Assembly: GCA_033344895.1 (NCBI GenBank)
Contig: JAWPMN010000001.1
Location: 558,001-622,000, forward strand
Origin: Alphaproteobacteria bacterium
GTDB taxonomy: Bacteria > Pseudomonadota > Alphaproteobacteria > UBA8366 > Aestuariispiraceae
Direction: 5' to 3'
Length of the DNA: 64,000 bases
Shown: one piece after another, positions 1 through 64,000 of the stretch
Layout: every line of letters starts with the position of its first letter
How positions within the stretch are numbered: position 1 is the stretch's first letter
Position numbers and translations under genes: made by a program
Notes under the pieces: generated by a model
Databases searched by the model: none
What the model was told of the DNA's origin: nothing
The model's input: only the letters and a program-made list of their open reading frames with translations

Positions 1-315
1 CATCATGTTCGTGACCGGCGCATTGAACGGTTCCTGTCCGGTCAGCGCGAGTTTGACCTCGGCGTCATGGACCAGCCCAAGATCGGTGCGGTTGGCACCC
101 AGAAGACCGATATTGGCAAACCCCCCCCCGGTCGCCTGGTAGGTGATCACGGAATCCCCATCGGACACCTTGACCGCCCGATCCATACCGGCACCCAGCA
201 GCGACCAAAGGCCGCCGGGGTTTCCGCCGGACAGGGTCAGGTTGACCGGCTCCGCCTGGGCCGCCCCGGCCGTCAGGCCAATACAGGCGGCAATTACAAA
301 TGCCTTAAGTTTCAT
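1..315 (-). CDS. TAXI-family TRAP transporter solute-binding protein, N-terminal part (runs off the window)
   Basis: The first 105 codons of a periplasmic binding protein are visible; the rest lies beyond position 1. The start ATG at 315 is followed by a short signal peptide (MKLKAFVIAACIGLTAGAAQA) ending at an AQA cleavage site. The mature part opens with a Gly-rich segment (GGNPGGLWSLLGAGMDRAV) and a later QATGGGFANIGLL, the pattern of the TAXI subfamily of TRAP receptors, which bind organic acids or amino acids for a DctM-type permease. A run of nine C at 121-129 encodes the Gly-Gly-Gly and is a possible slippage or sequencing-error spot, but the frame continues through it. It lies downstream of the aldehyde dehydrogenase and oxygenase genes on the same strand, so it is inferred to import the substrate of that pathway. 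Confidence 0.8.
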   Translation of the reverse strand, partial: MKLKAFVIAACIGLTAGAAQAEPVNLTLSGGNPGGLWSLLGAGMDRAVKVSDGDSVITYQATGGGFANIGLLGANRTDLGLVHDAEVKLALTGQEPFNAPVTNMM

Positions 316-337
316 CGAACGTCTCCCTTCCTCACCA

Positions 338-1825
338 TCATGGGTGTTTTGATTGTTTCGGAACGATCGTGACCGTCTTCTGCTCGGTGTAGGCGAGAAG
401 CTCCTCCAGACACTCTTCGCGTCCGATTCCGGAACTCTTCACGCCGCCGAACGGTGCGCCGAGGTAATGGTCACTCGAATCGTTGACCCAGACGTATCCA
501 GCCTGGATGCGATCCGTCAGGCGCATTGCGGTATCGAGGTCCCGGGTCCAAACAGACGCGGTCAGTCCGACATCCAAGCCATTGACGACGTCGAGCATCT
601 CGTCTTCGTCTTGCCAGGAAAGGACGGACAGAACCGGCCCGAACACCTCTTCACGCGCAATTCTCATTTGCGGCTTCAAACCGGTCACCAGCGTCGGACG
701 GACGAAGTATCCGCCCTTCGGTACGCTGGACGGCTCTCCGCCAGCGGCAAGAACGGCGCCTTCCGACACCGCCTGCTCAATGAAGCCGCACACTTTCTCG
801 TATTGCCGGGCCGTCGAAAGACAGCCCATCTCCGTAGCGTCGTCGGTCGGATCGCCGACCCGAACCTTGTCGAAAGCCTGCGCGATACCGTCGACGACGC
901 GGTCATGCAGAGATTGATGTACGAGAACCCGGCTCGTGGAACCGCAGGACTGTCCGGCGGTCCAACCCAGATTCATGCCCTTAACAGCACCAGCGATCGC
1001 CGCGTCGATATCGGCGTCCGGGCAAATCACCAGGGCATTCTTGCCACCGAGTTCTAGCTGTGTGCGTTTCAGCGTATCGGCACCGCCACGCAGCACGGCC
1101 TTGCCGGTCTGCACACTGCCGATCAGGCTGACCGCGGAAATACAACGGTGCCCACAGATGGCCGAACCAAGCTCCGCGCCCCCCGTCAGCACAGACAGTA
1201 TTCCGGGCGGGAAGATATCGGCGATCAACTCCGCCATGCGCAGCGCAGAGAGCGGCGTTTCTTCCGAAGGTTTCACGATGACCGCGTTTCCAGCGGCCAA
1301 TGGCGCCGCCATCTTTGCGGCCGCGAAGAGAAGCGGGTGATTGAAGGCCACCAGCCTGGCAACGACGCCCAACGGTTCCCGCGTCACATAAGTGATTTTC
1401 CCATCGCGCTGCGGAATCGTCTCGCCCTTGGCTTCCGTCGCGATGCCCGCAAAATAGTCGATCAGTGTCGCTCCAAGACCGACGTCGAACCGCATACCGG
1501 TGATGGGATTTCCGCTATCCAGCGCATCGATAAGCGCCAATTCCTCCGCATGATCCCTGAGACGTGCCGCAGCCTGACGCAGTGCCGCCCCTCGCGCGCC
1601 GGGACCGGCGCGGCGCCAAGCGGACTGAGCCGCCTTAGCGGCATCGACTGCGGAACTGAGGTCGGATAGGTCGGCATCGCGAATGGTGGCCAGCACCGTT
1701 CCGTCACTGGGAGAGCGAATGTCTCGTTCGCGGCCCGCCCCTTGGCGCCATACCCCGCCGACGAACAGTTCCGTTCGTACGACCGGCAGACTCCGCGCGG
1801 GTGCTTCCTTGGCGTAACCAGGCAC
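338..1825 (-). CDS. NAD(P)-dependent aldehyde dehydrogenase
   Basis: A full-length (495 aa) member of the aldehyde dehydrogenase superfamily, oxidising an aldehyde to a carboxylate in the cytoplasm. The catalytic cysteine is Cys294 in GQSCGSTSR and the general-base glutamate is Glu258 in QLELGGKN; the nucleotide-binding GS motif is in LIGSVQTGKAV (about 234-244). The start is GTG at 1825, preceded by a strong GGGAGGG at a spacing of about four bases. The sequence type is closest to betaine-aldehyde or aryl-aldehyde dehydrogenases; the substrate is not readable. It lies 121 bp downstream of the Rieske oxygenase on the same strand. A thiamine-diphosphate decarboxylase-like enzyme at the far end of the island could produce an aldehyde for it (inference). 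Confidence 0.9.
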   Translation of the reverse strand: MPGYAKEAPARSLPVVRTELFVGGVWRQGAGRERDIRSPSDGTVLATIRDADLSDLSSAVDAAKAAQSAWRRAGPGARGAALRQAAARLRDHAEELALIDALDSGNPITGMRFDVGLGATLIDYFAGIATEAKGETIPQRDGKITYVTREPLGVVARLVAFNHPLLFAAAKMAAPLAAGNAVIVKPSEETPLSALRMAELIADIFPPGILSVLTGGAELGSAICGHRCISAVSLIGSVQTGKAVLRGGADTLKRTQLELGGKNALVICPDADIDAAIAGAVKGMNLGWTAGQSCGSTSRVLVHQSLHDRVVDGIAQAFDKVRVGDPTDDATEMGCLSTARQYEKVCGFIEQAVSEGAVLAAGGEPSSVPKGGYFVRPTLVTGLKPQMRIAREEVFGPVLSVLSWQDEDEMLDVVNGLDVGLTASVWTRDLDTAMRLTDRIQAGYVWVNDSSDHYLGAPFGGVKSSGIGREECLEELLAYTEQKTVTIVPKQSKHP

Positions 1826-1946
1826 TGTACCCTCCCATCGAACGGGCCCAGGGGCCCCACGTCTTTTCGACGCTTTTTAATCGTTGCATCGCGGTGACTG
1901 GCACCGCACGGCCGCGCGTTCGTTGACGGCGGCCGCTATCTTTCCG

Positions 1947-3227
1947 TTACTCGGCGGCGTCCGCCGGTCTTTCCTGACCCAGGCTCCGCCAATCGATTTC
2001 TTTGTCGTATACGCCTTCCTTGGACGAGACCGTGACATGGGGGACCAACGGTGCCGTCGTTCCGATCGCCGGCCCGCCCTCCAGCACCGTGCGTGCCGCC
2101 TCGCTCATCAATCGTCGGAATTCTACGACCGCGATATCCGATGACCCCAGCAGGTCCGTCGATCGGTCGACCCGGGCACCCATCGACACCCACATCGCAA
2201 GATCCTGGTTCGGAATTCCTTGAATGCCGGTGAAGTTGCCCAGTTTCATAGCCTGACGGTCTTGCAGGAAATTGTTGTCCTCGTTCCGCTTCGGTACCCA
2301 TCGGTCATCGACATCGATGCCTTTCTGGGTATGGGTAAATTTTCGCCATTGCTCGGTCGACGGACAGGCCTTGCCGCCCCAGGCGATGAAGTGAAAATGG
2401 CTGGTCTCGTCGTCGATCGGGACAATCACCGTCGCGACGTTATAGTTGTTGTTCGGCGGGATCAGCGATGTGAACGGGGCGATGTATTCGGTGATCCGCA
2501 GATAATTGCGAGTCGCGGCATGTTTGATCGGCTTGCGGATCGCCGCGTAGTGAAACCCGTAGGGCGTCCGTTCCGTCTGCATGCGCGGCGACTTGTCGGT
2601 CGACGGACGGTACCAGGACGCATCGTCCGCTGCGGCACCCGGTACGCGTGCGGGAACCATGTCGGAGGAATGCAGCGAGGAGGAATGCGCGCTGTCGATC
2701 TGGCCTTCCGTGATCTGCGCCCAGTTCGCCGGGATACGCATTTTCAGAATAGAGACCAGCGTGTCGTCATCCGGCGAGAAGGCAGGCCGCTGAAACTCCG
2801 GCGCCTCGCTCTCGGTATCGAGCCATGCCCAGACAAAGCCTGCACATTCGTGGACCGGATAGGCCTGATGGCGAACCTTGTCGATCATCGGGGACCCTTC
2901 GGGCTCCGATGCCATGGACACGCAATTACCCTCTACGTCGAATTTCCAGCCGTGATAGAGGCAACGCAGTCCGCAGTCTTCATTCCGGCCATAGACCAAG
3001 GACGCCTTCCGATGCGGGCAAAGCTCGTTGAGCAGCCCCACGCGGCCTTCGGTATCGCGGAAACAGACATAGCGCCTCCCGATCGCTTCGATTAGCAAGG
3101 GCTTGCCATCGGGCTCGGAGACTTCCTCGGAAAGACAGATCGGGACCCAATGCTGACGCATGAGCTTGCCCATCGGCGCGTCGCCTTCGACCAGGGTCAG
3201 AAGATCGTTCTCTTCCTTGGAAAGCAT
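1947..3227 (-). CDS. Rieske non-haem iron oxygenase, alpha subunit (phthalate 4,5-dioxygenase-like)
   Basis: A 426-aa terminal oxygenase component. The Rieske [2Fe-2S] ligands are Cys70-x-His72 and Cys89-x2-His92 (CPHRKASLVYG and CLYHGWKF). The mononuclear iron site shows Asp178, His181 and His186 in QIDSAHSSSLH, with a probable third ligand Asp in the RVDRSTDLLGSSD region. The length and the LCPHRKASLVYGRNEDC segment fit the phthalate-dioxygenase (Pht3/OphA2) branch, which needs a separate reductase and no beta subunit. Start ATG at 3227 has GGGAGA six bases upstream. It is transcribed divergently from the reductase at 3346, and the shared promoter carries a tandem palindrome. The exact substrate cannot be fixed from sequence; an aromatic carboxylate is likely. 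Confidence 0.9.
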   Translation of the reverse strand: MLSKEENDLLTLVEGDAPMGKLMRQHWVPICLSEEVSEPDGKPLLIEAIGRRYVCFRDTEGRVGLLNELCPHRKASLVYGRNEDCGLRCLYHGWKFDVEGNCVSMASEPEGSPMIDKVRHQAYPVHECAGFVWAWLDTESEAPEFQRPAFSPDDDTLVSILKMRIPANWAQITEGQIDSAHSSSLHSSDMVPARVPGAAADDASWYRPSTDKSPRMQTERTPYGFHYAAIRKPIKHAATRNYLRITEYIAPFTSLIPPNNNYNVATVIVPIDDETSHFHFIAWGGKACPSTEQWRKFTHTQKGIDVDDRWVPKRNEDNNFLQDRQAMKLGNFTGIQGIPNQDLAMWVSMGARVDRSTDLLGSSDIAVVEFRRLMSEAARTVLEGGPAIGTTAPLVPHVTVSSKEGVYDKEIDWRSLGQERPADAAE

Positions 3228-3282
3228 GCGTTTCTCCCGTTTCTCTTCGTTTCATCTTCAGGGCAATGCTCTTGACGAAACG

Positions 3283-3309
3283 TTAGATTTCTAATATTTA
3301 GACATCTAA
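3283..3309. promoter_or_regulatory. Tandem TTAGA-N2-TCTAA operator in the oxygenase/reductase divergent promoter
   Basis: Two perfect 12-bp palindromes of the form TTAGA-N2-TCTAA lie at 3283-3294 and 3298-3309, separated by TAT, so their centres are 15 bp apart. They sit in the 118-bp gap between the divergent oxygenase and reductase genes. A TTGACG at 3272-3277 could serve as the -35 of a rightward promoter whose spacer and -10 region would be covered by the palindromes, which would suit repression. The MarR-family regulator at 6464-7003 is the obvious candidate binder, but no copy of the motif was seen in that regulator's own upstream region. Confidence 0.55.
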
Positions 3310-3345
3310 TAACATGAGAATCTGAGATTTGACAAGGGGGATTTC

Positions 3346-4290
3346 GTGGAAGCGCCCAACGACCGGATCGAGATGAAGGTGGCGGAGCGCCACAGCCTGA
3401 CCCCGGAAATCATGGAATTCACGCTGGAACCGGCAACCGGATCGGCCCTGCCGGCCTTTACGCCCGGCGCCCATATCACTGTCGAGACCCCTGACGGCGC
3501 CATGCGCCGATATTCGCTTTTGAACGACGGAACGGCCCCTTCCGCTTATGTGATCGCCGTTAAACGAGAGCGAAACTCCCGTGGCGGTTCGGCGTCGATG
3601 CATGAGCAGGCGCAGGAAGGAACGGCGCTGTTAATCGAGGCTCCGGAGAACGACTTCGAGTTGGTCGACAGTGCGAAATACATTCTGATCGCCGGCGGGA
3701 TCGGCGTGACCCCGATCCTGTCGATGGCCCGGCATCTCAGCCGTGAAGGAAAACCCTTCACCATCGTCTACTGCACACGGACCGCCGCAGACACCGCGTA
3801 TCTGGACGAGATTTCAGCCTTCAAGGGCGCCACCGTCCACCACGATGAAGGCGATATCGATCAGGCTTATGATTTTTGGGACCTGCTGGAGAAACCCGGG
3901 ACGGAGCATGTCTACTGCTGTGGCCCGTTCGGCCTGATGGAGGAAATCAAGGCCCTGACCGGACATTGGCCGGACGGTCGCGTTCATTTCGAAGAGTTCA
4001 GCCCGGTTTCCGTCGTTCGCGACGACGATGTCGCGTTCAACGTAACGCTAAAATCGAAAGGCCAGACGATCGAAGTTCCCGCCGATCGCTCCATTCTGGA
4101 AGCCTTGCGGGACGCCGGAGTGCAGACCGTTAGTTCTTGCGAAAGCGGCACGTGCGGCACCTGTAAATGCGCCTTGATCGAAGGCGAAGCGGATCACCGC
4201 GACCTTGTCCTTATGGACGAGGAAAAAGCCGACCACATCATGATCTGCGTCTCGCGCGCCAAGACCGGGGACCTGACGATTGATCTCTGA
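3346..4290 (+). CDS. PDR-type oxygenase reductase (flavin/NADH domain plus C-terminal [2Fe-2S] ferredoxin)
   Basis: A 314-aa electron-transfer protein that passes electrons from NAD(P)H through flavin and a plant-type [2Fe-2S] cluster to the oxygenase. The flavin-binding region includes RRYSLLND (around residue 50) and the nucleotide-binding domain includes ILIAGGIGVTPILSM. The C-terminal ferredoxin ligands are Cys265, Cys270, Cys273 and Cys301 (CESGTCGTCKC and MICVS). This flavin-NAD-Fe-S order is that of phthalate dioxygenase reductase and VanB-like proteins. The start is GTG at 3346 with AAGGGGG upstream. The gene starts a rightward operon with the dehydrogenase and decarboxylase-like genes; the next start overlaps its end by 11 bp. 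Confidence 0.9.
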   Translation: MEAPNDRIEMKVAERHSLTPEIMEFTLEPATGSALPAFTPGAHITVETPDGAMRRYSLLNDGTAPSAYVIAVKRERNSRGGSASMHEQAQEGTALLIEAPENDFELVDSAKYILIAGGIGVTPILSMARHLSREGKPFTIVYCTRTAADTAYLDEISAFKGATVHHDEGDIDQAYDFWDLLEKPGTEHVYCCGPFGLMEEIKALTGHWPDGRVHFEEFSPVSVVRDDDVAFNVTLKSKGQTIEVPADRSILEALRDAGVQTVSSCESGTCGTCKCALIEGEADHRDLVLMDEEKADHIMICVSRAKTGDLTIDL

Positions 4291-5446
4291 CCCCATCCGT
4301 CTGGGGGTCGCCGGACTCGGACGCGGCTTCATGTTGACTTTGCCGAGTTTGCTGGCCGATCCCCACACCAAACTGGTGGCCAGTGCCGCCCCGCGGGAGG
4401 AATCGCGGCAGGCCTTCCGAAACCAGTTCGGAGGAAACGCTCACACGACTGTCGAGGAACTGGCGAAAGACCCGGATGTCGAAGCGGTCTACATCGCCAC
4501 GCCGCATCAGATGCACCGCGACCATGCGGAAATTCTGGCGGCAGCCGGAAAGCACCTTCTTGTCGACAAGCCGCTGGCCATAGACATGGCGGATGCGACG
4601 GCGATTGTGGACGCGGTAGAGCGGGCCGGGATTCGTCTGGTCACCGGTCCCAGCCATAGCTTCGATCAGCCGGTCGTCGCCGCCCGCCATATAATCGACA
4701 CCGGGCGCTTCGGAACGGTGCGCATGGTCCACGCCCTGAATTACACGGATTTCCTATACCGCCCGCGCCGGCCGGAAGAACTTTCAACGGCATCGGGCGG
4801 CGGTGTCGTGTTCAGCCAGGCGGTTCATCAGGTCGATGTCGTTCGCCTGCTGATGGGAGGGACGGCGCACGCCGTCTCCGCCGCGACCGGCAACTGGGAC
4901 CCGGCGCGGCCGACCGAAGGCGCCTATGCGGCATTGCTGCATTTCGACGGGGGCCGATTCGCAAATCTCGTTTACTCCGGCTATGCCCATTACGACAGCG
5001 ATGTCCTCCAGGACGGGATCGGCGAACTGGGCCAGCCCAAGGATATGTCGACCTATGGCGCGGCCCGCCGGGCGCTGGCCTCCGTCTCCTCTCCGGAGGA
5101 AGAAGCCGCGTTAAAGTCGAAACGCACATTCGGCGCCACCGAGGTCCCGGCCGCCGCCCCCCATCCCGAGCATTTCGGGCCGGTCTTCATCAGTTGCGAC
5201 CGTGCCGACCTGCGCCTGACCGGCAAGGGGATCGAGATATGGGGCGATTCGAAGCGGGAATTCGTCTCTGTCCCCGCCATCCCGGCGCCACGCACCGAAG
5301 TTCTGAAAGGTCTCTACGACGCGATCCGGTTTGGTAAGGCGCCACCGCAGAATGCGCGGTGGGGCCGTGCCAGCCTGGAAGTCTGTCACGCGATCCTGGA
5401 AAGCGCGAACACCAACGAGCGCATCTTACTGCGCCATCAGTCCTAG
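4280..5446 (+). CDS. Gfo/Idh/MocA-family dehydrogenase (4,5-dihydrodiol-phthalate dehydrogenase-like)
   Basis: A 388-aa NAD(P)-dependent oxidoreductase. The Rossmann glycine motif is GVAGLGRGF at residues 9-17, and the family's EKP-type motif appears as VDKPLA near residue 97. In phthalate catabolism the cis-4,5-dihydrodiol dehydrogenase (Pht4/OphB) belongs to this family, and the protein resembles that branch (segments such as VYIATPHQMHRDHAEIL). The likely start is TTG at 4280, inside the last codons of the reductase; no in-frame ATG exists before the glycine motif, so an overlap start is preferred. Its place between an oxygenase reductase and a dihydroxyphthalate-decarboxylase-like gene supports rearomatisation of a dihydrodiol, but the natural substrate is unproven. 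Confidence 0.8.
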   Translation: MISDPIRLGVAGLGRGFMLTLPSLLADPHTKLVASAAPREESRQAFRNQFGGNAHTTVEELAKDPDVEAVYIATPHQMHRDHAEILAAAGKHLLVDKPLAIDMADATAIVDAVERAGIRLVTGPSHSFDQPVVAARHIIDTGRFGTVRMVHALNYTDFLYRPRRPEELSTASGGGVVFSQAVHQVDVVRLLMGGTAHAVSAATGNWDPARPTEGAYAALLHFDGGRFANLVYSGYAHYDSDVLQDGIGELGQPKDMSTYGAARRALASVSSPEEEAALKSKRTFGATEVPAAAPHPEHFGPVFISCDRADLRLTGKGIEIWGDSKREFVSVPAIPAPRTEVLKGLYDAIRFGKAPPQNARWGRASLEVCHAILESANTNERILLRHQS

Positions 5447-5469
5447 ATATCAGGGAGGAAAGACCGAAT

Positions 5470-6459
5470 ATGGGTACGCTGAGATTATCGATCGCCATGG
5501 GCGATTACGACCGCACCCGGCCGATCCACGACGGTCGCGTCAAGATTGACGGTGTGGAGCCGGTGACGATGCTGCTGTCGCCGGAAGAAATGTTCTTTCG
5601 GGCCTTCCGGCATGAAGCCTTCGATGTCAGCGAGCTTTCCTTCTCCTCCTATTGCGTAAAGCATTCGAAGGGAGAGAGCCCCTATGTCGCCGTGCCGGTA
5701 TTCCTGTCGCGGGCTTTCCGGCATTCCTCCATCTATATCCGTACCGACAAGGGAATCAAATCGCCGGCGGATCTAAAGGGCCGCCGGATCGGGATCGCGG
5801 AATGGCAATTGACCGCCAATGTCTGGGTCCGGGGAATCCTGGAGGACTACGACGTCAAGCAATCGGAGATCAGCTGGGTGCGCGGCGGTATGCACGCAAC
5901 CGGACGCCCCGAAAAGATTCCGGTCAACGTCCCGAATGACGTCACGATCGAAGCGGCCCCGGACGACCGGACGCTGGATCAGATGCTGCGCAATGGAGAG
6001 ATCGACGGGTTCATCGGCCCACGGTCCCTGCGCTGTTTCGACGAGGGACATCCGAATGTCGGACGGTTGTTCGCGGACGGCATCGAGGCGGCGTCCGCCC
6101 ATTTCGAGCGTACCGGCATCTTTCCAATCATGCATGTGCTCGGCGTGAAGCGGGAGATCGCGGATGCCAATCCCTGGCTGCCCGGCGCCCTGCTGAAGGC
6201 CTTTACACAATCCAAGGCAATGGCACAGCAGGCCCTGCAGGACACGTCGGCGACGAAGGTCACGATGCCCTTTGTCGAAGATACGCTAACGCTTGCCCGG
6301 CGCCTGATCGGGCCGGAAATCTGGACCTATGGCGTTCCCGGCAACGAGACGGTGCTGGAGGCGTTTCTGGACCTGCATCACCGGCAAGGACTTTCCCCGC
6401 GCCGCCTAAGCATCGGCGAGATTTTCCATCCGGCGACCTATGAGGCCTACAGCCTGTGA
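5470..6459 (+). CDS. 4,5-dihydroxyphthalate decarboxylase-like protein
   Basis: A 329-aa cytoplasmic protein without signal peptide, related to periplasmic-binding-protein folds and to Pht5/OphC 4,5-dihydroxyphthalate decarboxylase. The N-terminal pattern LSIAMGDYDRTRP, the FFRAFR segment and AVPVFLSRAFRHSSIY are typical of that family. The reaction would remove CO2 from a dihydroxylated aromatic dicarboxylate to give a catechol carboxylate such as protocatechuate. Start ATG at 5470 is chosen because GGGAGGA lies at 5453-5459; longer in-frame extensions upstream lack a ribosome site. It closes the reductase-dehydrogenase operon and ends 4 bp before the convergent MarR gene. Some family members of unknown function are annotated as binding proteins; absence of a signal peptide argues against that here. 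Confidence 0.8.
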   Translation: MGTLRLSIAMGDYDRTRPIHDGRVKIDGVEPVTMLLSPEEMFFRAFRHEAFDVSELSFSSYCVKHSKGESPYVAVPVFLSRAFRHSSIYIRTDKGIKSPADLKGRRIGIAEWQLTANVWVRGILEDYDVKQSEISWVRGGMHATGRPEKIPVNVPNDVTIEAAPDDRTLDQMLRNGEIDGFIGPRSLRCFDEGHPNVGRLFADGIEAASAHFERTGIFPIMHVLGVKREIADANPWLPGALLKAFTQSKAMAQQALQDTSATKVTMPFVEDTLTLARRLIGPEIWTYGVPGNETVLEAFLDLHHRQGLSPRRLSIGEIFHPATYEAYSL

Positions 6460-6463
6460 TCGG

Positions 6464-7003
6464 CTACTCCATGAAGCTGGAACGCGTGGCCGGCATTTTC
6501 AGGCCCCGCGCTTCGACTTCAATCTCATCCTGTTCAAGATTGGCGAGGATCGCGATCAGGTCTTCGCGGAGCCGGTCACGCCGCTCTTCCGGGATACCCG
6601 CAAGGGCGACCTCGTTCGCTTCGACCGCAAGCGGCTCGAGCAGTTTTTGCAGGTCGCGGCCCTTGGGACATAGGAAGACATGCTGCCGCCGCTTGTTACC
6701 GCCCTGCGTCCGGCGCTCGATGATCCCCAGCCGCTCCAACTTCGTCAGGGCGGTATGGGTGGTAGGTGCCGTAAGGTTTGCCGCTTCGGCCAACTGGCTT
6801 TGCGAAATTCCTTCGTGCTTCCACAGGATGCGCAGGAAGACCCATTGGCCGAACGAAATTTCATGCAGGGCCAACCGGCGTGCAAGCGACCGATTGAAGC
6901 CGCGGGCACACAAACGGACGAGATGCGCAATGCGTTCGTCCTGGTACGACAGAAGGTCCTTCGCATCCGGGGCGGCGTCGGGTTTCGGCCTTGGCGTGGA
7001 CAT
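6464..7003 (-). CDS. MarR-family transcriptional regulator
   Basis: A 179-aa winged-helix regulator. The recognition region reads ISQSQLAEAANLTAPTTHTAL, followed by a LERLGIIERR wing and a beta-hairpin segment with basic residues (GGNKRRQH). The start at 7003 (MSTPRPK) is preferred over an in-frame ATG 42 bp upstream because AGGAG sits five bases before it. It is convergent with the decarboxylase-like gene and divergent from the thiamine-diphosphate enzyme, as expected for a local repressor responding to an aromatic acid. MarR proteins usually bind palindromes of 15-20 bp as dimers. The tandem palindrome at 3283-3309 is a candidate target (inference). Confidence 0.88.
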   Translation of the reverse strand: MSTPRPKPDAAPDAKDLLSYQDERIAHLVRLCARGFNRSLARRLALHEISFGQWVFLRILWKHEGISQSQLAEAANLTAPTTHTALTKLERLGIIERRTQGGNKRRQHVFLCPKGRDLQKLLEPLAVEANEVALAGIPEERRDRLREDLIAILANLEQDEIEVEARGLKMPATRSSFME

Positions 7004-7027
7004 CCGGTCTCCTGGGCTCGATGCGAA

Positions 7028-7057
7028 GAAATGCGATACCGTCACGAGAAACGCGAT
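7028..7057. promoter_or_regulatory. Direct repeat GAAAYGCGAT in the marR/ThDP-enzyme divergent gap
   Basis: GAAATGCGAT (7028-7037) and GAAACGCGAT (7048-7057) differ at one base and are spaced exactly 20 bp apart, about two helical turns. They lie in the 111-bp gap between the divergent MarR regulator and thiamine-diphosphate enzyme. They could be a regulator site, but the repeat is short and chance is possible. Confidence 0.25.
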
Positions 7058-7114
7058 CCGGACGGGCTATGTCGCAGCGCGAAAGATGCAGCACAATAGC
7101 GAAGGAAGCAGGAA

Positions 7115-8887
7115 TTGGTAAACCCGAGGAAAGACGACCCCGCCGAAACGCCTGTGCCGAGCTCCGGCGACACGCTATGGGGCAGCGATGCCCTTGCCGA
7201 GACGCTGCGCCGCCTTGGCATTGAATATGTCGCGCTGAACCCGGGCTCCAGCCTTCGCGGACTCCACGACAGTCTGGTAAACCATCTGGGCAATACCGAT
7301 CCCAAAATGCTGCTCTGCCTTCATGAAGAGCATGCCGTCGCAATCGCACATGGCTGGGCCAAGGTAACCGGCGAGCCGATGGCGGTCATCCTGCATGCCA
7401 ATGTCGGCCTGATGCATGGCTCCATGGCGATTTACAATGCGTGGTGTGACCGGGTTCCGATGCTGATTCTGGGCGCCACCGGTCCGGTCGCCGCCGATTT
7501 ACGCCGACCGTGGATTGACTGGATACATACGTCCCGCGACCAGGCCGCGATCATCCGACCCTATGTGAAATGGGACGATCAACCCGCCAGCCTGCCCGCC
7601 TCGGTCGATGCGATGGCGCACGCCTTTTCGATTTCGAAGACCGCCCCGCAAGCACCCACCTATGTCTGCTTCGACGTTTCGGTGCAGGAGGCCGCGATAT
7701 CGGACATGCCGTCGCTTCCCACATTCTCCACATACCCGACGCCGGATGTCCCGACACCGTCGCCCTCGCAGCTCGCGCACCTCAAGGACATGCTGAAGCA
7801 GGCGGAACACCCGACATTCATGTTCGGGCGCATGACCCGCTCTGCCGAGGACTGGTCCGCGCGCGTCGCCCTGGCAGAGCACTACGGGGCGCGTGTGGTG
7901 ACCGACGTAAAGACCGGCGCGGTCTTTCCGACCGACCATCCGCTGCATGTCGGGCCGCCATCCTTCTTCCTGTCGGAGCCACAAGCAGCGGCGTTGCGGG
8001 AAGCGGATTTGATCGTTGCTTTCGATTGGGTCGACGTCGCGGGATCGATAGGCCACACGCAATCAACGGCTCCGGTGGTGAACATTTCCATCGATCATCA
8101 TTTGTCGAACGGCTGGTCCTTCGATCATACCGGTCCGGTTCGGGCGGAATTGCACATCGCCACGCAGCCTGACCTCTGCGTTGCCGCCTTGCTGGATGAC
8201 CTGGGAATCCCGCGGCCGGACGCCGTTCCCCCAATTCCTGTGACCGCCAATTCCGCTTTCGACGAAGCCGCCGACGCAATCTCGATGCAGGATTTCGCTA
8301 GCGCGCTCGGCGCAGGCCTTCGCGGAGAGCTAGCGACACTGATGCGCCTGCCGTTGGGATGGGATGCCGGACGTTGGGATTTCCATCATCCGCTGGACTA
8401 TCTGGGGTATGACGGCGGGGCGGGTATCGGCTCGGGGCCCGGCATGGCGGTCGGCGCGGCACTGGCCTTGCAGGAAACCGGGCGCCTGCCGGTCGCGGTC
8501 ATCGGTGACGGCGACACCATGATGGGAGTTTCCGCGTTATGGACCGCGGCCCGCTACCGGATCCCGATGCTGGTCGTCGTCTGCAACAACCGCTCCTTTT
8601 ACAATGACGAGATACACCAGGAGAAAGTTGCCAAGGCGCGAAACCGCCCCACCGAAAACAAGTGGATCGGCCAGGCCATCGCCGGTCCGGATATCGACTT
8701 CGCGGCGATGGCCGAGGCGCAAGGCATGATCGGCATTGGCCCGATCTCCAGGCCGCAAGACCTGTCGGATGCCATCCGATCCGCCGCCCGCCAGGTCCGC
8801 GACGGCCGCTGCGTCCTGATCGATGCCCGCGTCGAACCCGAATACGCTTCCTCCATGTCAAAGGGCATGACCGACGATGGGTCATAG
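7115..8887 (+). CDS. Thiamine-diphosphate-dependent enzyme (benzoylformate decarboxylase/acetolactate synthase-like)
   Basis: A 590-aa protein with the usual three domains of the 2-oxoacid decarboxylase/acetolactate synthase family. The cofactor-activating glutamate is in LHEEHAVAIAHGW (Glu71), and the thiamine-diphosphate/Mg motif runs from GDGD at 464-467 to Asn-Asn at 491-492. The likely start is TTG at 7115, with GGAAGCAGGAA just upstream; a GTG at 7154 is an alternative. The chemistry would be decarboxylation or carboligation of a 2-oxoacid; it could supply an aldehyde to the dehydrogenase at the left of the island. This enzyme type is not part of the textbook phthalate route, which makes the cluster unusual. 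Divergent from the MarR gene. Confidence 0.85.
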   Translation: MVNPRKDDPAETPVPSSGDTLWGSDALAETLRRLGIEYVALNPGSSLRGLHDSLVNHLGNTDPKMLLCLHEEHAVAIAHGWAKVTGEPMAVILHANVGLMHGSMAIYNAWCDRVPMLILGATGPVAADLRRPWIDWIHTSRDQAAIIRPYVKWDDQPASLPASVDAMAHAFSISKTAPQAPTYVCFDVSVQEAAISDMPSLPTFSTYPTPDVPTPSPSQLAHLKDMLKQAEHPTFMFGRMTRSAEDWSARVALAEHYGARVVTDVKTGAVFPTDHPLHVGPPSFFLSEPQAAALREADLIVAFDWVDVAGSIGHTQSTAPVVNISIDHHLSNGWSFDHTGPVRAELHIATQPDLCVAALLDDLGIPRPDAVPPIPVTANSAFDEAADAISMQDFASALGAGLRGELATLMRLPLGWDAGRWDFHHPLDYLGYDGGAGIGSGPGMAVGAALALQETGRLPVAVIGDGDTMMGVSALWTAARYRIPMLVVVCNNRSFYNDEIHQEKVAKARNRPTENKWIGQAIAGPDIDFAAMAEAQGMIGIGPISRPQDLSDAIRSAARQVRDGRCVLIDARVEPEYASSMSKGMTDDGS

Positions 8888-9288
8888 AAACATCTTAAAT
8901 CGGCGGGCAACCGGGGAAACTCCGGGCGCCTCGAACGGTCTCACGAGGTCGACCTCGACGTCTGTTAAGGGTCAGGGACGGAAGCTGATCGAGGTAATGC
9001 GATTTGACCGCTTCAGAAGTTAAAGCAGACATTCTCTGATCGGCTGCCGTGTTCTGAAAGGGCTTCAGACTTCGATTGCCTCAGAACATCGGCGTCCAAA
9101 CCGACTTTCAACGCAAAACTGAGTGCAGAATCTGGAATCTCATAAACGCCGCCATTATCGGCGGCACCGCATTTTAACGAAAAATCATGAAGTTGCTCGC
9201 ACCTTAAGGCGATCAATGAATGAACTAATGGCCTTGTGCGCAGAGTTTCCGAGACTCGTGTGCATTAACGATGAGAATCGACAAAGGA
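8888..9288. other. Intergenic gap between the catabolic island and the CAU tRNA
   Basis: About 400 bp with no convincing gene. It holds a perfect 14-bp palindrome (CGAGGTCGACCTCG, 8944-8957) without a T-tract. The right half is less GC-rich than the genes around it. Short open frames here lack ribosome sites; the one running into the tRNA is a tRNA-antisense artefact. No integrase, recombination site or repeat of the tRNA end was seen. Confidence 0.5.
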
Positions 9289-9365
9289 TGGTGGGCCCGG
9301 CAGGATTCGAACCCGCGACCAAACCGTTATGAGCGGTCCGCTCTAACCAACTGAGCTACAGGCCC
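9289..9365 (-). tRNA. tRNA with CAU anticodon (probably tRNA-Ile2, possibly elongator tRNA-Met)
   Basis: A complete 77-nt cloverleaf including an encoded CCA (complement of 9289-9291). The acceptor stem GGGCCTG pairs with CGGGCCC including one G-U; the D arm is AGCTCAGTTGGTTAGAGC; the anticodon loop CTCATAA gives CAU; the T arm contains GGTTCGAATCC. The first base pair is G-C, so it is not the initiator tRNA, which has an unpaired first position. Elongator Met and lysidine-modified Ile2 both carry CAU; the GGGCC/GGCCC acceptor stem suggests Ile2, with only moderate confidence. Its 3' end faces the catabolic island. Confidence 0.93.
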
Positions 9366-9461
9366 ACCGGGTCGGGCTGGCCGACCGTTCTGGGCCTATA
9401 GCAAAGGCGGGCGGGTTGCGCCAGTGTGTGGTTGCACCCCGCCGCCGGTTTTGGTTTCGAT

Positions 9462-10943
9462 CTAGCGGGCGGCCTCGATGCGGCGAATGAAATCCGAGAC
9501 GATGGTGCGCCACAGACCGTCCTTCAGGACCTTGTCCTCGACGCCGGCATCCAGATTCGGATTGTCGTTCACCTCGATCACCACGGCCCGGTCGCCGATC
9601 AGCTTGGTATCGACGCCATAGAGCCCGTCACCGATCGGTTTGGCGGCGGCCAGGGCAGCGTCGAGAATGGCCGACGGCACGGCGTCCAGATCCACCGTTT
9701 CGAACCCGCCCTCGTCCGGCGCGCCCTTGGCAGCATGGTTGATGATCTGCCAGTGACCGCGCGCCATGAAATACTTGGACGCGAAGATCGGCGCACCGTT
9801 CAGGATGCCGATCCGCCAGTCATAATCGGTCCGCATGTATTCCTGCGACAGGATCAGGTCGGACCGGCTCAGCATCTCCCGGCCCAGCTTGATCATTTGA
9901 CCGGCATCATCGGCGCGTTTCACGCCCCGGGAAAACGCCCCGTCGGGCACTTTCAGGACGATGGGGTAGGTCGTTTCCTCGGCCACCTGTTCCAGATTGT
10001 CCTTGTCGATCACGCGGGTGCGCGGCGAGGGAATGTTGTGGGTCCTGAACAGTTCGGCCAGGTAGACCTTGTTGGTGCAGCGCAGGATCGACATGGCGTC
10101 GTCGATACAGGGAATGCCCTCCGCCTCGGCCCGTTTGGCAAAGCGATAGGTGTGGTGGTCCAGGGCGGTGGTCTCGCGGATGAACAGCGCGTCGAACTCG
10201 GCCAGTCGGGGCAGATCGCGGCGGCCGATCGTCTCCACCTTCACCCCCATGGAGGCGCCGACGCGCACGATGCGTTCAATGGCCTGTGGGCTGGAGGGCG
10301 GCATCGCCTCCTTCGGGTCGACCAGCACCGCCAGCGTATAGCGCGGGCCACGCGCCAGGGCCGGGGTCGGCCGGTGCCGTTTGGTATAGGAATCCAGCCC
10401 TTTCTCGAACAGGGGCCGCTCCGCCAGCGGCAGCTTCTTCCAGTTCGGCACACGGACATCGGTGATGCGGTAGACGAGTTCGCCGCCTTCGGTTTCCGCC
10501 CGCTCGTAGTGAACACGCAGGATCGGGCAGCGGAATGCGTCGAAGACCGAACGGGCCAGATGCTTGAAGCGGGTTTCGGCGCTGATGCCGAAACAGACCG
10601 TGATCGGCGCCCCGCCCTCGCCCTCCGGATCGGGGCTGCGGCGCAGGGCCTTGGTCAGCTGGCGTTCCATATCGCCCAGCGCGCGGCGATAGATGCGCTT
10701 CCAGCCGACCCACAACATCGCCTCCGCCGAGGGCAGAATCCGGTCGCCCCGTGCCTCTGCGGTCAGGGCGCAGTAATAGCCGAGGCCGAGATAGCTGTAG
10801 TCGCTGCACAGATTGACCACGCGGGTGCGCTTTGCATAGGGCTTGGCCCGCATCAGGTAGTCATGGGCGGACACGGCTTCCCGCCCCGGCCCGGGAAACG
10901 GAAACTCGGCGCCGTCATCAATGATGAACACGGTTCGGCTCAC
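9462..10943 (-). CDS. RimK-type ATP-grasp ligase with N-terminal RLAN domain
   Basis: A 493-aa protein: an N-terminal RimK-like accessory domain (roughly 1-190) followed by an ATP-grasp module (about 280-490). ATP-grasp features include TYPIVLKVPDGAFSRGVKR, LILSQEYMRTDYDWRIGILNG and the Mg-binding VVIEVNDNPNLDAG near the C-terminus. Such enzymes join an amino acid or peptide to a carboxylate using ATP. The start is GTG at 10943 with AGAGGAG eight bases upstream; the next gene upstream ends 12 bp away, so the two are co-transcribed. The partner is a GNAT/C39-like fusion, a pairing known from comparative genomics of amidoligases but without a settled product. The substrate is unknown. Confidence 0.85.
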   Translation of the reverse strand: MSRTVFIIDDGAEFPFPGPGREAVSAHDYLMRAKPYAKRTRVVNLCSDYSYLGLGYYCALTAEARGDRILPSAEAMLWVGWKRIYRRALGDMERQLTKALRRSPDPEGEGGAPITVCFGISAETRFKHLARSVFDAFRCPILRVHYERAETEGGELVYRITDVRVPNWKKLPLAERPLFEKGLDSYTKRHRPTPALARGPRYTLAVLVDPKEAMPPSSPQAIERIVRVGASMGVKVETIGRRDLPRLAEFDALFIRETTALDHHTYRFAKRAEAEGIPCIDDAMSILRCTNKVYLAELFRTHNIPSPRTRVIDKDNLEQVAEETTYPIVLKVPDGAFSRGVKRADDAGQMIKLGREMLSRSDLILSQEYMRTDYDWRIGILNGAPIFASKYFMARGHWQIINHAAKGAPDEGGFETVDLDAVPSAILDAALAAAKPIGDGLYGVDTKLIGDRAVVIEVNDNPNLDAGVEDKVLKDGLWRTIVSDFIRRIEAAR

Positions 10944-10955
10944 GGAAAGGCTCCT

Positions 10956-12086
10956 CTAACGCTGAAGAATCAGGGCGGCGCGCTGGCGGGCGCGGCCATA
11001 GCGCGACATGCGTTCGAAATCGTCGCGCGGTATCGGGACCGCCATGCGGTCGGTCTGGCTCTGGATGACGTCCGGGTCGACAAAGGGATCGTGGACATAG
11101 ACGAAACGGTCATCCATGGCGACGACGACGACCCAATGCGGCACCTTTTCGCGGTCGAGCGCATAGGTGGAGATCAGCACGATCGGCACGGCGCCCTCAC
11201 TCAGCAGGTCCTGCAGTTCGCTCAGGGTCAGGGCGATGTTGTCCACCGGGACCCCTGTCTCCTTGAGCTGCGCCAGATAATCCTCCTGCACCAGGCGGAT
11301 CACATCCTTCTTTTCCGCGCGGCGGACCGTGTCGACGAACATCATGTCGGGGTCGCGGACATGGACGCTGACCCTGAAGCCCCGCTGAGCGGCGGCCAGT
11401 GCCATGCCATAGGGTGAGCATCCGGCGGGACCGCGCGTCATGAAGACCGTGGTCGATTCCCGCCACAGGCGCAGTTCCTCGACCCGATTCATCTCATACC
11501 CTTCGTCCAGCGCAGCCATCGCCATCATCAGGCAGGCCGGTCCGCAGGTGAAATTCAGGCTCTGAGGATAATACGGGAACCCCTCGACACCTTCGGGCCG
11601 TTTCCCGATCAGTGCCTTGTCCAGACGCAGGGCGTCGCCGCCGTCCTGATAGTATCCGGCTATGCGGCCGAACGGCTTGTAGCCGGAGTGGCGATAGAGG
11701 GAGATCGCCTCCGCATTGTCGGCATGCACCTCCAGGCGCAGATAGGCCGCCCCGTCATCCGACGCGGCCTCCTCCGCCGCCGCCAGCAGGGCCCGGGCAT
11801 AGCCCAAGCCACGCCGTTCCGGCAATACCGCCAGCGAATAGAGCCGGGACAGCGACGTGCCGCGATGAAACAGCACAACGGCATAGCCCGCGATCACGCC
11901 GTCCGGTGCGACCAGGACACGGGCGGCCTGATGCCCCTTGGTCAGCAGGTGGCGAAAACTGCGTCGGCTGATCCGGTCGGTATCGAAACACCGCGCTTCA
12001 AGAGCCACCAGATCGTCCAGATCCGTCAGTTCCGCCGGCCGTATGAGGGCTCCCGCCGCCAGATCATCCAAAATAAACCCGTCCAT
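10956..12086 (-). CDS. GNAT acetyltransferase fused to a C39-like cysteine peptidase domain
   Basis: A 376-aa two-domain protein. Residues about 12-155 form a GNAT fold (acetyl-CoA motif in LAVLPERRGLGYARALL, then EVHADNAEAISLYRHSGYK). Residues about 170-376 form a papain-like C39 domain with Cys181 in NFTCGPACLMMAM and a later His in VPHWVVVVAMDD, followed by YVHDPF. The start at 12086 (MDGFILDD) is chosen because TAGGA lies at good spacing; an in-frame ATG 87 bp upstream lacks a site. It precedes the RimK-type ligase by 12 bp. Together they could acylate, ligate and trim a peptide or small molecule; this is inference. No signal peptide was seen, so action is cytoplasmic. Confidence 0.85.
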   Translation of the reverse strand: MDGFILDDLAAGALIRPAELTDLDDLVALEARCFDTDRISRRSFRHLLTKGHQAARVLVAPDGVIAGYAVVLFHRGTSLSRLYSLAVLPERRGLGYARALLAAAEEAASDDGAAYLRLEVHADNAEAISLYRHSGYKPFGRIAGYYQDGGDALRLDKALIGKRPEGVEGFPYYPQSLNFTCGPACLMMAMAALDEGYEMNRVEELRLWRESTTVFMTRGPAGCSPYGMALAAAQRGFRVSVHVRDPDMMFVDTVRRAEKKDVIRLVQEDYLAQLKETGVPVDNIALTLSELQDLLSEGAVPIVLISTYALDREKVPHWVVVVAMDDRFVYVHDPFVDPDVIQSQTDRMAVPIPRDDFERMSRYGRARQRAALILQR

Positions 12087-12230
12087 GACCATCCTACCAA
12101 AAAGCGCGAAGTCCGGTCCGAAACGGGCCCGGATCGCGTTCGCGCTATATCGATGATAACCGATTTTTCGCAAAGGGAAAAAAGCGCGCGTGGCCTGCGG
12201 GACCGGTCCGCGATTTGCGCATGGGTCTGG

Positions 12231-13586
12231 TCACCGGGACATGAGCGTGAGGCCACGCACCAGAGGCTCCGGAGCGGCCGTCAGGCCCAGAGAGACCGAA
12301 AAATGTCCCTGCGGCCGAGAAAAGACGTTCTCTGCCGGCAGGCCCCAACGCGTGACCAGTTCCCTGCCCGAGGCGATCGGCGTAATCGCATCGGCATCGC
12401 CCAGAACGCAGAGGATCCGGTCGGGATCGATGCCCGGTCTCTCGCCGGCGTCCAGAAGAGGGGCCCAGCGCGCGCCCATTTCCTCATCCCAGCCCGCTTC
12501 ACGCAGGGCGTCGGGTACGCCCAGCCCGCCGCTCAAGGACCCGCGATAGGTCACTTCCGTCAGCGACGCCGCCGGCGCGATCAGCAGGGCGTAGTCCGGC
12601 TTCGCGGCTTCGGGCCAGAAACGCGCCCAACTGAGAAGCTGCATCGATGTCAGCGCGCCCAGACTGATCCCGCTCAGCATGACCGGGCCATCCCCCGAGA
12701 ATTTCGCCCAGGCGATCAGGCGCCCCAGTTCCCGCAGATGACACCAGGAGTAATCGAGGAGACCGGCCGGTCCGCGCGCCAGAATCGGCTCACCGCCATA
12801 GTAGCCGGCGCGACGCCGATAGGCATGCCACGGCCCCTGCGGTTCGACCACGCGGAAGCCATGCGACAGGTACCAGTCCGTGACACCGCCCCGATCGCCC
12901 CAGAATTCACCTTCCATGCCGATGCCGTGGGCGAAGATCACCGTCCCGCGCGACGCATCCGCCGCCGGAACCCGCAGCCGTGCCTCAACCGGTGCATCGG
13001 ACTGGAACTCTACCGGCGGATCGAAACGCAGCCAGGAGCAATAGGCACCGTCCAGCATGACCCGCCGGCTTTCGCGCACCGGCAGGTCAAGATCGGGCAT
13101 TGCGAGGCCGTCCGGCGAGTCCAGCCGGGCGGCATGACGCGATGCGACGGACGCCTCATCCTCGATTCCGAAGCGAACCGAGGCAAAGGCCCGTTCCAGA
13201 TGTCCCGGCAGGAAGGCCGCACGCAATGCCATGAGCTTCCGGGCAGCCCTCAGCCGGGCCCGTTCCCGATAGGCGAGGTCGCCACGGCCATGACCGAAGA
13301 AAGCATTTTCCCAGGCGGCGCGAGCGGTCTCATGCGCCAGGGCGGCTGACTGGATCAGGCCCAGAAGCCCAGCCCCCACCGTCCGGCGGGGCGGACCGTC
13401 ATCCAGCTCGACCAGGAATCGATCGGGATCACCTTCGGCGGCCAGCGCGGCGGCCCAGGCGCGGGACAGGGGGAAGAACACCTTCGCAACGGCCGGGGTC
13501 GCCACGCGGTCGTACCAGGGGCGCCAGAGATAGGGTCCGACGGCCCGGTCCAGCATCGCCCGCATTCCGCCGCCATGGCCCTGCAT
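12231..13586 (-). CDS. Alpha/beta-hydrolase fold protein of unknown substrate
   Basis: A 451-aa protein. The N-terminal half is Arg/Ala-rich without a recognised domain. The C-terminal half is an alpha/beta hydrolase: VIFAHGIGMEGEFWGD (oxyanion region), the nucleophile elbow SGISLGALTSMQ, an acidic residue in VLGDADAITP and the final His in PQGHFSVSLG. The start at 13586 (MQGHGGG) follows AGGAAAGGTG, which lies inside the end of the upstream GNAT gene; only 5 bp separate that gene's stop from this start, so translation is coupled. A longer reading frame reaches 13667 but lacks a ribosome site. The gap to the next gene downstream is 144 bp. The substrate is unknown; similar proteins are annotated only as hydrolases. 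Confidence 0.75.
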   Translation of the reverse strand: MQGHGGGMRAMLDRAVGPYLWRPWYDRVATPAVAKVFFPLSRAWAAALAAEGDPDRFLVELDDGPPRRTVGAGLLGLIQSAALAHETARAAWENAFFGHGRGDLAYRERARLRAARKLMALRAAFLPGHLERAFASVRFGIEDEASVASRHAARLDSPDGLAMPDLDLPVRESRRVMLDGAYCSWLRFDPPVEFQSDAPVEARLRVPAADASRGTVIFAHGIGMEGEFWGDRGGVTDWYLSHGFRVVEPQGPWHAYRRRAGYYGGEPILARGPAGLLDYSWCHLRELGRLIAWAKFSGDGPVMLSGISLGALTSMQLLSWARFWPEAAKPDYALLIAPAASLTEVTYRGSLSGGLGVPDALREAGWDEEMGARWAPLLDAGERPGIDPDRILCVLGDADAITPIASGRELVTRWGLPAENVFSRPQGHFSVSLGLTAAPEPLVRGLTLMSR

Positions 13587-13591
13587 TCGGT

Positions 13592-14092
13592 TCACCTTTC
13601 CTGAAGGTCGCGTTCCATGCGGATATAGGCGAACGCCACGCCGTTGACCTCCTCGCTTGCCTGACAAAGCGCGCGAAAGCCCAGGGCTGCGTAAAAGCCT
13701 TCGGCATTCAGGGCAGCCTCCGTCTCGATGCGATCATAGCCGAGTGTCCGGGCCTCGAACGCGCAGCGATCATAGAGCGCCCGTCCGACACCGCGGTGCA
13801 TGCTTCCGGTCCGCACGGCAAAATGCCGGATGTGGGCCAGGCCCGGTTCCATGCCGACCCCGCCGGGCGCCGCATTGGACCAGCCGCCGCAGCCCGCCGG
13901 TTCGCCGCCCAGCATCGCAATGAAATAGGTCCCCCGCGACAGCAGGACGGGATGCGCAAGGCACATGAGCGGCAGGACCGCGTTCAGAATCTCGGGCGGA
14001 TAATGGCTGGCAAGACCGGCCGGATAACTGTCCTTCAGGATATCCGCCACCAGATCCTTGTCATCCGGCGTCGCGGTCCTGAGGGACAGCAT
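13592..14092 (-). CDS. GNAT-family N-acetyltransferase
   Basis: A 166-aa single-domain acetyltransferase. The central strand HIRHFAVRTGSMHRGVGRALYD holds the acetyl-CoA pyrophosphate-binding motif (R-x2-G-x-G/A form), and AALNAEGFYAALGFRAL is the usual C-terminal element. The N-terminus LRTATPDDKDLVADILKDSY is typical of the family. It probably acetylates an amine on a small molecule or protein; the substrate cannot be read from the sequence. It is placed 10 bp downstream of the rpoD stop on the same strand and is coupled to the hydrolase gene that follows, so it may share rpoD readthrough transcription. Confidence 0.85.
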   Translation of the reverse strand: MLSLRTATPDDKDLVADILKDSYPAGLASHYPPEILNAVLPLMCLAHPVLLSRGTYFIAMLGGEPAGCGGWSNAAPGGVGMEPGLAHIRHFAVRTGSMHRGVGRALYDRCAFEARTLGYDRIETEAALNAEGFYAALGFRALCQASEEVNGVAFAYIRMERDLQER

Positions 14093-14102
14093 CGCGCGAC
14101 CG

Positions 14103-16214
14103 TCAGTAGTCCAGGAAGCTGCGCAGTTTGCGGCTGCGGCTCGGGTGTTTCAGCTTCCGCAGTGCCTTCGCCTCGATCTGGCGGATACGTTCGCGGGTGA
14201 CGCTGAACTGCTGACCGACCTCTTCCAGAGTATGGTCGGTATTCATGCCGATCCCGAAGCGCATGCGCAGCACACGCTCTTCGCGCGGCGTCAGCGAGGC
14301 CAGAACCCGCGTCGTCGTTTCGCGCAGGTTGGAATGGATCGCCGCATCGGACGGCAGGATCGCGTTCTTGTCCTCGATGAAGTCGCCCAGATGGCTGTCT
14401 TCCTCGTCGCCGATCGGCGTTTCGAGGGAGATCGGCTCCTTCGCGATCTTCAGGACCTTGCGGACCTTCTCCAGCGGCATGGCCAGTTTTTCGGCCAGTT
14501 CCTCCGGCGTCGGCTCACGACCGATCTCATGCAGCATCTGACGCGACGTGCGGACCAGCTTGTTGATCGTCTCGATCATATGGACCGGGATACGGATCGT
14601 ACGGGCCTGGTCGGCAATCGACCGGGTGATCGCCTGCCGAATCCACCAGGTGGCATAGGTCGAGAACTTGTAGCCGCGACGGTATTCGAATTTATCAACC
14701 GCCTTCATCAGGCCGATATTGCCTTCCTGGATCAGGTCCAGGAACTGCAGGCCGCGGTTGGTGTATTTCTTGGCGATGGAGATGACGAGACGCAGGTTGG
14801 CCTCGACCATTTCCTTCTTCGCGCGGCTGGCCTCACGCTCGCCCTGCTGCACCGTCGAGGTGATGCGACGGAATTCGGGGATCGGCATGCCCGCTTCGTT
14901 GGCGATCTCGGAGATGCCGGCGCGCAGTTCTTCGACCTTCCCGGCATATTTCGCTGCGAACTTGGCCCAGTTGTTGGACTTGTCCGCCATTTCCTCCAGC
15001 CAGTTCGGGTCGAGCTCGCGGCCGAAATAGCTGTTCAGGAACTCTTCGCGATCGATCTTGCAGTCCAGTGCCAGACGCAGCAGCTTGCCTTCCAGCGTGA
15101 TCAGACTCTTGTTGATCTGATACAGTTCCTCGACCAGCTGTTCGATGCGGATATTGTTCAGCCGCACCTCGTCCATCAGCTGGATCAGTTCCTTGCGGTG
15201 TTTCTCATACGTGCGCTCGGTCGAGCGGGAGACCGCCTCGCCACGCTGCATGGTCGACACGCGCTTGTCCTGGGCGCGCTGAAGCTTGGCATAGGTCGCC
15301 GAAATATTCTCGAAGGTCTCCAGGACCGTCGGCTTCAGCGCCTGTTCCATGGCGGCGAGGGACATGTTGTTGTCTTCATTGTCCTCGTCGTCGCCGTCTT
15401 CGCCATTGCCGGCCGTTTCGCCTTCGGCGCCGGCTTCCTTCTCTTCGGTGGCCTCGGCGGCAGGCTTTGCGGCGGGCTTGGCGGGTTTCGCTTCTTCCGC
15501 CATGGCGCCGTCGTCGCCATCCTCATCCCCGCCGTCTTCGTCCTCGTCGTCGGCCTTTTTCTGATTGCTCGCCTTGACCTCTTCGACCTCACCAGCTTCC
15601 TCGTCGCCGGTTTCGATGTCGGCCATGTCGTCGGCATCCGGGCCGGAGGACATCGTCGCATCCAGATCGATGACGTCGCGCAGCAGAATCTGGGCCTCGA
15701 CCAGCTGATCGTGCCAGTCGGTGATCGCACGCATGGTCAGCGGGCTTTCGCACAGCGCGCCGATCATCTTCTCGCGGCCGGCCTCGATGCGCTTGGCGAT
15801 CGCGATTTCGCCTTCGCGGGACAGCAGCTCGACCGACCCCATTTCGCGCAGATACATCCGCACCGGATCGTCCGTGCGGCCGACCTCGTCATCTGAGATG
15901 TTGCCGGCATCGGAGGTGCTGGCTTCGGTGCCGCGCTCTTCGGCGGGGCGTGCTTCGTTGTCGCCTTCCTGCTCGTCACCGTCGACAACATTGATGCCCA
16001 TGTCGTTCAGCATGGTCATCACGTCTTCGATCTGCTCGGAAGACACCTGCTCCTGCGGCAGCGCCTCGTTCAGCTCGTCAATCGAGATGAAGCCGCGCTC
16101 CTTGCCTTTCTGGAGCAGTTTCTTAACCGCGGAATGGGAGTCCTCGAGGACCGGACCGTCGCCTTGTTCTTCGGTGTTCTCGGTCGCTTCGTTCGATTCC
16201 GCTTTGGTCGCCAT
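14103..16214 (-). CDS. rpoD: RNA polymerase primary sigma factor RpoD (sigma-70)
   Basis: A 703-aa housekeeping sigma factor. Region 1.1 is at about 28-80, region 1.2 begins at [12 protein letters not shown] (about 116), the non-conserved region follows, then region 2 ([20 protein letters not shown], with [17 protein letters not shown] as 2.3-2.4), region 3 and region 4 ([20 protein letters not shown] as the -35-binding helix-turn-helix). Between regions 1.2 and 2 there is an insert at about 186-283 that is strongly acidic and Ala/Pro-rich (runs of Asp, Glu, Ala). The start ATG at 16214 has GGAAGG upstream. It lies 56 bp downstream of dnaG on the same strand, the usual macromolecular-synthesis arrangement. 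Confidence 0.98.
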
Positions 16215-16270
16215 ATTGCCCGTTTTCCTTCCAACGCCGCCGCACCGCCCGTGAGCGCAGCCGCTGTAGA

Positions 16271-18172
16271 TCAGTAATCTTCGCCGTCGTCCGACAGCCC
16301 GGCGCCGATCCGGCCTTCGCCGTCCTCGACCGAGCGCCGAAGCGCTTCCAACCGCAGGTCCCGCTTGTCTGCCGCAGCGCCTTCCTCCCCCGGAAGGCGT
16401 CCGGCCGTTCGGTATTCCCCCAACAAAACCGACTGCTGTCCGATCAGCAGTATGTGTTCCAACAACCGCAGGGCATCTGCCGTTTCGGCAGTCGCCTTGG
16501 CCTGCGGCGCCAGTCGGAACACATCCGGATGGGTAACAGCAGACAAAGGCGCTTCCACCCCACCTGCGATCAAGTGGTGCGTAAGCGCCTCCGGGTCAAG
16601 CGTATCGCCCGCTAGGGCGCGTTTTTGGAGTTCCGCGCGCAGCTTGTCAAGGTCGGGGTCGAAGGCAATTGCATCCAGGGCCTCGTCAAACTCCGGAATC
16701 AGCACCGGGTGATTGACCAAAGTGGCCAGAACGATCTCCTGTCGACGACGGACCAGCCGCTTGCCCGCAGTCTCCAGAAGCTTGCGGCCGAAAGGCTGTT
16801 CAGCCTGCGGCCCACGGGCATCGTTGCGTGTGGCACGCATCTCCCGGATGGCCTGACGGCGCGTCTGCTTCAGACGGGTCTGGCTGTGCCGGCGGTGCAG
16901 TTGAAACAGCTTGTCGCGGAAGGATCGTTGATATTCCTTGCGGACCAGCTCGTCCTGAATTCCGCCGATCAGCTGAAACAGGTCGGCTTCCAGACGTGCG
17001 CGGCGCTCCGGCGTGTTGAGGCGCACCCCATCGCTTTCCGTCTCGAACAGGAAGTCCGAAAGCGGCTGAGCCTGCTTGATCAGTTCGTTCATCTCCCGCA
17101 CTCCGCCCGGACCGTTGACTAGGCTGTCGGGGTCGTCGCCTTCCGGCATGAAGGCGAAGGACAGGCTCTTGCCCGGTTTCAGGCCCGGCAGGGCGCGCTC
17201 CCCGGCGCGGATCGCGGCCTTCTGCCCGGCGACATCGCCGTCCAGGCAGAGGACGGGCTCGTCGTGGAAGCGCCACAGCTCGGCAATCTGGTGTTCCGTC
17301 ACTGCGGTTCCCAAAGGCGCGACCGCGGAAACAAACCCGGCCTGCCAAAGGGCGATGACATCCATATAGCCTTCGACCACCAGCAGCGGCTCGCCCTGAC
17401 GCGCCGGTTCCCGGGCGCGCTCCAGGTTGTAGAGCGTGCGCGACTTGTCGAAGAGGGGCGTATCCGGGGAGTTGATGTATTTTCCGACCCCGATCGCCTT
17501 GGCGTCGCCCATGAACCGCCCGCCGAAGGCGATGGGCCGACCGCGCCGGTCGTTGATCGGGAACATGATGCGGTTGCGGAACAGGGGATAGGGGCTTCGG
17601 CCGTCATCGGGCTTGCGGTACAGGCCGGCCTCGATCAGCTGCGGCATCTCGATGCCCTGCTCCTTCGCCGCTGCCGCCAGCGATTCGCGATCATCCGGCG
17701 CATAGCCCAGGCCGAAAGTCTCGATCGTCAGCGCCTCCAGCCCGCGCCCTTTCAGATAGTCCCGTGCCTCTCGCCCGGCCGGCGCATCAAGCTGTCTTGC
17801 GTACCAGGTCGCGGCAAAGGCGACGACTTCGGTGAGGTCCTTGCGCTTTTCCTCGCGGCGGCGCTCCTCCGGCGAGGATTTCGGCACCTCCATTCCGGCC
17901 AATCCCGCCAGGGTCTCGACCGCTTCCGGGAAGCTCAGCCCCTCGACCTGCATCAGCCAGGAGAAATGGTCGCCGTGCTCCCCCGACGCGAAGCAGTGAT
18001 AGAAGCCCTTGTCGTCCTTCACATGAAAGGATGGGGTCTTCTCATTGGTGAAGGGCGACAGGCCCCACCAGTCATCGCGGGCGCGCTGCTTCAACTGCAC
18101 CCGGCGGCCGACCAGCTGTGTCAGCGGCACGCGGGCGCGGATCTCATCCAGAAAGTTCTGCTGAAACGCCAT
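16271..18172 (-). CDS. dnaG: DNA primase DnaG
   Basis: A 633-aa primase that makes RNA primers at the replication fork. The N-terminal domain keeps the shape of the CHC2 zinc finger, but the ligands are mostly lost: where Cys-x2-His and Cys-x2-Cys are expected, the protein reads SPFT and HCFASG, so only one Cys remains. The Toprim core is clear ([13 protein letters not shown] with the catalytic Glu, and [13 protein letters not shown] with the metal-binding Asp residues, about 265-330), followed by the helicase-binding C-terminal domain. Loss of the zinc ligands is, from memory, common in alphaproteobacterial DnaG. Transcribed towards rpoD; the 258-bp gap upstream should hold the promoter of the pair. 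Confidence 0.97.
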
Positions 18173-18431
18173 GGCGAGTAAGGGACCGTCAATCCTGATT
18201 GGCGCGCCGGAACGCGGTCGCGCAGCCTATCGGTTGCCAGGAGATTCGTCACCTGCCGTTCCCCGGCGGATGCGCGGCGCAGTCTAGCATGGAAGATCCG
18301 GCCGCGTCACGGACTCGTCATCCAACGCGGGCGGGCATGGGCCGGCGTGAATGTCGCGTCGCCCCTCAATAGCATCTTGCCCATTCCGGACGCCCCGACT
18401 AAATTGCGCCCCATCGTGACACGGACGCGAT

Positions 18432-18508
18432 TGGGGCGTGGCGAAGTGGTCTAACGCACCGGTTTTTGGTACCGGCATTCCTAGGTTCGAATCCTAGCGC
18501 CCCAGCCA
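18432..18508 (+). tRNA. tRNA-Gln (anticodon UUG)
   Basis: A complete 77-nt tRNA with encoded CCA (18506-18508). The acceptor stem TGGGGCG pairs with CGCCCCA, the anticodon stem CCGGT/ACCGG encloses the loop TTTTGGT (anticodon TTG), and the T arm is CCTAGGTTCGAATCCTAG. The U1-A72 pair is a known glutaminyl-tRNA feature. It stands alone, divergent from dnaG and convergent with the SGNH hydrolase gene. Confidence 0.96.
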
Positions 18509-18586
18509 TTCTTTTCTTCCAATCCATCCCGCTTCCAGCATGCTGCGCCGGTCTTTCGCGGTTGCCGAAGTGCGTTCCTTGCGCCG

Positions 18587-20212
18587 TCAGTCGCCGCAGC
18601 CGATCTGGATGGTCTGGGCGGGATAGCCGGCCTCGTCCTCGACATAGAGGCTGCGCAGGTCCGTTTCGCCGGTACATTGCCAGTTGACGGTGAAGTCCTT
18701 GCCGCAGCCGCCGGCGGGATCGCCCAGCCGATAGACGTCGATCGAGTATTCGCACTGCTCCTTCCCCAGGCAGTCGCTGGTCACGGAAGCGGTCGCATTG
18801 CCCTCGACCGCGCCGCAATTGGCGCCATAGGTCGCCGACACGGCAGTAATCCCGGTGCGCGCCTCGGCTTTGGCCCGGACGGCTTCCGGCGCAAAATGGC
18901 TCAGCAGTTCCTGGGGCAGATAATCGGTCGGGACGGCGATTCCGAGATCCGAGTGCAGGATGCGCCCGGCCAGGAAGCGGCCGGCAATGTCCATGCCGCT
19001 GTCCTTCAGATGCACGACGTCGATGAAATGCCGCTGCCGCTCCTCCATACCGGACGGATAGAGCATCGACGTGTTGTAGTAGGAGGCATTCCGCCCGGCC
19101 TGCCGCAGTTCCTCGACATAGGATTCGACCTCAATCGCCCCCATCGCATAGACGTAGTACATGGCCGGATTGTAGGTCGACTTGTTGCAGGGTTGGTCGG
19201 CAACCGCGGCGATCGTCTCGTCATAGCGCTTCGCCAATGCCTCGCGGCGCGCGGAATACAGGTCGGTTCCGGCCTGATGATAATAGTCGCTCCACAGGTT
19301 GTTGACCTGATGGGTCGAAGGCTGCGTCGACAGAATCACGTTGGCGTCGGAGAACCGATTGGCAATCATGCGGTGCGCCTTGACATAGAACTCCACCATG
19401 CGCGGCGCGTCCCCGACCCTGGCGTCCGGGTTGATGACGCCGCGATAGGCGGCTTCGGTATTGTGGTCGTCGTAAGTCTGCGTGTTCTCGATATACTGCT
19501 CACCGGAAATCTTCCGGACGGCGTGACTGTATTTCAGCAGCTCGTTGTAGAACGCGCCGCGATAGAAGGGCGGGTTGGTGTTGTTCAGCAGATACCCCTC
19601 GATATAGGACTTCATCACCGCGAAATACATCGGGTTCCCCGCCCCCTGCGCATAGCCGCAGCCGACGCTGGCGTCATTGAACCCGTCCCAGACGACCACC
19701 CAGTCCGGATCGAAGGCTTCGCCGTACAGGTCGAGCGCGATGGCCTGCTGATAGGCGATGTAGCTGCCCATCCCCAGGTTGACGACGGTGTATTTGTAAT
19801 CGTCCTGAGCCGCGTTCAGGTAATGCTCCATCCGGCCGGCGACGGTGGTGTCGCCACGGGTCGCCCCGACGCCCCAGGCGGCCGACCCGCCGGTGAACAG
19901 AACGACCTTCTCATTCGGCGCCTTCTGATACGGCTTGGCGAAATCGAACTCCCGGTCATCGCGAAAACCGATGGAATTGGTCGTCACCTCGGCGGGAATG
20001 TGCTCCCCGGTATAGGTATCGGTCCAGCCGGTATAGGTCTGAGCGACCGTGGTGAACATGATATAGGGCTGGAAACGCTGCCAAAGCGCGTTCGCCGGGA
20101 CCTCGAGATCGTCGCGAAAATAGCGGTAGTAGCCTTCCACCGCCGCCAGCGGCAGGACGATCAGCATCGCGTTGACCAGGATGACGGCCAGAATGGATTT
20201 GTATTGGCTCAT
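18587..20212 (-). CDS. Membrane-anchored SGNH hydrolase with C-terminal SUEL/rhamnose-lectin-like domain
   Basis: A 541-aa envelope protein. A single N-terminal membrane segment (about 6-26, SILAVILVNAMLIVLPLAAV) would place the rest in the periplasm. The SGNH core shows the serine block LFTGGSAAWGVG (Ser110), the Asn block VVWDGFNDASVG, and a C-terminal Asp/His block DVVHLKDSGM. The last 87 residues (about 455-541) carry paired cysteines and the pattern ATYGANCG, CLGKEQCEYSID, LGDPAGGCGKDFTVNWQC, which matches the galactose/rhamnose-binding lectin (SUEL) fold. The start ATG at 20212 lies 4 bp after the upstream gene's stop; a GTG at 20245 is an alternative. It probably edits acyl groups on a surface glycan held by the lectin domain (inference). 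Confidence 0.75.
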   Translation of the reverse strand: MSQYKSILAVILVNAMLIVLPLAAVEGYYRYFRDDLEVPANALWQRFQPYIMFTTVAQTYTGWTDTYTGEHIPAEVTTNSIGFRDDREFDFAKPYQKAPNEKVVLFTGGSAAWGVGATRGDTTVAGRMEHYLNAAQDDYKYTVVNLGMGSYIAYQQAIALDLYGEAFDPDWVVVWDGFNDASVGCGYAQGAGNPMYFAVMKSYIEGYLLNNTNPPFYRGAFYNELLKYSHAVRKISGEQYIENTQTYDDHNTEAAYRGVINPDARVGDAPRMVEFYVKAHRMIANRFSDANVILSTQPSTHQVNNLWSDYYHQAGTDLYSARREALAKRYDETIAAVADQPCNKSTYNPAMYYVYAMGAIEVESYVEELRQAGRNASYYNTSMLYPSGMEERQRHFIDVVHLKDSGMDIAGRFLAGRILHSDLGIAVPTDYLPQELLSHFAPEAVRAKAEARTGITAVSATYGANCGAVEGNATASVTSDCLGKEQCEYSIDVYRLGDPAGGCGKDFTVNWQCTGETDLRSLYVEDEAGYPAQTIQIGCGD

Positions 20213-20216
20213 GATC

Positions 20217-21722
20217 TCAAATCTCGCTTTCGGCGGGGCGAACACGCATTTCCGTTAATGAGGCACGATTCGGCGGCACGTCGGTCAGGCTGCTGCCGGG
20301 ACGGAACCGATTGGGTGAATTCCGGACCAGCAGTTCGATGGCCGTCCCATCGCCCTCCCTCGCCACTATAGCCGGTTCGATCCGCGCGGAGGCCGTCAGA
20401 CCGCCATCCGTGCTTCGGATCTCGGTGACACAATGAACATCGTTGCAGGCGATGGTCAGCGCCTCCGCCACCCCGGGCTTCACGTCCAGAATATCGAACT
20501 CAACGACATATTCGATACCCGGCTTCAGCGACATCAGGACCGTGGAACGGTCGCGCGGCCCGAGATAGCGCCAACGCTGACCCAGCCGGTTTGACAGGGC
20601 GATCCCCCATTCGACACCGAAGAAGTCCTCCCCGGCCAGATCGATGGTGCCCTCGGCAACCGGGATCGGTCGGGATGTTTGATAGGCGGACAGCAGGATC
20701 TCCCGAACACGATCAAGGTAACGGCAGACCAGATCCGCGCGCGGCACCGTTCCTTCGAAGTCAAAGGCAAGGTTCCGGATCTCCGTTGCGCACCGGTCGC
20801 CCAGCCTTGTCGCCACCAAAAGACAGAACTCCTCGTCGACCGCATGACGGTGGATCGGCGTAAATGCGGGACCGGGACCCGACCGGCCGACATCCTGTCC
20901 GGCAAAATAGGCCGGGTACCGCTTGACCAGGGATGGATCGGATCCGTCGCCCGACCCGAAATCAGCGGCATCCAGAGGCATCCTGAAGGGCGCGTCGTGT
21001 CGTTTCGCCAGGACGGCGACAATCCCGATATCCCGTCCCCGGACCTGACGCGTTACCCAGGGCGCCCACATCCGGCTGCTGTAGTAGGCCGCCTGGATAT
21101 CATAGACGCGATAGTCGCCGCCTGACGGCAGATCGCTCTCTATCCCGCCGTCTACTTCGACATAATCATTGGCCTTGGCCAGTTGCCAGAACAGCTTCGG
21201 CGTGTAGGTGAAGAAACCATGGGTCAGATACCCGCTGTTCGGCAGTTCATGAACCATCAGGCCGCCCGGCCGGCAAAGGTCGTGCATGACCTTGAACGCA
21301 TTGAACTGGTTCAGAACATGTTCGGTCGTGCCGAGATTGGTCACCAGACCGTACTGCCCTCGATGTTCCTCCGGGACGCTGTCGAAATTGAGGTCCAGCG
21401 CCACCGTGTCCGGATCATCGTCGAGGTCGAAACCGGCATACCTGGCGCCGATGGCATGCCACAGCAGTCGGGAATTGGGCTGGTCCGGCGCCTGGTGGTG
21501 GATGTCGCCATGGGCGACGTCACCCTGACGGGTTTTCAGGGCGGCGATGTCGAAGTCATCGGATGCATCAAAGGCGGACAGGAATTCCGGCAGGATCGGG
21601 CTGGTCAACAGCCTGTGCCCCAGTTGCTGATTTCCAATTTCGGCAACGGAGTCGATCCGGTCCAGATTCCCCGAGCGTTTGAGATCCAGCAACCGTTGAA
21701 TGAATTCGCGCCCGAGCCCCAT
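20217..21722 (-). CDS. SAM-dependent methyltransferase-like protein with C-terminal beta-rich domain
   Basis: A 501-aa protein. The N-terminal 230 residues resemble a class I methyltransferase: a nucleotide-binding region near DSVAEIGNQQLG, an acidic strand YAGFDLDDDPDTVALDLNFD, then LVTNLGTTEHVLNQF and a post-motif LCRPGGLMVHELP. The remainder, about 330-500, is beta-rich without a family I can name and looks like a carbohydrate-binding-type sandwich. No signal peptide. It is coupled to the SGNH hydrolase (4-bp gap), which suggests a shared role in modifying a surface polysaccharide. The 300 bp upstream contain the terminator of the convergent-facing neighbour and no gene. Function is inferred only at family level. 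Confidence 0.65.
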   Translation of the reverse strand: MGLGREFIQRLLDLKRSGNLDRIDSVAEIGNQQLGHRLLTSPILPEFLSAFDASDDFDIAALKTRQGDVAHGDIHHQAPDQPNSRLLWHAIGARYAGFDLDDDPDTVALDLNFDSVPEEHRGQYGLVTNLGTTEHVLNQFNAFKVMHDLCRPGGLMVHELPNSGYLTHGFFTYTPKLFWQLAKANDYVEVDGGIESDLPSGGDYRVYDIQAAYYSSRMWAPWVTRQVRGRDIGIVAVLAKRHDAPFRMPLDAADFGSGDGSDPSLVKRYPAYFAGQDVGRSGPGPAFTPIHRHAVDEEFCLLVATRLGDRCATEIRNLAFDFEGTVPRADLVCRYLDRVREILLSAYQTSRPIPVAEGTIDLAGEDFFGVEWGIALSNRLGQRWRYLGPRDRSTVLMSLKPGIEYVVEFDILDVKPGVAEALTIACNDVHCVTEIRSTDGGLTASARIEPAIVAREGDGTAIELLVRNSPNRFRPGSSLTDVPPNRASLTEMRVRPAESEI

Positions 21723-21980
21723 AACCGTCAGTCTTCCCTTCCCATGGCACGGTCCAGCCCCCTGCGGCGCCGCGCCCGAACGACATGCCGGTTATATTGA
21801 AATGGCATAAGACGGTAAAGCGCGGGCACCCTGGGAGCACCAAGGGGCAGGCAGGAAATCGGAACAAGGCAGAGGCCGCCGCCAGAGGGCATCAGGACAT
21901 CGCTTCCAATGACGGTGAAAAACTCGCCTCGTCGCAGGGCTGTTCAATCGATATTCGCGCATTGCCCCCTGTCGCAAAGA

Positions 21981-22008
21981 AAACGGGCGGCCCGAAGACC
22001 GCCCGTTT
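21981..22008 (-). terminator. Intrinsic terminator of the ABC importer operon
   Basis: A perfect 10-bp inverted repeat, AAACGGGCGG (21981-21990) and CCGCCCGTTT (21999-22008), with an 8-nt loop. On the minus strand the stem is followed by TTTTCTTTG, giving a classic rho-independent terminator 22 bp after the stop of the binding-protein gene at 22030. Confidence 0.85.
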
Positions 22009-22029
22009 CCGTCAATCCGATCCCAGGGA

Positions 22030-23586
22030 TCAGGCGAAGGACCAGCGCTCCATCCAGCGCTCGCCATCCAGATCCCAGTTGGATCCGAAGTCGCCATGCA
22101 CGACCTTGTCGGAGGTCGCGAAGACATAGGATGCGAACATCGGAACGATGACGCCGCCGTCATTGTGCAGGATTTCCTGCATCTCGTAATACATGGCGCG
22201 ACGGGTATCGTCGTTCAGTTCCGCCCGGGCCTGGACCAGCAGTTCATCGAACCGCTCGTTCGACCAGAAGGTGTCGTTCCAGTCGACGCCGGTCTTGTAA
22301 GCGGTTGCGAACATCTGGTCTTCGACCGGGCGGCCGCTCCAGTAGACCGCGGTGAACGGCTTCTTCATCCAGACATCGGCCCAGTAGCCGTCATTCGGCT
22401 CCCGCACCGGGGTCAGGTCGATGCCGCAATCCTTGGCGGAGTTCTGGTACAGGACCGCCGCGTCGACCGCGCCGGGGAAAGCCGCATCGGCCGCCGACAG
22501 GTTGACCTTCAAGCCGTCCAGTCCGGCCTTCTTCAGGTGGAACCTGGCCTTGTCCGGATCGTATTCGCGCTGCGGCAGATCCTTGTTGAAGTAACGCTGA
22601 CCCTGGCCGATCGGGTGGTCGTTGCCGACCACGCCATAGCCGAACAGGATCTTGTCGACCATCTCCTGTCGGTTGATGCCGTATTTCAGCGCCAGACGAA
22701 CGTTGACGTCATCATAGGGCGCCGTGTTGCAGGACATGGCGAAGGTGAAATGCTGCGTGCCCGCAACCGAGTGGATGTTGATGCCCGACTTTCGCGCCAG
22801 CAGACCGACGGTTTTCAGATCGAGACGGTCGATGGCATCGACCTCACCCGAGACCAGCGCCGTCGTCCGGGCGTTGAGATCGACCAGAGCCAGCATCTCG
22901 ACGGCATCGAAATGGGCCGCGTTTTCTTTCCAGTAGTTTTCGTTGCGGTCGAAATACGCCGAAACCCCGGGGTTGAATTCACGCAGCTTGTACGGTCCGC
23001 AACCGTCTCCGGATTCCCAATCCAGCTTTCCATCCTTCGCCGGACAGATCGACAGGTGGTAATCGCTGAGCACGAAGGGGAAGTCCGCATTGCCGCCGTC
23101 CAGCTTGAACGTCACCGTATGCGGGTCGTCGGCGGTCATTTCGATGATCGAGGCCACGATCGGTTTCGCCGCCGAGGTGGATGCTTCGCCCCGGTGATGA
23201 TTGAGCGACGCGATCACGTCCTCCGCACCGAAGCTCTTGCCGCTGTGATAGGTCACACCCTGGCGCAGTTTGAACGTCCAGACCGCGGCATCAGCGGAGG
23301 CTTCCCAGCTTTCCGCCAGGCCCGGCTGCAGCGAGCCATCGGCCCCGACTTCCGTCAGGTATCCGTGAATCCCGAACAGCAATGCGATGGTAAAACCATT
23401 CTCGGAATGCCCCGGATCGAGTGAGTCGGATGTCTGACCATGGGCCTTGCCCATGCGCATGACCCCACCCTTCTTCGGTGCCGCCATGGCGGATTTGCCA
23501 CCTACAAGGCTGGCCGCGACACCGGTCGCCGCACTGGCCTGCAGAAAATGTCGTCTGTTGAGCCCCGTTTGGATCAAGTTTTTCAT
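22030..23586 (-). CDS. ABC transporter substrate-binding protein, family 5 (second of two in the operon)
   Basis: A 518-aa periplasmic binding protein of the dipeptide/oligopeptide/nickel class. The N-terminus has a twin-arginine signal (NRRHFLQASAATGVAASL) ending near SAMA. Family features include LDPGHSENGFTIALLFGIHG, WTFKLRQGVTYHSGKSF and YDPDKARFHLKKAGLDG. It would capture a peptide, opine or similar amino compound for the adjacent permeases and ATPase. It lies 303 bp downstream of the ATPase gene and ends at a strong terminator, so it may have its own promoter. It shares only family-level similarity with the first binding protein (27800-29428), suggesting two ligand ranges for one importer. 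Confidence 0.9.
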   Translation of the reverse strand: MKNLIQTGLNRRHFLQASAATGVAASLVGGKSAMAAPKKGGVMRMGKAHGQTSDSLDPGHSENGFTIALLFGIHGYLTEVGADGSLQPGLAESWEASADAAVWTFKLRQGVTYHSGKSFGAEDVIASLNHHRGEASTSAAKPIVASIIEMTADDPHTVTFKLDGGNADFPFVLSDYHLSICPAKDGKLDWESGDGCGPYKLREFNPGVSAYFDRNENYWKENAAHFDAVEMLALVDLNARTTALVSGEVDAIDRLDLKTVGLLARKSGINIHSVAGTQHFTFAMSCNTAPYDDVNVRLALKYGINRQEMVDKILFGYGVVGNDHPIGQGQRYFNKDLPQREYDPDKARFHLKKAGLDGLKVNLSAADAAFPGAVDAAVLYQNSAKDCGIDLTPVREPNDGYWADVWMKKPFTAVYWSGRPVEDQMFATAYKTGVDWNDTFWSNERFDELLVQARAELNDDTRRAMYYEMQEILHNDGGVIVPMFASYVFATSDKVVHGDFGSNWDLDGERWMERWSFA

Positions 23587-23889
23587 GTGCCTGTCTCTCC
23601 TGTTTTGGTCATTACACGCTGGTGGCTATACTCGACGCGCGGTTTCAACGGGGGATGAAACCGCCCCGGTTTTCGGGTCCTTTTAACGTTCTGTCGTACC
23701 GCCCTGCGTGACGAAGATCGGCATCTGCCGGATATCCCAGGCCTGCATGCGCAGCCGGTCGGATCCACCCCGTCAGAAACACCTTCGGGCGTCATGCCCC
23801 TCCGTCGCGGGAAGTGTAACCGCGGCAGCGCATTAGGCCAAACGCTGATATCAATATCTTTTCTGATCGGATCGAAAACTATGATCGCG
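23587..23889. other. 303-bp gap between the importer ATPase and the second binding protein
   Basis: No convincing gene. A short minus-strand frame at 23683-23748 (MQAWDIRQMPIFVTQGGTTER) has coding-like third positions but a stop 27 bp upstream of its first ATG and no clear ribosome site; it may be a remnant. A small hairpin AAACCG-CCC-CGGTTT lies at 23658-23672 without a T-tract on the minus strand. A promoter for the second binding protein is expected here but not identified. Confidence 0.4.
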
Positions 23890-25713
23890 CTAACCGCCAA
23901 GTTCAGAAATCTCGCGATGACATTCGATCACATGCCCCTTGCCGTCCCGTCGGGTCGGGGGATCGACCTTATCGCAGGTCCCCTCGATCGCCAGTGGACA
24001 GCGTTCGAAGAACGGACATCCGATTTCGGTAATCTTCACGCCGCGCGCGATCCCGGCCAGGGCCTCGCGACTTTGCATCGATTCCTCCAGCCAGCCGACC
24101 CGCATCTCCGGAACAGAGGAAATCAGCAGCCGCGTATAGGGATGGTAGGGCGGGGACAGAACCTGATCCGTCGGTCCCTTTTCCGCGACGCGACCGGCAT
24201 AGAGCACACAGATCTCGTCGGCGAAAGAAGCGACGGTCGACAGGTCGTGACTGATGAACACGAAGGACACGCCGGTTTCCCGGCGCAGTCGTTTCAGCAA
24301 CTCGATGACATTGGCCCCGACGATGCTGTCCAGCGCCGAGGTGACCTCGTCACACAGCATGACTTCCGGCTCCGCCGCCAGGGACCGGGCCAGGTTCACG
24401 CGCTGCTTCTGCCCGCCTGACAATTCATGCGGCAGACGCTGTGCGAATTCGGGGCGCAGGTCGACGAGGGTAAGGAGTTCGGCCACGCGCTCGCGTTTCT
24501 TCTTGCCGCGCAGACCGTGATAGAACTCCAGCGGCCGGCCCAGAATATCGCCGATCCGCTGACGCGGGTTCAGCGCCGTATCCGCCATCTGGTAGACAAA
24601 CTGAACCTTGCGAAGGTCGTCGCGGGTACGCTGCCGGTAGCTGGCCCTCATCGGTTCGCCGTCCAGCAGCACCTCGCCTTCGGCGGCGGGCAGTAGTCCC
24701 GCCATGACGCGGGCCAGCGTGGACTTGCCGCAGCCCGATTCCCCGATGATCCCGACCGTACTGCCGCGCTCAATCGACAGGTTCACATGCCGCAGGATGG
24801 TAACCAGCGGATTCCCGCCGGGCCCCTTGCCATAGCCGGCCGTGACGTCGCGCACGTCCAGGGCCGGAACGTCAGTGCCATGATCGCCGGTATCATCATC
24901 CCCCTGCCCTGCCGCCGGTGACGGCCGGACCGCGGCCATCAGGCGTTTGGTATACGGGTGCTTCGGGTTGTTGATGATGACGTCGGTGGGCCCCTTCTCC
25001 TGAATCTCACCGTGATACAGAACGACGATGTAATCGGCGATCTGCGCCACGACCGCCAGATCGTGGGTCACATAGATCGCGGCAGCGCCCTCTTCCTGAA
25101 TGACCTTCTTGAAGGCTTTCAGCACCTCGATCTGTGTCGTCACGTCCAGTGCCGTCGTCGGCTCGTCCAGCACCAGCAGGTCGGGATCGCCGCACAGCGC
25201 CATTGCCGCCATCAACCGCTGCAACTGGCCACCGGAGACCTGGTGCGGATATCGGTTCCCGATGTTTTCCGGATCCGGCAGTTCCAGCGCATGATACAGT
25301 TCCAACGCCTTCTTGTTGGCCTCCTCCTGCGTCTTGCTGCCGTGCAGGACCGGCGCCTCGGTCACCTGTTCGTTGATCTTGATCGACGGGTTGAAGGTCG
25401 CGGCAGCGCTCTGCGCCAGATAGGCGACCCGTTCCCCGCGATAGGGCCGCAGTTCCTCTGTCGTCAGGCCGGTCAGATTCTGGCCCAGCAACCGCGCCTC
25501 ACCGCCCGCGAATTTCAGTCCGGGTTTGCAGTAGCCCAGGGCCGAGAGGGATATGGTGGTCTTTCCCGATCCGGATTCCCCGATCAGGGCGACGACCTCA
25601 CCGCGCTTCACCTGAAAGTCCACGCCCTTCACGATGGGCAACTCGCTGCCGTCGTCGCGGACCGCGTGGATACGAAGGTCGTCGACCTCGAAAACGATTT
25701 CGTCGTCAGACAT
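23890..25713 (-). CDS. ABC transporter ATPase with two fused nucleotide-binding domains (DppD-DppF type)
   Basis: A 607-aa cytoplasmic ATPase that drives peptide-class import. Each half has a full set of motifs: Walker A GESGSGKTT (first half) and GESGCGKST (second half), signature VSGGQLQRL and LSGGQKQRV, Walker B LLVLDEPTTA and VMLCDEVTS, each followed by the H-loop. After each domain there is an oligopeptide-type C-terminal extension; the last one holds a cysteine pattern (CPFFERCPLAIEGTC) typical of OppD/DppF-like proteins. Fused double ATPases such as GsiA occur in this class. It starts 3 bp after the upstream permease's stop, so it is in one operon with both permeases. Confidence 0.93.
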   Translation of the reverse strand: MSDDEIVFEVDDLRIHAVRDDGSELPIVKGVDFQVKRGEVVALIGESGSGKTTISLSALGYCKPGLKFAGGEARLLGQNLTGLTTEELRPYRGERVAYLAQSAAATFNPSIKINEQVTEAPVLHGSKTQEEANKKALELYHALELPDPENIGNRYPHQVSGGQLQRLMAAMALCGDPDLLVLDEPTTALDVTTQIEVLKAFKKVIQEEGAAAIYVTHDLAVVAQIADYIVVLYHGEIQEKGPTDVIINNPKHPYTKRLMAAVRPSPAAGQGDDDTGDHGTDVPALDVRDVTAGYGKGPGGNPLVTILRHVNLSIERGSTVGIIGESGCGKSTLARVMAGLLPAAEGEVLLDGEPMRASYRQRTRDDLRKVQFVYQMADTALNPRQRIGDILGRPLEFYHGLRGKKKRERVAELLTLVDLRPEFAQRLPHELSGGQKQRVNLARSLAAEPEVMLCDEVTSALDSIVGANVIELLKRLRRETGVSFVFISHDLSTVASFADEICVLYAGRVAEKGPTDQVLSPPYHPYTRLLISSVPEMRVGWLEESMQSREALAGIARGVKITEIGCPFFERCPLAIEGTCDKVDPPTRRDGKGHVIECHREISELGG

Positions 25714-25716
25714 GGA

Positions 25717-26697
25717 TCACATCGCCTTGGTCAGCTTGCCGCCGGCATGGGCGGAGATATCGTCGACGATCAGGTTGATCCCGACCGTCAGCGTCGCAAT
25801 CGCCAGCGCCGGCGCCAAAACGGGCAGCAGCGAGGCGTTGTAGGTCTGGAACGCGCTCAGATTCTCGCGGACCATGAGGCCCCAGTCAGCCTGAGGCGGC
25901 TGTACGCCCATGCCCAGGAAGCTGAGGCTGGAGACGAACAGGATCACGTAGATCAGGCGCAAACCGAAATCCGAGATCAACGGCATCGCGGCATTGGGCC
26001 AGATCTCCTTGGTGACGATCCACCAGATGCCTTCGCCGCGGACCTTCGCCGCTTCGACATAGTCCATCACCATGATTTCCATGCCGATCGCCCGCGCCAG
26101 GCGATAGACGATCGTCATGTAGATCAGCCCCGCCGTTACGATCAGCACCGGCACCGACGAGCCGACGGCCGTCACCACGATCAGGCCCAGCATGATGGTC
26201 GGCAGACTGATAAAGGCATCGTTCAGGCGGCTGACCACCATGTCGACCTTGGGTCCGGCCACGGCTGCCCCGATCCCCAGAACGACCCCCAGGAAATAGG
26301 CCAGGACCGTGCCCGCGAAGGAAATCCCGATCGTCCGGCCCGCACCGTACATCAGGCGCGACAGCACGTCCCGGTCGTCCCGGTTCGTGCCCAGCCAGGC
26401 CATGTCCGACGGCCCACGAAACTCGCCGTATTCCTCGACATCGTCGGGAATATCGCCCTGATAGTATTCCTCGACAGGGAAGGCGGCCTCGTCATAGGGG
26501 GCCAGGACCTGGCCGAAGACCGCGATCACCACCCAGAAGGCCACGATGACCGTGCCGACCCAGCCCGAAACGGACAGCTTGAACCTGGAGGACGGCGCCG
26601 CGTCCTGAAGTTCCTCAAAGGAGATTTCCTCGGATTCGAAGGGTTTGACGTAGTGCTCGCCGTGCCCCGCCCTCTTGTCGCTCGTATAGTCGCTCAT
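25717..26697 (-). CDS. ABC transporter permease (DppC type)
   Basis: A 326-aa inner-membrane permease. A cytoplasmic N-terminal stretch of about 40 residues is followed by a first membrane helix (WVGTVIVAFWVVIAVFGQ), a periplasmic loop ending in LGTNRDDRDVLSRLMYGAGRT, and five further helices. The EAA-type coupling loop lies around DYVEAAKVRGEGIWWIVTKEI, where it contacts the ATPase. Its start overlaps the stop of the upstream permease by 4 bp (ATGA) and its stop is 3 bp before the ATPase, a strong sign of one transcript. It pairs with the DppB-type permease to form the channel. Confidence 0.92.
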   Translation of the reverse strand: MSDYTSDKRAGHGEHYVKPFESEEISFEELQDAAPSSRFKLSVSGWVGTVIVAFWVVIAVFGQVLAPYDEAAFPVEEYYQGDIPDDVEEYGEFRGPSDMAWLGTNRDDRDVLSRLMYGAGRTIGISFAGTVLAYFLGVVLGIGAAVAGPKVDMVVSRLNDAFISLPTIMLGLIVVTAVGSSVPVLIVTAGLIYMTIVYRLARAIGMEIMVMDYVEAAKVRGEGIWWIVTKEIWPNAAMPLISDFGLRLIYVILFVSSLSFLGMGVQPPQADWGLMVRENLSAFQTYNASLLPVLAPALAIATLTVGINLIVDDISAHAGGKLTKAM

Positions 26698-27662
26698 TTC
26701 GGGTGCCTCAAACGCGGGTTGGACACGATGGATGCAATATCCGCCAGCAGCATCAGGATGACGTAGGTGGCGCAGAACAGCATGCCGATCGACTGGACCA
26801 GCACGAAATCGCGCTGCTGCACGCCCTGAACGATGAAGGTCGCGAGGCCGTTATAGGCGAAGTAGACCTCCACCACGACGACCCCGGAAACCAGATAGGC
26901 GAGGTTCAGCGCGATGACATTGACGATCGGTCCGATGGCGTTCAGCAGCGCATGGCGCAGAATGATACGTTTGCGCGGCACGCCTTTCAGGATCGCCATC
27001 TCGATGTAGGGGGAACTCATCACGTTCAGCACCGCCGCGCGGGTCATGCGGATCAGCTGGGAGGCGATGACGAAACAAAGGGTCGCGATCGGCAGGGCGT
27101 AATGTCCGATCAGTTCGAAGACGTTCAGGTCGTCGGTGCTGCCGACGACCACGGCATTGGCAAGCTGGAACCCGAACAGGGCCTCCCAGGCGAAGACGAA
27201 GATCAGCACCATCAGGGTCGCCGTGAAGAATTCCGGAACCGCGACCAGCGAAACCGACACGAAAGTCAGGATCCGGTCATAGAGACTGCCGGGGAACATC
27301 GCCGCCATGATCCCGAGAAACAGCGAGACCGGTATGCCGATGGCCGCGGTCAGAATGCTGACCGTCAGCGTCGCCTGATAGCGGTCGCCGATCGATTCCG
27401 AGATCGAACGGTCCCCCGCCAGCGACTTGCCCAGATCCCCCTGCAGGAAGTTTCCCGCCCAGTTCAGATATTGCATGTAGATCGGCTGATCGAGGCCGAG
27501 TTCCTTGCGCAGTGCCGCGCGGGTCTCGTCGGTCGCAGCCTGTCCCAGCCGCATTTCCGCGGCATCCCCAGGCAGGATCTGGGTGCAGACGAAGATGATC
27601 AGTGACACGAAGAAGACCGTGATCACCCCGATCCACAGGCGTTGAAAGATAATCGATAACAT
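26694..27662 (-). CDS. ABC transporter permease (DppB type)
   Basis: A 322-aa inner-membrane permease. It begins MLSIIFQRLWIGVITVFFVS, the usual DppB N-terminal helix, followed by the conserved periplasmic loop (LGLDQPIYMQYLNWAGNFLQGDLGKSL). The coupling loop includes MSSPYIEMAILKGVPRKRIILRHALL. The start at 27662 is chosen because it begins directly at the first membrane helix; a longer frame reaching 27776 would add a Pro/Arg-rich stretch over a strong hairpin and is rejected. Between it and the upstream binding protein lies a GC-rich hairpin (27760-27787), which may set the ratio of binding protein to permease. Confidence 0.92.
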   Translation of the reverse strand: MLSIIFQRLWIGVITVFFVSLIIFVCTQILPGDAAEMRLGQAATDETRAALRKELGLDQPIYMQYLNWAGNFLQGDLGKSLAGDRSISESIGDRYQATLTVSILTAAIGIPVSLFLGIMAAMFPGSLYDRILTFVSVSLVAVPEFFTATLMVLIFVFAWEALFGFQLANAVVVGSTDDLNVFELIGHYALPIATLCFVIASQLIRMTRAAVLNVMSSPYIEMAILKGVPRKRIILRHALLNAIGPIVNVIALNLAYLVSGVVVVEVYFAYNGLATFIVQGVQQRDFVLVQSIGMLFCATYVILMLLADIASIVSNPRLRHPK

Positions 27663-27759
27663 GGGCCCCCCCGGACTCGGCCATGGCGCGTTACGGTCGG
27701 GCGGCACCCATGGCCGCCGCCGGATCGGAACGCATCCCCGCGCGATCGGTTGAGGAAAC

Positions 27760-27787
27760 GCGGGCCGCCGGTTCACCGGCGACCCGC
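27760..27787 (-). promoter_or_regulatory. Intercistronic hairpin between binding-protein and permease genes
   Basis: Arms GCGGGCCGCCGG (27760-27771) and CCGGCGACCCGC (27776-27787) form a 12-bp stem with one G-U pair on the minus strand and a 4-nt loop. No T-tract follows, so it is not a canonical terminator. Its position right after the binding-protein stop is like the RNA-stabilising hairpins known between transporter genes (for example malE-malF), giving more binding protein than permease. Confidence 0.6.
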
Positions 27788-27799
27788 CCTTCCGGACGC

Positions 27800-29428
27800 T
27801 TAGGCGTCAGAACGCCACAGATACTGCGGGCATTCGGCGCCGCCGAAGGCATTCAGCGGCACGTGGGTCAGACCCTTCACATGACTGCGCACGGCATCCA
27901 CGTAGTTCCGGTAGGCCGGCGTGATGGAACCGCCATGCTCCCAGATCAGGGTCTGCAGGTCGCAGTACATCTGCTTACGCGTAGCCGGGTCGGTGACCGA
28001 GCGGACATCGACCAGCAGCTTGTCGAACTGTTCGTTCTTCCAGTAGGTCTCGTTCCAGTTCGCATCGCTCGCATAGGCCAGCGTCATCATGATGTTCGCC
28101 GTCGGGCGCATGTTCCAGGACACGGCACAGATCGGCTCGTTCAGCCAGACCGCGCTCCAGTAACCGTCGGTGGTCACCTTCTTCAGATCGATGTTCATGC
28201 CGATCTTGCTGGCTTCACGCTGCAGGAACGTTCCCATTTCGACGCAGCCCGGTGCCACTTCCGCCGTGACGATCGGAATCGGTGTCTGGCCCAAACCCGA
28301 CTTCTCGAAGTGGAACTTGGCCTGATCCGGATCCAGTTCGCGCACCGGAATATCCGCGCAATGGTCGAAATAGGCCGGACCGATCGGATGGTCGTTACCG
28401 ACCGAGGCCTGCCCTTTGAACACGCCCTTCACGACACGCTCGCGGTTCATCAGCAACTGCAGCGCACGCACCAGGTCCCGATTGCCCGAAATCGCCTGAT
28501 CCTGGCGGCATGCGAAGGTGATGTAGGCCGAGGACGGCGTCGACCAGACTTCGGTGTCGCCATTCTGCTCGATATCCTCGATCGACTTGGGCGGCAGGTT
28601 CGCCATGATGTCGATATCGCCGGCCTTCAGGGCGTTGATGCGCGCCGTCGAGTCGCCGATGCCGAAGCTTTCGATCTCGTCGAGATACGGGCCATCGTCC
28701 TCGTGATAGTTCTCGTTACGCTGCACGACACAGCGCACGCCCGGCTTGAACTCCGACACCTTGAACGGACCGGTGCCCGGAGGCGCCGAGAAATCCGTCT
28801 GACCATCCGGAATGATCTTGGACTGGAACAGGCCCAGGATCGCCGGCAGGTCGGCATTCGGGGTCTTCAGGACCGCCTTGACCTCATGGTCGTTGACCTT
28901 CTGCCAGCTTTCCACGCCTTCATAAAGCGATTTCAGCACCGACTTCGAATCCTCGCCCAGATGGCGGTTCATCGTGTAGATCACGTCGTCGGCGTTGAAG
29001 GACTTGCCGTTATGCCATTCGACGCCCTTCTTCAGCTTGAAGGTCCATTCGGACGCGTCGGCATTGGGCAGGATTTCTTCGGCCAGCTCCGGCTCGTAGG
29101 ACAGGTCCTGCTGCATCCGGACGAGGCCGTTATAGACCATGCGGCTGCGGATATAGTCGATGGAGGCGGTCATCGCCGCCGGGTCCAGCGTATCGGCCGG
29201 GCCGTGCTGGTCACTGGAGATCACCATGCGGCCACCCTTTTTCGGGGTGTTGGCCCAGGCTTCCTTGGCGCCGCCGAAGACAGATCCCGCCGCGGCGGCG
29301 GTCGCACCCGCTGCCATCATCCAGGCCATCACCTCACGGCGGTTCGCGCCCTTCTTGACCATTTCGACGACTGTTGCGCGATCCTTGTCGCTCAAGCCCT
29401 CGAAACTCGGTTCGTTCAGTTTACGCAT
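27800..29428 (-). CDS. ABC transporter substrate-binding protein, family 5 (first of two in the operon)
   Basis: A 542-aa periplasmic protein of the peptide/opine class. It starts with a 30-residue polar segment, then an RRE-containing export signal (GANRREVMAWMMAAGATAAAAG) probably using the twin-arginine route, ending near AWA. Family features: STAR-like PADTLDPAAMTASIDYIRSRM, WTFKLKKGVEWHNGKSF and LDPDQAKFHFEKSGL. The start at 29428 (MRKLNEPSF) has AAGGAGG about ten bases upstream; the longer frame to 29500 is not supported. It is the first gene of the importer operon, behind a 434-bp gap that follows the GlxA-type regulator. Confidence 0.9.
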   Translation of the reverse strand: MRKLNEPSFEGLSDKDRATVVEMVKKGANRREVMAWMMAAGATAAAAGSVFGGAKEAWANTPKKGGRMVISSDQHGPADTLDPAAMTASIDYIRSRMVYNGLVRMQQDLSYEPELAEEILPNADASEWTFKLKKGVEWHNGKSFNADDVIYTMNRHLGEDSKSVLKSLYEGVESWQKVNDHEVKAVLKTPNADLPAILGLFQSKIIPDGQTDFSAPPGTGPFKVSEFKPGVRCVVQRNENYHEDDGPYLDEIESFGIGDSTARINALKAGDIDIMANLPPKSIEDIEQNGDTEVWSTPSSAYITFACRQDQAISGNRDLVRALQLLMNRERVVKGVFKGQASVGNDHPIGPAYFDHCADIPVRELDPDQAKFHFEKSGLGQTPIPIVTAEVAPGCVEMGTFLQREASKIGMNIDLKKVTTDGYWSAVWLNEPICAVSWNMRPTANIMMTLAYASDANWNETYWKNEQFDKLLVDVRSVTDPATRKQMYCDLQTLIWEHGGSITPAYRNYVDAVRSHVKGLTHVPLNAFGGAECPQYLWRSDA

Positions 29429-29862
29429 CGAAGTTACGCCTCCTTGTTCAGTATGGCCCCCTGCGGGCCGTTTCGAGCCTGTTCCGGCTGTTCTTTCCAA
29501 GCTTTGTCACACTTCCCCAGACGCCGCCGGCTCCGGGAATCCGGACCGGCCCCAATGATACTTTCAAACCATTGTTTTTGTTCGGTTTTGTAGAGAAAAT
29601 GATATCACGAAGAACGGCGCCGCGCCGGCTGGCACGTTGTGCACGGACAGTTGTCTGAACGCGCAGGTTCTCCGTTCCCCCACTGCTTTCCGGGATCGTT
29701 CCGCCCCGTGACAAGCCCATCGGAAAACCGCATGGAAATCCATTCATGCGATACATCGTCTCCCAAGCGACTTTGTTAAGCTTGGAAGAAAACCTGCCGG
29801 TCGTATGTTCCGAAATCCGCTATTACCATACATAAAACCGCACATGGCGGCATTGTCGGCTC
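29429..29862. other. 434-bp upstream region of the importer operon
   Basis: No gene seen. It should contain the leftward promoter of the importer operon; an AT-rich block lies near 29565-29605. An imperfect inverted repeat, CGGACA-GT-TGTCTG (29644-29657, one mismatch in six pairs), is a possible site for the AraC-type regulator encoded just upstream. Neither is certain. Confidence 0.35.
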
Positions 29863-30867
29863 TCACGCGGATTTGAATCGATCCATCGTCCGCTGCCGGT
29901 ACTGGCGTGGCGAAACACCGAAATGAGTCCGGTAGGCACGCGCGAAACTGGAGCTGTCGGAGAAGCCGCATGCCACCGCGATTTCACTGATCCTCAGGGC
30001 CGTGCCTTCCAGCAGATCGCGCGCCCGCCGGAACCTGAGGCTGCGGTAGTAATGCATTGTCGTCTGCCCGACGGCGCGCTTGAAACCACGTTCCAGCGTA
30101 TCGACCGAAACGCCAATCCGCCGGGCCAGTTCGTCCGCCGGCAGCGGTTCCTCGATATTCTGTTCCATTTCAACAATGGCCTGCAGGATGCGGCCGTCCC
30201 CGACCCCGGTTCGCAGCCGGATCGACAGCACATCCATGTCGTCCGAAGTGCGGAACCGATTGTGCAGAAACCATTCGGACACGGCCAGGGTCAGGTCGGG
30301 CCCGTAATCCGCCTCGATCATCGCCAGCATCATATCCAGGGTGCTGACACCGCCCGCCGCGCTGAACCGGTCCCGGTCGATCACGAAGGGATCGCGGCTA
30401 CATTCGATTTTCGGGAAGGCCTCCCGAAAGGAGGATTGGACCCGCCAATGCAGGGTACAGCGATAGCCGTCCAGAAGGCCGGCCCGGGCCAGAAAGAAGG
30501 CCCCGTCCGACACCGCGCCGATGGCCGCGCCGCGCCGCAACTCGCGGCGAATCCAGCTATAGGCGGGCTGGGACGTGTATTCGTGGGCATCGACACCGGA
30601 CACCACGACCAGGCGGTCGACGGAGGGGGCTTCTTCCGCGACGCTGTCCACGACGACCCCCAGGCCACTCGACGATTTCGGGATCCGCCCAAAGGGCGAA
30701 ACCGTGATCCATTCATAAAGCGGCAGGCCGGTGACCGTGTTCGCCGCCCGCAGCGGTTCCACCAGAGACGAATAGGCAAGCATCGGAAAATTTGGCAGCA
30801 CGAGAATGCCCCAACGACGTGTTCGGGGATTCTCGACATGCACATCGGGCATTTCCACGGTGGACAT
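29863..30867 (-). CDS. GlxA-type transcriptional regulator (DJ-1/PfpI-like domain plus AraC HTH)
   Basis: A 334-aa regulator. Residues about 17-185 form a DJ-1/PfpI-like sensor domain (ILVLPNFPMLAYSSLVEPLRAAN and AIGAVSDGAFFLARAGLLDG, where the catalytic Cys position of true amidases is Asp). Residues about 230-330 are an AraC DNA-binding domain with two helix-turn-helix units (LARRIGVSVDTLERGFKR, then RISEIAVACGFSDSSSFARAYR). Proteins of this kind control uptake and catabolism of amino compounds such as arginine, carnitine or glycine betaine. The start directly abuts the stop codon of the aminotransferase gene, so the two are translated together; the importer operon downstream is the likely target. 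Confidence 0.9.
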   Translation of the reverse strand: MSTVEMPDVHVENPRTRRWGILVLPNFPMLAYSSLVEPLRAANTVTGLPLYEWITVSPFGRIPKSSSGLGVVVDSVAEEAPSVDRLVVVSGVDAHEYTSQPAYSWIRRELRRGAAIGAVSDGAFFLARAGLLDGYRCTLHWRVQSSFREAFPKIECSRDPFVIDRDRFSAAGGVSTLDMMLAMIEADYGPDLTLAVSEWFLHNRFRTSDDMDVLSIRLRTGVGDGRILQAIVEMEQNIEEPLPADELARRIGVSVDTLERGFKRAVGQTTMHYYRSLRFRRARDLLEGTALRISEIAVACGFSDSSSFARAYRTHFGVSPRQYRQRTMDRFKSA

Positions 30868-32037
30868 CTAGCCCTCCGACAGGCGCGCTCCCAAATCCGC
30901 GATCCCGGCCTCGTCCACATTGGCAAAGGCCGCCCGCAGAAACCGTTCCTGACCTTCCCCGAAAATCGGCCCGGGCAGAACGAAAATGCACTTATCCCTT
31001 ACCAGCGAGCGAGCGATGTCTGCGGCGCCACGATCGGCATGGGGATGTTCCAGATAGGCGAAGAACGCACCACGCGACACAAGGCGATAGCCGCCCGGGT
31101 TCTGGGCAAAGGCGGCATCCAACGCATTCACCCGCGCCGTCATTTCATCGCGTCGGGCACGCTTCCAGGCATCCAGTTCGTCGAGACCGTAAAGCGCGGC
31201 CAACTGTCCGATATGACTGGGACAGATGGTAACCGTATCCGCAATCTTGCCGATCGCGCCCATGATCTCCGGCCCGGCGGTCAGCGCGCCAACACGATAG
31301 CCGGTCAGGCTGTACACTTTCGAAAAACTGTACAGATGCACGAAGCCGTCACGCCAACGGGTGTCCTGAAACAGCCGGTGCGGCGGGGTTCCGTCCGCCA
31401 GGAAGTCGCGATAGGTCTCGTCGATCATCAGGGCGATTCCGTGCCGCTGGGCGAGATCGTGAAACGCGTCCAACAGGTCCGGTGAATAGATCGTACCCGT
31501 CGGATTGTTGGGGGTTACCAGCAGGATCGCGCGCGTCTTCTCCCCGATCAGCGTCTCGGCCTCCGCCGGGTCCGGCAGCATCCCCGACGGGCCGGGGCGA
31601 CAGGGCAGCGGCACCGTTCTGATGCCCTGCATCTGGCACCACATCTCGTGATTGAAGTAACAGGGCTGCGGCACGATGATTTCATCGCCGGGGCCCGCCA
31701 ATGCCAGCACCGCCATGCAGAAGGCATGGTTGCCCCCCGCCGTGATCGCGACATCGTCGCCCTGGACCGTCGCGGCATAATCCCGGGAAATCGTCTCGGC
31801 CAGCCGTTCGCGCAACGGCGAAATCCCCAGTATCGGGGTATAGAAGGCGGTTTCCGGGTCCAGGGCCGCCCGCGACATCGCCTGCATCAAGGTCTGGTCC
31901 GGCGGATAGCTGGGCACCGCCTGCGCCAGATTCAGCAGCGGCCGATCCGGCGTCGGCCGGGCTTCCTTCAGCCAGGCCATCGCCTCCGGAATCGGCGGCT
32001 CCGCCGTTGCAACGATATTCGGGTTTATCTGAACCAT
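30868..32037 (-). CDS. PLP-dependent aminotransferase, class I/II (AspC-like)
   Basis: A 389-aa fold-type I aminotransferase, transferring an amino group between an amino acid and a 2-oxoacid in the cytoplasm. The pyridoxal-phosphate lysine is in YSFSKVYSLTGYRVG (about 235-250); other markers are AGGNHAFCMAVLAL, the VTPNNPTGTIYSP segment (Asn contacting the cofactor) and MIDETYRDF (Asp pairing with the ring nitrogen). The C-terminal arginine that binds the substrate carboxylate is probably in RAAFAN. It is translationally coupled to the GlxA-type regulator and lies upstream of the peptide/opine importer, suggesting it processes an imported amino acid. Confidence 0.9.
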   Translation of the reverse strand: MVQINPNIVATAEPPIPEAMAWLKEARPTPDRPLLNLAQAVPSYPPDQTLMQAMSRAALDPETAFYTPILGISPLRERLAETISRDYAATVQGDDVAITAGGNHAFCMAVLALAGPGDEIIVPQPCYFNHEMWCQMQGIRTVPLPCRPGPSGMLPDPAEAETLIGEKTRAILLVTPNNPTGTIYSPDLLDAFHDLAQRHGIALMIDETYRDFLADGTPPHRLFQDTRWRDGFVHLYSFSKVYSLTGYRVGALTAGPEIMGAIGKIADTVTICPSHIGQLAALYGLDELDAWKRARRDEMTARVNALDAAFAQNPGGYRLVSRGAFFAYLEHPHADRGAADIARSLVRDKCIFVLPGPIFGEGQERFLRAAFANVDEAGIADLGARLSEG

Positions 32038-32078
32038 TCCGCCCTCTGCTCATCTCGCACTCTGCGCAGATTGGCGCG

Positions 32079-33335
32079 TCAGGCACCCCCTCGCAAGCGC
32101 GCCGACGCGGCCAGTGCGCAGCGCCCGGAAAGGACGGCCAGAACCAGGATGGACAGCCACCAGGACTGCCACGCGCCATAGCTGACGGAAGCGATCGCCA
32201 GATAGGTGGCAAGCATGCCGAACGCCATGGCACGGCCCCGTGCGGATTGCATCCGCGCCAGACCGGATGCGACCGCACCCAACAGCAGCAGCGCCGCCAC
32301 TGCGCCCGGCAGGCCGAGTTCGAGGCGAATCTGAAGCATCACATTATGCGGATGCAGCGGCATGTTCTGCGCCCGCTGCCAGACCGTGGGCGTCAGATCG
32401 GCGACGTCGAATCGGTCCAGACGGGATGGCGTGTCGGCGATCCGCGCAGACGCTTCCGGAATGGCGCGCGCCGAATCGAGACCCCACCCCAGCACAGGGC
32501 GTTCGGCAATGCGGGCGGCGGCGAAATCGGCGATCAGGACACGATGCTGAATGCTGGTGGAAAACCGGGTCGCGTCCAGAAGCGGCTTCAGATCGCCCTT
32601 CGCCAGAAGCGCGGGCGCGGCCAACAGGAGGAATGCCGCGACAAGGACAACGACACCCCCCGCAATTCGCGGCAGGGAATAGGCCAAACCGGCCGCAGCC
32701 ACACCGGCGCCAAGCGCCAGAAAAGCGGTCTCGTGCCCGGACATCGCGACACCCAGAACAACAATTGCGGCCGGGCCCCAGATCATTCCACCGCCATCGC
32801 GGGAACGGGTCGAAACCGCCAGTAGCGCCAAGGGGAAGGACAGTATGGCCAGAAATACCGCCGGTGCCTTGTGCAGGTTGGCCCGGATGAAGACGGCCTC
32901 CAATTCGCCTGCATCCGCCGGAACGAACAGATCCGCCAGCGCCCCGACAAACCTGTTCTCGAACAGGGCCAGGGCAACAACGGTTGCGCCCAGGGCCAGC
33001 CCCATCATCACGGGCATCCCGACGCGGCCGGAGACCGGCAGGCTGAGGGCGACGCCCCCGGCCAGGGCGAACAGCGCAATCTTGCCGGCCCGCGCGGCCA
33101 GGTCCAGCGGTGTGCTCAGCCCCCAGAACGCGGCGGCACAGACCGCAACGACGAACAAGGCCAGCGGGAAAAGAACCGTCCGCGCCTTCGACACCTCGGC
33201 AAACGCCCGCTGCCGCAGCAGGATCACGGGAATCAGGACCGCCGCGACGGCGACCGGCGTCGCATAGGTCGGTTCGGCCGCCACGGCGATCACGCAGACC
33301 GCCACCGCAAGGACGTTCAAGGTCGCGTTCATCAT
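32079..33335 (-). CDS. O-antigen ligase/polymerase-like membrane protein
   Basis: A 418-aa very hydrophobic protein with about ten predicted membrane segments and one large loop (about 270-335). The loop ends in NMPLHPHNVMLQIRLELGLPGA, the HPHN-x-n-E-x-G pattern of the WaaL/Wzy family, which transfers undecaprenyl-linked glycan to an acceptor such as lipid A core, or polymerises it. The segment RPVLGWGLDSARAI is also typical. No glycan synthesis genes are adjacent. Unusually, its start overlaps the stop of a succinate dehydrogenase-like flavoprotein by 4 bp (ATGA), so it is expressed with a respiratory complex. Confidence 0.8.
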   Translation of the reverse strand: MMNATLNVLAVAVCVIAVAAEPTYATPVAVAAVLIPVILLRQRAFAEVSKARTVLFPLALFVVAVCAAAFWGLSTPLDLAARAGKIALFALAGGVALSLPVSGRVGMPVMMGLALGATVVALALFENRFVGALADLFVPADAGELEAVFIRANLHKAPAVFLAILSFPLALLAVSTRSRDGGGMIWGPAAIVVLGVAMSGHETAFLALGAGVAAAGLAYSLPRIAGGVVVLVAAFLLLAAPALLAKGDLKPLLDATRFSTSIQHRVLIADFAAARIAERPVLGWGLDSARAIPEASARIADTPSRLDRFDVADLTPTVWQRAQNMPLHPHNVMLQIRLELGLPGAVAALLLLGAVASGLARMQSARGRAMAFGMLATYLAIASVSYGAWQSWWLSILVLAVLSGRCALAASARLRGGA

Positions 33336-35077
33336 GGTGCGGCGGGTCCGGAATCCTCGTTGATCAGGGACTCGCCGGGGCGCACGCGGCTGAACACCAC
33401 CGGCACGCGCTCCAGGTCGAGCATTCCGTCATCCCGGGCACGGACACGAGTAAAGGCCGAGGCCTCCAGATCACCGGTCTCGGGAAAATCCTCCCGAAAA
33501 TGCGCGCCGCGGCTGTCATCCCTGTCCAGCGCCGCCGTCGCGATAACCCTGGAAACGGCCAGCAGACTGTCGAGGTTCAGCCAGTCCTGCCAGGTCAGAT
33601 TGAAGGACCGATCCGTCTCGGCCAGTCCGGCCGAAGCCAGTTCCGACGCCATGCCCTCTATCCGGGTCTGACCGCGTCGCAATCCTTCGGCCGTGCGCAT
33701 CACGCCGACATCGTCCCACATGCATTCCGCCAGTTCATCGCGCAGGTCGGCCAGCCCCGCGGATCGCGGCAGGCCGAAGGGACGTTCCGCGCGCGCGATT
33801 GCCGCGTCGACGGCATTCATATCCGGATCGGCCGGGTGCCCCTGTCGGGCGGCGTAGCGCGCCATGCTCTCCCCTGCGATGCCGCCGAAGACCGTCGAAT
33901 TGGCAACCCCGTTACCGCCCAGCCGGTTCGCGCCATGGACGCCGCCGCAATCCTCCCCGGCCGCAAACAGGCCCGGCATTTCGGTCGACCCGTCCGGCTC
34001 GAACTCGACGCCGCCCATCATGTAATGCGCAGTCGGCACCACCTCGACCCGGCCGGCGGCCAGATCGAAGCCGCAATCGGCGCAGCGCTTCACCATGCCG
34101 GGAAACTGGGTAGCGACCTTGTCCGGGCCCAGATGCTTCATTTCGATATAGATGCCGCCCATGGGGCCGGTCCGCCCGGCACGCATCTCGGCATAGATAC
34201 CCCGGCTGACCACATCGCGGGTCGCGCGTTCCCCGCGGTCGTCGTAATCGGCCATGAAGCGGCGGCCTGCGCCATCCAGAAGGTGCCCCCCTGCCCCGCG
34301 CAACCCTTCCTCAAGCACCGTGCCGGTCATTCGCGTATCCGGCCCGCCCAGCAGGCCGGTCGGATGGAACTGAACCATTTCCATGTCGCGCAGCGGCAGG
34401 CCCAGGCGCAATGCCATGGCCAGCCCGTCGCAGGATTTGTCCCCGGACGGCGTGTGATATTTGTACATTGTCGGACCGGCGCCGGTGCCCAGCAACACGG
34501 CCTTCGCCCGTACCAGGCGATATCGGCCGGTCCGTATGTCGAGCAGCAGCGCCCCGGCAATCCGCGAACCGTCCCGCGCCGGAATCAGATCGACGGCGCG
34601 ATGCTCCTCCAGCCGCCGGACGGGCCGGGCCATGACCTGTTCCATGAGCCGGTTGATGATCTCGATCCCGGTCAGATCCCCCTTGTGGACCGTCCGGTCG
34701 AAGGTCTGTCCGGCAAACGCCTTGTGATGCAGACTGCCGTCGCTGTTCCGGTCGAAGAAGCAACCGATCTCGTTTTCCAGTTCCTGAACCCGTTCCACCG
34801 CAAACAGACAGAGCGACCAGGCCAGATCCTGGCGCGGCAGCCATTTGCCGCCGACAATCGTGTCCATGAAGTGACGTTCAACGGAGTCGCCCGGCGACAG
34901 CGCTACATTGTATCCCCCTTGAACCATCCGGGTGCAGCCGCATTTGCCCAGCAGCCCCTTGACCGCGATGGTCACATCCAGGTCCGGATTTGCCTGCAGC
35001 GCATGCAGCGCCGCGAAGAACCCGGCACCGCCGGACCCGAGGATCAGAAGATCGGTCTCGACCGTTTCGACCGTCAT
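33332..35077 (-). CDS. Succinate dehydrogenase/fumarate reductase-like flavoprotein subunit
   Basis: A 581-aa FAD protein of the SdhA/FrdA/L-aspartate oxidase family. The dinucleotide-binding motif is LLILGSGGAGFFAAL (10-24); substrate-handling motifs HPTG (after MEMVQF) and RDVVSRGIY are present, as are GLFAAGEDCGGVHGANRLGGN near residue 370 and the usual C-terminal domain. In SdhA/FrdA a histidine in SHT-x-AAQGG carries covalent FAD; here the aligned stretch is GCTRMVQGG with Cys48 at that place, so classical histidyl-FAD cannot form. It starts one base after the upstream membrane-anchor gene's stop. It forms the catalytic part of the complex encoded at 35078-36476; the substrate may be succinate, fumarate or another C4 acid. 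Confidence 0.88.
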   Translation of the reverse strand: MTVETVETDLLILGSGGAGFFAALHALQANPDLDVTIAVKGLLGKCGCTRMVQGGYNVALSPGDSVERHFMDTIVGGKWLPRQDLAWSLCLFAVERVQELENEIGCFFDRNSDGSLHHKAFAGQTFDRTVHKGDLTGIEIINRLMEQVMARPVRRLEEHRAVDLIPARDGSRIAGALLLDIRTGRYRLVRAKAVLLGTGAGPTMYKYHTPSGDKSCDGLAMALRLGLPLRDMEMVQFHPTGLLGGPDTRMTGTVLEEGLRGAGGHLLDGAGRRFMADYDDRGERATRDVVSRGIYAEMRAGRTGPMGGIYIEMKHLGPDKVATQFPGMVKRCADCGFDLAAGRVEVVPTAHYMMGGVEFEPDGSTEMPGLFAAGEDCGGVHGANRLGGNGVANSTVFGGIAGESMARYAARQGHPADPDMNAVDAAIARAERPFGLPRSAGLADLRDELAECMWDDVGVMRTAEGLRRGQTRIEGMASELASAGLAETDRSFNLTWQDWLNLDSLLAVSRVIATAALDRDDSRGAHFREDFPETGDLEASAFTRVRARDDGMLDLERVPVVFSRVRPGESLINEDSGPAAP

Positions 35078-35428
35078 CTAGCCCACCCCCAGGACACAGA
35101 CGGTCCCGACCGCCAGAGCGATCAGCACGCCAGGCACGATCCAGCCGCGTCGGTCGTCATCGCGGCGGCGCCAGGGCCGCAGTTCAAGCGCCAGGAGTCG
35201 CAGGCCGAAGATCAGATGGCTGACCACCAATACCAGCAGCAGCCATTCCATGGCTCTGACAAGCGGATGCGCGGTGAAAGCCAGAACGGAATCCAATGCC
35301 GCCTCTCCCTGCAGGATTTCCGCCAGGACCAGGAAATGCAGCGGCAGGAATATCGCCAGTCCCACGCCGGAAATCCGATGCCCGAGAAAGGCGAGATAGG
35401 CCCGGTCGCGGCGGTGTCGCGCGATCAT
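35078..35428 (-). CDS. Small membrane-anchor subunit of the SDH/FRD-like complex (SdhC-like)
   Basis: A 116-aa membrane protein with three helices. HRISGVGLAIFLPLHFLVL (about 16-34) holds the R-x-SG motif of quinone-binding SdhC proteins and a histidine, and LLVLVVSHLIFGLRLLALE contains the histidine expected to bind haem b. The third helix is WIVPGVLIALAVGTVCVL. The start ATG at 35428 overlaps the preceding gene's stop by 4 bp (ATGA); the longer upstream frame is the shadow of that gene. It anchors the flavoprotein and Fe-S subunits and passes electrons to or from quinone (family knowledge). Confidence 0.8.
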   Translation of the reverse strand: MIARHRRDRAYLAFLGHRISGVGLAIFLPLHFLVLAEILQGEAALDSVLAFTAHPLVRAMEWLLLVLVVSHLIFGLRLLALELRPWRRRDDDRRGWIVPGVLIALAVGTVCVLGVG

Positions 35429-35763
35429 GGCGCCCCCCAGACCACGGCGAAGACGGCGCGCAAACCGGTAATCAGAAGCAACCCGGCGAATGCCCCCATC
35501 AGGATGTCGACAAGACGCCGGGGCAGCGCGCCCCATTCGACCAGCACCGCGCGCAGTCCGATCGGCGCATGAATGGCGGCGGCAGCCACGAAAAGGGCAT
35601 AGAATGCGGCCCAGCCCGCGCTGTTCTGAACCCGGCCCAGAATTTCGCCGGCTGTCAGGCCGCCCTGAAAGGCAATCGCGATCACCACGACATGGGCGAT
35701 GACACAGGGCGCGAGGACCAACGCGGTGAGGCGTTGCAGGGCGATCAGACCGCGTTCGCTCAC
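35425..35763 (-). CDS. Second membrane-anchor subunit of the SDH/FRD-like complex
   Basis: A 112-aa protein with three membrane helices: LTALVLAPCVIAHVVVIAIAF, WAAFYALFVAAAAIHAPIGLR and ILMGAFAGLLLITGLRAVFAV. Histidines in the first and second helices (AHVVV and AIHAPIG) could bind haem. The start is GTG at 35763, overlapping the Fe-S subunit's stop by 4 bp (GTGA); a much longer frame reaching 36042 is only the shadow of the Fe-S gene. Sequence alone does not say which anchor is SdhC-like and which SdhD-like; the other anchor has the clearer quinone-site motif. Confidence 0.75.
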   Translation of the reverse strand: MSERGLIALQRLTALVLAPCVIAHVVVIAIAFQGGLTAGEILGRVQNSAGWAAFYALFVAAAAIHAPIGLRAVLVEWGALPRRLVDILMGAFAGLLLITGLRAVFAVVWGAP

Positions 35764-36476
35764 AAGCGTCCCCCCAGCAGAGAAAACAGAATCGACCGCT
35801 TCAGACCGGCAATGCTTTCCGTCGGGCTGAGACCCACCGGACAATGGCGCATGCAGGCGCCCTGGCTGTGGCAGGAGCCGCAGCCGCCAGCCTGGGACGC
35901 CCGGTCCAGCGTATCCGACCGTCGGGCATGGCGCCGGTCGTTGATCAGGGTCCAGGAGCGGTTCAGAGCGGCGGGCCCGAGGTAATCCGGGTCCCAGTCC
36001 ACGACATCGCAGGCGGCGTAGCAGACCGCGCAGTTGATGCATTCGATGGCCGCATCCGCGGCCCGGCGCGCGCGGCTTCCGGGTTTGACCGGATCGACCG
36101 CGTCATCACGGGTCTTGCGGCCATGAAAGACGCCACCGGCCTGCTGCCATTTATCGAAGAACGGCGTCATGTCGACTGTCAGGTCCTTGATCCGCGGCAG
36201 GTTGCGCAACGGCTCCAGCGTCAGGACGCCCTCCGCCGCGACTTTCGCCACATGCGTCCGGCACGTCCAGCGCGGCACGCCGTTCACCGTCATGGCGCAG
36301 GACCCGCAGACCCCGACGCGGCAGGCGAAACGATAGCTCAGTGTAGGATCCTGACGCCGCTGGATCTCGGTGACGACATCGAGAATGGTTTGATTGTCGC
36401 GCAGGGGAACGTCGTAGGTCCGGAAAGCACCCTCGTCCCCGCCGCGCCAGACACGGACCGGCAGCGTATCGGTCAT
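35760..36476 (-). CDS. Iron-sulfur subunit of the SDH/FRD-like complex
   Basis: A 238-aa SdhB/FrdB-type protein, first gene of the operon. The N-terminal ferredoxin domain has [2Fe-2S] ligands Cys52, Cys57, Cys60 and Cys72 (CRVGVCGSC and TCRTH). The C-terminal domain has CINCAVCYAACDVVDW for the [4Fe-4S] cluster and GGCGSCHSQGACMRHCPVGL for the third cluster. It transfers electrons between the flavoprotein and the membrane anchors. Gene order Fe-S, anchor, anchor, flavoprotein differs from the common sdhCDAB order of proteobacteria. The divergent 120-bp gap to the small gene at 36597 should hold the promoter. Confidence 0.92.
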   Translation of the reverse strand: MTDTLPVRVWRGGDEGAFRTYDVPLRDNQTILDVVTEIQRRQDPTLSYRFACRVGVCGSCAMTVNGVPRWTCRTHVAKVAAEGVLTLEPLRNLPRIKDLTVDMTPFFDKWQQAGGVFHGRKTRDDAVDPVKPGSRARRAADAAIECINCAVCYAACDVVDWDPDYLGPAALNRSWTLINDRRHARRSDTLDRASQAGGCGSCHSQGACMRHCPVGLSPTESIAGLKRSILFSLLGGRL

Positions 36477-36596
36477 GGCGCCGTTCTCCGGCCGCGATCG
36501 GATGGGCCCTTTCGCCCGTTTGGAAATCTCAAACCCTTGCCCCCATTCGCGAATCGCGGCGATCCTCGAAGTCTACAGAAGGAGCACCAAGCGCCG

Positions 36597-36851
36597 ATGG
36601 CCGACGACATCCACACCATCATCGCGAAAGCCATCAAACGCGCCGATTGGACGATTTTCAACGAAAACTATACCAAGCAGGCTGCGTCCGTCATCAAGGC
36701 GGTGAACAAGGCCGGCTGGGGAATTGTCCCGCTGGAGCCGGATTCCGAGATGCTGAAGGACGGGCGTGAGCAGATCGAGATCGGCCGCCACAAACCCTCC
36801 GAAGTTGCCAAGGCCGTCTATACGGCGATGGTCAAGGCCGGGCGCCTCTGA
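36597..36851 (+). CDS. Small conserved-looking protein of unknown function (84 aa)
   Basis: An 84-aa soluble protein with no signal peptide, cysteine or membrane helix. It begins MADDIHTIIAKAIKRADWTI and alternates amphipathic helices with short turns (VIKAVNKAGWGIVPLEPD, then EQIEIGRHKPSEVAKAVYTAM). The start ATG at 36597 is preceded by AAGGAG at a slightly long spacing. Third codon positions are strongly G/C, supporting real coding. I do not recognise a domain. It lies divergent from the SDH/FRD-like operon and convergent with dusA, with no clear partner. Confidence 0.75.
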   Translation: MADDIHTIIAKAIKRADWTIFNENYTKQAASVIKAVNKAGWGIVPLEPDSEMLKDGREQIEIGRHKPSEVAKAVYTAMVKAGRL

Positions 36852-36869
36852 CGAAGCCTGCCGCGCCTG

Positions 36870-37907
36870 CTACGCGCGGCGTTCGATGGCGTCTTCCGGC
36901 ACAAGTGCCATCGCCTGTTCCACCACTTCCGGTCCGGCCGCGCCGCCATAGGCGTTTTCACTGAGATAACGCCGCCAGCGCCGGGCACCGGGCAATCCGT
37001 TGAACAGCCCCAGAACGTGGCGCGTAATGTGATGCAGGGCGACGCCCTGCTGCCGCTGCCTTTCGATATAGGGCAGCAGTGCCCGGACAACGTCGTGCCG
37101 CGACGGCGGCACCCAATCCGTATCGCCGAAGATCACCCGATCGGCCTCGGCAAGGCAGTAAGGGTCCTGATAGGCTGCCCGTCCGATCATCACACCGTCC
37201 AGCGCCGGCAGATGATCGGATGCCTGATCGAGGGTCTGGATACCGCCGTTGATCGATATCGAGAGTTCCGGAAACTCGCGTTTCAGACGATGGACGAAGT
37301 CATATTTCAGCGGCGGAATCTCGCGATTCTCCTTGGGGCTCAGCCCAGCCAGGATCGCGATCCGCGCATGAACGATAAATGTATTGCAACCGCTTTCCGC
37401 GACACAGGAAACGAACCGGACCAGATCTTCATAGCTTTCCTGACCGTCTATGCCGATCCTGGATTTGACCGTAACCGGAATATCGACCGCCGTCCGCATG
37501 GCCGCGATACAGTCGCGGACCAGCGGCGGATCGGCCATCAGGCAGGCGCCGAACCGGCCGCTCTGAACACGGTCCGACGGGCAGCCGACATTCAGATTGA
37601 CCTCGTCATAGCCCGCCTGCTCGACCAGTTGCGCGGCCTGCGCCAGTTCACCCGGTTCCGACCCGCCGAGTTGACACGCCACCGGATGCTCCGCCGTATC
37701 GAAGGTCAAATGCCGTTCGACGTCGCCATGCAACAGCGCACCGGTCGTGATCATTTCCGTATAGAGAACGGTCCGGCGCGTGATCAGGCGCAGGAAATAC
37801 CGGTCGAACCGGTCCGTCCAATCCATCATCGGCGCGACACTAAGGCGCCGGTCCAAAGGCATCTCGCCCTCCATGCAGGCTGGTGATCCGGGCCGCGTTT
37901 TACACAA
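36870..37907 (-). CDS. dusA: tRNA-dihydrouridine(20/20a) synthase DusA
   Basis: A 345-aa flavin enzyme reducing uridine in the tRNA D-loop with NADPH. The TIM-barrel core starts RLSVAPMMDWTDRFDRYFLR; the DusA-specific catalytic segment is NLNVGCPSDRVQSGRFGACLM, with the active-site Cys; IPVTVKSRIGID and SISINGGIQT are phosphate/FMN-binding strands; and MIGRAAYQDPYCL closes the barrel. The start is uncertain: ATG at 37907 or the later ATGs at codons 12 and 16, the last of which begins directly before the conserved region. Convergent with the small gene at 36597, divergent from the GGDEF/EAL gene. Confidence 0.95.
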   Translation of the reverse strand: MCKTRPGSPACMEGEMPLDRRLSVAPMMDWTDRFDRYFLRLITRRTVLYTEMITTGALLHGDVERHLTFDTAEHPVACQLGGSEPGELAQAAQLVEQAGYDEVNLNVGCPSDRVQSGRFGACLMADPPLVRDCIAAMRTAVDIPVTVKSRIGIDGQESYEDLVRFVSCVAESGCNTFIVHARIAILAGLSPKENREIPPLKYDFVHRLKREFPELSISINGGIQTLDQASDHLPALDGVMIGRAAYQDPYCLAEADRVIFGDTDWVPPSRHDVVRALLPYIERQRQQGVALHHITRHVLGLFNGLPGARRWRRYLSENAYGGAAGPEVVEQAMALVPEDAIERRA

Positions 37908-37918
37908 GCCGAGCGCGC

Positions 37919-37947
37919 TTGACCAATCATTGTCTGACTGATGCTAT
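37919..37947 (+). promoter_or_regulatory. Candidate sigma-70 promoter for the CHASE-PAS-GGDEF-EAL gene
   Basis: TTGACC at 37919-37924 and TGCTAT at 37942-37947 are separated by 17 bp. The -35 is good and the -10 fits the relaxed alphaproteobacterial pattern (CTAT core) only moderately. It sits 65 bp upstream of the proposed TTG start and faces away from dusA. Confidence 0.4.
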
Positions 37948-38012
37948 TCGTGAAGGGGCATGCCGCAGCGCCGGATCGGGATCGGCGCCGGTAAAATCGG
38001 GAGCAGCCTGGA

Positions 38013-41000
38013 TTGAAGTTGGGACGGTCCACCGGATGGATGACGCTGTCCATCGCCATCGCCGTCCTGGGCGTCGGCGCGGGATGGGGGGCCGCGTGGC
38101 AGGTCGACCGAAACGCCATGCAGCATTGGCGGGTTCTGGCGGAAGAAGAGGCGGCCGACGTCACCGAATCCGTCGCGGTGATGCTGGAACAGGCCGAATC
38201 GCAACTCCTGGCATTTGCCCGAAGTCTGCCGGACGGGCTGGATGACGGCGCCAGTCGCTTCGACGCGATCTTCACCACGGAAGCGTCCGCGCTGAACCTT
38301 CTGGAAGGGCGCACCGCCTTTCAGGGACTCGCCTACGCAACCCGAATCCCCGCCGCCGGCCGTGCCGATTTTGAGGATACCGTCGGAATCGAGATCCTGG
38401 GACCGGAGGGAAAGCCGGCGAAACGCGAGGGCGAGGGGTTTGTGACCCTCCGACGGCATGGTCCGACCGATCATCTGTTCGTCGGCCTGGATTTGGCCGC
38501 TGACCCGCGGCTGGGTCCGACCGCCAGCGATGGATTCCGCGTCGGCGGCATTCCGGTGACCGGCCCCAGTTTCCTGTCCGAAGGACATCGCCTGTCCCCG
38601 GTCGCAATCCGTCAAGGCAATACCGGCGTCGTCATCGGGCTGCTGGATCTGACCGAACTTCTGGATACGTCCCTTACCGTAAGCCTTCCGGAAGGGTTGA
38701 CGGTCCGGATCGAGGAGCGCCGCCCCGGTGAGGCGACGCCCCCCGCTGCCATTTTCGAGGTTCCACGCCCGGCCACCGAAACCGCCCGGCTGGAATGGGA
38801 AACCCGTTATGCCCAGGGCGGTGTCGGATGGCGTTTCGTGTGGTCCGCCGACGACCGGTTTCGCGGCGGTATTCCGACAGAACTGGGCAACGGTCTGCGC
38901 ATCGGCAGCATTCTGCTGAGCGTCCTTGTAATGGCCGTGCTGGGTTTCGGGGACGCCGCCCGCCGTCGAAGCGACGCGTTGAGCCGCGAACGCGCCCTGA
39001 TGCAGGCAACGGTGGAGCGGATGTCGGAAGGCATCAATGTCGTCGACCGGGATCTGAACATCGTTGCCGCCAATGAGCATTTCTTCAGGCTGTACGACCT
39101 GCCGACCAGCCTACGCAAGACAGGCTTCAACGTGGAAACCGTCGTGCGTCTGAGGCTGGAACGCGGAGAGTACGGCCCTATCGAGGATTGGGAGGCCTTC
39201 GTCGCGAAGCGCCTGGACGATTTCCGAAGGGCTGAAACCGAAATCATCGAAGAGACCCTGGGGAACGGAAACATCATCGAAATCCGTCGCACGCGCACGC
39301 CCGACGGCCTTCTGATTTCGCTGTATCTGGATGTCACGGAAAGACGGCGCAGCGAGGCCGAGCGAGCAGCCGCCGCGGCTCTGATTTCAACGACCTTCGA
39401 GCATATGAGCGACGGGCTGACGGCGGTCGACGCCGAGGGCCGGGTGCTGAACTGGAACAGACGCTTTCTGGATCTGTTCGGCATGACCGATTCCGATGTC
39501 GATGCCGGGCGCAATCTGCGCGCCGTCCTGCGCGACGCGATTGCACCGGAGGACGCGGCGGCGGTCGAGCAAGCGTTCGACCGGACCGACTGGGACGCCC
39601 CCGCACCGACCGGCCCGGACGGTCAGCCTGCGATCGAGCTGGTTCAACTGTCCGGCGATCGCTGGCTGCAGCTGTCCCACCGTGCGATCCCGGGGCAAGG
39701 GTATGTCATCACCTATACCGACGTTACGGAGCGGACCCGGGTTGCGGAAGCGCTGCGCCAATCGGAGGAGCGCTACGCCCTGGCCGCCGCCGGCGCCAAT
39801 GACGGGCTTTGGGACTGGGATATCGCGGCCGACCGGCTGTATACCTCCCCGCGCTGGCGCGAGATGCTGGGATTGGGCCGGGATCCCCTGTCCGAGCGCC
39901 CCGACGAATGGCTCGACCGGGTCCATCCCAGCGATATCGAGGAACTGGAGGTCGCCATCCAGGAACATCTGGGCGGCCGCACCGAACATCTTCAGAAGGA
40001 GTTCCGGATTCTGCATGCCGATGGCGCCTATCTCTGGACCCTCGCGCGGGCCATCGCTGTGCGCGACGATGAAGGACAGGCGGTCCGACTGACCGGGTCC
40101 CTGACCGACATCACAGAACGCAAGCGCGCGGAAGAGAAGCTGATCCGGGATGCCCTCTACGATACGGTGACCGGCCTGCCGAACCGCGCGCTGTTCCTGG
40201 ACCGCATCGCGCAGGAGAAGCGCCGTCACCCCGATCCGTCCGGCGATCCTTTCGCGGTCCTGCTGTTCGATCTGGACCGGTTCAAGGTGGTGAACGATTC
40301 CCTGGGCCATGACCTGGGCGACGCCCTGCTGATCGAGGTCGCCCGGCGCCTGGAAAGCACCATCCGGCCCGGCGATTCCGTCGCCCGCCTGTCCGGGGAC
40401 GAGTTCGGCGTTCTGATGACCGGCGTCTCCGGACGCGAAGCGATCCAGGACGCGGTGCATTGGCTGCAGTCCGACATTGCCGCCGCCTTCGTGATCGGCG
40501 ATCAGGAAATCTTCACATCGGCCTGCGTCGGGATCGCGCTACCCTCGCTCGGCTTCGCGGATGCGGAGGAGATGCTGCGCGCCGCCGACATTGCGATGTA
40601 CAAGGCCAAGGATCTCGGCCAGTCCTCCACCGCCGTCTTCGACCCGCAGATGCAGTCCCGCGCCATCACCCAGATGCAGTTGGAAAACGACCTGCGCCGC
40701 GCCGTCGATCGCGACGAAATCGAGATGTACTATCAGCCGATCATCAGTTTCCGGGACGGCCGGATCGCCGGCGTCGAAGCCCTGGCGCGGTGGCGCCACC
40801 CCGATCGCGGCACGGTGGTGCCGGCGGACTTCATTCCGTTGGCCGAAGACACCGGCATGATCACATCCATCGGTACGGCCGCGCTGCGCCTGGCATGCCG
40901 CCAGATGAAGGAGTGGGAACGGGATCTCGGCGACAGGGCACCGGAGACGATGAGCGTGAACCTGTCCAGCCGGCAGTTGCAGGACCCCGACATGGTGCGC

Positions 41001-41471
41001 GAGATCGAACTGATCCTGGCACGCGAGGGAGTACCGGGATCGCGTCTGAAGCTCGAGGTCACGGAAAGCATGATCATGATGAATCCGGAAATCACCTCCC
41101 GGATTCTGTTCGAATTGAAGGAACTGGGCGTCGCCCTGTCGATCGACGATTTCGGCACCGGGTATTCGTCGCTCAGCTATCTGCACCGTTTCCCGTTCGA
41201 CACATTGAAGATCGACCGGTCCTTCGTCGTCAGCATGGAGGAAAAGTCGGAAAACATGGAAATCATCCGATCCATCGCCCTGCTGGCCCACAATCTGGGC
41301 ATGGACATCATCGCGGAAGGCGTCGAATCCGACCGTCACCTGCTGCGCCTGCACGAACTGGATTGCGAATTCGGCCAGGGATACTATTTCGCTAGCCCGC
41401 AACCCGCCGACCGGATCGCCGAAATGATCCGCCAGGGCAGGGTCTGGCAGGAAGTGACGTCGCTCCACTGA
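38013..41471 (+). CDS. Membrane CHASE-PAS-PAS-PAS-GGDEF-EAL c-di-GMP protein
   Basis: A 1152-aa signalling protein. Two membrane helices (about 8-29 and 295-316) flank a periplasmic sensor with a CHASE-like core (FQGLAYATRIPAAGRADFED). Three PAS domains follow, starting near residues 335, 455 and 590 (each with a PAS N-box such as MSEGINVVDRDLNIVAANEHF). The diguanylate cyclase domain (about 705-865) reads SGDEF instead of GGDEF, a variant often still active. The phosphodiesterase domain (about 885-1145) has EALARWRHP, the DDFGTGYSS metal motif and EGVES near the end, so it looks active. Start is TTG at 38013; ATG at 38040 is an alternative that would begin at the first helix. Ends at a shared terminator facing clpB. 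Confidence 0.9.
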   Translation: MKLGRSTGWMTLSIAIAVLGVGAGWGAAWQVDRNAMQHWRVLAEEEAADVTESVAVMLEQAESQLLAFARSLPDGLDDGASRFDAIFTTEASALNLLEGRTAFQGLAYATRIPAAGRADFEDTVGIEILGPEGKPAKREGEGFVTLRRHGPTDHLFVGLDLAADPRLGPTASDGFRVGGIPVTGPSFLSEGHRLSPVAIRQGNTGVVIGLLDLTELLDTSLTVSLPEGLTVRIEERRPGEATPPAAIFEVPRPATETARLEWETRYAQGGVGWRFVWSADDRFRGGIPTELGNGLRIGSILLSVLVMAVLGFGDAARRRSDALSRERALMQATVERMSEGINVVDRDLNIVAANEHFFRLYDLPTSLRKTGFNVETVVRLRLERGEYGPIEDWEAFVAKRLDDFRRAETEIIEETLGNGNIIEIRRTRTPDGLLISLYLDVTERRRSEAERAAAAALISTTFEHMSDGLTAVDAEGRVLNWNRRFLDLFGMTDSDVDAGRNLRAVLRDAIAPEDAAAVEQAFDRTDWDAPAPTGPDGQPAIELVQLSGDRWLQLSHRAIPGQGYVITYTDVTERTRVAEALRQSEERYALAAAGANDGLWDWDIAADRLYTSPRWREMLGLGRDPLSERPDEWLDRVHPSDIEELEVAIQEHLGGRTEHLQKEFRILHADGAYLWTLARAIAVRDDEGQAVRLTGSLTDITERKRAEEKLIRDALYDTVTGLPNRALFLDRIAQEKRRHPDPSGDPFAVLLFDLDRFKVVNDSLGHDLGDALLIEVARRLESTIRPGDSVARLSGDEFGVLMTGVSGREAIQDAVHWLQSDIAAAFVIGDQEIFTSACVGIALPSLGFADAEEMLRAADIAMYKAKDLGQSSTAVFDPQMQSRAITQMQLENDLRRAVDRDEIEMYYQPIISFRDGRIAGVEALARWRHPDRGTVVPADFIPLAEDTGMITSIGTAALRLACRQMKEWERDLGDRAPETMSVNLSSRQLQDPDMVREIELILAREGVPGSRLKLEVTESMIMMNPEITSRILFELKELGVALSIDDFGTGYSSLSYLHRFPFDTLKIDRSFVVSMEEKSENMEIIRSIALLAHNLGMDIIAEGVESDRHLLRLHELDCEFGQGYYFASPQPADRIAEMIRQGRVWQEVTSLH

Positions 41472-41485
41472 TCCGCATGTATGAA

Positions 41486-41517
41486 AAAGGCGCCGTCCCG
41501 AAGAACGGCGCCTTTTC
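41486..41517. terminator. Bidirectional intrinsic terminator between the c-di-GMP gene and clpB
   Basis: Perfect arms AAAAGGCGCCG (41486-41496) and CGGCGCCTTTT (41507-41517) with a 10-nt loop. The flanking A and T runs give a T-tract on both strands, suitable for stopping transcription from both convergent genes. Confidence 0.88.
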
Positions 41518-41539
41518 GATTTTCCGGACCGGCCGAACG

Positions 41540-44143
41540 TCAGGCCGCTTCGGCCTCCACGTCGACCGGGTGGCCGTTCAGGATCAGATGGCCCTCGCCG
41601 GCGGTGACCTGGACGGTGTCGCCGTCGGCAACGCTGCCTTCCAGAATCATGCTGGCCAGCGGGTTCTGCAGATGCTTCTGGATCACCCGTTTCAGCGGCC
41701 GGGCGCCATAGACCGGATCATATCCGGCATTGCCCAGCCACATCAGCGCGTCCTTGCTGAGGTCCAGCGTGATCTTGCGATCGCTCAAGAGGGCACGCAA
41801 GCGATCCAGCTGGATGTCGACGATGCCCGTCATGTTGTCGCGCGTCAGGCGGCGGAACAGCAGGATTTCGTCCAGCCGGTTCAGGAATTCCGGTCGGAAG
41901 GCCTGACGTACCACGCCCATGACAAGATCACGGACGGTTTCGACATCGTCGCCATCCTTCTGCTCGGCCAGGAATTCGGCGCCCAGATTGGACGTCATGA
42001 CGATCAGCACATTGCTGAAATCGACCGTCCGGCCCTGCCCATCGGTCAGGCGGCCATCGTCCAGGACCTGAAGCAGGACGTTGAAGACATCCGGATGCGC
42101 CTTTTCGATCTCGTCGAACAGGACGACCTGATAGGGCCGTCGCCGCACCGCCTCGGTCAGTGCCCCGCCCTCGTCATAGCCGACATAGCCGGGCGGCGCA
42201 CCGATCAGCCGGGATACCGAATGCTTCTCCATAAATTCCGACATGTCGATCCGGACCATGGCCTGATCGTCATCGAACAGGAATTCGGCAAGCGCCTTGG
42301 TCAGTTCGGTCTTGCCGACCCCGGTCGGTCCAAGGAACAGGAAGCTGCCGATCGGTCGATGCGGATCCTGGAGCCCGGCGCGCGCCCGGCGCACCGCGTT
42401 GGCAATGGCCGTGATCGCGCGGTCCTGCCCGATCACCCGCTTGCCGATGATCCGCTCCATTTGCAGCAGCTTCTCTCTCTCGCCCTCCAGCATCTTGTCG
42501 ACCGGCACACCGGTCCAGCGGGAGACGACGGAGGCGATATGCTGGTCGCTCACCTCTTCCTCCAGCATGGCACCGTCCTCATGGCCTTCCGCGGCTTCCA
42601 GAGCGCGCTCGAGCTCCGGGATGACGCCATAGGCCAGTTCGCCAGCCCGGTCATACCGGCCCTCGCGCTGAGCCGAAGACAGCTCGTAGCGAGCGGCCTC
42701 CAGCTTTTCCTTCAGCTCCTGCGCCTGGTTCAGCTTGCCCTTTTCCGCCTGCCAGCGTGCGGTGAGGGCCGCGGATTGTTCCTCCAGCGCGGAAAGTTCG
42801 GTTTCCAGCTTGCCCAGACGTTCCTTGGACGCCCGGTCGGACTCCTTCTTCAGGGCTTCCCGCTCGATCTTCAGTTGAATGATCCGACGGTCCAGTTCGT
42901 CGATTTCCTCCGGCTTGGAATCGACTTCCATGCGCAGGCGCGAGGCCGCCTCGTCGACGAGGTCGATCGCCTTGTCCGGCAGGAACCGGTCGGTGATGTA
43001 GCGATTGGACAGGGTCGCTGCCGCAACGATGGAACCGTCGGTGATCCGCACTCCGTGGTGCAGTTCATACTTTTCCTTCAGACCGCGCAGAATCGAAATC
43101 GTGTCCTCGACGCTCGGCTCCGCCACGAAGACGGTCTGGAAGCGGCGGGCCAGCGCCGCGTCCTTTTCGATATGCTTGCGATACTCGTTCAGTGTGGTCG
43201 CACCAACGCAATGCAGCGCCCCGCGCGCCAGGGCGGGTTTCAGCATGTTGGAAGCGTCCATCGACCCTTCGGCACTGCCGGCACCGACCAGCGTGTGCAG
43301 TTCGTCGATGAAGACAATGATGTTGCCCGCCGCGGCCTCGATCTCCTCCAGAACCGCCTTCAGGCGTTCCTCGAACTCGCCGCGGAACTTCGACCCGGCA
43401 ACCATGGAGGCCAGATCCAGCGCCATCAGCTTCTTGTCGCGCAGGGTCTCCGGCACGTCACCGGCCACGATGCGTTGGGCCAGGCCTTCGATGATCGCGG
43501 TCTTGCCGACACCGGGCTCCCCGATCAGGACGGGATTGTTCTTGGTCCGGCGCGACAGGACCTGAATCGTGCGGCGGATTTCCTCGTCGCGCCCGATGAC
43601 CGGGTCCAGCTTGCCGTCGCGCGCAACCTGGGTCAGATCGCGGGCATATTTCTTCAGCGCATCATACTTGTCTTCGGCGGAGGCACTGTCGGCCCTGCGC
43701 CCCTGGCGCATATCCTTGATGGCCGTATTCAACGCCTGGGGCGTGAGTTTGGCCGCCTTCAGCGCCTTGGCTGCCTCCGTGCCTTCCGCCAGCGCCAAGG
43801 CCATCAGCATGATTTCGGTGGTGACGAAGCTGTCACCGTTCTTTTCGGCGACCTGCTGCGCGTTATCCAGCACTTTGGCCAGGGCCGTATCTAGATGCAG
43901 ACCGCCCGCACCGGCACCCTGCACCTTCGGCAGCTTCGCGATCGACTGGTCGACCTGATCCAATGCCAGTTTCGCATCGCCGCCCGCGGCGGAGATCAGA
44001 CTGGCTGCCATGCCTTCACGGTCGTCCAGCAGCGCCTTCAACAGATGTTCGGGGGTCAGCCGCTGATGGTCTTTGCGCACGGCAATGGTCTGGGCGGCCT
44101 GTATGAATCCGCGCGCGCGTTCGGTGAATTTTTCAATATTCAT
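41540..44143 (-). CDS. clpB: ATP-dependent disaggregase ClpB
   Basis: An 867-aa Hsp100 chaperone that, with DnaK, pulls apart protein aggregates. The N-terminal repeat domain (1-145) begins [21 protein letters not shown]. The first AAA+ domain has Walker [16 protein letters not shown] and Walker B-type [15 protein letters not shown]. The coiled-coil middle domain (about 405-530) distinguishes ClpB from ClpA/ClpC, and the second AAA+ domain has [14 protein letters not shown] and [14 protein letters not shown]. The IGF/L loop for ClpP binding is absent, as expected. A heat-shock promoter lies at 44241-44274. Convergent with the c-di-GMP protein gene across a terminator. Confidence 0.98.
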
Positions 44144-44240
44144 CGTCGTTCAACCTCTCGTTTCCGATCCCCCTCCAGGAGGCAGGGCCGGGTGTGGAGT
44201 TGTCATTCAATAAACGGGCCTGCTGGGCAGCACCCGCCCC

Positions 44241-44274
44241 GAATATATGGGTAAGCGCCTATTCGGGAACAAGG
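44241..44274 (-). promoter_or_regulatory. RpoH (sigma-32) heat-shock promoter of clpB
   Basis: On the minus strand CCTTGTT (complement of 44268-44274) is followed after 18 bases (counted from CCTTG) by CCCATATATTC (complement of 44241-44251). This matches the CTTG / CCCCAT-T pattern of sigma-32 promoters with normal spacing. It lies about 100 bp upstream of the clpB start. The first bases of the divergent oxygenase's leader overlap this area. Confidence 0.75.
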
Positions 44275-44404
44275 TTTTCACATGGCGGCCCAGCCCGTCG
44301 AAACGACATTTCCACCAAATGGTCTAGATAAATTTCCCAACATATCCACTCGAAGCCCTCATCGCGTGGTGATACCGTCCGGCCAGAAACGAAGGAGTTC
44401 GAAA

Positions 44405-45526
44405 ATGACCGTAACCGGCGTCGATCATACACCGGAAGTCCTGACGGTTCGATGGCAGGACGGGTCCGTGACCCGGTATCATGCCATCTGGTTGCGCGAT
44501 AATGCGCGGGGCGACGCTTTCCGGCACCCCGGCAATGATCAGCGGCTGTTCGACCTGACAGATATTCCTGACGGTGTCGCGATTGCGGAGGCCCGGCTTC
44601 AGCCTGCAGGGGTCGCGGTACGTTTCACGCCGGACGATGCCTCTTCCGTGTTCGAATCGGACTTTCTGCGCGATTACGCTTACGATGGAGGTTCCAACAC
44701 GCCCTCGCAGCCGGTTTGGGGCGCCGAACACGCGGACAGCTTGATCCGCCACGACTACGCGGCGGTCGAAAGCGACCCGGCCGCACGCAAGGCCTGGCTC
44801 GACGACATCGTCGCAAACGGCATCGCACTGCTTAGAAATGTCCCGACTGTCGAAGGCAAGGTCTGCGAGGTCGCGGAAATCTTCGGTTACGTTCGGGAAA
44901 CGAATTACGGCCGTCTCTTCGAGGTCCGCAGCGAAGCACAGCCGATCAACCTCGCCTACACGCCCGTGGGCCTGAACGTTCATACGGACAATCCCTACCG
45001 GTCCCCTGTTCCGGGCCTGCAGTTGTTGCATTGCCTGACCAATGCGGCGGACGGTGGCGAGTCGGTCTTTGTCGATGGCTTTCGTTGCGCCGCGAAGCTG
45101 CGCCAAACCGCGCCGGATGCCTTCGATCTTCTGACCCGGTTTCGGGCCCCGTTCCGCTATCGCGATGCCGGTGCCGATCTGACGAACCGGACCCCCTGCA
45201 TCGAGATCGACGACAAGGGACGCCTCATCGCTGTCCGATACAACAATCGCTCTGCGGCGCCGCTGGACCTGCCGTTCGAGGTCATGGCGGAGTATTACGA
45301 TGCGCTGCGTCTGTTCGCGGGCATGCTGCATGATCCGGAGGGCGAGATGCGGCTGCGCCTCGACCCGGGCGATCTGGTCACCTTCGACAATGAACGCGTG
45401 CTGCATGGCCGGACCGGATTTACCGGCGGCGCGCGTCATCTTCAGGGCTGCTATGCCGACAAGGACGCCTTGCGCAGCATGGCCGCCGTCCTATCCCGAC
45501 AATCCGATCAGGAGTCCCAGGGATGA
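44405..45526 (+). CDS. tmpA: 2-oxoglutarate/Fe(II) oxygenase, TmpA-like (gamma-butyrobetaine hydroxylase family)
   Basis: A 373-aa enzyme with an N-terminal GBBH-type domain (VRWQDGSVTRYHAIWLRDNARG) and a TauD-like catalytic core. Iron ligands are His193 and Asp195 (GLNVHTDNPYRSP) and His334 (ERVLHGRTGF), with Arg336 or a neighbour for 2-oxoglutarate. The three Cys that bind zinc in animal GBBH N-domains are missing. The start at 44405 has AAGGAG seven bases upstream; an in-frame ATG at 44282 lies in the clpB promoter and is rejected. It overlaps by 4 bp with an HD-type oxygenase. That pairing points to TmpA, which hydroxylates 2-(trimethylammonio)ethylphosphonate, rather than to carnitine synthesis alone. 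Confidence 0.75.
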   Translation: MTVTGVDHTPEVLTVRWQDGSVTRYHAIWLRDNARGDAFRHPGNDQRLFDLTDIPDGVAIAEARLQPAGVAVRFTPDDASSVFESDFLRDYAYDGGSNTPSQPVWGAEHADSLIRHDYAAVESDPAARKAWLDDIVANGIALLRNVPTVEGKVCEVAEIFGYVRETNYGRLFEVRSEAQPINLAYTPVGLNVHTDNPYRSPVPGLQLLHCLTNAADGGESVFVDGFRCAAKLRQTAPDAFDLLTRFRAPFRYRDAGADLTNRTPCIEIDDKGRLIAVRYNNRSAAPLDLPFEVMAEYYDALRLFAGMLHDPEGEMRLRLDPGDLVTFDNERVLHGRTGFTGGARHLQGCYADKDALRSMAAVLSRQSDQESQG

Positions 45527-46119
45527 CCGCCATATCCGATACCCTGCCGACCCACCCCGACGCGGTTTCCCCGGACACGGCGGTTGACTTCATCATTGAG
45601 CTGTTCCGGCATATCGGCGACCGCGACTATATCGGCGAACCGATCAGCCAGAGAGAACACGGTATTCAATGCGCGGTCATGGCCGACCAGTTGGAGAACC
45701 GCGACAGCCTGACCGCAGCGGCCCTGATGCACGATATCGGCCATTTCCTGCACGCCTGCGCGGAGGATTGTGCCGAGCATGGGATCGACTCCCAGCATGA
45801 GGATTGCGGCGCCGATTTCCTGGCCCGCTTCTTCCCACCGGAAGTGTCGGAGCCGGTGCGCCTGCATGTCGATGCCAAACGCTATCTCTGCGCGGTGGAA
45901 CCCAGCTATTTCGACCGGCTGTCCCCGGCATCGATCCGCAGCCTGGAATTACAGGGCGGTCCCATGCAGGGGGAGGAACTGGAACGCTTCGCCGCCCACC
46001 CCCACCTGGCGGAGGCGGTGATCCTGCGACGCTGCGACGACGGCGCGAAGGTTCCGGATCTGAAGACCCCGCCAATCGAGTTCTATCGTCCGATGCTGGA
46101 AAGGCTGTTGAAGGACTGA
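45523..46119 (+). CDS. tmpB: HD-domain mixed-valent diiron oxygenase, TmpB/PhnZ-like
   Basis: A 198-aa HD-fold protein. Metal-ligand candidates are His46 (SQREHGIQC), His70-Asp71 (LMHDIGH), His92 (QHEDCGADF), His115 (RLHVDAKRY) and a late Asp (RRCDDGAK). The segment RDYIGEP provides the Tyr36 and Glu39 that mark the PhnZ type of HD oxygenase, as opposed to phosphohydrolases; LSPASIRSLELQGG is another PhnZ-like segment. Such enzymes cleave the C-P bond of an alpha-hydroxyphosphonate with O2. The gene overlaps the 2-oxoglutarate oxygenase by 4 bp (ATGA), so the two would oxidise an alkylphosphonate to a carboxylate (glycine betaine in the known case) and phosphate. Confidence 0.78.
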   Translation: MTAISDTLPTHPDAVSPDTAVDFIIELFRHIGDRDYIGEPISQREHGIQCAVMADQLENRDSLTAAALMHDIGHFLHACAEDCAEHGIDSQHEDCGADFLARFFPPEVSEPVRLHVDAKRYLCAVEPSYFDRLSPASIRSLELQGGPMQGEELERFAAHPHLAEAVILRRCDDGAKVPDLKTPPIEFYRPMLERLLKD

Positions 46120-46125
46120 ACCCGG

Positions 46126-47928
46126 TCAGGCTGCCCCGGCGGCCAGCGCACGCAGGAAGGCCGGGCCGAAATCCTGCAGCTTCTTCGGGCCGACGCCGTT
46201 GACCAGCGACATCTGATCCAATGTCTCCGGGCGCATGCGGCACATGTCGATCAGGGTCGCATCGCCGAAGACGATGTAGGCCGGCACATTGCGTTCCGCC
46301 GCCAGATCGCGGCGCAGTGCCTTCAGGGAGGCCAGCAGGTCGCCATCGATGTCGCTGGTATCCATTTCGACCTTGCTGCGGCGTTCCGATCGTGCCGACT
46401 TCGCGGTCTTCGGAATTTCGCGATAGGTGAAGCTTTCCTCTCCCTTCAGGACGGCGTCGCCCTTCCGGGTCAGCACCAGGCCGCCATACCCTTCGATGTT
46501 GATCGACAGATAGCCGCCGGCGACGGCCTGACGGATAAAGGCCTGCCAGAAGGGTTTGTCGTGGCCGGCTCCGACACCGAAGGTCGGCAGGCTGTCATGA
46601 CCGCGCTCTTCGATCTTGGCCGTCTTTGCCCCCCGCAGGATATCGATGATATGGGCGGCACCGAATGACTGCCCGGTCCGCGCAACGGCGGATAACAGCA
46701 TCTGCGCCTCCCGTGTCCCGTCGATCAGGACCGGCGGATCGAGGCAGGTATCGCAATTCCCGCAGGCATCGCTTTCTTCCCCGAAATAGGACAGCAACGC
46801 CGCCCGGCGACAGCGCGTCGCCTCGCAATAGGCCAGCAGCGCGTCCAGCCTTTTGTGCTCGCGCAGTTTGTGCTCAGCGTTCTCGCCGTCCTGATCGATG
46901 AACTGGCGGCGCATGCGAATGTCGTCCAGGCCGAACAGCATCTGCACTTCGGACGGATTGCCGTCGCGTCCGGCGCGGCCGATCTCCTGATAGTAGGCTT
47001 CCATGCTGCCAGGCAGGTTCAGATGAAAGACGAAACGGATGTCCGGCTTGTCGATTCCCATGCCGAAAGCGATGGTCGCGACCATGATCACCGACTCTTC
47101 GGTCATGAAGACGTCCTGGTTCTCCTTGCGGATCTCCGGCGCCAGACCGGCGTGATAGGGCAACGCCCTGAAGCCCTCGCCCGTCAGCATTTCGGCGACT
47201 TCATCCGTCATGCGCCGCGACAGGCAATAGACGATCCCGGCCTGCCCGCGCCGCGAATCCAGGAAAGTCATCAACTGCTTCTTCCAATGGGTCTTCGGCG
47301 TCACGCCCAGGGTCAGATTCGGTCGATCGAAGCCGTGCACCACCGTATCCCCGCGCGATCGGAACAGCTTCTCCGCGATATCGCGTCGCGTGGCATTGTC
47401 CGCCGTTGCGGTGAAAGCCGCCATGGTGGCATCGGGGAAACGGTCGGTCAGCGCGGACAGCATTTCATATTCCGGGCGGAAGCTTGCGCCCCATTTCGAA
47501 ATGCAGTGGGCCTCATCGACCACGAACATGGCGGGATTCAAACGTTCCAGTGCCGCCAGCATGCGATCGGTCATCAGCCGTTCCGGCGACATGTAGAGCA
47601 GCTTCGCCGATCCGTTCCGGACCTTCATCCATTCGTCGACATTCCGGTCCCGGCTCTGGCCGGAATGAATACAGGCCGCGTCTACGCCATTGGCCCGCAG
47701 ACCCGCTACCTGATCGTCCATCAGCGCGACCAGCGGCGAGACGACAACCGTGGGACGGTCGAAGATCAGCGCCGGCACCTGATAGCACAATGACTTGCCC
47801 GCGCCGGTCGGCATGACGGTCAGGGTATTCGTCCCGGCCAGCAGCCGATCGACGATTTCTTCCTGGCCCGGGCGAAATCCCTGGAAGCCGAATACACCGG
47901 CCAGAACATCCTGCGGGGACGACCTCAC
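46126..47928 (-). CDS. recQ: ATP-dependent DNA helicase RecQ
   Basis: A 600-aa 3'-5' helicase acting in recombination and fork repair. The SF2 core has Walker A MPTGAGKSLCYQVPAL, the DEAH box FVVDEAHCISKWG and motif VI near YYQEIGRAGRDGN. The zinc-binding RQC region shows CRRAALLSYFGEESDACGNCDTC (four Cys with the earlier one). The C-terminal HRDC domain lies at about 520-595 (LLASLKALRRDLAAERNVPAYIVF). Full length for bacterial RecQ. Its start overlaps the stop of an alpha/beta hydrolase gene by 4 bp (ATGA). It is convergent with the oxygenase pair, with only 6 bp between the stop codons. Confidence 0.97.
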   Translation of the reverse strand: MRSSPQDVLAGVFGFQGFRPGQEEIVDRLLAGTNTLTVMPTGAGKSLCYQVPALIFDRPTVVVSPLVALMDDQVAGLRANGVDAACIHSGQSRDRNVDEWMKVRNGSAKLLYMSPERLMTDRMLAALERLNPAMFVVDEAHCISKWGASFRPEYEMLSALTDRFPDATMAAFTATADNATRRDIAEKLFRSRGDTVVHGFDRPNLTLGVTPKTHWKKQLMTFLDSRRGQAGIVYCLSRRMTDEVAEMLTGEGFRALPYHAGLAPEIRKENQDVFMTEESVIMVATIAFGMGIDKPDIRFVFHLNLPGSMEAYYQEIGRAGRDGNPSEVQMLFGLDDIRMRRQFIDQDGENAEHKLREHKRLDALLAYCEATRCRRAALLSYFGEESDACGNCDTCLDPPVLIDGTREAQMLLSAVARTGQSFGAAHIIDILRGAKTAKIEERGHDSLPTFGVGAGHDKPFWQAFIRQAVAGGYLSINIEGYGGLVLTRKGDAVLKGEESFTYREIPKTAKSARSERRSKVEMDTSDIDGDLLASLKALRRDLAAERNVPAYIVFGDATLIDMCRMRPETLDQMSLVNGVGPKKLQDFGPAFLRALAAGAA

Positions 47929-48701
47929 GACAGAAAGGTCCGGACGGCCTCGGTGAACAGGGCGGGTTGTTCGGCATGCAGCCAGTGGCCGGCATCGGGG
48001 ATCGCCTCGATCTCAGCATGCGGGAACAATCGCTCGATCTCGGCTTGGTGGCGCGGCAGCACGTATTCTGAATTGGCGCCGACGATGTGCAGCGCCGGCC
48101 GCGGAAAGGCATCGTCGCTGTCAACATCGGGAAAGCCTTCGATGACCGGCATCTGGTCACGGATTGCCTCCAGATTGAGCTTCCAGGTCAGACCGCCATC
48201 CTCGGCAGGCGTAAGGTTCTGAACCAGGAAGGTGCGGATCATGCGCTCGGATATATGCGGCTCCAGCGCGGTCTCCGCCTCCGCACGCCGTGTCATCGAC
48301 GCCGTATCCAATCCGCGCATGGCCTCGACATAGGCCATCAGCCCGCTGTCACGCGGCGCGGGCGGAATGTCGGCGACGACCAGACGATCGATCAGCTCGG
48401 GCCGTTCGAAGGCCAGCATCATCGCGGTCTTGCCGCCCATGGAATGGCCGATGACATGGGCCGGGCCGCCGACCAGTTTCTCGATCAGCCCCGCCACATC
48501 GCGGGCCATGACCGGGTAAGCCATGTCCGGATCCCAGGGTGATTCGCCATGATTGCGCAGATCGACCGTGATCACCCGATACGTCCCGGCAAGGGACTTG
48601 GCGATCGCGCCCCAGTTCCGCTTGTTGCCGAACAGGCCGTGCAGCACCACCAGTGGCGCGCCGTCACCGATTTCGGAATAGGCGAGGTCCAGGACCGGCA
48701 T
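47925..48701 (-). CDS. Alpha/beta hydrolase (YbfF-like esterase)
   Basis: A 258-aa cytoplasmic esterase-type hydrolase. It opens with MPVLDLAYSEIGDGAPLVVLHGLFGNKRNW, the oxyanion HGLFG region. The nucleophile elbow is VIGHSMGGKTAMM, an acidic residue lies in IEGFPD or IVGANSEY, and the catalytic His is in DAGHWLHAEQP. The start at 48701 follows GGAGG by five bases; a very long in-frame extension to 50270 is the antisense shadow of other genes and is rejected. The substrate is unknown; YbfF-like enzymes hydrolyse short acyl esters and acyl-CoA. Upstream of and overlapping recQ. Confidence 0.88.
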   Translation of the reverse strand: MPVLDLAYSEIGDGAPLVVLHGLFGNKRNWGAIAKSLAGTYRVITVDLRNHGESPWDPDMAYPVMARDVAGLIEKLVGGPAHVIGHSMGGKTAMMLAFERPELIDRLVVADIPPAPRDSGLMAYVEAMRGLDTASMTRRAEAETALEPHISERMIRTFLVQNLTPAEDGGLTWKLNLEAIRDQMPVIEGFPDVDSDDAFPRPALHIVGANSEYVLPRHQAEIERLFPHAEIEAIPDAGHWLHAEQPALFTEAVRTFLS

Positions 48702-48758
48702 GTGTCCTCCATTTCCGTGATTGACCGGGATATGGGCGGAACCTAGCCTCTTCGCGCC

Positions 48759-49502
48759 ATGGATGGAAGCGCGCTTCTCATATTCGCTCTGGGGGCCGGT
48801 GCGGCCGGGTTCGTGTCCGGTCTGACAGGTCTGGGAACGGCGCTGACCGCGCTGGCTTTCTGGCTGCATGTCACGACACCGCAGATCGCAGTGCCCATGG
48901 CCGCCTCCATCGCTGTTCTCAGCCATCTGATCACGCTGACCTATATCCGTCAGGGCATCGTCTGGCGCCGTGTCTGGCCGTTTCTGCTGGGCGGCCTGAT
49001 CGGATTGCCGATCGGTGTGGCCGCCCTTTCGGTCCTCAGCGGCGATGCCGCGAAGGCCGGCCTGGGCGCCTTCCTGATCCTCTACTGCACCTATGGACTG
49101 GCGGTGCGCCGTCCGCCGGTTATTGCCGGCGGCGGTCGCCCGGCCGACGGCGCCGTCGGTTTCGGAGGGGGATTCCTGGGCGGACTTTCCGGCGTTTCCG
49201 GGCCGTTGCCGACCATCTGGGCGGGCCTGCGCGGCTGGCCGAAGGATGAACAGCGCGGCGTCTACCAACCGTTCAACCTTGTCATCCTGGGGCTGTCGGT
49301 CGCGGGGCACGGCCTGTACGACCGGTTCGATCCCGTTGCCGGAACCGAAGCCCTGATCGCCTTCGCCTGCGCCGCCGGCGGTTCGATCCTGGGCATTACC
49401 ACCTATCGCCGAACCAGCGATCGCAATTTCCGGCGCATCGTTCTCATCCTGTTGCTGATCGGTGGCATCACCCACCTGATCGCCTGGCTCGCCCGGAATT
49501 GA
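48759..49502 (+). CDS. TauE/SafE-family membrane transporter (putative sulfite/organosulfonate exporter)
   Basis: A 247-aa integral membrane protein with about eight helices. The repeated glycine-rich motif GLTGLGTALTALAFWL near the N-terminus and GGFLGGLSGVSGPLPTIW in the second half are the hallmark of the TauE/SafE family, which exports sulfite, sulfonates or related anions, or takes up small anions. The start ATG at 48759 is 57 bp from the divergent hydrolase and lacks a clear ribosome site. The next gene lies 66 bp downstream on the same strand. The substrate cannot be derived from the neighbours. Confidence 0.88.
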   Translation: MDGSALLIFALGAGAAGFVSGLTGLGTALTALAFWLHVTTPQIAVPMAASIAVLSHLITLTYIRQGIVWRRVWPFLLGGLIGLPIGVAALSVLSGDAAKAGLGAFLILYCTYGLAVRRPPVIAGGGRPADGAVGFGGGFLGGLSGVSGPLPTIWAGLRGWPKDEQRGVYQPFNLVILGLSVAGHGLYDRFDPVAGTEALIAFACAAGGSILGITTYRRTSDRNFRRIVLILLLIGGITHLIAWLARN

Positions 49503-49568
49503 CAGGAGCGCAGCCGGGGCCGATACAACGACCTGTGCCAAGAAGACTGTAAAGGGACAGCGACCCGC

Positions 49569-50822
49569 ATGTTTGAAAACCCCACAATCGCCGTCATCGG
49601 ACTGGGCTATGTCGGCCTGCCGCTGGCGGTCGCCCTGGCCCGCCACTTCGATGTCATGGGTTTCGACATCGACAAGAAGCGAATAGCCGAACTGCGCGAT
49701 TATCATGATCGCACAGGGGAACTGACGCGCGGTGAACTGGCGGATTCCAAGCTTCAATACATTGCCGACGACAGTTTCCTGGAAGAAGCGCATATCCACA
49801 TCATCACCGTGCCGACACCGGTCGGACCGGACAACAAACCCGACCTGCGCGCCATCGAATCGGCCAGTCGCATGGTGGGCCAGCGCATCCGCATGGGGTC
49901 GGTCGTGGTGTTCGAATCCACCGTCTATCCCGGCGTGACGGAGGAAGTCTGCGGCCCGATCCTGGAGCGGGAATCCGATCTGGTTTCCGGCCGGGACTTC
50001 TTCCTGGGCTACTCGCCGGAGCGCATCAATCCCGGCGACAAGGTTCACACGGTGGACCAGATCACCAAGGTCGTCGCCGGTCAGACGGAGAAGGTCGCGA
50101 ACCTTCTGGCCAAGATCTACGGCACGATGAACAACGGCAATATCTACATCGCCAAGGACATCCGAACGGCCGAAGCGTCGAAAGTGATCGAGAATGCCCA
50201 GCGCGATATCAACATCGCCTTCGTCAACGAGATCACGCATATTTTCGGCGAGATGGGTCTGTCCGTCCATGACGTGCTGGAGGCCGCGGGCACGAAGTGG
50301 AACTTCCTGCCCTTCTCACCGGGACTTGTCGGTGGCCATTGCATCGGCGTCGACCCCTATTATCTCGCCCATGCCGCGCAGTGCCTGAACATCGAGCCGC
50401 GCGTCATCCTGGCGGGCCGGGCAATCAATGACGGCATGGCCCCAAAGATCGCCGACCGGATTCATGCCGAATTGAAGCCGGAATCCAACGTTCTGGTTCT
50501 GGGCATCGCCTTCAAGGAAAACGTGCCGGATATCCGGAATTCCAAGGTCGTGGATCTGGTGCGCCGCCTGCAGGAGCATGGCCACGATGTCGACGTCTTT
50601 GACCCGATGGCCGACCCGGAAGAGACCCGCCGGGAATACGGTATCGGCCTGATCGCCGAACCGGCCGGCGGCTATGACGCCGTCGTCGGCGCCGTGGGCC
50701 ATTCGGGTTTCCTGTCGCTGTCGCTGCGTCGGCTGCTCAAGCCGGGCGGCCTCGTCGCCGACATCAAGGCGATCTGGCGCAGCCGCGGCGTTCCCGAGGA
50801 AATGCGCTACTGGACGCTCTAG
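49569..50822 (+). CDS. Nucleotide-sugar dehydrogenase (TviB/WbpO type)
   Basis: A 417-aa NAD-dependent enzyme oxidising UDP-GlcNAc/GalNAc-type sugars to uronic acids for capsule or O-antigen. The N-terminal Rossmann motif is IAVIGLGYVGLPLAVALA; the central dimerisation helix includes ENAQRDINIAFVNE with the catalytic Lys/Asn region shifted to Arg; the catalytic Cys is in GLVGGHCIGVDPYYLA (about 260); and the C-terminal UDP-binding domain has VLGIAFKENVPDIRNSKV. The split into three domains matches the family. The start at 49569 has AAAGGGACA upstream. No glycosyltransferase or epimerase gene follows, so it stands alone here. Ends in front of a long inverted repeat. Confidence 0.93.
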   Translation: MFENPTIAVIGLGYVGLPLAVALARHFDVMGFDIDKKRIAELRDYHDRTGELTRGELADSKLQYIADDSFLEEAHIHIITVPTPVGPDNKPDLRAIESASRMVGQRIRMGSVVVFESTVYPGVTEEVCGPILERESDLVSGRDFFLGYSPERINPGDKVHTVDQITKVVAGQTEKVANLLAKIYGTMNNGNIYIAKDIRTAEASKVIENAQRDINIAFVNEITHIFGEMGLSVHDVLEAAGTKWNFLPFSPGLVGGHCIGVDPYYLAHAAQCLNIEPRVILAGRAINDGMAPKIADRIHAELKPESNVLVLGIAFKENVPDIRNSKVVDLVRRLQEHGHDVDVFDPMADPEETRREYGIGLIAEPAGGYDAVVGAVGHSGFLSLSLRRLLKPGGLVADIKAIWRSRGVPEEMRYWTL

Positions 50823-50913
50823 CGCCTACAACGATGCGGGTTTCCGAGTCCGCGTAAAGACTCATTGAGGGGTCCTGCGAAAGCAGGTGCCTTGGGGGTA
50901 CATGACCGGGAAT

Positions 50914-51013
50914 GCCGCCGCGCAAGGCGGGATTCATGCCGCGGGTTGGATGCGGCGTCGACCAAGGGCAGACGGCGCCGCCCCACGACATGAATCCCGG
51001 CTTGCGCGGCGTT
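50914..51013. repeat. Long imperfect inverted repeat between convergent genes (REP-like)
   Basis: Arms at 50914-50938 and 50989-51013 match over 23 nt with one mismatch (core CGCCGCGCAAG-N-CGGGATTCATG), around a 50-bp GC-rich centre. Just upstream, CCTGC-GAAA-GCAGG (50873-50886) forms a small GNRA-type hairpin. The block lies between the convergent nucleotide-sugar dehydrogenase and sugar-isomerase genes. It resembles dispersed REP-type palindromes of alphaproteobacteria, and could serve as a bidirectional terminator or RNA stabiliser. Confidence 0.7.
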
Positions 51014-51016
51014 GCC

Positions 51017-51853
51017 TCAGGTCGCGGCCCAGATCTCCTCAACCCAGCCCTTGATCTTCAGCGCCTCTTCCCAGCGATCGGACAGTTCAAAACCGTCCGG
51101 CCCGGTAATGGCATATTCCGGCGGCCCCAGCTCGGTCAGGAAGATCATCGTGTCATCCGCAGCATGGCGGGATTTCCAGGATCGGAAGCCTTCGGCCCAC
51201 CAGGCCTTGAACTGCTCGACCCATTTCTGATGCTGCGGGAAATCGATCTGAAGCTGGACCTGTTCGCGACCCGCGATGCGGCCCTGAAAGCTGTCGGCGC
51301 GTTCCAGGATGCGTCGGATCAGGGCCTGATCGCCGTCGCTCAACGGGAACCAGAATTCCCGATCGACGATGTAATGGGACAGGTCGGCGCAGATCGGCAT
51401 GTTCGGCACCCGATCCATCAATTGCAGCGTATAGAACAGGTCGTTCGTGATGCAATTGCGGTGCGTTTCGAACAGGATCGGCACCCCCGCCCGGTCGGCC
51501 ATCGCCATCCAATGGCGCACGACGGTCTCCCCTTCCTCGACGGTAAAGGGCATGACCTGGCCGATGATGTTGACGTAATCGGCCTCGAATTCCTTCGCCA
51601 TGTCCAGAACCGGCTGCAGGTCTTCCAGCGTGTTCGGAAAGGCATTGATCATGCAGCCCAGACCATGCTTGCGGAACAGCGGCAGGGTTGCCTTGGCGAC
51701 ATCGATCTCGGACGCGCCAAGGTCCAGGCACATCCCGTCGAAGCCTGCCTCGGCGACCATTTCGAAGGCTTCCTCATCGCTGCGCTCGACCCCGTCCGGA
51801 CGGCGCAGTTCCATGGCCCAGCGCGACTGATAGACTTTCAGCTTCTGGGTCAT
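51017..51853 (-). CDS. Sugar phosphate isomerase/epimerase-like TIM-barrel protein
   Basis: A 278-aa protein of the xylose-isomerase-like/AP-endonuclease-2 superfamily. Strand/ligand segments typical of the barrel are visible: GFDGMCLDLGASEID, DYVNIIGQVMPF, VPILFETHRNCITND (Glu and His metal ligands), ICADLSHYIVD (Asp and His), REQVQLQIDFPQH and TMIFLTELGPPEY (Glu). The metal ligands are present, so it is probably catalytic, but the substrate cannot be read. It is translationally coupled to the upstream desaturase-like gene (ATGA overlap) and ends at a long inverted repeat. Expected to act on a small polyol, hydroxy-acid or sugar. Confidence 0.82.
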   Translation of the reverse strand: MTQKLKVYQSRWAMELRRPDGVERSDEEAFEMVAEAGFDGMCLDLGASEIDVAKATLPLFRKHGLGCMINAFPNTLEDLQPVLDMAKEFEADYVNIIGQVMPFTVEEGETVVRHWMAMADRAGVPILFETHRNCITNDLFYTLQLMDRVPNMPICADLSHYIVDREFWFPLSDGDQALIRRILERADSFQGRIAGREQVQLQIDFPQHQKWVEQFKAWWAEGFRSWKSRHAADDTMIFLTELGPPEYAITGPDGFELSDRWEEALKIKGWVEEIWAAT

Positions 51854-52839
51854 TCGGCGGGTTCCACATGGGCGGTGGAACTGTCGATCTCGGCGATGCC
51901 GTCACGGGTCTCCGGCCCTTTGATCAATTGCCGGATGAAGCGGTATTGAAAGGCCAGATAGCCGGTGGAGGGCGGCTCGTATCCCGCATGTTTCACCAGT
52001 TCGGCATGCAGCGCCGGCAGGTTGAAGAAGGGCACGGCCGGGAAGGTGTGGTGGGCCGTGTGATACTGCATGTTCCAGGCCATCCAGCGGAAAATCCACC
52101 AGGTCTTGATGGTCCGCGTGTTGTGCACCGTGTCCTGCAGATGGGTCAGACCGGTATGTTCCGTCACGTTCTGCACATTCTGGAACACCTTCATGGTGAA
52201 CAACGGGCCGATCCAATAGATCACCGCCGCCCAGGTCTCCAGATAGACAGACGCCGCCGCAACCAGCGCATAGCCCGCCAGATGCCAGCGATGTTCGGCC
52301 ACGACCTTCTGCTTCTGCTTGTCGGTGAAGTAATGGGCCGTCTTGCCGGACGCGACGATGAACAGGCGCTGAATGCGGCCGGTCCAGTAGGTCAGCCCGA
52401 ACAGATAGGGCAGATAGCTGCCCAGCGTGTAGGGGCCGCCCCGGCTGATCAGTTCCGGATCGTTGTCCCAGTCCTGGGTATGCCGGTGATGTTCGAAATG
52501 ATACCAGCGTTCATAGTCGCGCGGATAGAGCTGAATGAACCCGGTAATGCGGTTGAAGACATCGTTCAGCCAGCGGGTCTTGAAGGCGGTGTAGTGATTG
52601 TATTCATGCTGGGCCGCGAACAGGTAGTTCAGCAGGATCCCCAGGATACAGAAGAACGGGACGGCCCACCACTGACTGACCCCCTCGGTATTCAAGGTGA
52701 AATACAGGCCGGTTCCGGCCAGCAGGATCGCCCCGAAATGGCTGATCGTCTGTATCCAGCCGCGCAGATCCGACCGCTTGGTCAGTTCCCGCATCCGGTC
52801 GCGCGGGATCAGGTTCTTGCGTCCGACGAAATCTTCCAT
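51850..52839 (-). CDS. Membrane fatty acid desaturase-family protein
   Basis: A 329-aa integral membrane di-iron protein. Histidine boxes are HEYNHYT (about 92), HFEHHRHT (about 128) and HTAHHTFP (about 265), with an extra histidine in VTEHTGLTHL; membrane segments lie around 35-75 and 175-215. The family introduces double bonds or hydroxyl groups into lipid or alkane chains, and includes carotenoid ketolases and hydroxylases. The start at 52839 (MEDFVGRKN) has GGGAGA at good spacing; a longer frame reaching 53385 is the antisense shadow of the LysR gene. It forms an operon with a sugar-isomerase-like gene, an unusual partner, and is divergent from a LysR regulator that probably controls it. 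Confidence 0.85.
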   Translation of the reverse strand: MEDFVGRKNLIPRDRMRELTKRSDLRGWIQTISHFGAILLAGTGLYFTLNTEGVSQWWAVPFFCILGILLNYLFAAQHEYNHYTAFKTRWLNDVFNRITGFIQLYPRDYERWYHFEHHRHTQDWDNDPELISRGGPYTLGSYLPYLFGLTYWTGRIQRLFIVASGKTAHYFTDKQKQKVVAEHRWHLAGYALVAAASVYLETWAAVIYWIGPLFTMKVFQNVQNVTEHTGLTHLQDTVHNTRTIKTWWIFRWMAWNMQYHTAHHTFPAVPFFNLPALHAELVKHAGYEPPSTGYLAFQYRFIRQLIKGPETRDGIAEIDSSTAHVEPAE

Positions 52840-52924
52840 GACGGATCTCCCAGTTGCTACGCCACCGCCCAAGAGACACAGGCTTGGCGCTCTTCCTCGT
52901 TCCAAACTGTTGTACGCCACGCCA

Positions 52925-52972
52925 AAACGTCTATAAATAGCGCTGTATAGAACTAAACGTCGATAAATACCG
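52925..52972. promoter_or_regulatory. Two 18-bp direct repeats in the LysR/desaturase divergent promoter
   Basis: AAACGTCTATAAATAGCG (52925-52942) and AAACGTCGATAAATACCG (52955-52972) agree at 16 of 18 positions and are exactly 30 bp apart (about three helical turns). They fill the AT-rich part of the 138-bp gap, ending 6 bp before the LysR start. Two copies on one face of the helix are typical of LysR tetramer binding with autoregulation. Confidence 0.6.
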
Positions 52973-52977
52973 ACATA

Positions 52978-53883
52978 ATGATCAAACCTTCCTTTACCGG
53001 CAGCCTCGGCGATACCGATATCCGGCTCCTGCGCGTTTTTGCGACGGTCGTCGAATGCGGCGGATTTACCCCGGCGGAGGCTGAACTGGACATCGCCCGC
53101 TCCACCATTTCGACCCATATCGCGAACCTGGAGACCCGACTGGGACTGCGCCTGTGCGAACGGGGGCGCGGTGGTTTCGCCCTGACGGAGGAAGGGCGCC
53201 TCGTCTATCAGGAGGCGCAGCGCCTGATGGGGGCGGTGGCTGCGTTCGAGGCCCGTGTATCCGGCGCCGGAAACCGGTTGGTCGGCGACCTGCATGTTGC
53301 GGTGATCGACGGCATCTTGACCCTGCCCGACGTCCCGATTGCCGAAACGCTGGCCCGGTTCCGCGATGCCGCGCCGGATGTCCATGTCACCCTGTCGGTC
53401 ATGAGTTCAGAGGAAATGGAACGCCGTGTTCTAGACGGAACGCTCCACGCCGCCTTCATCGGCCAGCACCGCAAGCGGTCCGGCCTGACCTACCGCGAGA
53501 TTGCGCGGGAGGTGCAGTATATCTACTGCGGACGCGGGCATCCTCTGTTCGTCCGGCCGGACGCGGATATCACCGAACGCGATCTGACCGATCATCCCTA
53601 TGTCGGGCTCAGCCTTCTGGACACGGCGCATTCCACCGACCGCCCCTATCGCACCCGCCCGGCGGCCAGCGCCAGCAATCTGGAGGCAATCCTGATCCTT
53701 CTCCAGACCGGCCGCTATCTCGGCCGCCTGCCGGAACAATACACCCATACTTGGGAGGCCTCCGGCATTCTGCGGCCTCTTCGCAAGGATCTGACCCGCT
53801 ACGAACAGGGCTTTGCGCTGATCACCCGCGACACAAAGCGCCCCTCACCGGTGCTCGCGGCGTTTCTGGACGCAGTAGGCTAG
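52978..53883 (+). CDS. LysR-family transcriptional regulator
   Basis: A 301-aa regulator. The winged helix-turn-helix occupies residues 14-73 (LLRVFATVVECGGFTPAEAELD, then TISTHIANLETRLGLRLCER). The effector domain (about 95-300) has the usual two alpha/beta lobes, with GDLHVAVIDGILTLPD and HAAFIGQHRKRSGL. It is divergent from the desaturase/isomerase operon, separated by 138 bp that contain two near-identical repeats, so it most likely controls that operon and itself. The effector is unknown. Start ATG at 52978 lies directly behind the second repeat, so a bound regulator would block its own expression. Confidence 0.92.
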   Translation: MIKPSFTGSLGDTDIRLLRVFATVVECGGFTPAEAELDIARSTISTHIANLETRLGLRLCERGRGGFALTEEGRLVYQEAQRLMGAVAAFEARVSGAGNRLVGDLHVAVIDGILTLPDVPIAETLARFRDAAPDVHVTLSVMSSEEMERRVLDGTLHAAFIGQHRKRSGLTYREIAREVQYIYCGRGHPLFVRPDADITERDLTDHPYVGLSLLDTAHSTDRPYRTRPAASASNLEAILILLQTGRYLGRLPEQYTHTWEASGILRPLRKDLTRYEQGFALITRDTKRPSPVLAAFLDAVG

Positions 53884-53890
53884 CAGCCTC

Positions 53891-54016
53891 CTACCCGCCG
53901 AGCCACTTGCCGACCACGAGGTCGACCTTGGCCGTATCGTCCAATCCGTCCTCGTCCAGCGACTACCATGTGCAGAACTTGGCGGCATGGTTCAAGGTTT
54001 CGCGGTCGCCGTCGGA
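53891..54016 (-). pseudogene. Possible remnant of a gene's 3' end, behind the hydrolase
   Basis: Directly after the hydrolase stop and in the same frame, the minus strand reads SDGDRETLNHAAKFCTW, a TAG stop, then SLDEDGLDDTAKVDLV and VGKWLGG to a final TAG. Third codon positions are almost all G or C in both parts, as in real genes here, and the hydrophilic-then-hydrophobic pattern looks like a natural C-terminus. No start codon or ribosome site is seen, and I do not recognise the family. It may be a decayed gene fragment broken by a nonsense mutation. Low confidence. Confidence 0.3.
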
Positions 54017-54829
54017 TCACCCATTCAACACCGCCGCGACGATGGCTTCCGGGGCGTCGTCCTGAACCAGATGGCCGGCATTAGGGATGGCGGTCAGGCG
54101 TCCGCCGGCGATCCGGTCGGCCAGCTTCTTGCCCTGGGACAGCGGGATCCAGTCATCCGCCGTTCCCCAAAGCACCTGCACCGCACCCTCCATCGGGCCA
54201 TAGGCGTCCTCGACCTCATCGGTATAGGCCTGTTTCATCTGGGCGATCTGGCGATAGAAGGCGGCCTGCCCGGTCTGACCGGTCCATGGCGCGGAATAGG
54301 CCGTCAGTGCCTCTTCACGCAACGGCTGATAGGCGGCACCGCGAAGATAGGCCCGCAGCATGGCGTCGTGAATATAGGCCGGGCCCCCCGCAAAGGCCGC
54401 CTCGTGATCGCGAACATGCTGTACGAAGGGCGATCCCCAGGGCGAGACGGCTACCGCATCAAAGATCGTCATGCGGCGATACCGCAGCCCGTTCAGGTAA
54501 TACGCCCGAAGCGCCGTCGCACCGCCGAAATCGTGGCACAGCACCTCCGGACGCTCCAGGTTCCAGTGCCGGAAAAGCGCGGCTAGCAGCTCGTTCTGCA
54601 CCGCCAGGGACACATCGCGCCCGGCCGTCATATCCGATTGGCCATAGCCAAGCAGATCAAAGAAATAGACGCGATAGCGCTGCGCCAGATGCGGTGCGAT
54701 CCGCCGCCAGACCTGGGACGAAAACGGCGTCCCGTGGATCAGCACCAGGGGATCGCCCTCCCCCATCTTGCCCCAGGCCACCGGACGGCCGCGAAAGTCG
54801 AAACGTTGATCCAGCGTCAGCATGTCCAA
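54017..54829 (-). CDS. Alpha/beta hydrolase (haloalkane dehalogenase/epoxide hydrolase-like branch)
   Basis: A 270-aa hydrolase. The oxyanion region is LVLIHGTPFSSQVWRRIAP, an FDLLGYGQSD turn follows, the nucleophile elbow is LCHDFGGATALRAY with Asp (not Ser) at the nucleophile place, and the histidine is in AIPNAGHLVQDDAPE. An Asp nucleophile groups it with haloalkane dehalogenases, epoxide hydrolases and related enzymes; the cap domain is about 130-200. The start at 54829 or the Met two codons later is equally possible. Divergent from a CGNR-type regulator gene, with an 87-bp AT-rich gap that carries repeats; this regulator likely controls it. Confidence 0.85.
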   Translation of the reverse strand: MDMLTLDQRFDFRGRPVAWGKMGEGDPLVLIHGTPFSSQVWRRIAPHLAQRYRVYFFDLLGYGQSDMTAGRDVSLAVQNELLAALFRHWNLERPEVLCHDFGGATALRAYYLNGLRYRRMTIFDAVAVSPWGSPFVQHVRDHEAAFAGGPAYIHDAMLRAYLRGAAYQPLREEALTAYSAPWTGQTGQAAFYRQIAQMKQAYTDEVEDAYGPMEGAVQVLWGTADDWIPLSQGKKLADRIAGGRLTAIPNAGHLVQDDAPEAIVAAVLNG

Positions 54830-54860
54830 TTCCCTTATAACCTTTTTTTCTATAATTAAC

Positions 54861-54916
54861 GGTTACTCTCTCAATCGCCATTGTCAACCCACAAAAACCG
54901 TTTATAGGTTACTTTC
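54861..54916. promoter_or_regulatory. Repeats and promoter of the hydrolase/CGNR divergent gap; possible leaderless start
   Basis: GGTTACTCTC (54861-54870) and GGTTACTTTC (54907-54916) differ at one base, 46 bp apart, in the AT-rich gap between the divergent hydrolase and CGNR gene. A rightward promoter can be read as TTGTCA (54881-54886), 16 bp, TATAGG (54903-54908). Transcription would then begin only a few bases before the ATG at 54917, and no ribosome site precedes that ATG, which suggests a leaderless mRNA. Confidence 0.4.
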
Positions 54917-55513
54917 ATGACCTGGAGCGCAGACGACCTCATCGCGGAGCACCGTGGGCTGGATTTCCTGAACACGGTCGAAGACATCGACAAGACCCGC
55001 AGCCGCACGCAAATCCCGGACTGGCCGACCGCCCTGTCGTGGCTGCAGTTCGCTGGCATCCTTTCGGCACCGGAAGTCACGGTCTTCGCCAGGGACGCCG
55101 GCGCAGATCGCGCCTTCGCCGCCCTGATCGATTTCCGGGAGCGGGCCCATCATGTCTTCAGTGCCATTGCCGCCGCACGCGGTACCGGGGACGCGGTGCC
55201 GCCGGCCCTGCCGCGCGATTTCGAGGCCGATATCCGCGACGCCATCGCCTGCGCCCGTCCGGATCCGGCGACGGCACATTATGCGTGGCAGGTCGACCCG
55301 GACCGCGCGGGCGCCGATCTCGCCCGGTATCGCATCGTCCTGATGCTCTGGGACCTGCTTCAGGGGCCGGAGCTTGCGCGGCTCAAGGAATGCGGTCGCT
55401 GTTCCTGGCTGTTTCTCGACAAGGCCCGTGGCGTCGGCCGCCGCTGGTGCCGCATGTCCGCCTGCGGCAACCGCGCCAAGGCGGAACGATACCGCAAGTC
55501 CCATGCGGGATAG
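54917..55513 (+). CDS. ABATE-domain and CGNR zinc-finger regulator
   Basis: A 198-aa protein in the stress-responsive ABATE/CGNR family. The N-terminal ABATE domain begins HRGLDFLNTVEDIDKTRS and covers about residues 10-130. The C-terminal treble-clef-like zinc finger has ligands Cys159, Cys162, Cys178 and Cys183, the last in the signature CGNR (183-186), followed by the conserved basic segment AKAERYRK. Family members are thought to be ligand-sensing DNA-binding regulators. It lies divergent from the alpha/beta hydrolase across a repeat-carrying promoter region and 84 bp upstream of a Tag-like gene on the same strand. Confidence 0.88.
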   Translation: MTWSADDLIAEHRGLDFLNTVEDIDKTRSRTQIPDWPTALSWLQFAGILSAPEVTVFARDAGADRAFAALIDFRERAHHVFSAIAAARGTGDAVPPALPRDFEADIRDAIACARPDPATAHYAWQVDPDRAGADLARYRIVLMLWDLLQGPELARLKECGRCSWLFLDKARGVGRRWCRMSACGNRAKAERYRKSHAG

Positions 55514-55596
55514 GAAATGCCTGGCTCACGAAATTTTGTGCGCCTTTTTTCCGCGCCCACCCCATCTATCCGGGATCGCGCTTCAGGGAGGGGACC

Positions 55597-56265
55597 ATGC
55601 GTAGTTTCGAAGAAATCTTCGCCATCGCGGCCGACCGTCACGGCGGCGCGGCGGCCCTGAATGCGCGCCTGCCGAAGCCATCGGCGGATATCGCCAGGAT
55701 TCCGGACGACCGTATCCTGGCGGAGATGACACGATGCATCTTTCAGGCGGGGTTCCATTGGAAAGTCATCGATCAGAAATGGCCCGGCTTCGAGGCCGCT
55801 TTCCACGGTTTCGCCCCCAACCGCTGCGCCATGATCCATGACGAGGAGATCGAGGCCCTGCTGGCCGATCCGCGCATCGTTCGAAACCCGGCCAAGGTGA
55901 AGAGCGTGCCGGAAAATGCAGGCTTCCTGCTCTCCCTTGCGCAGGAACATGGCAGCGCCGCCCGGGCTCTCGCGGCCTACCCGCCGACAGACTACATCCT
56001 GCTGCTCGACCGGCTGAAAAAGGAAGGCAGCCGCCTCGGCGGTGTCACGGGCCAGCGGGTCCTGCGCAATCTCGGCCTGCCGGCCTTCATCCTGTCAAAC
56101 GATGTCGTCGCACGCCTGACCGCCGAAGGCGTGATCGACGGTGCGGCCACGTCCAAGAAGGCACTGTCAGCCATTCAGGCCGCCTTCGATCAATGGGCGG
56201 CCGAAAGCGGCCGATCCCTGTCGGAGATCAGCGCGATCCTGGCGATGAGCATCGACTCCCGCTAG
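55597..56265 (+). CDS. DNA-3-methyladenine glycosylase I-family protein (Tag-like)
   Basis: A 222-aa protein of the helix-hairpin-helix adenine glycosylase family, which removes alkylated bases from DNA. Recognisable segments are DRILAEMTRCIFQAGFHWKVID, FAPNRCAMIHDEEIEALLAD, and VTGQRVLRNLGLPAFILSNDVVARL. The residues that hold a zinc snap in canonical Tag (N-terminal Cys and C-terminal His/Cys) are not obvious, so it belongs to a divergent branch and the activity is less certain. The start at 55597 has GGGAGGGG upstream; earlier in-frame starts lie inside the previous gene and are rejected. Same strand as the CGNR gene. Confidence 0.8.
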   Translation: MRSFEEIFAIAADRHGGAAALNARLPKPSADIARIPDDRILAEMTRCIFQAGFHWKVIDQKWPGFEAAFHGFAPNRCAMIHDEEIEALLADPRIVRNPAKVKSVPENAGFLLSLAQEHGSAARALAAYPPTDYILLLDRLKKEGSRLGGVTGQRVLRNLGLPAFILSNDVVARLTAEGVIDGAATSKKALSAIQAAFDQWAAESGRSLSEISAILAMSIDSR

Positions 56266-56312
56266 GGTCTCCGCGCATTCCAGAATCCCATTGAAGCGGA
56301 AAGCCGTCCCAC

Positions 56313-56882
56313 ATGCCCCCGGACCTCTCCCCTCGGAAGCGCCGCATCGCGCGCATCATCTGCGGCTATCCGGTCGCGCTGGCACTGATCGCAACGGCGG
56401 TGAATCTGTTTGCAATCGGTATTGCCCCAGCCAGACCGTCCCTGCCGGACAGCACGACACTGATCGCGCTCGCCATCGCCGCCGCGCTGCTGCTGGTGAA
56501 CCACGCCTGGCTGATGACCGCGACGGAACTGACCCGCCTGCGCCACGGCATCGCCACAACGCCGGAGGAACTGGGCGAAGATGCTGTCCTGGCACGCGAC
56601 GCCGACCCGACGGCGCGGGACGCATTGGAGCGCCGGTTGAACGCGCACCGCAATCTGACCGAAAACACCGTCTATTTCGCGCTGCTGGCCCCGCTCTTCG
56701 CGCTGGTCTCGCCCCCGGCGCTGGCGGCGTATCTCTGGATCACCGGTTTCGCCGCAGCGCGCCTTGGCCATAGCGCGGCCTATCTGACCCGGCAGACCGG
56801 CCTGCGTGGATTGTTCATGAGCCTCAGCCTGACCGCTCTGTTCGGGATGGCGAGCTATCTCCTCCTCGCCCTGACCGCCTAG
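56313..56882 (+). CDS. MAPEG-family membrane protein
   Basis: A 189-aa four-helix membrane protein. Helices lie around 15-37, 47-72, 112-142 and 160-188. The family motif is ERRLNAHRNLTENTVYFALL at about 108-127, with Arg/Asn/Glu residues that bind glutathione or a similar thiol in eukaryotic and bacterial homologues. An insert between helices 2 and 3 is rich in charged residues. Members act in lipid peroxide or drug detoxification, often with broad or unknown substrates in bacteria. It is convergent with the PAS protein gene, 12 bp apart. Confidence 0.8.
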   Translation: MPPDLSPRKRRIARIICGYPVALALIATAVNLFAIGIAPARPSLPDSTTLIALAIAAALLLVNHAWLMTATELTRLRHGIATTPEELGEDAVLARDADPTARDALERRLNAHRNLTENTVYFALLAPLFALVSPPALAAYLWITGFAAARLGHSAAYLTRQTGLRGLFMSLSLTALFGMASYLLLALTA

Positions 56883-56894
56883 TGCGCCGGCATC

Positions 56895-57458
56895 TCAAGC
56901 GGCCGGCGCGGCTGGAACCGCGGGTTCGGCACCGCCGACCATTTCGGTCATGACGGGCGGGATGGCGGCTCGATCCTCCAGCACCGCGCCCCAGAACCTG
57001 CGGTTGATGGCAGAAACCGCCAGCAGCCCGTCGACGCGGTCCTCGCGTTGTCCCAGGGGCAGGACGAGGCGCTGGTAACACCTTGTGTCGCCATCCGATT
57101 CCGCCCGCACCTCGCGCAGCACTGGCACGGCGCAGTGTGCGACCTCGGAATAGTCGCGGAAAACCAGATCCGCGTAGTCCGACGGTTCCAGATCCAGGAT
57201 GCGGTAATGGGTGTAATCCCGGCCGACGGCGAGGGTCAGACCGGATCCGAACATCCGGAAGGACATGTCGCCAAGCCGCTCCGGCACGTCGATCTGTACG
57301 CAATGCGGCGTCGCCGGCAGCCGTCCGCCCGCCAGGACCGCCTCACCCGAGGGCATTGCCGATGCCCCGCGCACCGCGTTCCAGTGATCCAGAACCACCT
57401 TCATGGGGCCGGACGCAAGACTTCCGATATCGGCAATCCGGCTTGAATACCTGTTCAC
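56895..57458 (-). CDS. PAS-domain protein (PAS_5-type, alphaproteobacterial)
   Basis: A 187-aa cytoplasmic protein made of one domain of the type common in alphaproteobacteria (PF07310-like). Segments such as VLDHWNAVRGASAMPS, MSFRMFGSGLTLAVGRDYTHYRILDLEP and RCYQRLVLPLGQ match that pattern, which is often part of small sensors for flagellar or stress output. The C-terminus ends in an Ala/Pro tail. The start is GTG at 57458, with GGAGG seven bases upstream; a longer frame reaching 57506 has no site. No histidine kinase or DNA-binding domain is attached, so its output is unknown. Confidence 0.75.
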   Translation of the reverse strand: MNRYSSRIADIGSLASGPMKVVLDHWNAVRGASAMPSGEAVLAGGRLPATPHCVQIDVPERLGDMSFRMFGSGLTLAVGRDYTHYRILDLEPSDYADLVFRDYSEVAHCAVPVLREVRAESDGDTRCYQRLVLPLGQREDRVDGLLAVSAINRRFWGAVLEDRAAIPPVMTEMVGGAEPAVPAAPAA

Positions 57459-57575
57459 GGGCCGCCTCCCAATCCGTTCATTCCCCGCGTCACCACACTG
57501 TCGCACAGGGCAGGATGGGCCCGACCGATTAACAAATCCTTAGGGCCCGCGGCGGGGCACAGGTAGTGTGGCGGC

Positions 57576-58571
57576 ATGCAGAATTTCGTCCTTCATGCAC
57601 TCGTCATCCTGATCGCCCTTGTCGCCGGCACGCCCCTCGCCGCGCAACAGCCGCCGGCCCTGTCCTATCCGGCGGATTGCGCCATCGGCCAAGGCTGCTG
57701 GATTCTGAGCCATGTCGACCTCGATTCGGGCCCGGACTATCGGGACCATAGCTGCGGACCGCGGACCTATGCCGGGCATGAGGGAACTGATATCGCATTG
57801 CTCGACCCTGCGGCCATGGCATCGAACGTGCCCGTCCGCGCCGCCGCCGACGGGACGGTCCTTGGAACCCGCGACGGAGAACCGGACAACCGCATGGATC
57901 GGGAAACGGACTTCACGAAGGGACGGGAATGCGGCAACGGCGTGCGCATCGACCATGGCGGCGGCTGGACCACGCAATACTGCCACCTGAAGAGGGGCAG
58001 CATCGCCGTCCGCGCGGGCCAGCGCGTCACGGCGGGCACAATGCTGGGCGCCATCGGCAGTTCCGGCGCCAGCGAGACACCGCATCTGCATTTCCAGCTC
58101 GAAAAGGACGGCACGGTCCTGGACCCGTTCCTCGGCCGCAGCCCCGACAATCCCGCCGCCTGCCGGGTCGGTGCGCCGCTCTGGACCGACACCGCGCTCG
58201 CCGCCTTCGGGGAGTACGCGCCCAGCTTCATCCGCCATGCCGGTTTCGCCCCGGGCCCGCTGAAGGTCCGCGACGCCCAGGCCAATCCGGCGCCGGAAAC
58301 CCTGCCGCGCGACGCGCCGGCCCTGGTCTTCTACGCCACCATCTACGGCGTCCCCGCCGGCTCCGTCCTCGCCCTGCGGATCGAGGGCCCGGACGGCGCG
58401 GTCCTCGTCGAGGACACTTTCCCCATGCCGGAAACCAAGGCCCGTCAGTTCAACTTCATCGGCCGAAAGACCCCACCAGGCGGCTGGCCGGCGGGACGGT
58501 ATACGGGAAGAGTGACGCTGACCGGGCCCGAGCGGACGGTCACCCGGATTGCGGTCGTGACAGTGCCGTAG
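57576..58571 (+). CDS. Secreted M23-family metallopeptidase (LytM/LysM-type endopeptidase)
   Basis: A 331-aa exported protein. The signal peptide (about 1-22, VLHALVILIALVAGTPLAAQ) is followed by a Cys-containing segment and an M23 peptidase domain at about 45-195. Zinc and catalytic residues are in AGHEGTDIALLD (H-x3-D) and ETPHLHFQLEKDG (H-x-H). These enzymes cut peptide cross-links in the cell wall. The C-terminal 120 residues form a beta-rich domain (LALRIEGPDGAVLVEDTF), possibly for substrate positioning. The gene faces the AT-richer gap at 58572-59215 and has no operon partner. Confidence 0.9.
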   Translation: MQNFVLHALVILIALVAGTPLAAQQPPALSYPADCAIGQGCWILSHVDLDSGPDYRDHSCGPRTYAGHEGTDIALLDPAAMASNVPVRAAADGTVLGTRDGEPDNRMDRETDFTKGRECGNGVRIDHGGGWTTQYCHLKRGSIAVRAGQRVTAGTMLGAIGSSGASETPHLHFQLEKDGTVLDPFLGRSPDNPAACRVGAPLWTDTALAAFGEYAPSFIRHAGFAPGPLKVRDAQANPAPETLPRDAPALVFYATIYGVPAGSVLALRIEGPDGAVLVEDTFPMPETKARQFNFIGRKTPPGGWPAGRYTGRVTLTGPERTVTRIAVVTVP

Positions 58572-58867
58572 CCCCCTCACCTTGGTTCTCCTCCCGTCTG
58601 AACCGTTCATCGAACACCCATACTTCACGTTGCAAAAAAAGAACAAAACATGAACATTATAGATACGAGTCTTCGCCGCAACTATCGACCTTTAAACCGC
58701 AAAGTCATGCGGTATAGAAGCGTTGCGTATCCGGCTAGTCGAAATGCTCGATCTTGGTGTAGCTAAAATCGCGGAACCGAAGCTTGATCTTTCGCATCCG
58801 AAGTCTTGTCTTCGTTTTCTTCGGTACCAGCAGTTTTAGCACACACCGGATCAGGCATAGTGCCCAG

Positions 58868-58890
58868 CCGAGAATGGTTTCCATTCTCGG
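58868..58890. repeat. Perfect 10-bp hairpin
   Basis: CCGAGAATGG (58868-58877) and CCATTCTCGG (58881-58890) pair perfectly around a 3-nt loop. No T-tract follows on either strand apart from a short TTAA on the plus strand. It may be part of a structured RNA or a protein-binding palindrome; there is no gene to assign it to. Confidence 0.5.
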
Positions 58891-58964
58891 TTAATCCCAG
58901 TTCTTTTGGGGAACGGCGTGCAATCCACCCGATTGCTGAAAAGGCCAACTTTGTCCTCGACAAG

Positions 58965-58995
58965 AAAAAGCCCGCCTAGGAAGGACCAAGCGGGC
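58965..58995 (-). terminator. Leftward intrinsic terminator downstream of the mutase gene
   Basis: On the minus strand a GCCCGC/GCGGGC stem (complement of 58990-58995 and 58970-58975, 14-nt loop) is followed by TTTTTCTTG. It lies about 220 bp after the methylmalonyl-CoA mutase stop, so that transcript would carry a long structured 3' region, or a short RNA could end here. Confidence 0.6.
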
Positions 58996-59016
58996 GGACA
59001 AATCCAACCTCAATTA

Positions 59017-59058
59017 TCTAATTCTTACATGACATCTGTCGAAAAGGCAAGAATTAGA
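59017..59058. repeat. 10-bp inverted repeat in the mutase 3' region
   Basis: TCTAATTCTT (59017-59026) and AAGAATTAGA (59049-59058) are perfect inverted copies with a 22-bp spacer. On the minus strand this would form an AU-rich stem just before the terminator at 58965-58995. Confidence 0.5.
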
Positions 59059-59215
59059 AACTCCAGTTAAAGTAACAGTCGTTACCCTTGCACAAGAGCG
59101 CCAACCGCACTTTCCGGATTGTGACTATCGTAACCTAATTTTTTCCGACCACAAGCCCCAAACAGTCTTTTCAATAGATTACCCTCTCCTTCGGGGAGAA
59201 GGGTTGGGTGAGGGC

Positions 59216-61378
59216 CTACTCCGCCGCCTGTGCCGCTACCGCTTTTTCGATGAGTTGCAGGATTTCCCCCGCCGCTGCCGGGATGTTGGTACCGGGGCCG
59301 TAGATGGCCGACGCGCCGGCTTTCAGGAGGAAATCGTAGTCCTGGGGCGGGATGACGCCGCCGCAGACGACGAGGATGTCACCGGCGTCCTGGGCCTTCA
59401 GGGCATCGATCAGTTGCGGGACCAGGGTCTTGTGGCCGGCGGCCTGGCTGGAGACGCCGATGACATGGACGTCGGCCTCGATGGCCTGGTTGGCGGCCTC
59501 TTCCGGGGTCTGGAACAGCGGGCCGATATCGACGTCGAAGCCAATATCCGCGAAGGCGGTGGCGATGACCTTGGCGCCACGGTCGTGGCCGTCCTGGCCC
59601 ATCTTGACCACCAGCATGCGCGGCCGGCGGCCCTGGCGTTCGACGAAGCCTTCGATGTCTTTCTGAATCTGCATGAAGCCTGCATCCCCTTCATAGGCGG
59701 AGCCGTAGACGCCGGTGATGGAGCGGATCACCGCGCGGTGCCGGGTGAAGGCCTTTTCCATGGCGTCGGAGATTTCACCGACCGTGGCGCGGGCGCGGGT
59801 CGCCTTGACCGACAGGTCGAGGAGGTTGCCCTCGCCGCTTTCCGCCGCCTGGGTGATCGCCTCCAGCGCGGCGCGGCAGGCGGCCTCGTCGCGGGTTTCG
59901 CGGATCTTCTTCAGACGCGCGACCTGGCCGTCGCGGACCTTGGAATTGTCGATGTCCAGAACGTCGATCTCGTCCTTTTCCGCCGGGCGGTACTTGTTGA
60001 CGCCGACGATGGTTTCCTCGCCCCGGTCGATGCGGGCCTGACGGGCGGCGGCGCTTTCCTCGATCTTCATCTTCGGCCAGCCGGTGTCGACGGCCTTGGT
60101 CATGCCGCCCATCGCCTCGACCTCGTCGATCAGCTTGCGCGCCTCGGCGATCATTTCGCCGGTCAGGCTTTCGACATAGTAGGAGCCGGCCAGCGGATCG
60201 ACGGTCTTCGTGATATGCGTTTCCTCCTGCAGGATCAGCTGCGTGTTGCGGGCGATCCGGGCGGAGAAATCGGTCGGCAGGCCGATCGCCTCGTCAAAGG
60301 CGTTGGTATGCAGCGACTGCGTTCCGCCCAGCGCAGCGGCCAATGCCTCGACGGCGGTGCGCACGACGTTGTTGTAGGGATCCTGCTCCGTCAGGGACCA
60401 GCCCGAGGTCTGGCAGTGGGTTCGCAGCATCAGCGAGCGCGGATCCTTCGGCTGGAAATGCTTCTGCATCAGATCGGCCCACAGGAAGCGCGCGGCGCGC
60501 AGCTTCGCGACCTCCATGAAGAAGTTCATGCCGATGCAGAAGAAGAAGCTGAGACGCGGGGCGAACTTGTCGACATCCAGCCCCTTGGCCTGGGCGGCGC
60601 GGACATATTCCAGCCCGTCGGCCAGCGTGAAGGCCAGTTCCTGGGTCAGGGTCGCTCCGGCCTCCTGCATGTGATAGCCGGAAATCGAGATCGAATTGAA
60701 CCGCGGCATGTGTTCGGCGGTGTATTCGATGATGTCGGCGACGATGCGCATCGACGGGTCCGGCGGGTAGATATAGGTGTTTCGGACCATGAATTCCTTG
60801 AGGATGTCGTTCTGGATCGTCCCGGACAGTTTTTCCGGCCCGACGCCCTGCTCCTCGGCGGCGACGATATAGCCTGCCAGTACCGGCAGGACCGCGCCGT
60901 TCATGGTCATGGAAACCGACATCTCGTCCAGCGGGATCTCGTCGAACAGGATCTTCATGTCCTCGACGCTGTCGATCGCCACGCCGGCCTTGCCGACATC
61001 GCCAACGACGCGGGGATGGTCGCTGTCATAGCCGCGGTGGGTCGCCAGATCGAAGGCGACGGACAGGCCCTTCTGACCGGCGGCGAGATTGCGCTTGTAG
61101 AAGGCGTTGGAGTCTTCGGCAGTTGAGAAGCCGGCATACTGGCGCACGGTCCAGGGACGCCCGACATACATCGACGCCTTCGGTCCGCGGGTGAAGGGGG
61201 CGAATCCGGGCAGCGAGCCGGTATGCTCCAGCCCGTCGAGGTCGGCCTCGGTATAGACCGGCTTGATGCCGATGCCTTCGGGCGATTGCCAGGTCATGTC
61301 GGCGGCGGTCTTGCCCTTGGATTCCTTCTCCAACAGGGCTTCCCAATCCGCCAGCGTCTTCTTGCCGAACTCGGCCAT
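59216..61378 (-). CDS. scpA: Methylmalonyl-CoA mutase (single-chain, B12-dependent)
   Basis: A 720-aa enzyme interconverting (R)-methylmalonyl-CoA and succinyl-CoA, feeding propionyl-CoA from lipids, amino acids or cholesterol-like compounds into the TCA cycle. The N-terminal TIM barrel (about 80-540) begins [30 protein letters not shown] and has [18 protein letters not shown]. The C-terminal cobalamin domain carries [12 protein letters not shown] (D-x-H-x2-G, His ligating the cobalt) and [13 protein letters not shown]. The start at 61378 (MAEFGKKTL) follows AGGGAG by nine bases; a longer frame to 61420 is less likely. No small subunit is needed for this form. The gene's downstream region is unusual (see 58572-59215). 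Confidence 0.96.
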
Positions 61379-61536
61379 CACGTTCCACTCCCTTATCTTT
61401 ATCCGCCCACAATACCGCACTGCACAACGATGAGTCCAACGGTTCCATCGACGCGGGCCGGACGGCGCAGACCAGTTGCCTATCCCGGACGGAACCGATA
61501 AGCACGCTGGGTTTCAACGCGACGGGTACCGGTACA

Positions 61537-62295
61537 GTGGCGAATTTCACGCTGGGCATTTTGGGATATGGGCATTTCGGGGCCTTTCTGCATCGTATGG
61601 CGGAACGGTTCATCCCCGACGTGACCGTGCGTGTCCATACCCGCAGCCGCAAGCCGGGCGACGGCGTCTTCACGACATTCGAAGAGGCGGTGGACAGCGA
61701 CGCGCTGCTGCTCTGCGTGCCGATCGGGGTCTATGAGGAAACGCTGCACGCGATCAAGGATCTGCTGCGCCCCGAAACGATCCTGATCGATGTCGCAACG
61801 GTCAAACGCCATACCGGCGATCTGATCCGGGCCATCGTGCCGGGGCAGCCGCATATCTGCACCCACCCGATGTTCGGGCCTGAGAGCTATACCAAGCAGG
61901 GCGGCGACGTCACCGGCTTCCGCATCGTCATCACCGAAACCAATCTGCCCGATGAGACCGTCGAGCCGATCCGCAGCATGCTGCGCCGGGAAGGCTTCGA
62001 CATTGTCGAGAAGACCGCCGACGAGCATGATCGGGAACTGGCCGAGACCCTGTTCCTGACCCACTATGTCGGTCAGGTCATTGCCCGCGGCGGGTTCGAG
62101 CGCACGGAGATCGACACGGTTTCGTTCGGATTCCTGATGGACGCGGTGGACAGCGTGCGCCACGACACGCGCCTGTTCGAGGAGGTCTGCCGTTTCAATT
62201 CCTACTGTGAAGAAGTCGTCCGCCGCTTTGATCGCAGCGAACGGGACGTCAAGAAACGGTTGCTGAATCTGACGCCTGCGCCGGAATCCGACTGA
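61537..62295 (+). CDS. TyrA-like prephenate/arogenate dehydrogenase-family protein
   Basis: A 252-aa NAD(P)-binding protein. The Rossmann start is FTLGILGYGHFGAFLHRMA; RVHTRSRKPG fits an NADP-type basic pocket; ALLLCVPIGVYEETL and LIDVATVKRHT continue the fold; and the family's catalytic His region is ICTHPMFGPESYTKQGG. The C-terminal helical part is shorter than in standard TyrA proteins (about 290 aa or more), so it may be a divergent arogenate or prephenate dehydrogenase, or act on another substrate. The start is GTG at 61537, within reach of no obvious ribosome site. It is divergent from the mutase gene. Confidence 0.75.
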   Translation: MANFTLGILGYGHFGAFLHRMAERFIPDVTVRVHTRSRKPGDGVFTTFEEAVDSDALLLCVPIGVYEETLHAIKDLLRPETILIDVATVKRHTGDLIRAIVPGQPHICTHPMFGPESYTKQGGDVTGFRIVITETNLPDETVEPIRSMLRREGFDIVEKTADEHDRELAETLFLTHYVGQVIARGGFERTEIDTVSFGFLMDAVDSVRHDTRLFEEVCRFNSYCEEVVRRFDRSERDVKKRLLNLTPAPESD

Positions 62296-62396
62296 CACGC
62301 CGGGAACTTTTTCGGCCCTTTTTGCATCTTCTCTTCGGAATACCCGTGGACCGGCCGGTGCCGGTTCGAAGGTTCAAGCCGTGATGAGAGGACGCA

Positions 62397-62855
62397 ATGA
62401 CCAGCATGAATCACGCGATGGCCAATCTTCCCCCGGCCCCGACCGGAGCCGATTGGAAAGCCCTGTTGATCGCGGGCGCCCTGGCGCTCGCCACCCTGCC
62501 CGCACTCCTCACCGCCGATCCTGCCACAGCCTATCCGTGGCAGCCCCATCACGTTGCGGGAATGGAATCCGCCGGCAGCCTCGTCACCGCGCAGAGCGGG
62601 GAAGAGATCAGCGACGAAACCCTGAAATCCTTCAAGACCGCCAAGACAACGGTCATGGCCATCAAGGACGAATGGCAGAACCGCGTCGAGCGGGGCGAAG
62701 TCGACGCCGAGGATGAGTCCGCACAGGACATTGTGCGCATTCAGATGACCGCCGCGATCGAACAGAACGGCCTGAGCGTCGACACCTACAATCGCATCGA
62801 CACCGCGCTGAAATCCGACGCCCTGCTGCGTCAGCGCTATCAGGACCTTCCGTAG
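62397..62855 (+). CDS. DUF4168-type secreted or membrane-anchored protein
   Basis: A 152-aa protein with an N-terminal hydrophobic segment (about 22-45, ALLIAGALALATLPALLTA) that looks like an uncleaved anchor or signal, followed by a soluble domain. The core ISDETLKSFKTAKTTVMAIKDEWQNRV to DIVRIQMTAAIEQNGLSVDTYNRI matches the DUF4168 pattern of small exported proteins of unknown role. The start ATG at 62397 has GAGAGGA upstream. The gene is 101 bp downstream of the TyrA-like gene and convergent with the amidase. Function unknown. Confidence 0.75.
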   Translation: MTSMNHAMANLPPAPTGADWKALLIAGALALATLPALLTADPATAYPWQPHHVAGMESAGSLVTAQSGEEISDETLKSFKTAKTTVMAIKDEWQNRVERGEVDAEDESAQDIVRIQMTAAIEQNGLSVDTYNRIDTALKSDALLRQRYQDLP

Positions 62856-62865
62856 CGCCGGCCGG

Positions 62866-64000
62866 TTATTCCGCCACGGGTGCGGCGACGACCGGCCGGT
62901 CCACGGGGGGATTGCGGGCCCAGACCTGAAGGCCGCGTTCGACCGCCTCCGCCGCCTCCAGCACCTTGCGGTCGCTGCCGGGCGGACCGACGATCTGCAG
63001 CCCGACGGGCAGGCCCGCTTCGGTAAAGCCACCGGGTACCGAAACGGTCGGCAGGTCCAGCGCCGGACTGATATAGACCGTGCCCCAGTCATAGGCATCA
63101 TGGTCCGTTTCTTCCGGTCGAAAGGCGGTGCCGCTGGTCGTCGGCCAGCAGATCAGGTCATAGCGCGTGAAGAATTCCGCCAGGATGTGCCAGGCCTTGA
63201 CCCGCGCCGCATAGGCCCGCTCCATTTCAAAGCCCGTCATGTGACGCGACTGGGCGACCAGATCCAGGATGTCGTGCCCCAGTTCCAGCCCGTATTCGTC
63301 AACCGCCCAGCCGGCATATTCGGCGGCGCAGAGCGCCCGGAAGACCGGCTGACTGCGCGCCATGAAGGCGACATTCGGGTCGTCCTCCGCCACGGCGGCG
63401 CCGGCATCCGAAAGTGCATCGGCGCAGGGTGCCAGCGCCCGGGTCACCGCCGGGTCGATGGTGAAGGCGGCGGAGCCGACCGAAAAGGCGATCCGCATGC
63501 CGGACAGGTTCCCCGTCAATGGCGCATCGAACTCTTCCGGGCCGAAGGGCGGCGCGATGGGGCTGCGCGGATCGGGTCCGGACACTACCGACAGCATCAG
63601 GCGCAGATCGTCGACCCGCCTTGCCATCGGCCCCATGACATGCAGCCGGTCGAAAGGGGCGACGCTGGGCACTTTCGGCACGACGCCGGTCGACGGGCGA
63701 TACCCCGCGACATTGCACCAGGATGCCGGAATGCGGGTCGATCCGCCCAGGTCGGTTCCGTCCGCCAGCGGCACGAGGTCCAGCGCCAGCGCCGCGCCGG
63801 CCCCGCCCGAACTGGAGCCCGCCGTCCGATCCAGCGCGTAGGGATTGCGCGTCCGTCCCCACAGGGCGTTGTCGGTATCGGCCCCGAAGGCGAATTCCGG
63901 CATATTGGTCTTGCCCACGACGATGGCGCCGGCGGCTTTCATGCGCTGGACATGCAGGCTGTCCGATTCCGGCCAGTTGTCGCGCAGCGCCTTGGCACCA
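62866..64000 (-). CDS. Amidase-signature-family amidase, C-terminal part (N-terminus beyond the window)
   Basis: The last 378 codons of an amidase are visible; the start lies beyond 64000. The amidase signature is present: VVGKTNMPEFAFGADTDN, then AGSSSGGAGAALALDLVP (cis-Ser and Ser nucleophile of the Ser-Ser-Lys triad) and DLGGSTRIPASWCNVAGYRPS. The catalytic Lys lies upstream and is not in the window. The C-terminus VSVPGGFTEAGLPVGLQIVG followed by DRKVLEAAEAVERG is the usual ending. The substrate (amide, carbamate, aryl-amide or nitrile-derived) cannot be told. Convergent with the DUF4168-type gene, 10 bp apart. Confidence 0.93.
   Translation of the reverse strand, partial: GAKALRDNWPESDSLHVQRMKAAGAIVVGKTNMPEFAFGADTDNALWGRTRNPYALDRTAGSSSGGAGAALALDLVPLADGTDLGGSTRIPASWCNVAGYRPSTGVVPKVPSVAPFDRLHVMGPMARRVDDLRLMLSVVSGPDPRSPIAPPFGPEEFDAPLTGNLSGMRIAFSVGSAAFTIDPAVTRALAPCADALSDAGAAVAEDDPNVAFMARSQPVFRALCAAEYAGWAVDEYGLELGHDILDLVAQSRHMTGFEMERAYAARVKAWHILAEFFTRYDLICWPTTSGTAFRPEETDHDAYDWGTVYISPALDLPTVSVPGGFTEAGLPVGLQIVGPPGSDRKVLEAAEAVERGLQVWARNPPVDRPVVAAPVAE

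Follow-up and report, generated by a model that had tools for sequence, protein, structure and literature searches.

A phthalate catabolic cluster in an alphaproteobacterium with a putative upstream branch made of a ThDP-dependent decarboxylase and an aldehyde dehydrogenase

Gene Organization of the Cluster

The window analyzed here is the whole stretch C1:558001-622000 (64,000 nucleotides) of a single-contig, 4.64-Mb alphaproteobacterial genome, and the genes and sites discussed lie at its left end or just outside it (Table 1). All the genes named in a preliminary description of this DNA are present, and their open frames contain the domains expected of them. The MarR gene was missing from that gene list. 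From the TAXI permease to the ThDP gene, the order and strands of the genes are identical in eight other loci (L042-L045, L047, L049-L051), indicating that the grouping is not due to chance.

Table 1. Features of the cluster and its left flank (window positions, except those given with C1).
Feature	Position	Strand	Evidence or remark
TAXI-family TRAP solute-binding receptor, N-terminal 105 codons	1-315	-	TIGR02122, full gene including flank
Aldehyde dehydrogenase (ALDH), proposed 2-carboxybenzaldehyde (2-formylbenzoate) dehydrogenase, PhdK-like	338-1825	-	Aldedh, E 2.3e-149
Phthalate 4,5-dioxygenase oxygenase component (PDO)	1947-3227	-	Rieske + LigXa_C
Two tandem perfect palindromes TTAGANNTCTAA, proposed MarR operator	3283-3294, 3298-3309		PDO/reductase divergent promoter
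Phthalate dioxygenase reductase (PDR-type), NAD-binding and C-terminal [2Fe-2S] ferredoxin domains	3346-4290	+	PF00175, PF00111
Gfo/Idh/MocA dehydrogenase, read as dihydrodiol dehydrogenase	4280-5446	+	Best solved relative 7wzd, E 1.9e-120
4,5-Dihydroxyphthalate decarboxylase, periplasmic-binding-protein-like family, Pht5-type	5470-6459	+	9jp7, E 2.6e-126
MarR-family regulator, proposed cluster repressor	6464-7045	-	PF01047, E 7.5e-13
ThDP-dependent 2-oxo-acid decarboxylase, proposed phthalonate (2-carboxyphenylglyoxylate) decarboxylase	7115-8887	+	Three TPP domains
pcaH	C1:554661-555410	-	Same minus-strand array as TAXI receptor
pcaG	C1:554060-554659	-	Same minus-strand array as TAXI receptor

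The TAXI receptor gene extends past the window edge to C1:557332 and is followed, on the same strand, by genes for a fused TRAP permease, pcaH, pcaG, pcaI, pcaJ and a DMT-family gene, with pcaH/pcaG and pcaIJ located 2.6-5.4 kb left of the edge. The importer, phthalate-route, protocatechuate 3,4-dioxygenase and 3-oxoadipate CoA-transferase genes all fall within 14.3 kb. The earlier remark that no ring-cleavage enzyme is in view is correct for the window alone but not for the genome, since the window stops 2.6 kb short of pcaH/pcaG, and the presence of both genes in the left flank rules out a ring-cleavage gap.

Both components of the transporter score above the curated cut-offs for TAXI-TRAP systems (the full receptor 156.1 bits against 84.35 for TIGR02122, the fused permease 553.4 bits against 320.65 for TIGR02123). 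The receptor had been considered foreign to the phthalate route and a sign of an odd substrate, a view ruled out by the published uptake of ortho-phthalate by a TAXI-TRAP system of denitrifiers (PMC13040137). That transporter, too, pairs a single TAXI receptor with a single fused permease, both encoded beside catabolic genes, although the clusters described there are anaerobic and CoA-dependent, whereas the one in the window is oxygenase-based.

The Phthalate Core

Judged from the encoded proteins, the core of the cluster is an orthodox ortho-phthalate 4,5-pathway, and the four activities attributed to it before (oxygenase, reductase, dehydrogenase and decarboxylase-like protein) are all present in the window. 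The oxygenase contains the Rieske domain and the LigXa_C catalytic domain required of a phthalate 4,5-dioxygenase, has 7fjl as its best solved relative (E 7.9e-170, 59% identity, 416 residues) and retains Ser182, Arg207, Arg244 and Ile256 of the Comamonas KF1 phthalate dioxygenase (KF1 numbering), in which the first three serve the two carboxylates and Ile256 serves dioxygenation (PMC12445078). The solved chain closest to the Gfo/Idh/MocA protein (7wzd) was deposited as 4,5-dihydroxyphthalate dehydrogenase, and the decarboxylase matches over its full length (residues 2-330) 9jp7, deposited as 4,5-dihydroxyphthalate decarboxylase, which identifies it as a Pht5-type protein. The cluster, thus, resembles the pht/oph 4,5-dioxygenase pathway (KF1 7fjl, 7wzd, 9jp7) in all four activities and in the oxygenase residues checked, and differs from it by the upstream ThDP and ALDH pair.

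In a quick tree of PDO sequences (with SH-aLRT support only, and omitting L061, L062, L133, L040, L041 and the window copy), the window oxygenase falls inside the phthalate branch together with the solved KF1 enzyme, which is nested among oxygenases with and without a ThDP partner; these two groups interleave. The four pocket residues are all present in 47 of the 52 rows (the L124 oxygenase, from G107, has one internal stop, and position 256 cannot be read in L106). An oxygenase of another substrate class was rejected on the basis of tree and residues. The refuting outcome named in the preliminary description, an oxygenase outside the phthalate branch, did not occur, and the enzyme does not look built for a different substrate. 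Because the pocket is kept and the oxygenases interleave, removal of the side chain probably precedes ring attack, with phthalate itself as an intermediate.

The Aldehyde Dehydrogenase and the ThDP Enzyme

The ALDH is most likely a 2-carboxybenzaldehyde dehydrogenase, an activity biochemically studied in PhdK of Nocardioides KP7. None of the NCBIfam equivalog profiles reaches its cut-off with this protein. Compared only with genes annotated by similarity, it shares 49% identity with the product of a plasmid gene that bears the deposited name phdK. A phdK-pht cluster was described in 2022 in Thalassospira, Roseovarius indicus and Rhodobium orientis, and Thalassospira GO-4, which carries it, can use 2-carboxybenzaldehyde for growth; the strain produces phthalate dihydrodiol and dihydroxyphthalate (PMC9604089). 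One of the strains of that study, R. orientis DSM 11290, is the source of our locus L044, whose ALDH and PDO are 79% and 82% identical to those of the window. The published set shares with the window the ALDH, oxygenase, reductase, dihydrodiol dehydrogenase, decarboxylase, TRAP transporter and MarR genes; its main text does not contain the word thiamine and its section 7 names no ThDP gene (PMC9604089), whereas here the ThDP enzyme is proposed to be a working part.

Benzoylformate decarboxylases (BFD) are the top relatives of the ThDP enzyme both by sequence and by Foldseek E-value, and (4-hydroxy)benzoylformate decarboxylases are found among its fold and sequence relatives. The Foldseek list also contains 2-hydroxyacyl-CoA lyases and HKA synthase, the latter with the highest TM-score. 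Against the curated BFD profile (NF005485) the protein scores 159.8 bits, far below the cut-off of 493, and it is filed as working like BFD but not as a BFD member. The equivalents of BFD Ser26, Glu47 and His70 are kept and His281 is replaced by Asp, leaving the BFD catalytic set incomplete (the BFD reference sequence agrees with the BFD pieces available for comparison).

The mandelate pathway uses a comparable pair, MdlC (benzoylformate decarboxylase) and MdlD (benzaldehyde dehydrogenase), which also leads from a 2-oxo acid through an aldehyde to an aryl acid, with a related decarboxylase fold and the same three residues. The differences are the low identity (22-23% in the Foldseek list), the Asp at position 281, a C-terminal part that is aligned only in pieces and the ortho carboxylate of the proposed substrate.

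Most phthalate-linked ThDP enzymes form one clade (SH-aLRT 99) of 36 rows, 33 of them beside a PDO gene; outside it, ThDP genes have also been recruited in 4 rows, and many relatives (54 of 91 rows) have no phthalate genes in their vicinity. Ser is found at the Ser26 position in 36/37 PDO-linked enzymes and in 13/52 unlinked ones, which makes it a weak mark of phthalonate enzymes. Besides this residue (Ser45 in the clade), the clade-specific columns are mainly hydrophobic swaps, and none of the 25 columns listed shows an Arg or Lys peculiar to the clade. Structure alignment A1 comprises 38 sequences, without L115 (in-frame stop) and L117.

Distribution of the Gene Pair

The description of the ThDP enzyme and ALDH as conserved partners was upheld: both are present at 42 of 60 PDO loci, 3 have the ThDP gene without ALDH, none ALDH without the ThDP gene and 15 neither. 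The pair occurs in several gene orders in Alpha- and Betaproteobacteria, and in Bosea-type, Herbaspirillum and Massilia loci the two genes are adjacent on one strand. About 3.7 of 4 phylogenetically independent contrasts agree (p 0.125), these being too few. When genomes were sampled oxygenase-first, a ThDP gene was beside PDO in only 4/18 (own genome included), pointing to an add-on to phthalate clusters; co-occurrence is, thus, conserved in relatives but restricted to a minority of the clusters sampled in this way.

Two further genes accompany some of these loci. A copy of nadC, the gene for quinolinate phosphoribosyltransferase, which supports growth on phthalate according to PMC6051330 (citing Chang and Zylstra 1999), is present in 11/46 loci with the ThDP gene and 1/15 without it. 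With these counts, in which L169 still duplicates L065, nadC is no sharp discriminator; in the window genome, it gave no match at all. An alpha-hydroxy-acid oxidase gene is found in 5 of the 11 opened plasmid regions with PDO, and in three of those five (L137, L155, L158) the stop codon of the ThDP gene adjoins or is overlapped by a gene for a 2-hydroxyacid dehydrogenase. No alpha-hydroxy-acid enzyme is encoded in the window cluster itself; its genome has two at full length, at distances of about 2.1 and 2.2 Mb, whose resemblance to those of the clusters is only 38-39%.

Regulation

The MarR protein probably represses the cluster through putative TTAGATATCTAA-type sites. This palindrome is located upstream of PDO in 50/57 loci, of ALDH in 12/39 and of the ThDP gene in 8/42, and 46 of 57 phthalate loci combine an operator-like site with a MarR gene (L061-L063, L133 and L169, being copies, are omitted from operator counts). 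Operator-like palindromes before PDO, TAXI, ALDH and ThDP genes are far above the shuffled expectation. The window PDO/reductase promoter has 2 matches against 0.16 expected, a number also reached in 2 of 100 shuffles. No operator-like site precedes the ThDP gene of the window, and a search for a palindrome common to its PDO promoter and the MarR/ThDP gap was negative. The conserved palindrome offers a simple handle on the regulon.

Proposed Pathway and Alternatives

The reading we favor, and hold to be rather likely, is that an upstream branch, in which the ThDP decarboxylase and then ALDH feed phthalate, has been added to a phthalate catabolic island. The ThDP enzyme would decarboxylate phthalonate (2-carboxyphenylglyoxylate) to 2-carboxybenzaldehyde, ALDH would oxidize this to phthalate, and the 4,5-route would lead through protocatechuate to the 3-oxoadipate pathway. 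The two extra enzymes probably move the entry point of the route back by one or two steps, to a related acid with a side chain, and in some relatives the alpha-hydroxy-acid oxidase or 2-hydroxyacid dehydrogenase may feed in 2-carboxymandelate. In this reading, the decarboxylase-dehydrogenase pair of the mandelate pathway would have been transferred to ortho-carboxylated substrates. The earlier idea of an oxo-acid chain removed by decarboxylation and then oxidation is still the best reading, with the correction that removal would precede ring attack and that the oxygenase is still of phthalate type.

The original order, in which the oxygenase acts on a dicarboxylate that still carries its acyl or oxo-acid chain, is very improbable: a relaxed oxygenase is compatible with the sequence, and L077, L110 and L140 have decarboxylase-like, ThDP and ALDH genes with no PDO recognized nearby, but the conserved pocket and the interleaved tree with KF1 inside argue against it. 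The genes could also represent the known 2-carboxybenzaldehyde/phthalate (phdK-pht) set fed by polycyclic aromatics, the ThDP gene being a neighbor with another job. The set was published with no mention of a ThDP enzyme in the parts cited above (PMC9604089), the ThDP gene of the window starts separately beside the divergently oriented MarR gene, and relatives of it are found apart from phthalate genes as well. Nevertheless, we consider this unlikely, as the ThDP and ALDH genes appear to be gained and lost together, lie side by side in three kinds of loci and share palindromes with PDO in some, and no pyruvate-releasing aldolase making 2-carboxybenzaldehyde was recognized in the window cluster.

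A similarly small probability is given to the ThDP enzyme making 2-carboxybenzaldehyde by a different reaction, as a lyase that cleaves a benzoin-like ketone or a 2-hydroxyacyl-CoA (yielding formyl-CoA), or to its being a carboligase that acts on the aldehyde. BFD-family enzymes are known for carboligation, and 2-hydroxyacyl-CoA lyases and HKA synthase rank high in the fold comparison, but BFDs come first by sequence and E-value, no CoA ligase was recognized in the window cluster, and the extra enzymes present with the ThDP enzyme in some loci interconvert hydroxy and oxo acids.

Extending the favored branch, we tentatively propose, at a little under an even chance, an ortho-carboxy mandelate pathway (2-carboxymandelate to phthalonate, 2-carboxybenzaldehyde and phthalate) with a dedicated decarboxylase, under one MarR/TTAGATATCTAA regulon and distributed among Alpha- and Betaproteobacteria, in which plasmids as well as chromosomes would carry it. 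In the open-licence literature, no paper on bacterial catabolism of phthalonate or carboxymandelate was recognized among the matches listed, nor one, among the matches listed, tying a ThDP decarboxylase to phthalate genes. Ring-opened naphthoquinones could be natural substrates: echinochrome A, a sea-urchin naphthoquinone, is reported to be oxidized by air first to a derivative of phthalonic acid and later to one of formylbenzoic acid (PMC7587531).

If this is true, the "phthalate" operons of such bacteria would partly serve the breakdown of natural quinones and aromatics, and not of plasticizers alone. Phthalate genes are usually taken as markers for plasticizer breakdown. Should the ThDP enzyme make phthalate from phthalonate, a definable subset of clusters would have a further natural or photo-oxidized source, and a testable substrate could be assigned to a gene whose current entry reads "thiamine pyrophosphate-binding protein".

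The phthalate island

The phthalate island is real: its genes are in place (see table) and three of its core enzymes match solved relatives from the phthalate pathway of Comamonas KF1. The oxygenase is 59% identical to its best solved relative, 7fjl (E 7.9e-170), and the Gfo/Idh dehydrogenase and the decarboxylase-like protein are best matched by 7wzd and 9jp7, deposited as 4,5-dihydroxyphthalate dehydrogenase and decarboxylase, respectively. According to the KF1 study, that oxygenase holds the two carboxylates with Arg207 and Arg244, phthalate use depends chiefly on Ser182 and Arg207 (the isophthalate enzyme has Val and Leu instead) and Ile256 matters for dioxygenation (PMC12445078). All four residues are present in the window oxygenase and in 47 of 52 alignment rows, KF1 among them; the exceptions are three distant relatives (33-36% identity; Val and a gap), one Phe256 (40%) and one unreadable residue. 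Judged by these relatives and residues, the island core is ordinary phthalate chemistry.

Features of the catabolic island (window coordinates)
Feature	Position	Strand	Remark
TAXI-TRAP receptor	1-315	-	gene crosses left edge
Aldehyde dehydrogenase	338-1825	-	between oxygenase and TAXI-TRAP receptor
Phthalate oxygenase	1947-3227	-	in the minus-strand array
Reductase	3346-4290	+	divergent from oxygenase
Gfo/Idh dehydrogenase	4280-5446	+	
Decarboxylase-like gene	5470-6459	+	
MarR gene	6464-7045	-	
ThDP gene	7115-8887	+	three TPP domains

The host genome is one contig (C1) of 4,637,961 bases, with the window at C1:558001-622000, and the catabolic array is already under way at the window's left end. 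The apparent lack of a ring-cleavage enzyme in the preliminary description disappears when 20 kb across this edge are read: beyond the receptor, the same strand continues with a TRAP permease of the fused type, two genes with intradiol dioxygenase domains (pcaH, pcaG), two with CoA-transferase domains (pcaI, pcaJ) and a gene of DMT type, with overlaps of 1-4 bases at receptor/permease, permease/pcaH and pcaI/pcaJ. Therefore, by gene content, a stretch of about 14.3 kb (C1:552614-566887) covers uptake, oxidation and cleavage of the ring, decarboxylation and CoA transfer. A protocatechuate pathway was also sought elsewhere in the genome, and pcaC and pcaD candidates lie there above their family cut-offs, with a pcaB candidate just below (353.7 bits; cut-off 355.75). 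Farther left, some 10-28 kb from the window (C1:530001-548000), frames read as a dehydroshikimate dehydratase like QuiC, a shikimate dehydrogenase like AroE, a TRAP system of the DctPQM type and a group of luciferase-like monooxygenase, flavin reductase and aldehyde dehydrogenase; these genes are a possible second protocatechuate supply near pcaGHIJ. On the other side of the island, an adjacent minus-strand pair (9462-12173) reads as an ATP-grasp protein similar to RimK and a GNAT/peptidase-C39-like protein.

Association of the ThDP enzyme with phthalate genes

The most striking initial claims were edge effects or already explained, and what is left is an overlooked thiamine-diphosphate (ThDP) enzyme which gene content links to phthalate genes, the part of the finding still worth attention at the enzyme level. 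Among 61 loci with an oxygenase of at least 45% identity, 43 contain both the ThDP and the aldehyde dehydrogenase genes, three (L055, L111, L130) have the ThDP gene but lack a dehydrogenase of this kind, none has the dehydrogenase alone and 15 have neither. Without L169, a repeat of L065, the figures are 42/3/0/15 in 60 loci; co-occurrence is conserved, with the share of ThDP-bearing loci inflated because most were found by a ThDP-protein search and the pairing less affected. A fairer share comes from an oxygenase search, which found 14 genomes among 385 in the class, own included, and four others among 398 in the phylum: the ThDP gene is beside the oxygenase in four of these 18 genomes, three of them with the dehydrogenase. 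In plasmids, the oxygenase occurs in 46 records and the ThDP protein in 38, at least 23 accessions having both among the matches listed (40 of the 46 oxygenase rows); in one of them, pCAR3, the two genes are 27 kb apart in its two records. Only four comparisons are phylogenetically independent, of which 3.7 on average agree (p 0.125), which is suggestive, not proof, that both genes move together.

The initial view of an oxygenase suited to a different substrate is made unlikely by the retained phthalate residues and by a quick maximum-likelihood tree of 52 oxygenases (KF1, 36 whose locus has a ThDP gene and 15 whose locus lacks one), in which no split by ThDP presence was found: the label changes eight times, six forced by well-supported branches (mean 13.9 for shuffled labels), and the partner of KF1 is the oxygenase of an Acidovorax plasmid with a ThDP gene about 14 kb off. 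On this tree, the ThDP/dehydrogenase pair is an add-on gained and lost around a single phthalate oxygenase type.

Decarboxylase-like, ThDP and aldehyde dehydrogenase genes also occur together in an Antarctobacter plasmid (L140, adjoining a GMC oxidoreductase gene), two gammaproteobacteria (L097, L099) and a same-genus genome (L136), with no oxygenase of at least 45% identity in the fetched stretches; these sets perhaps serve phthalates already hydroxylated. Another locus (L015/L040, G009:C56) has two decarboxylase-like genes head-to-head, about 0.8 kb apart, each 63-65% like that of the window.

Nature of the ThDP enzyme and proposed route

Benzoylformate decarboxylases (BFDs) head the list of solved sequences related to the ThDP enzyme. 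The first fold match of its AlphaFold2 model (alignment of 38 relatives; mean pLDDT 87.2, pTM 0.90) is 4-hydroxybenzoylformate decarboxylase 6qsi (E 1.6e-34, 22% identity), with HKA synthase, whose TM-score is above that of 6qsi, and 2-hydroxyacyl-CoA lyases close behind. Positions follow P. putida BFD, in a sequence that agrees with the BFD pieces in the alignment output. Both enzymes share Glu47 (37/37 phthalate-linked rows), His70 (all 91 ThDP rows) and Ser26 (36/37 linked rows vs 13/52 unlinked ones, 39 of which have Ala), whereas His281 is replaced by Asp in all 37 linked rows. The score is also far below the curated BFD cut-off, so that the enzyme, perhaps BFD-like in its action, would not count as a family member. 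In the 91-row ThDP tree, one clade (SH-aLRT 99) contains 36 rows, 33 from oxygenase loci; the other three have a decarboxylase or dehydrogenase in the locus, the gene set being cut by a contig end in two. Four more phthalate-linked rows fall outside this clade, and thus ThDP genes were recruited more than once.

The window aldehyde dehydrogenase reached the cut-off of no curated equivalog model. According to a 2022 study, a phdK-pht cluster flanked by TRAP and MarR genes is present in 13 of 33 Thalassospira genomes, Roseovarius indicus and Rhodobium orientis DSM 11290, and strain GO-4 grows on 2-carboxybenzaldehyde, forming phthalate dihydrodiol and dihydroxyphthalate (PMC9604089). Because of that report and since the R. 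orientis locus (L044) closely resembles the window (dehydrogenase 79%, oxygenase 82% identical), the best name for the window enzyme is probably 2-carboxybenzaldehyde dehydrogenase.

We infer that the ThDP substrate is phthalonate (2-carboxyphenylglyoxylate), because a decarboxylase and an aldehyde dehydrogenase are placed ahead of phthalate: the former would yield 2-carboxybenzaldehyde, which the latter would oxidize to phthalate. An unlooked-for pointer to a 2-oxo-acid substrate may come from plasmids, where 14 annotated regions were opened and 11 hold the oxygenase. Five of these 11 (Phaeobacter, Salipiger, Thioclava, Acidovorax, Rhizobium) encode an alpha-hydroxy-acid oxidase that shares 52-95% identity with the Phaeobacter copy, and in three of the five the ThDP gene directly adjoins a gene for a 2-hydroxyacid dehydrogenase (TGATG in Phaeobacter); both the oxidase and this dehydrogenase turn 2-hydroxy acids into 2-oxo acids. 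In the 61-locus set the oxidase occurs in 5 of 46 ThDP-bearing loci and in none of the remaining oxygenase loci (0/15 without ThDP). In one plasmid record, the depositor's automatic annotation calls the ThDP/dehydrogenase pair mdlC and phdK.

Regulation and NAD supply

Two perfect TTAGANNTCTAA palindromes lie in the oxygenase/reductase gap, at 3283-3294 and 3298-3309. Nothing else in the 64 kb matches when one mismatch is allowed; 0.16 matches are expected by chance, and 2 of 100 shuffles likewise contain two. In that search no such site precedes the window's own ThDP gene. In 57 phthalate loci (up to one mismatch, within 300 bases upstream; shuffles preserving base composition only), the site stands before the oxygenase gene in 50 loci out of 57 (0.45 expected) and also before 43/54 reductases, 12/39 aldehyde dehydrogenases, 11/28 TAXI receptors, 8/42 ThDP genes (0.05 expected) and none of 53 decarboxylases. 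A MarR gene is present in 46 of 50 loci with the site and three of seven without it, and MarR is the putative ligand of these sites.

The NadC family model TIGR00078, which matches 12 of 14 control genomes, finds nothing in the whole window genome, and therefore the host may make NAD without the phthalate-sensitive quinolinate step. A role of nadC in phthalate tolerance is already described (PMC6051330). Copies of nadC lie within phthalate clusters (L137, L139, L155, L158, L161 and others), in 11 of 46 ThDP-bearing loci vs 1 of 15 others.
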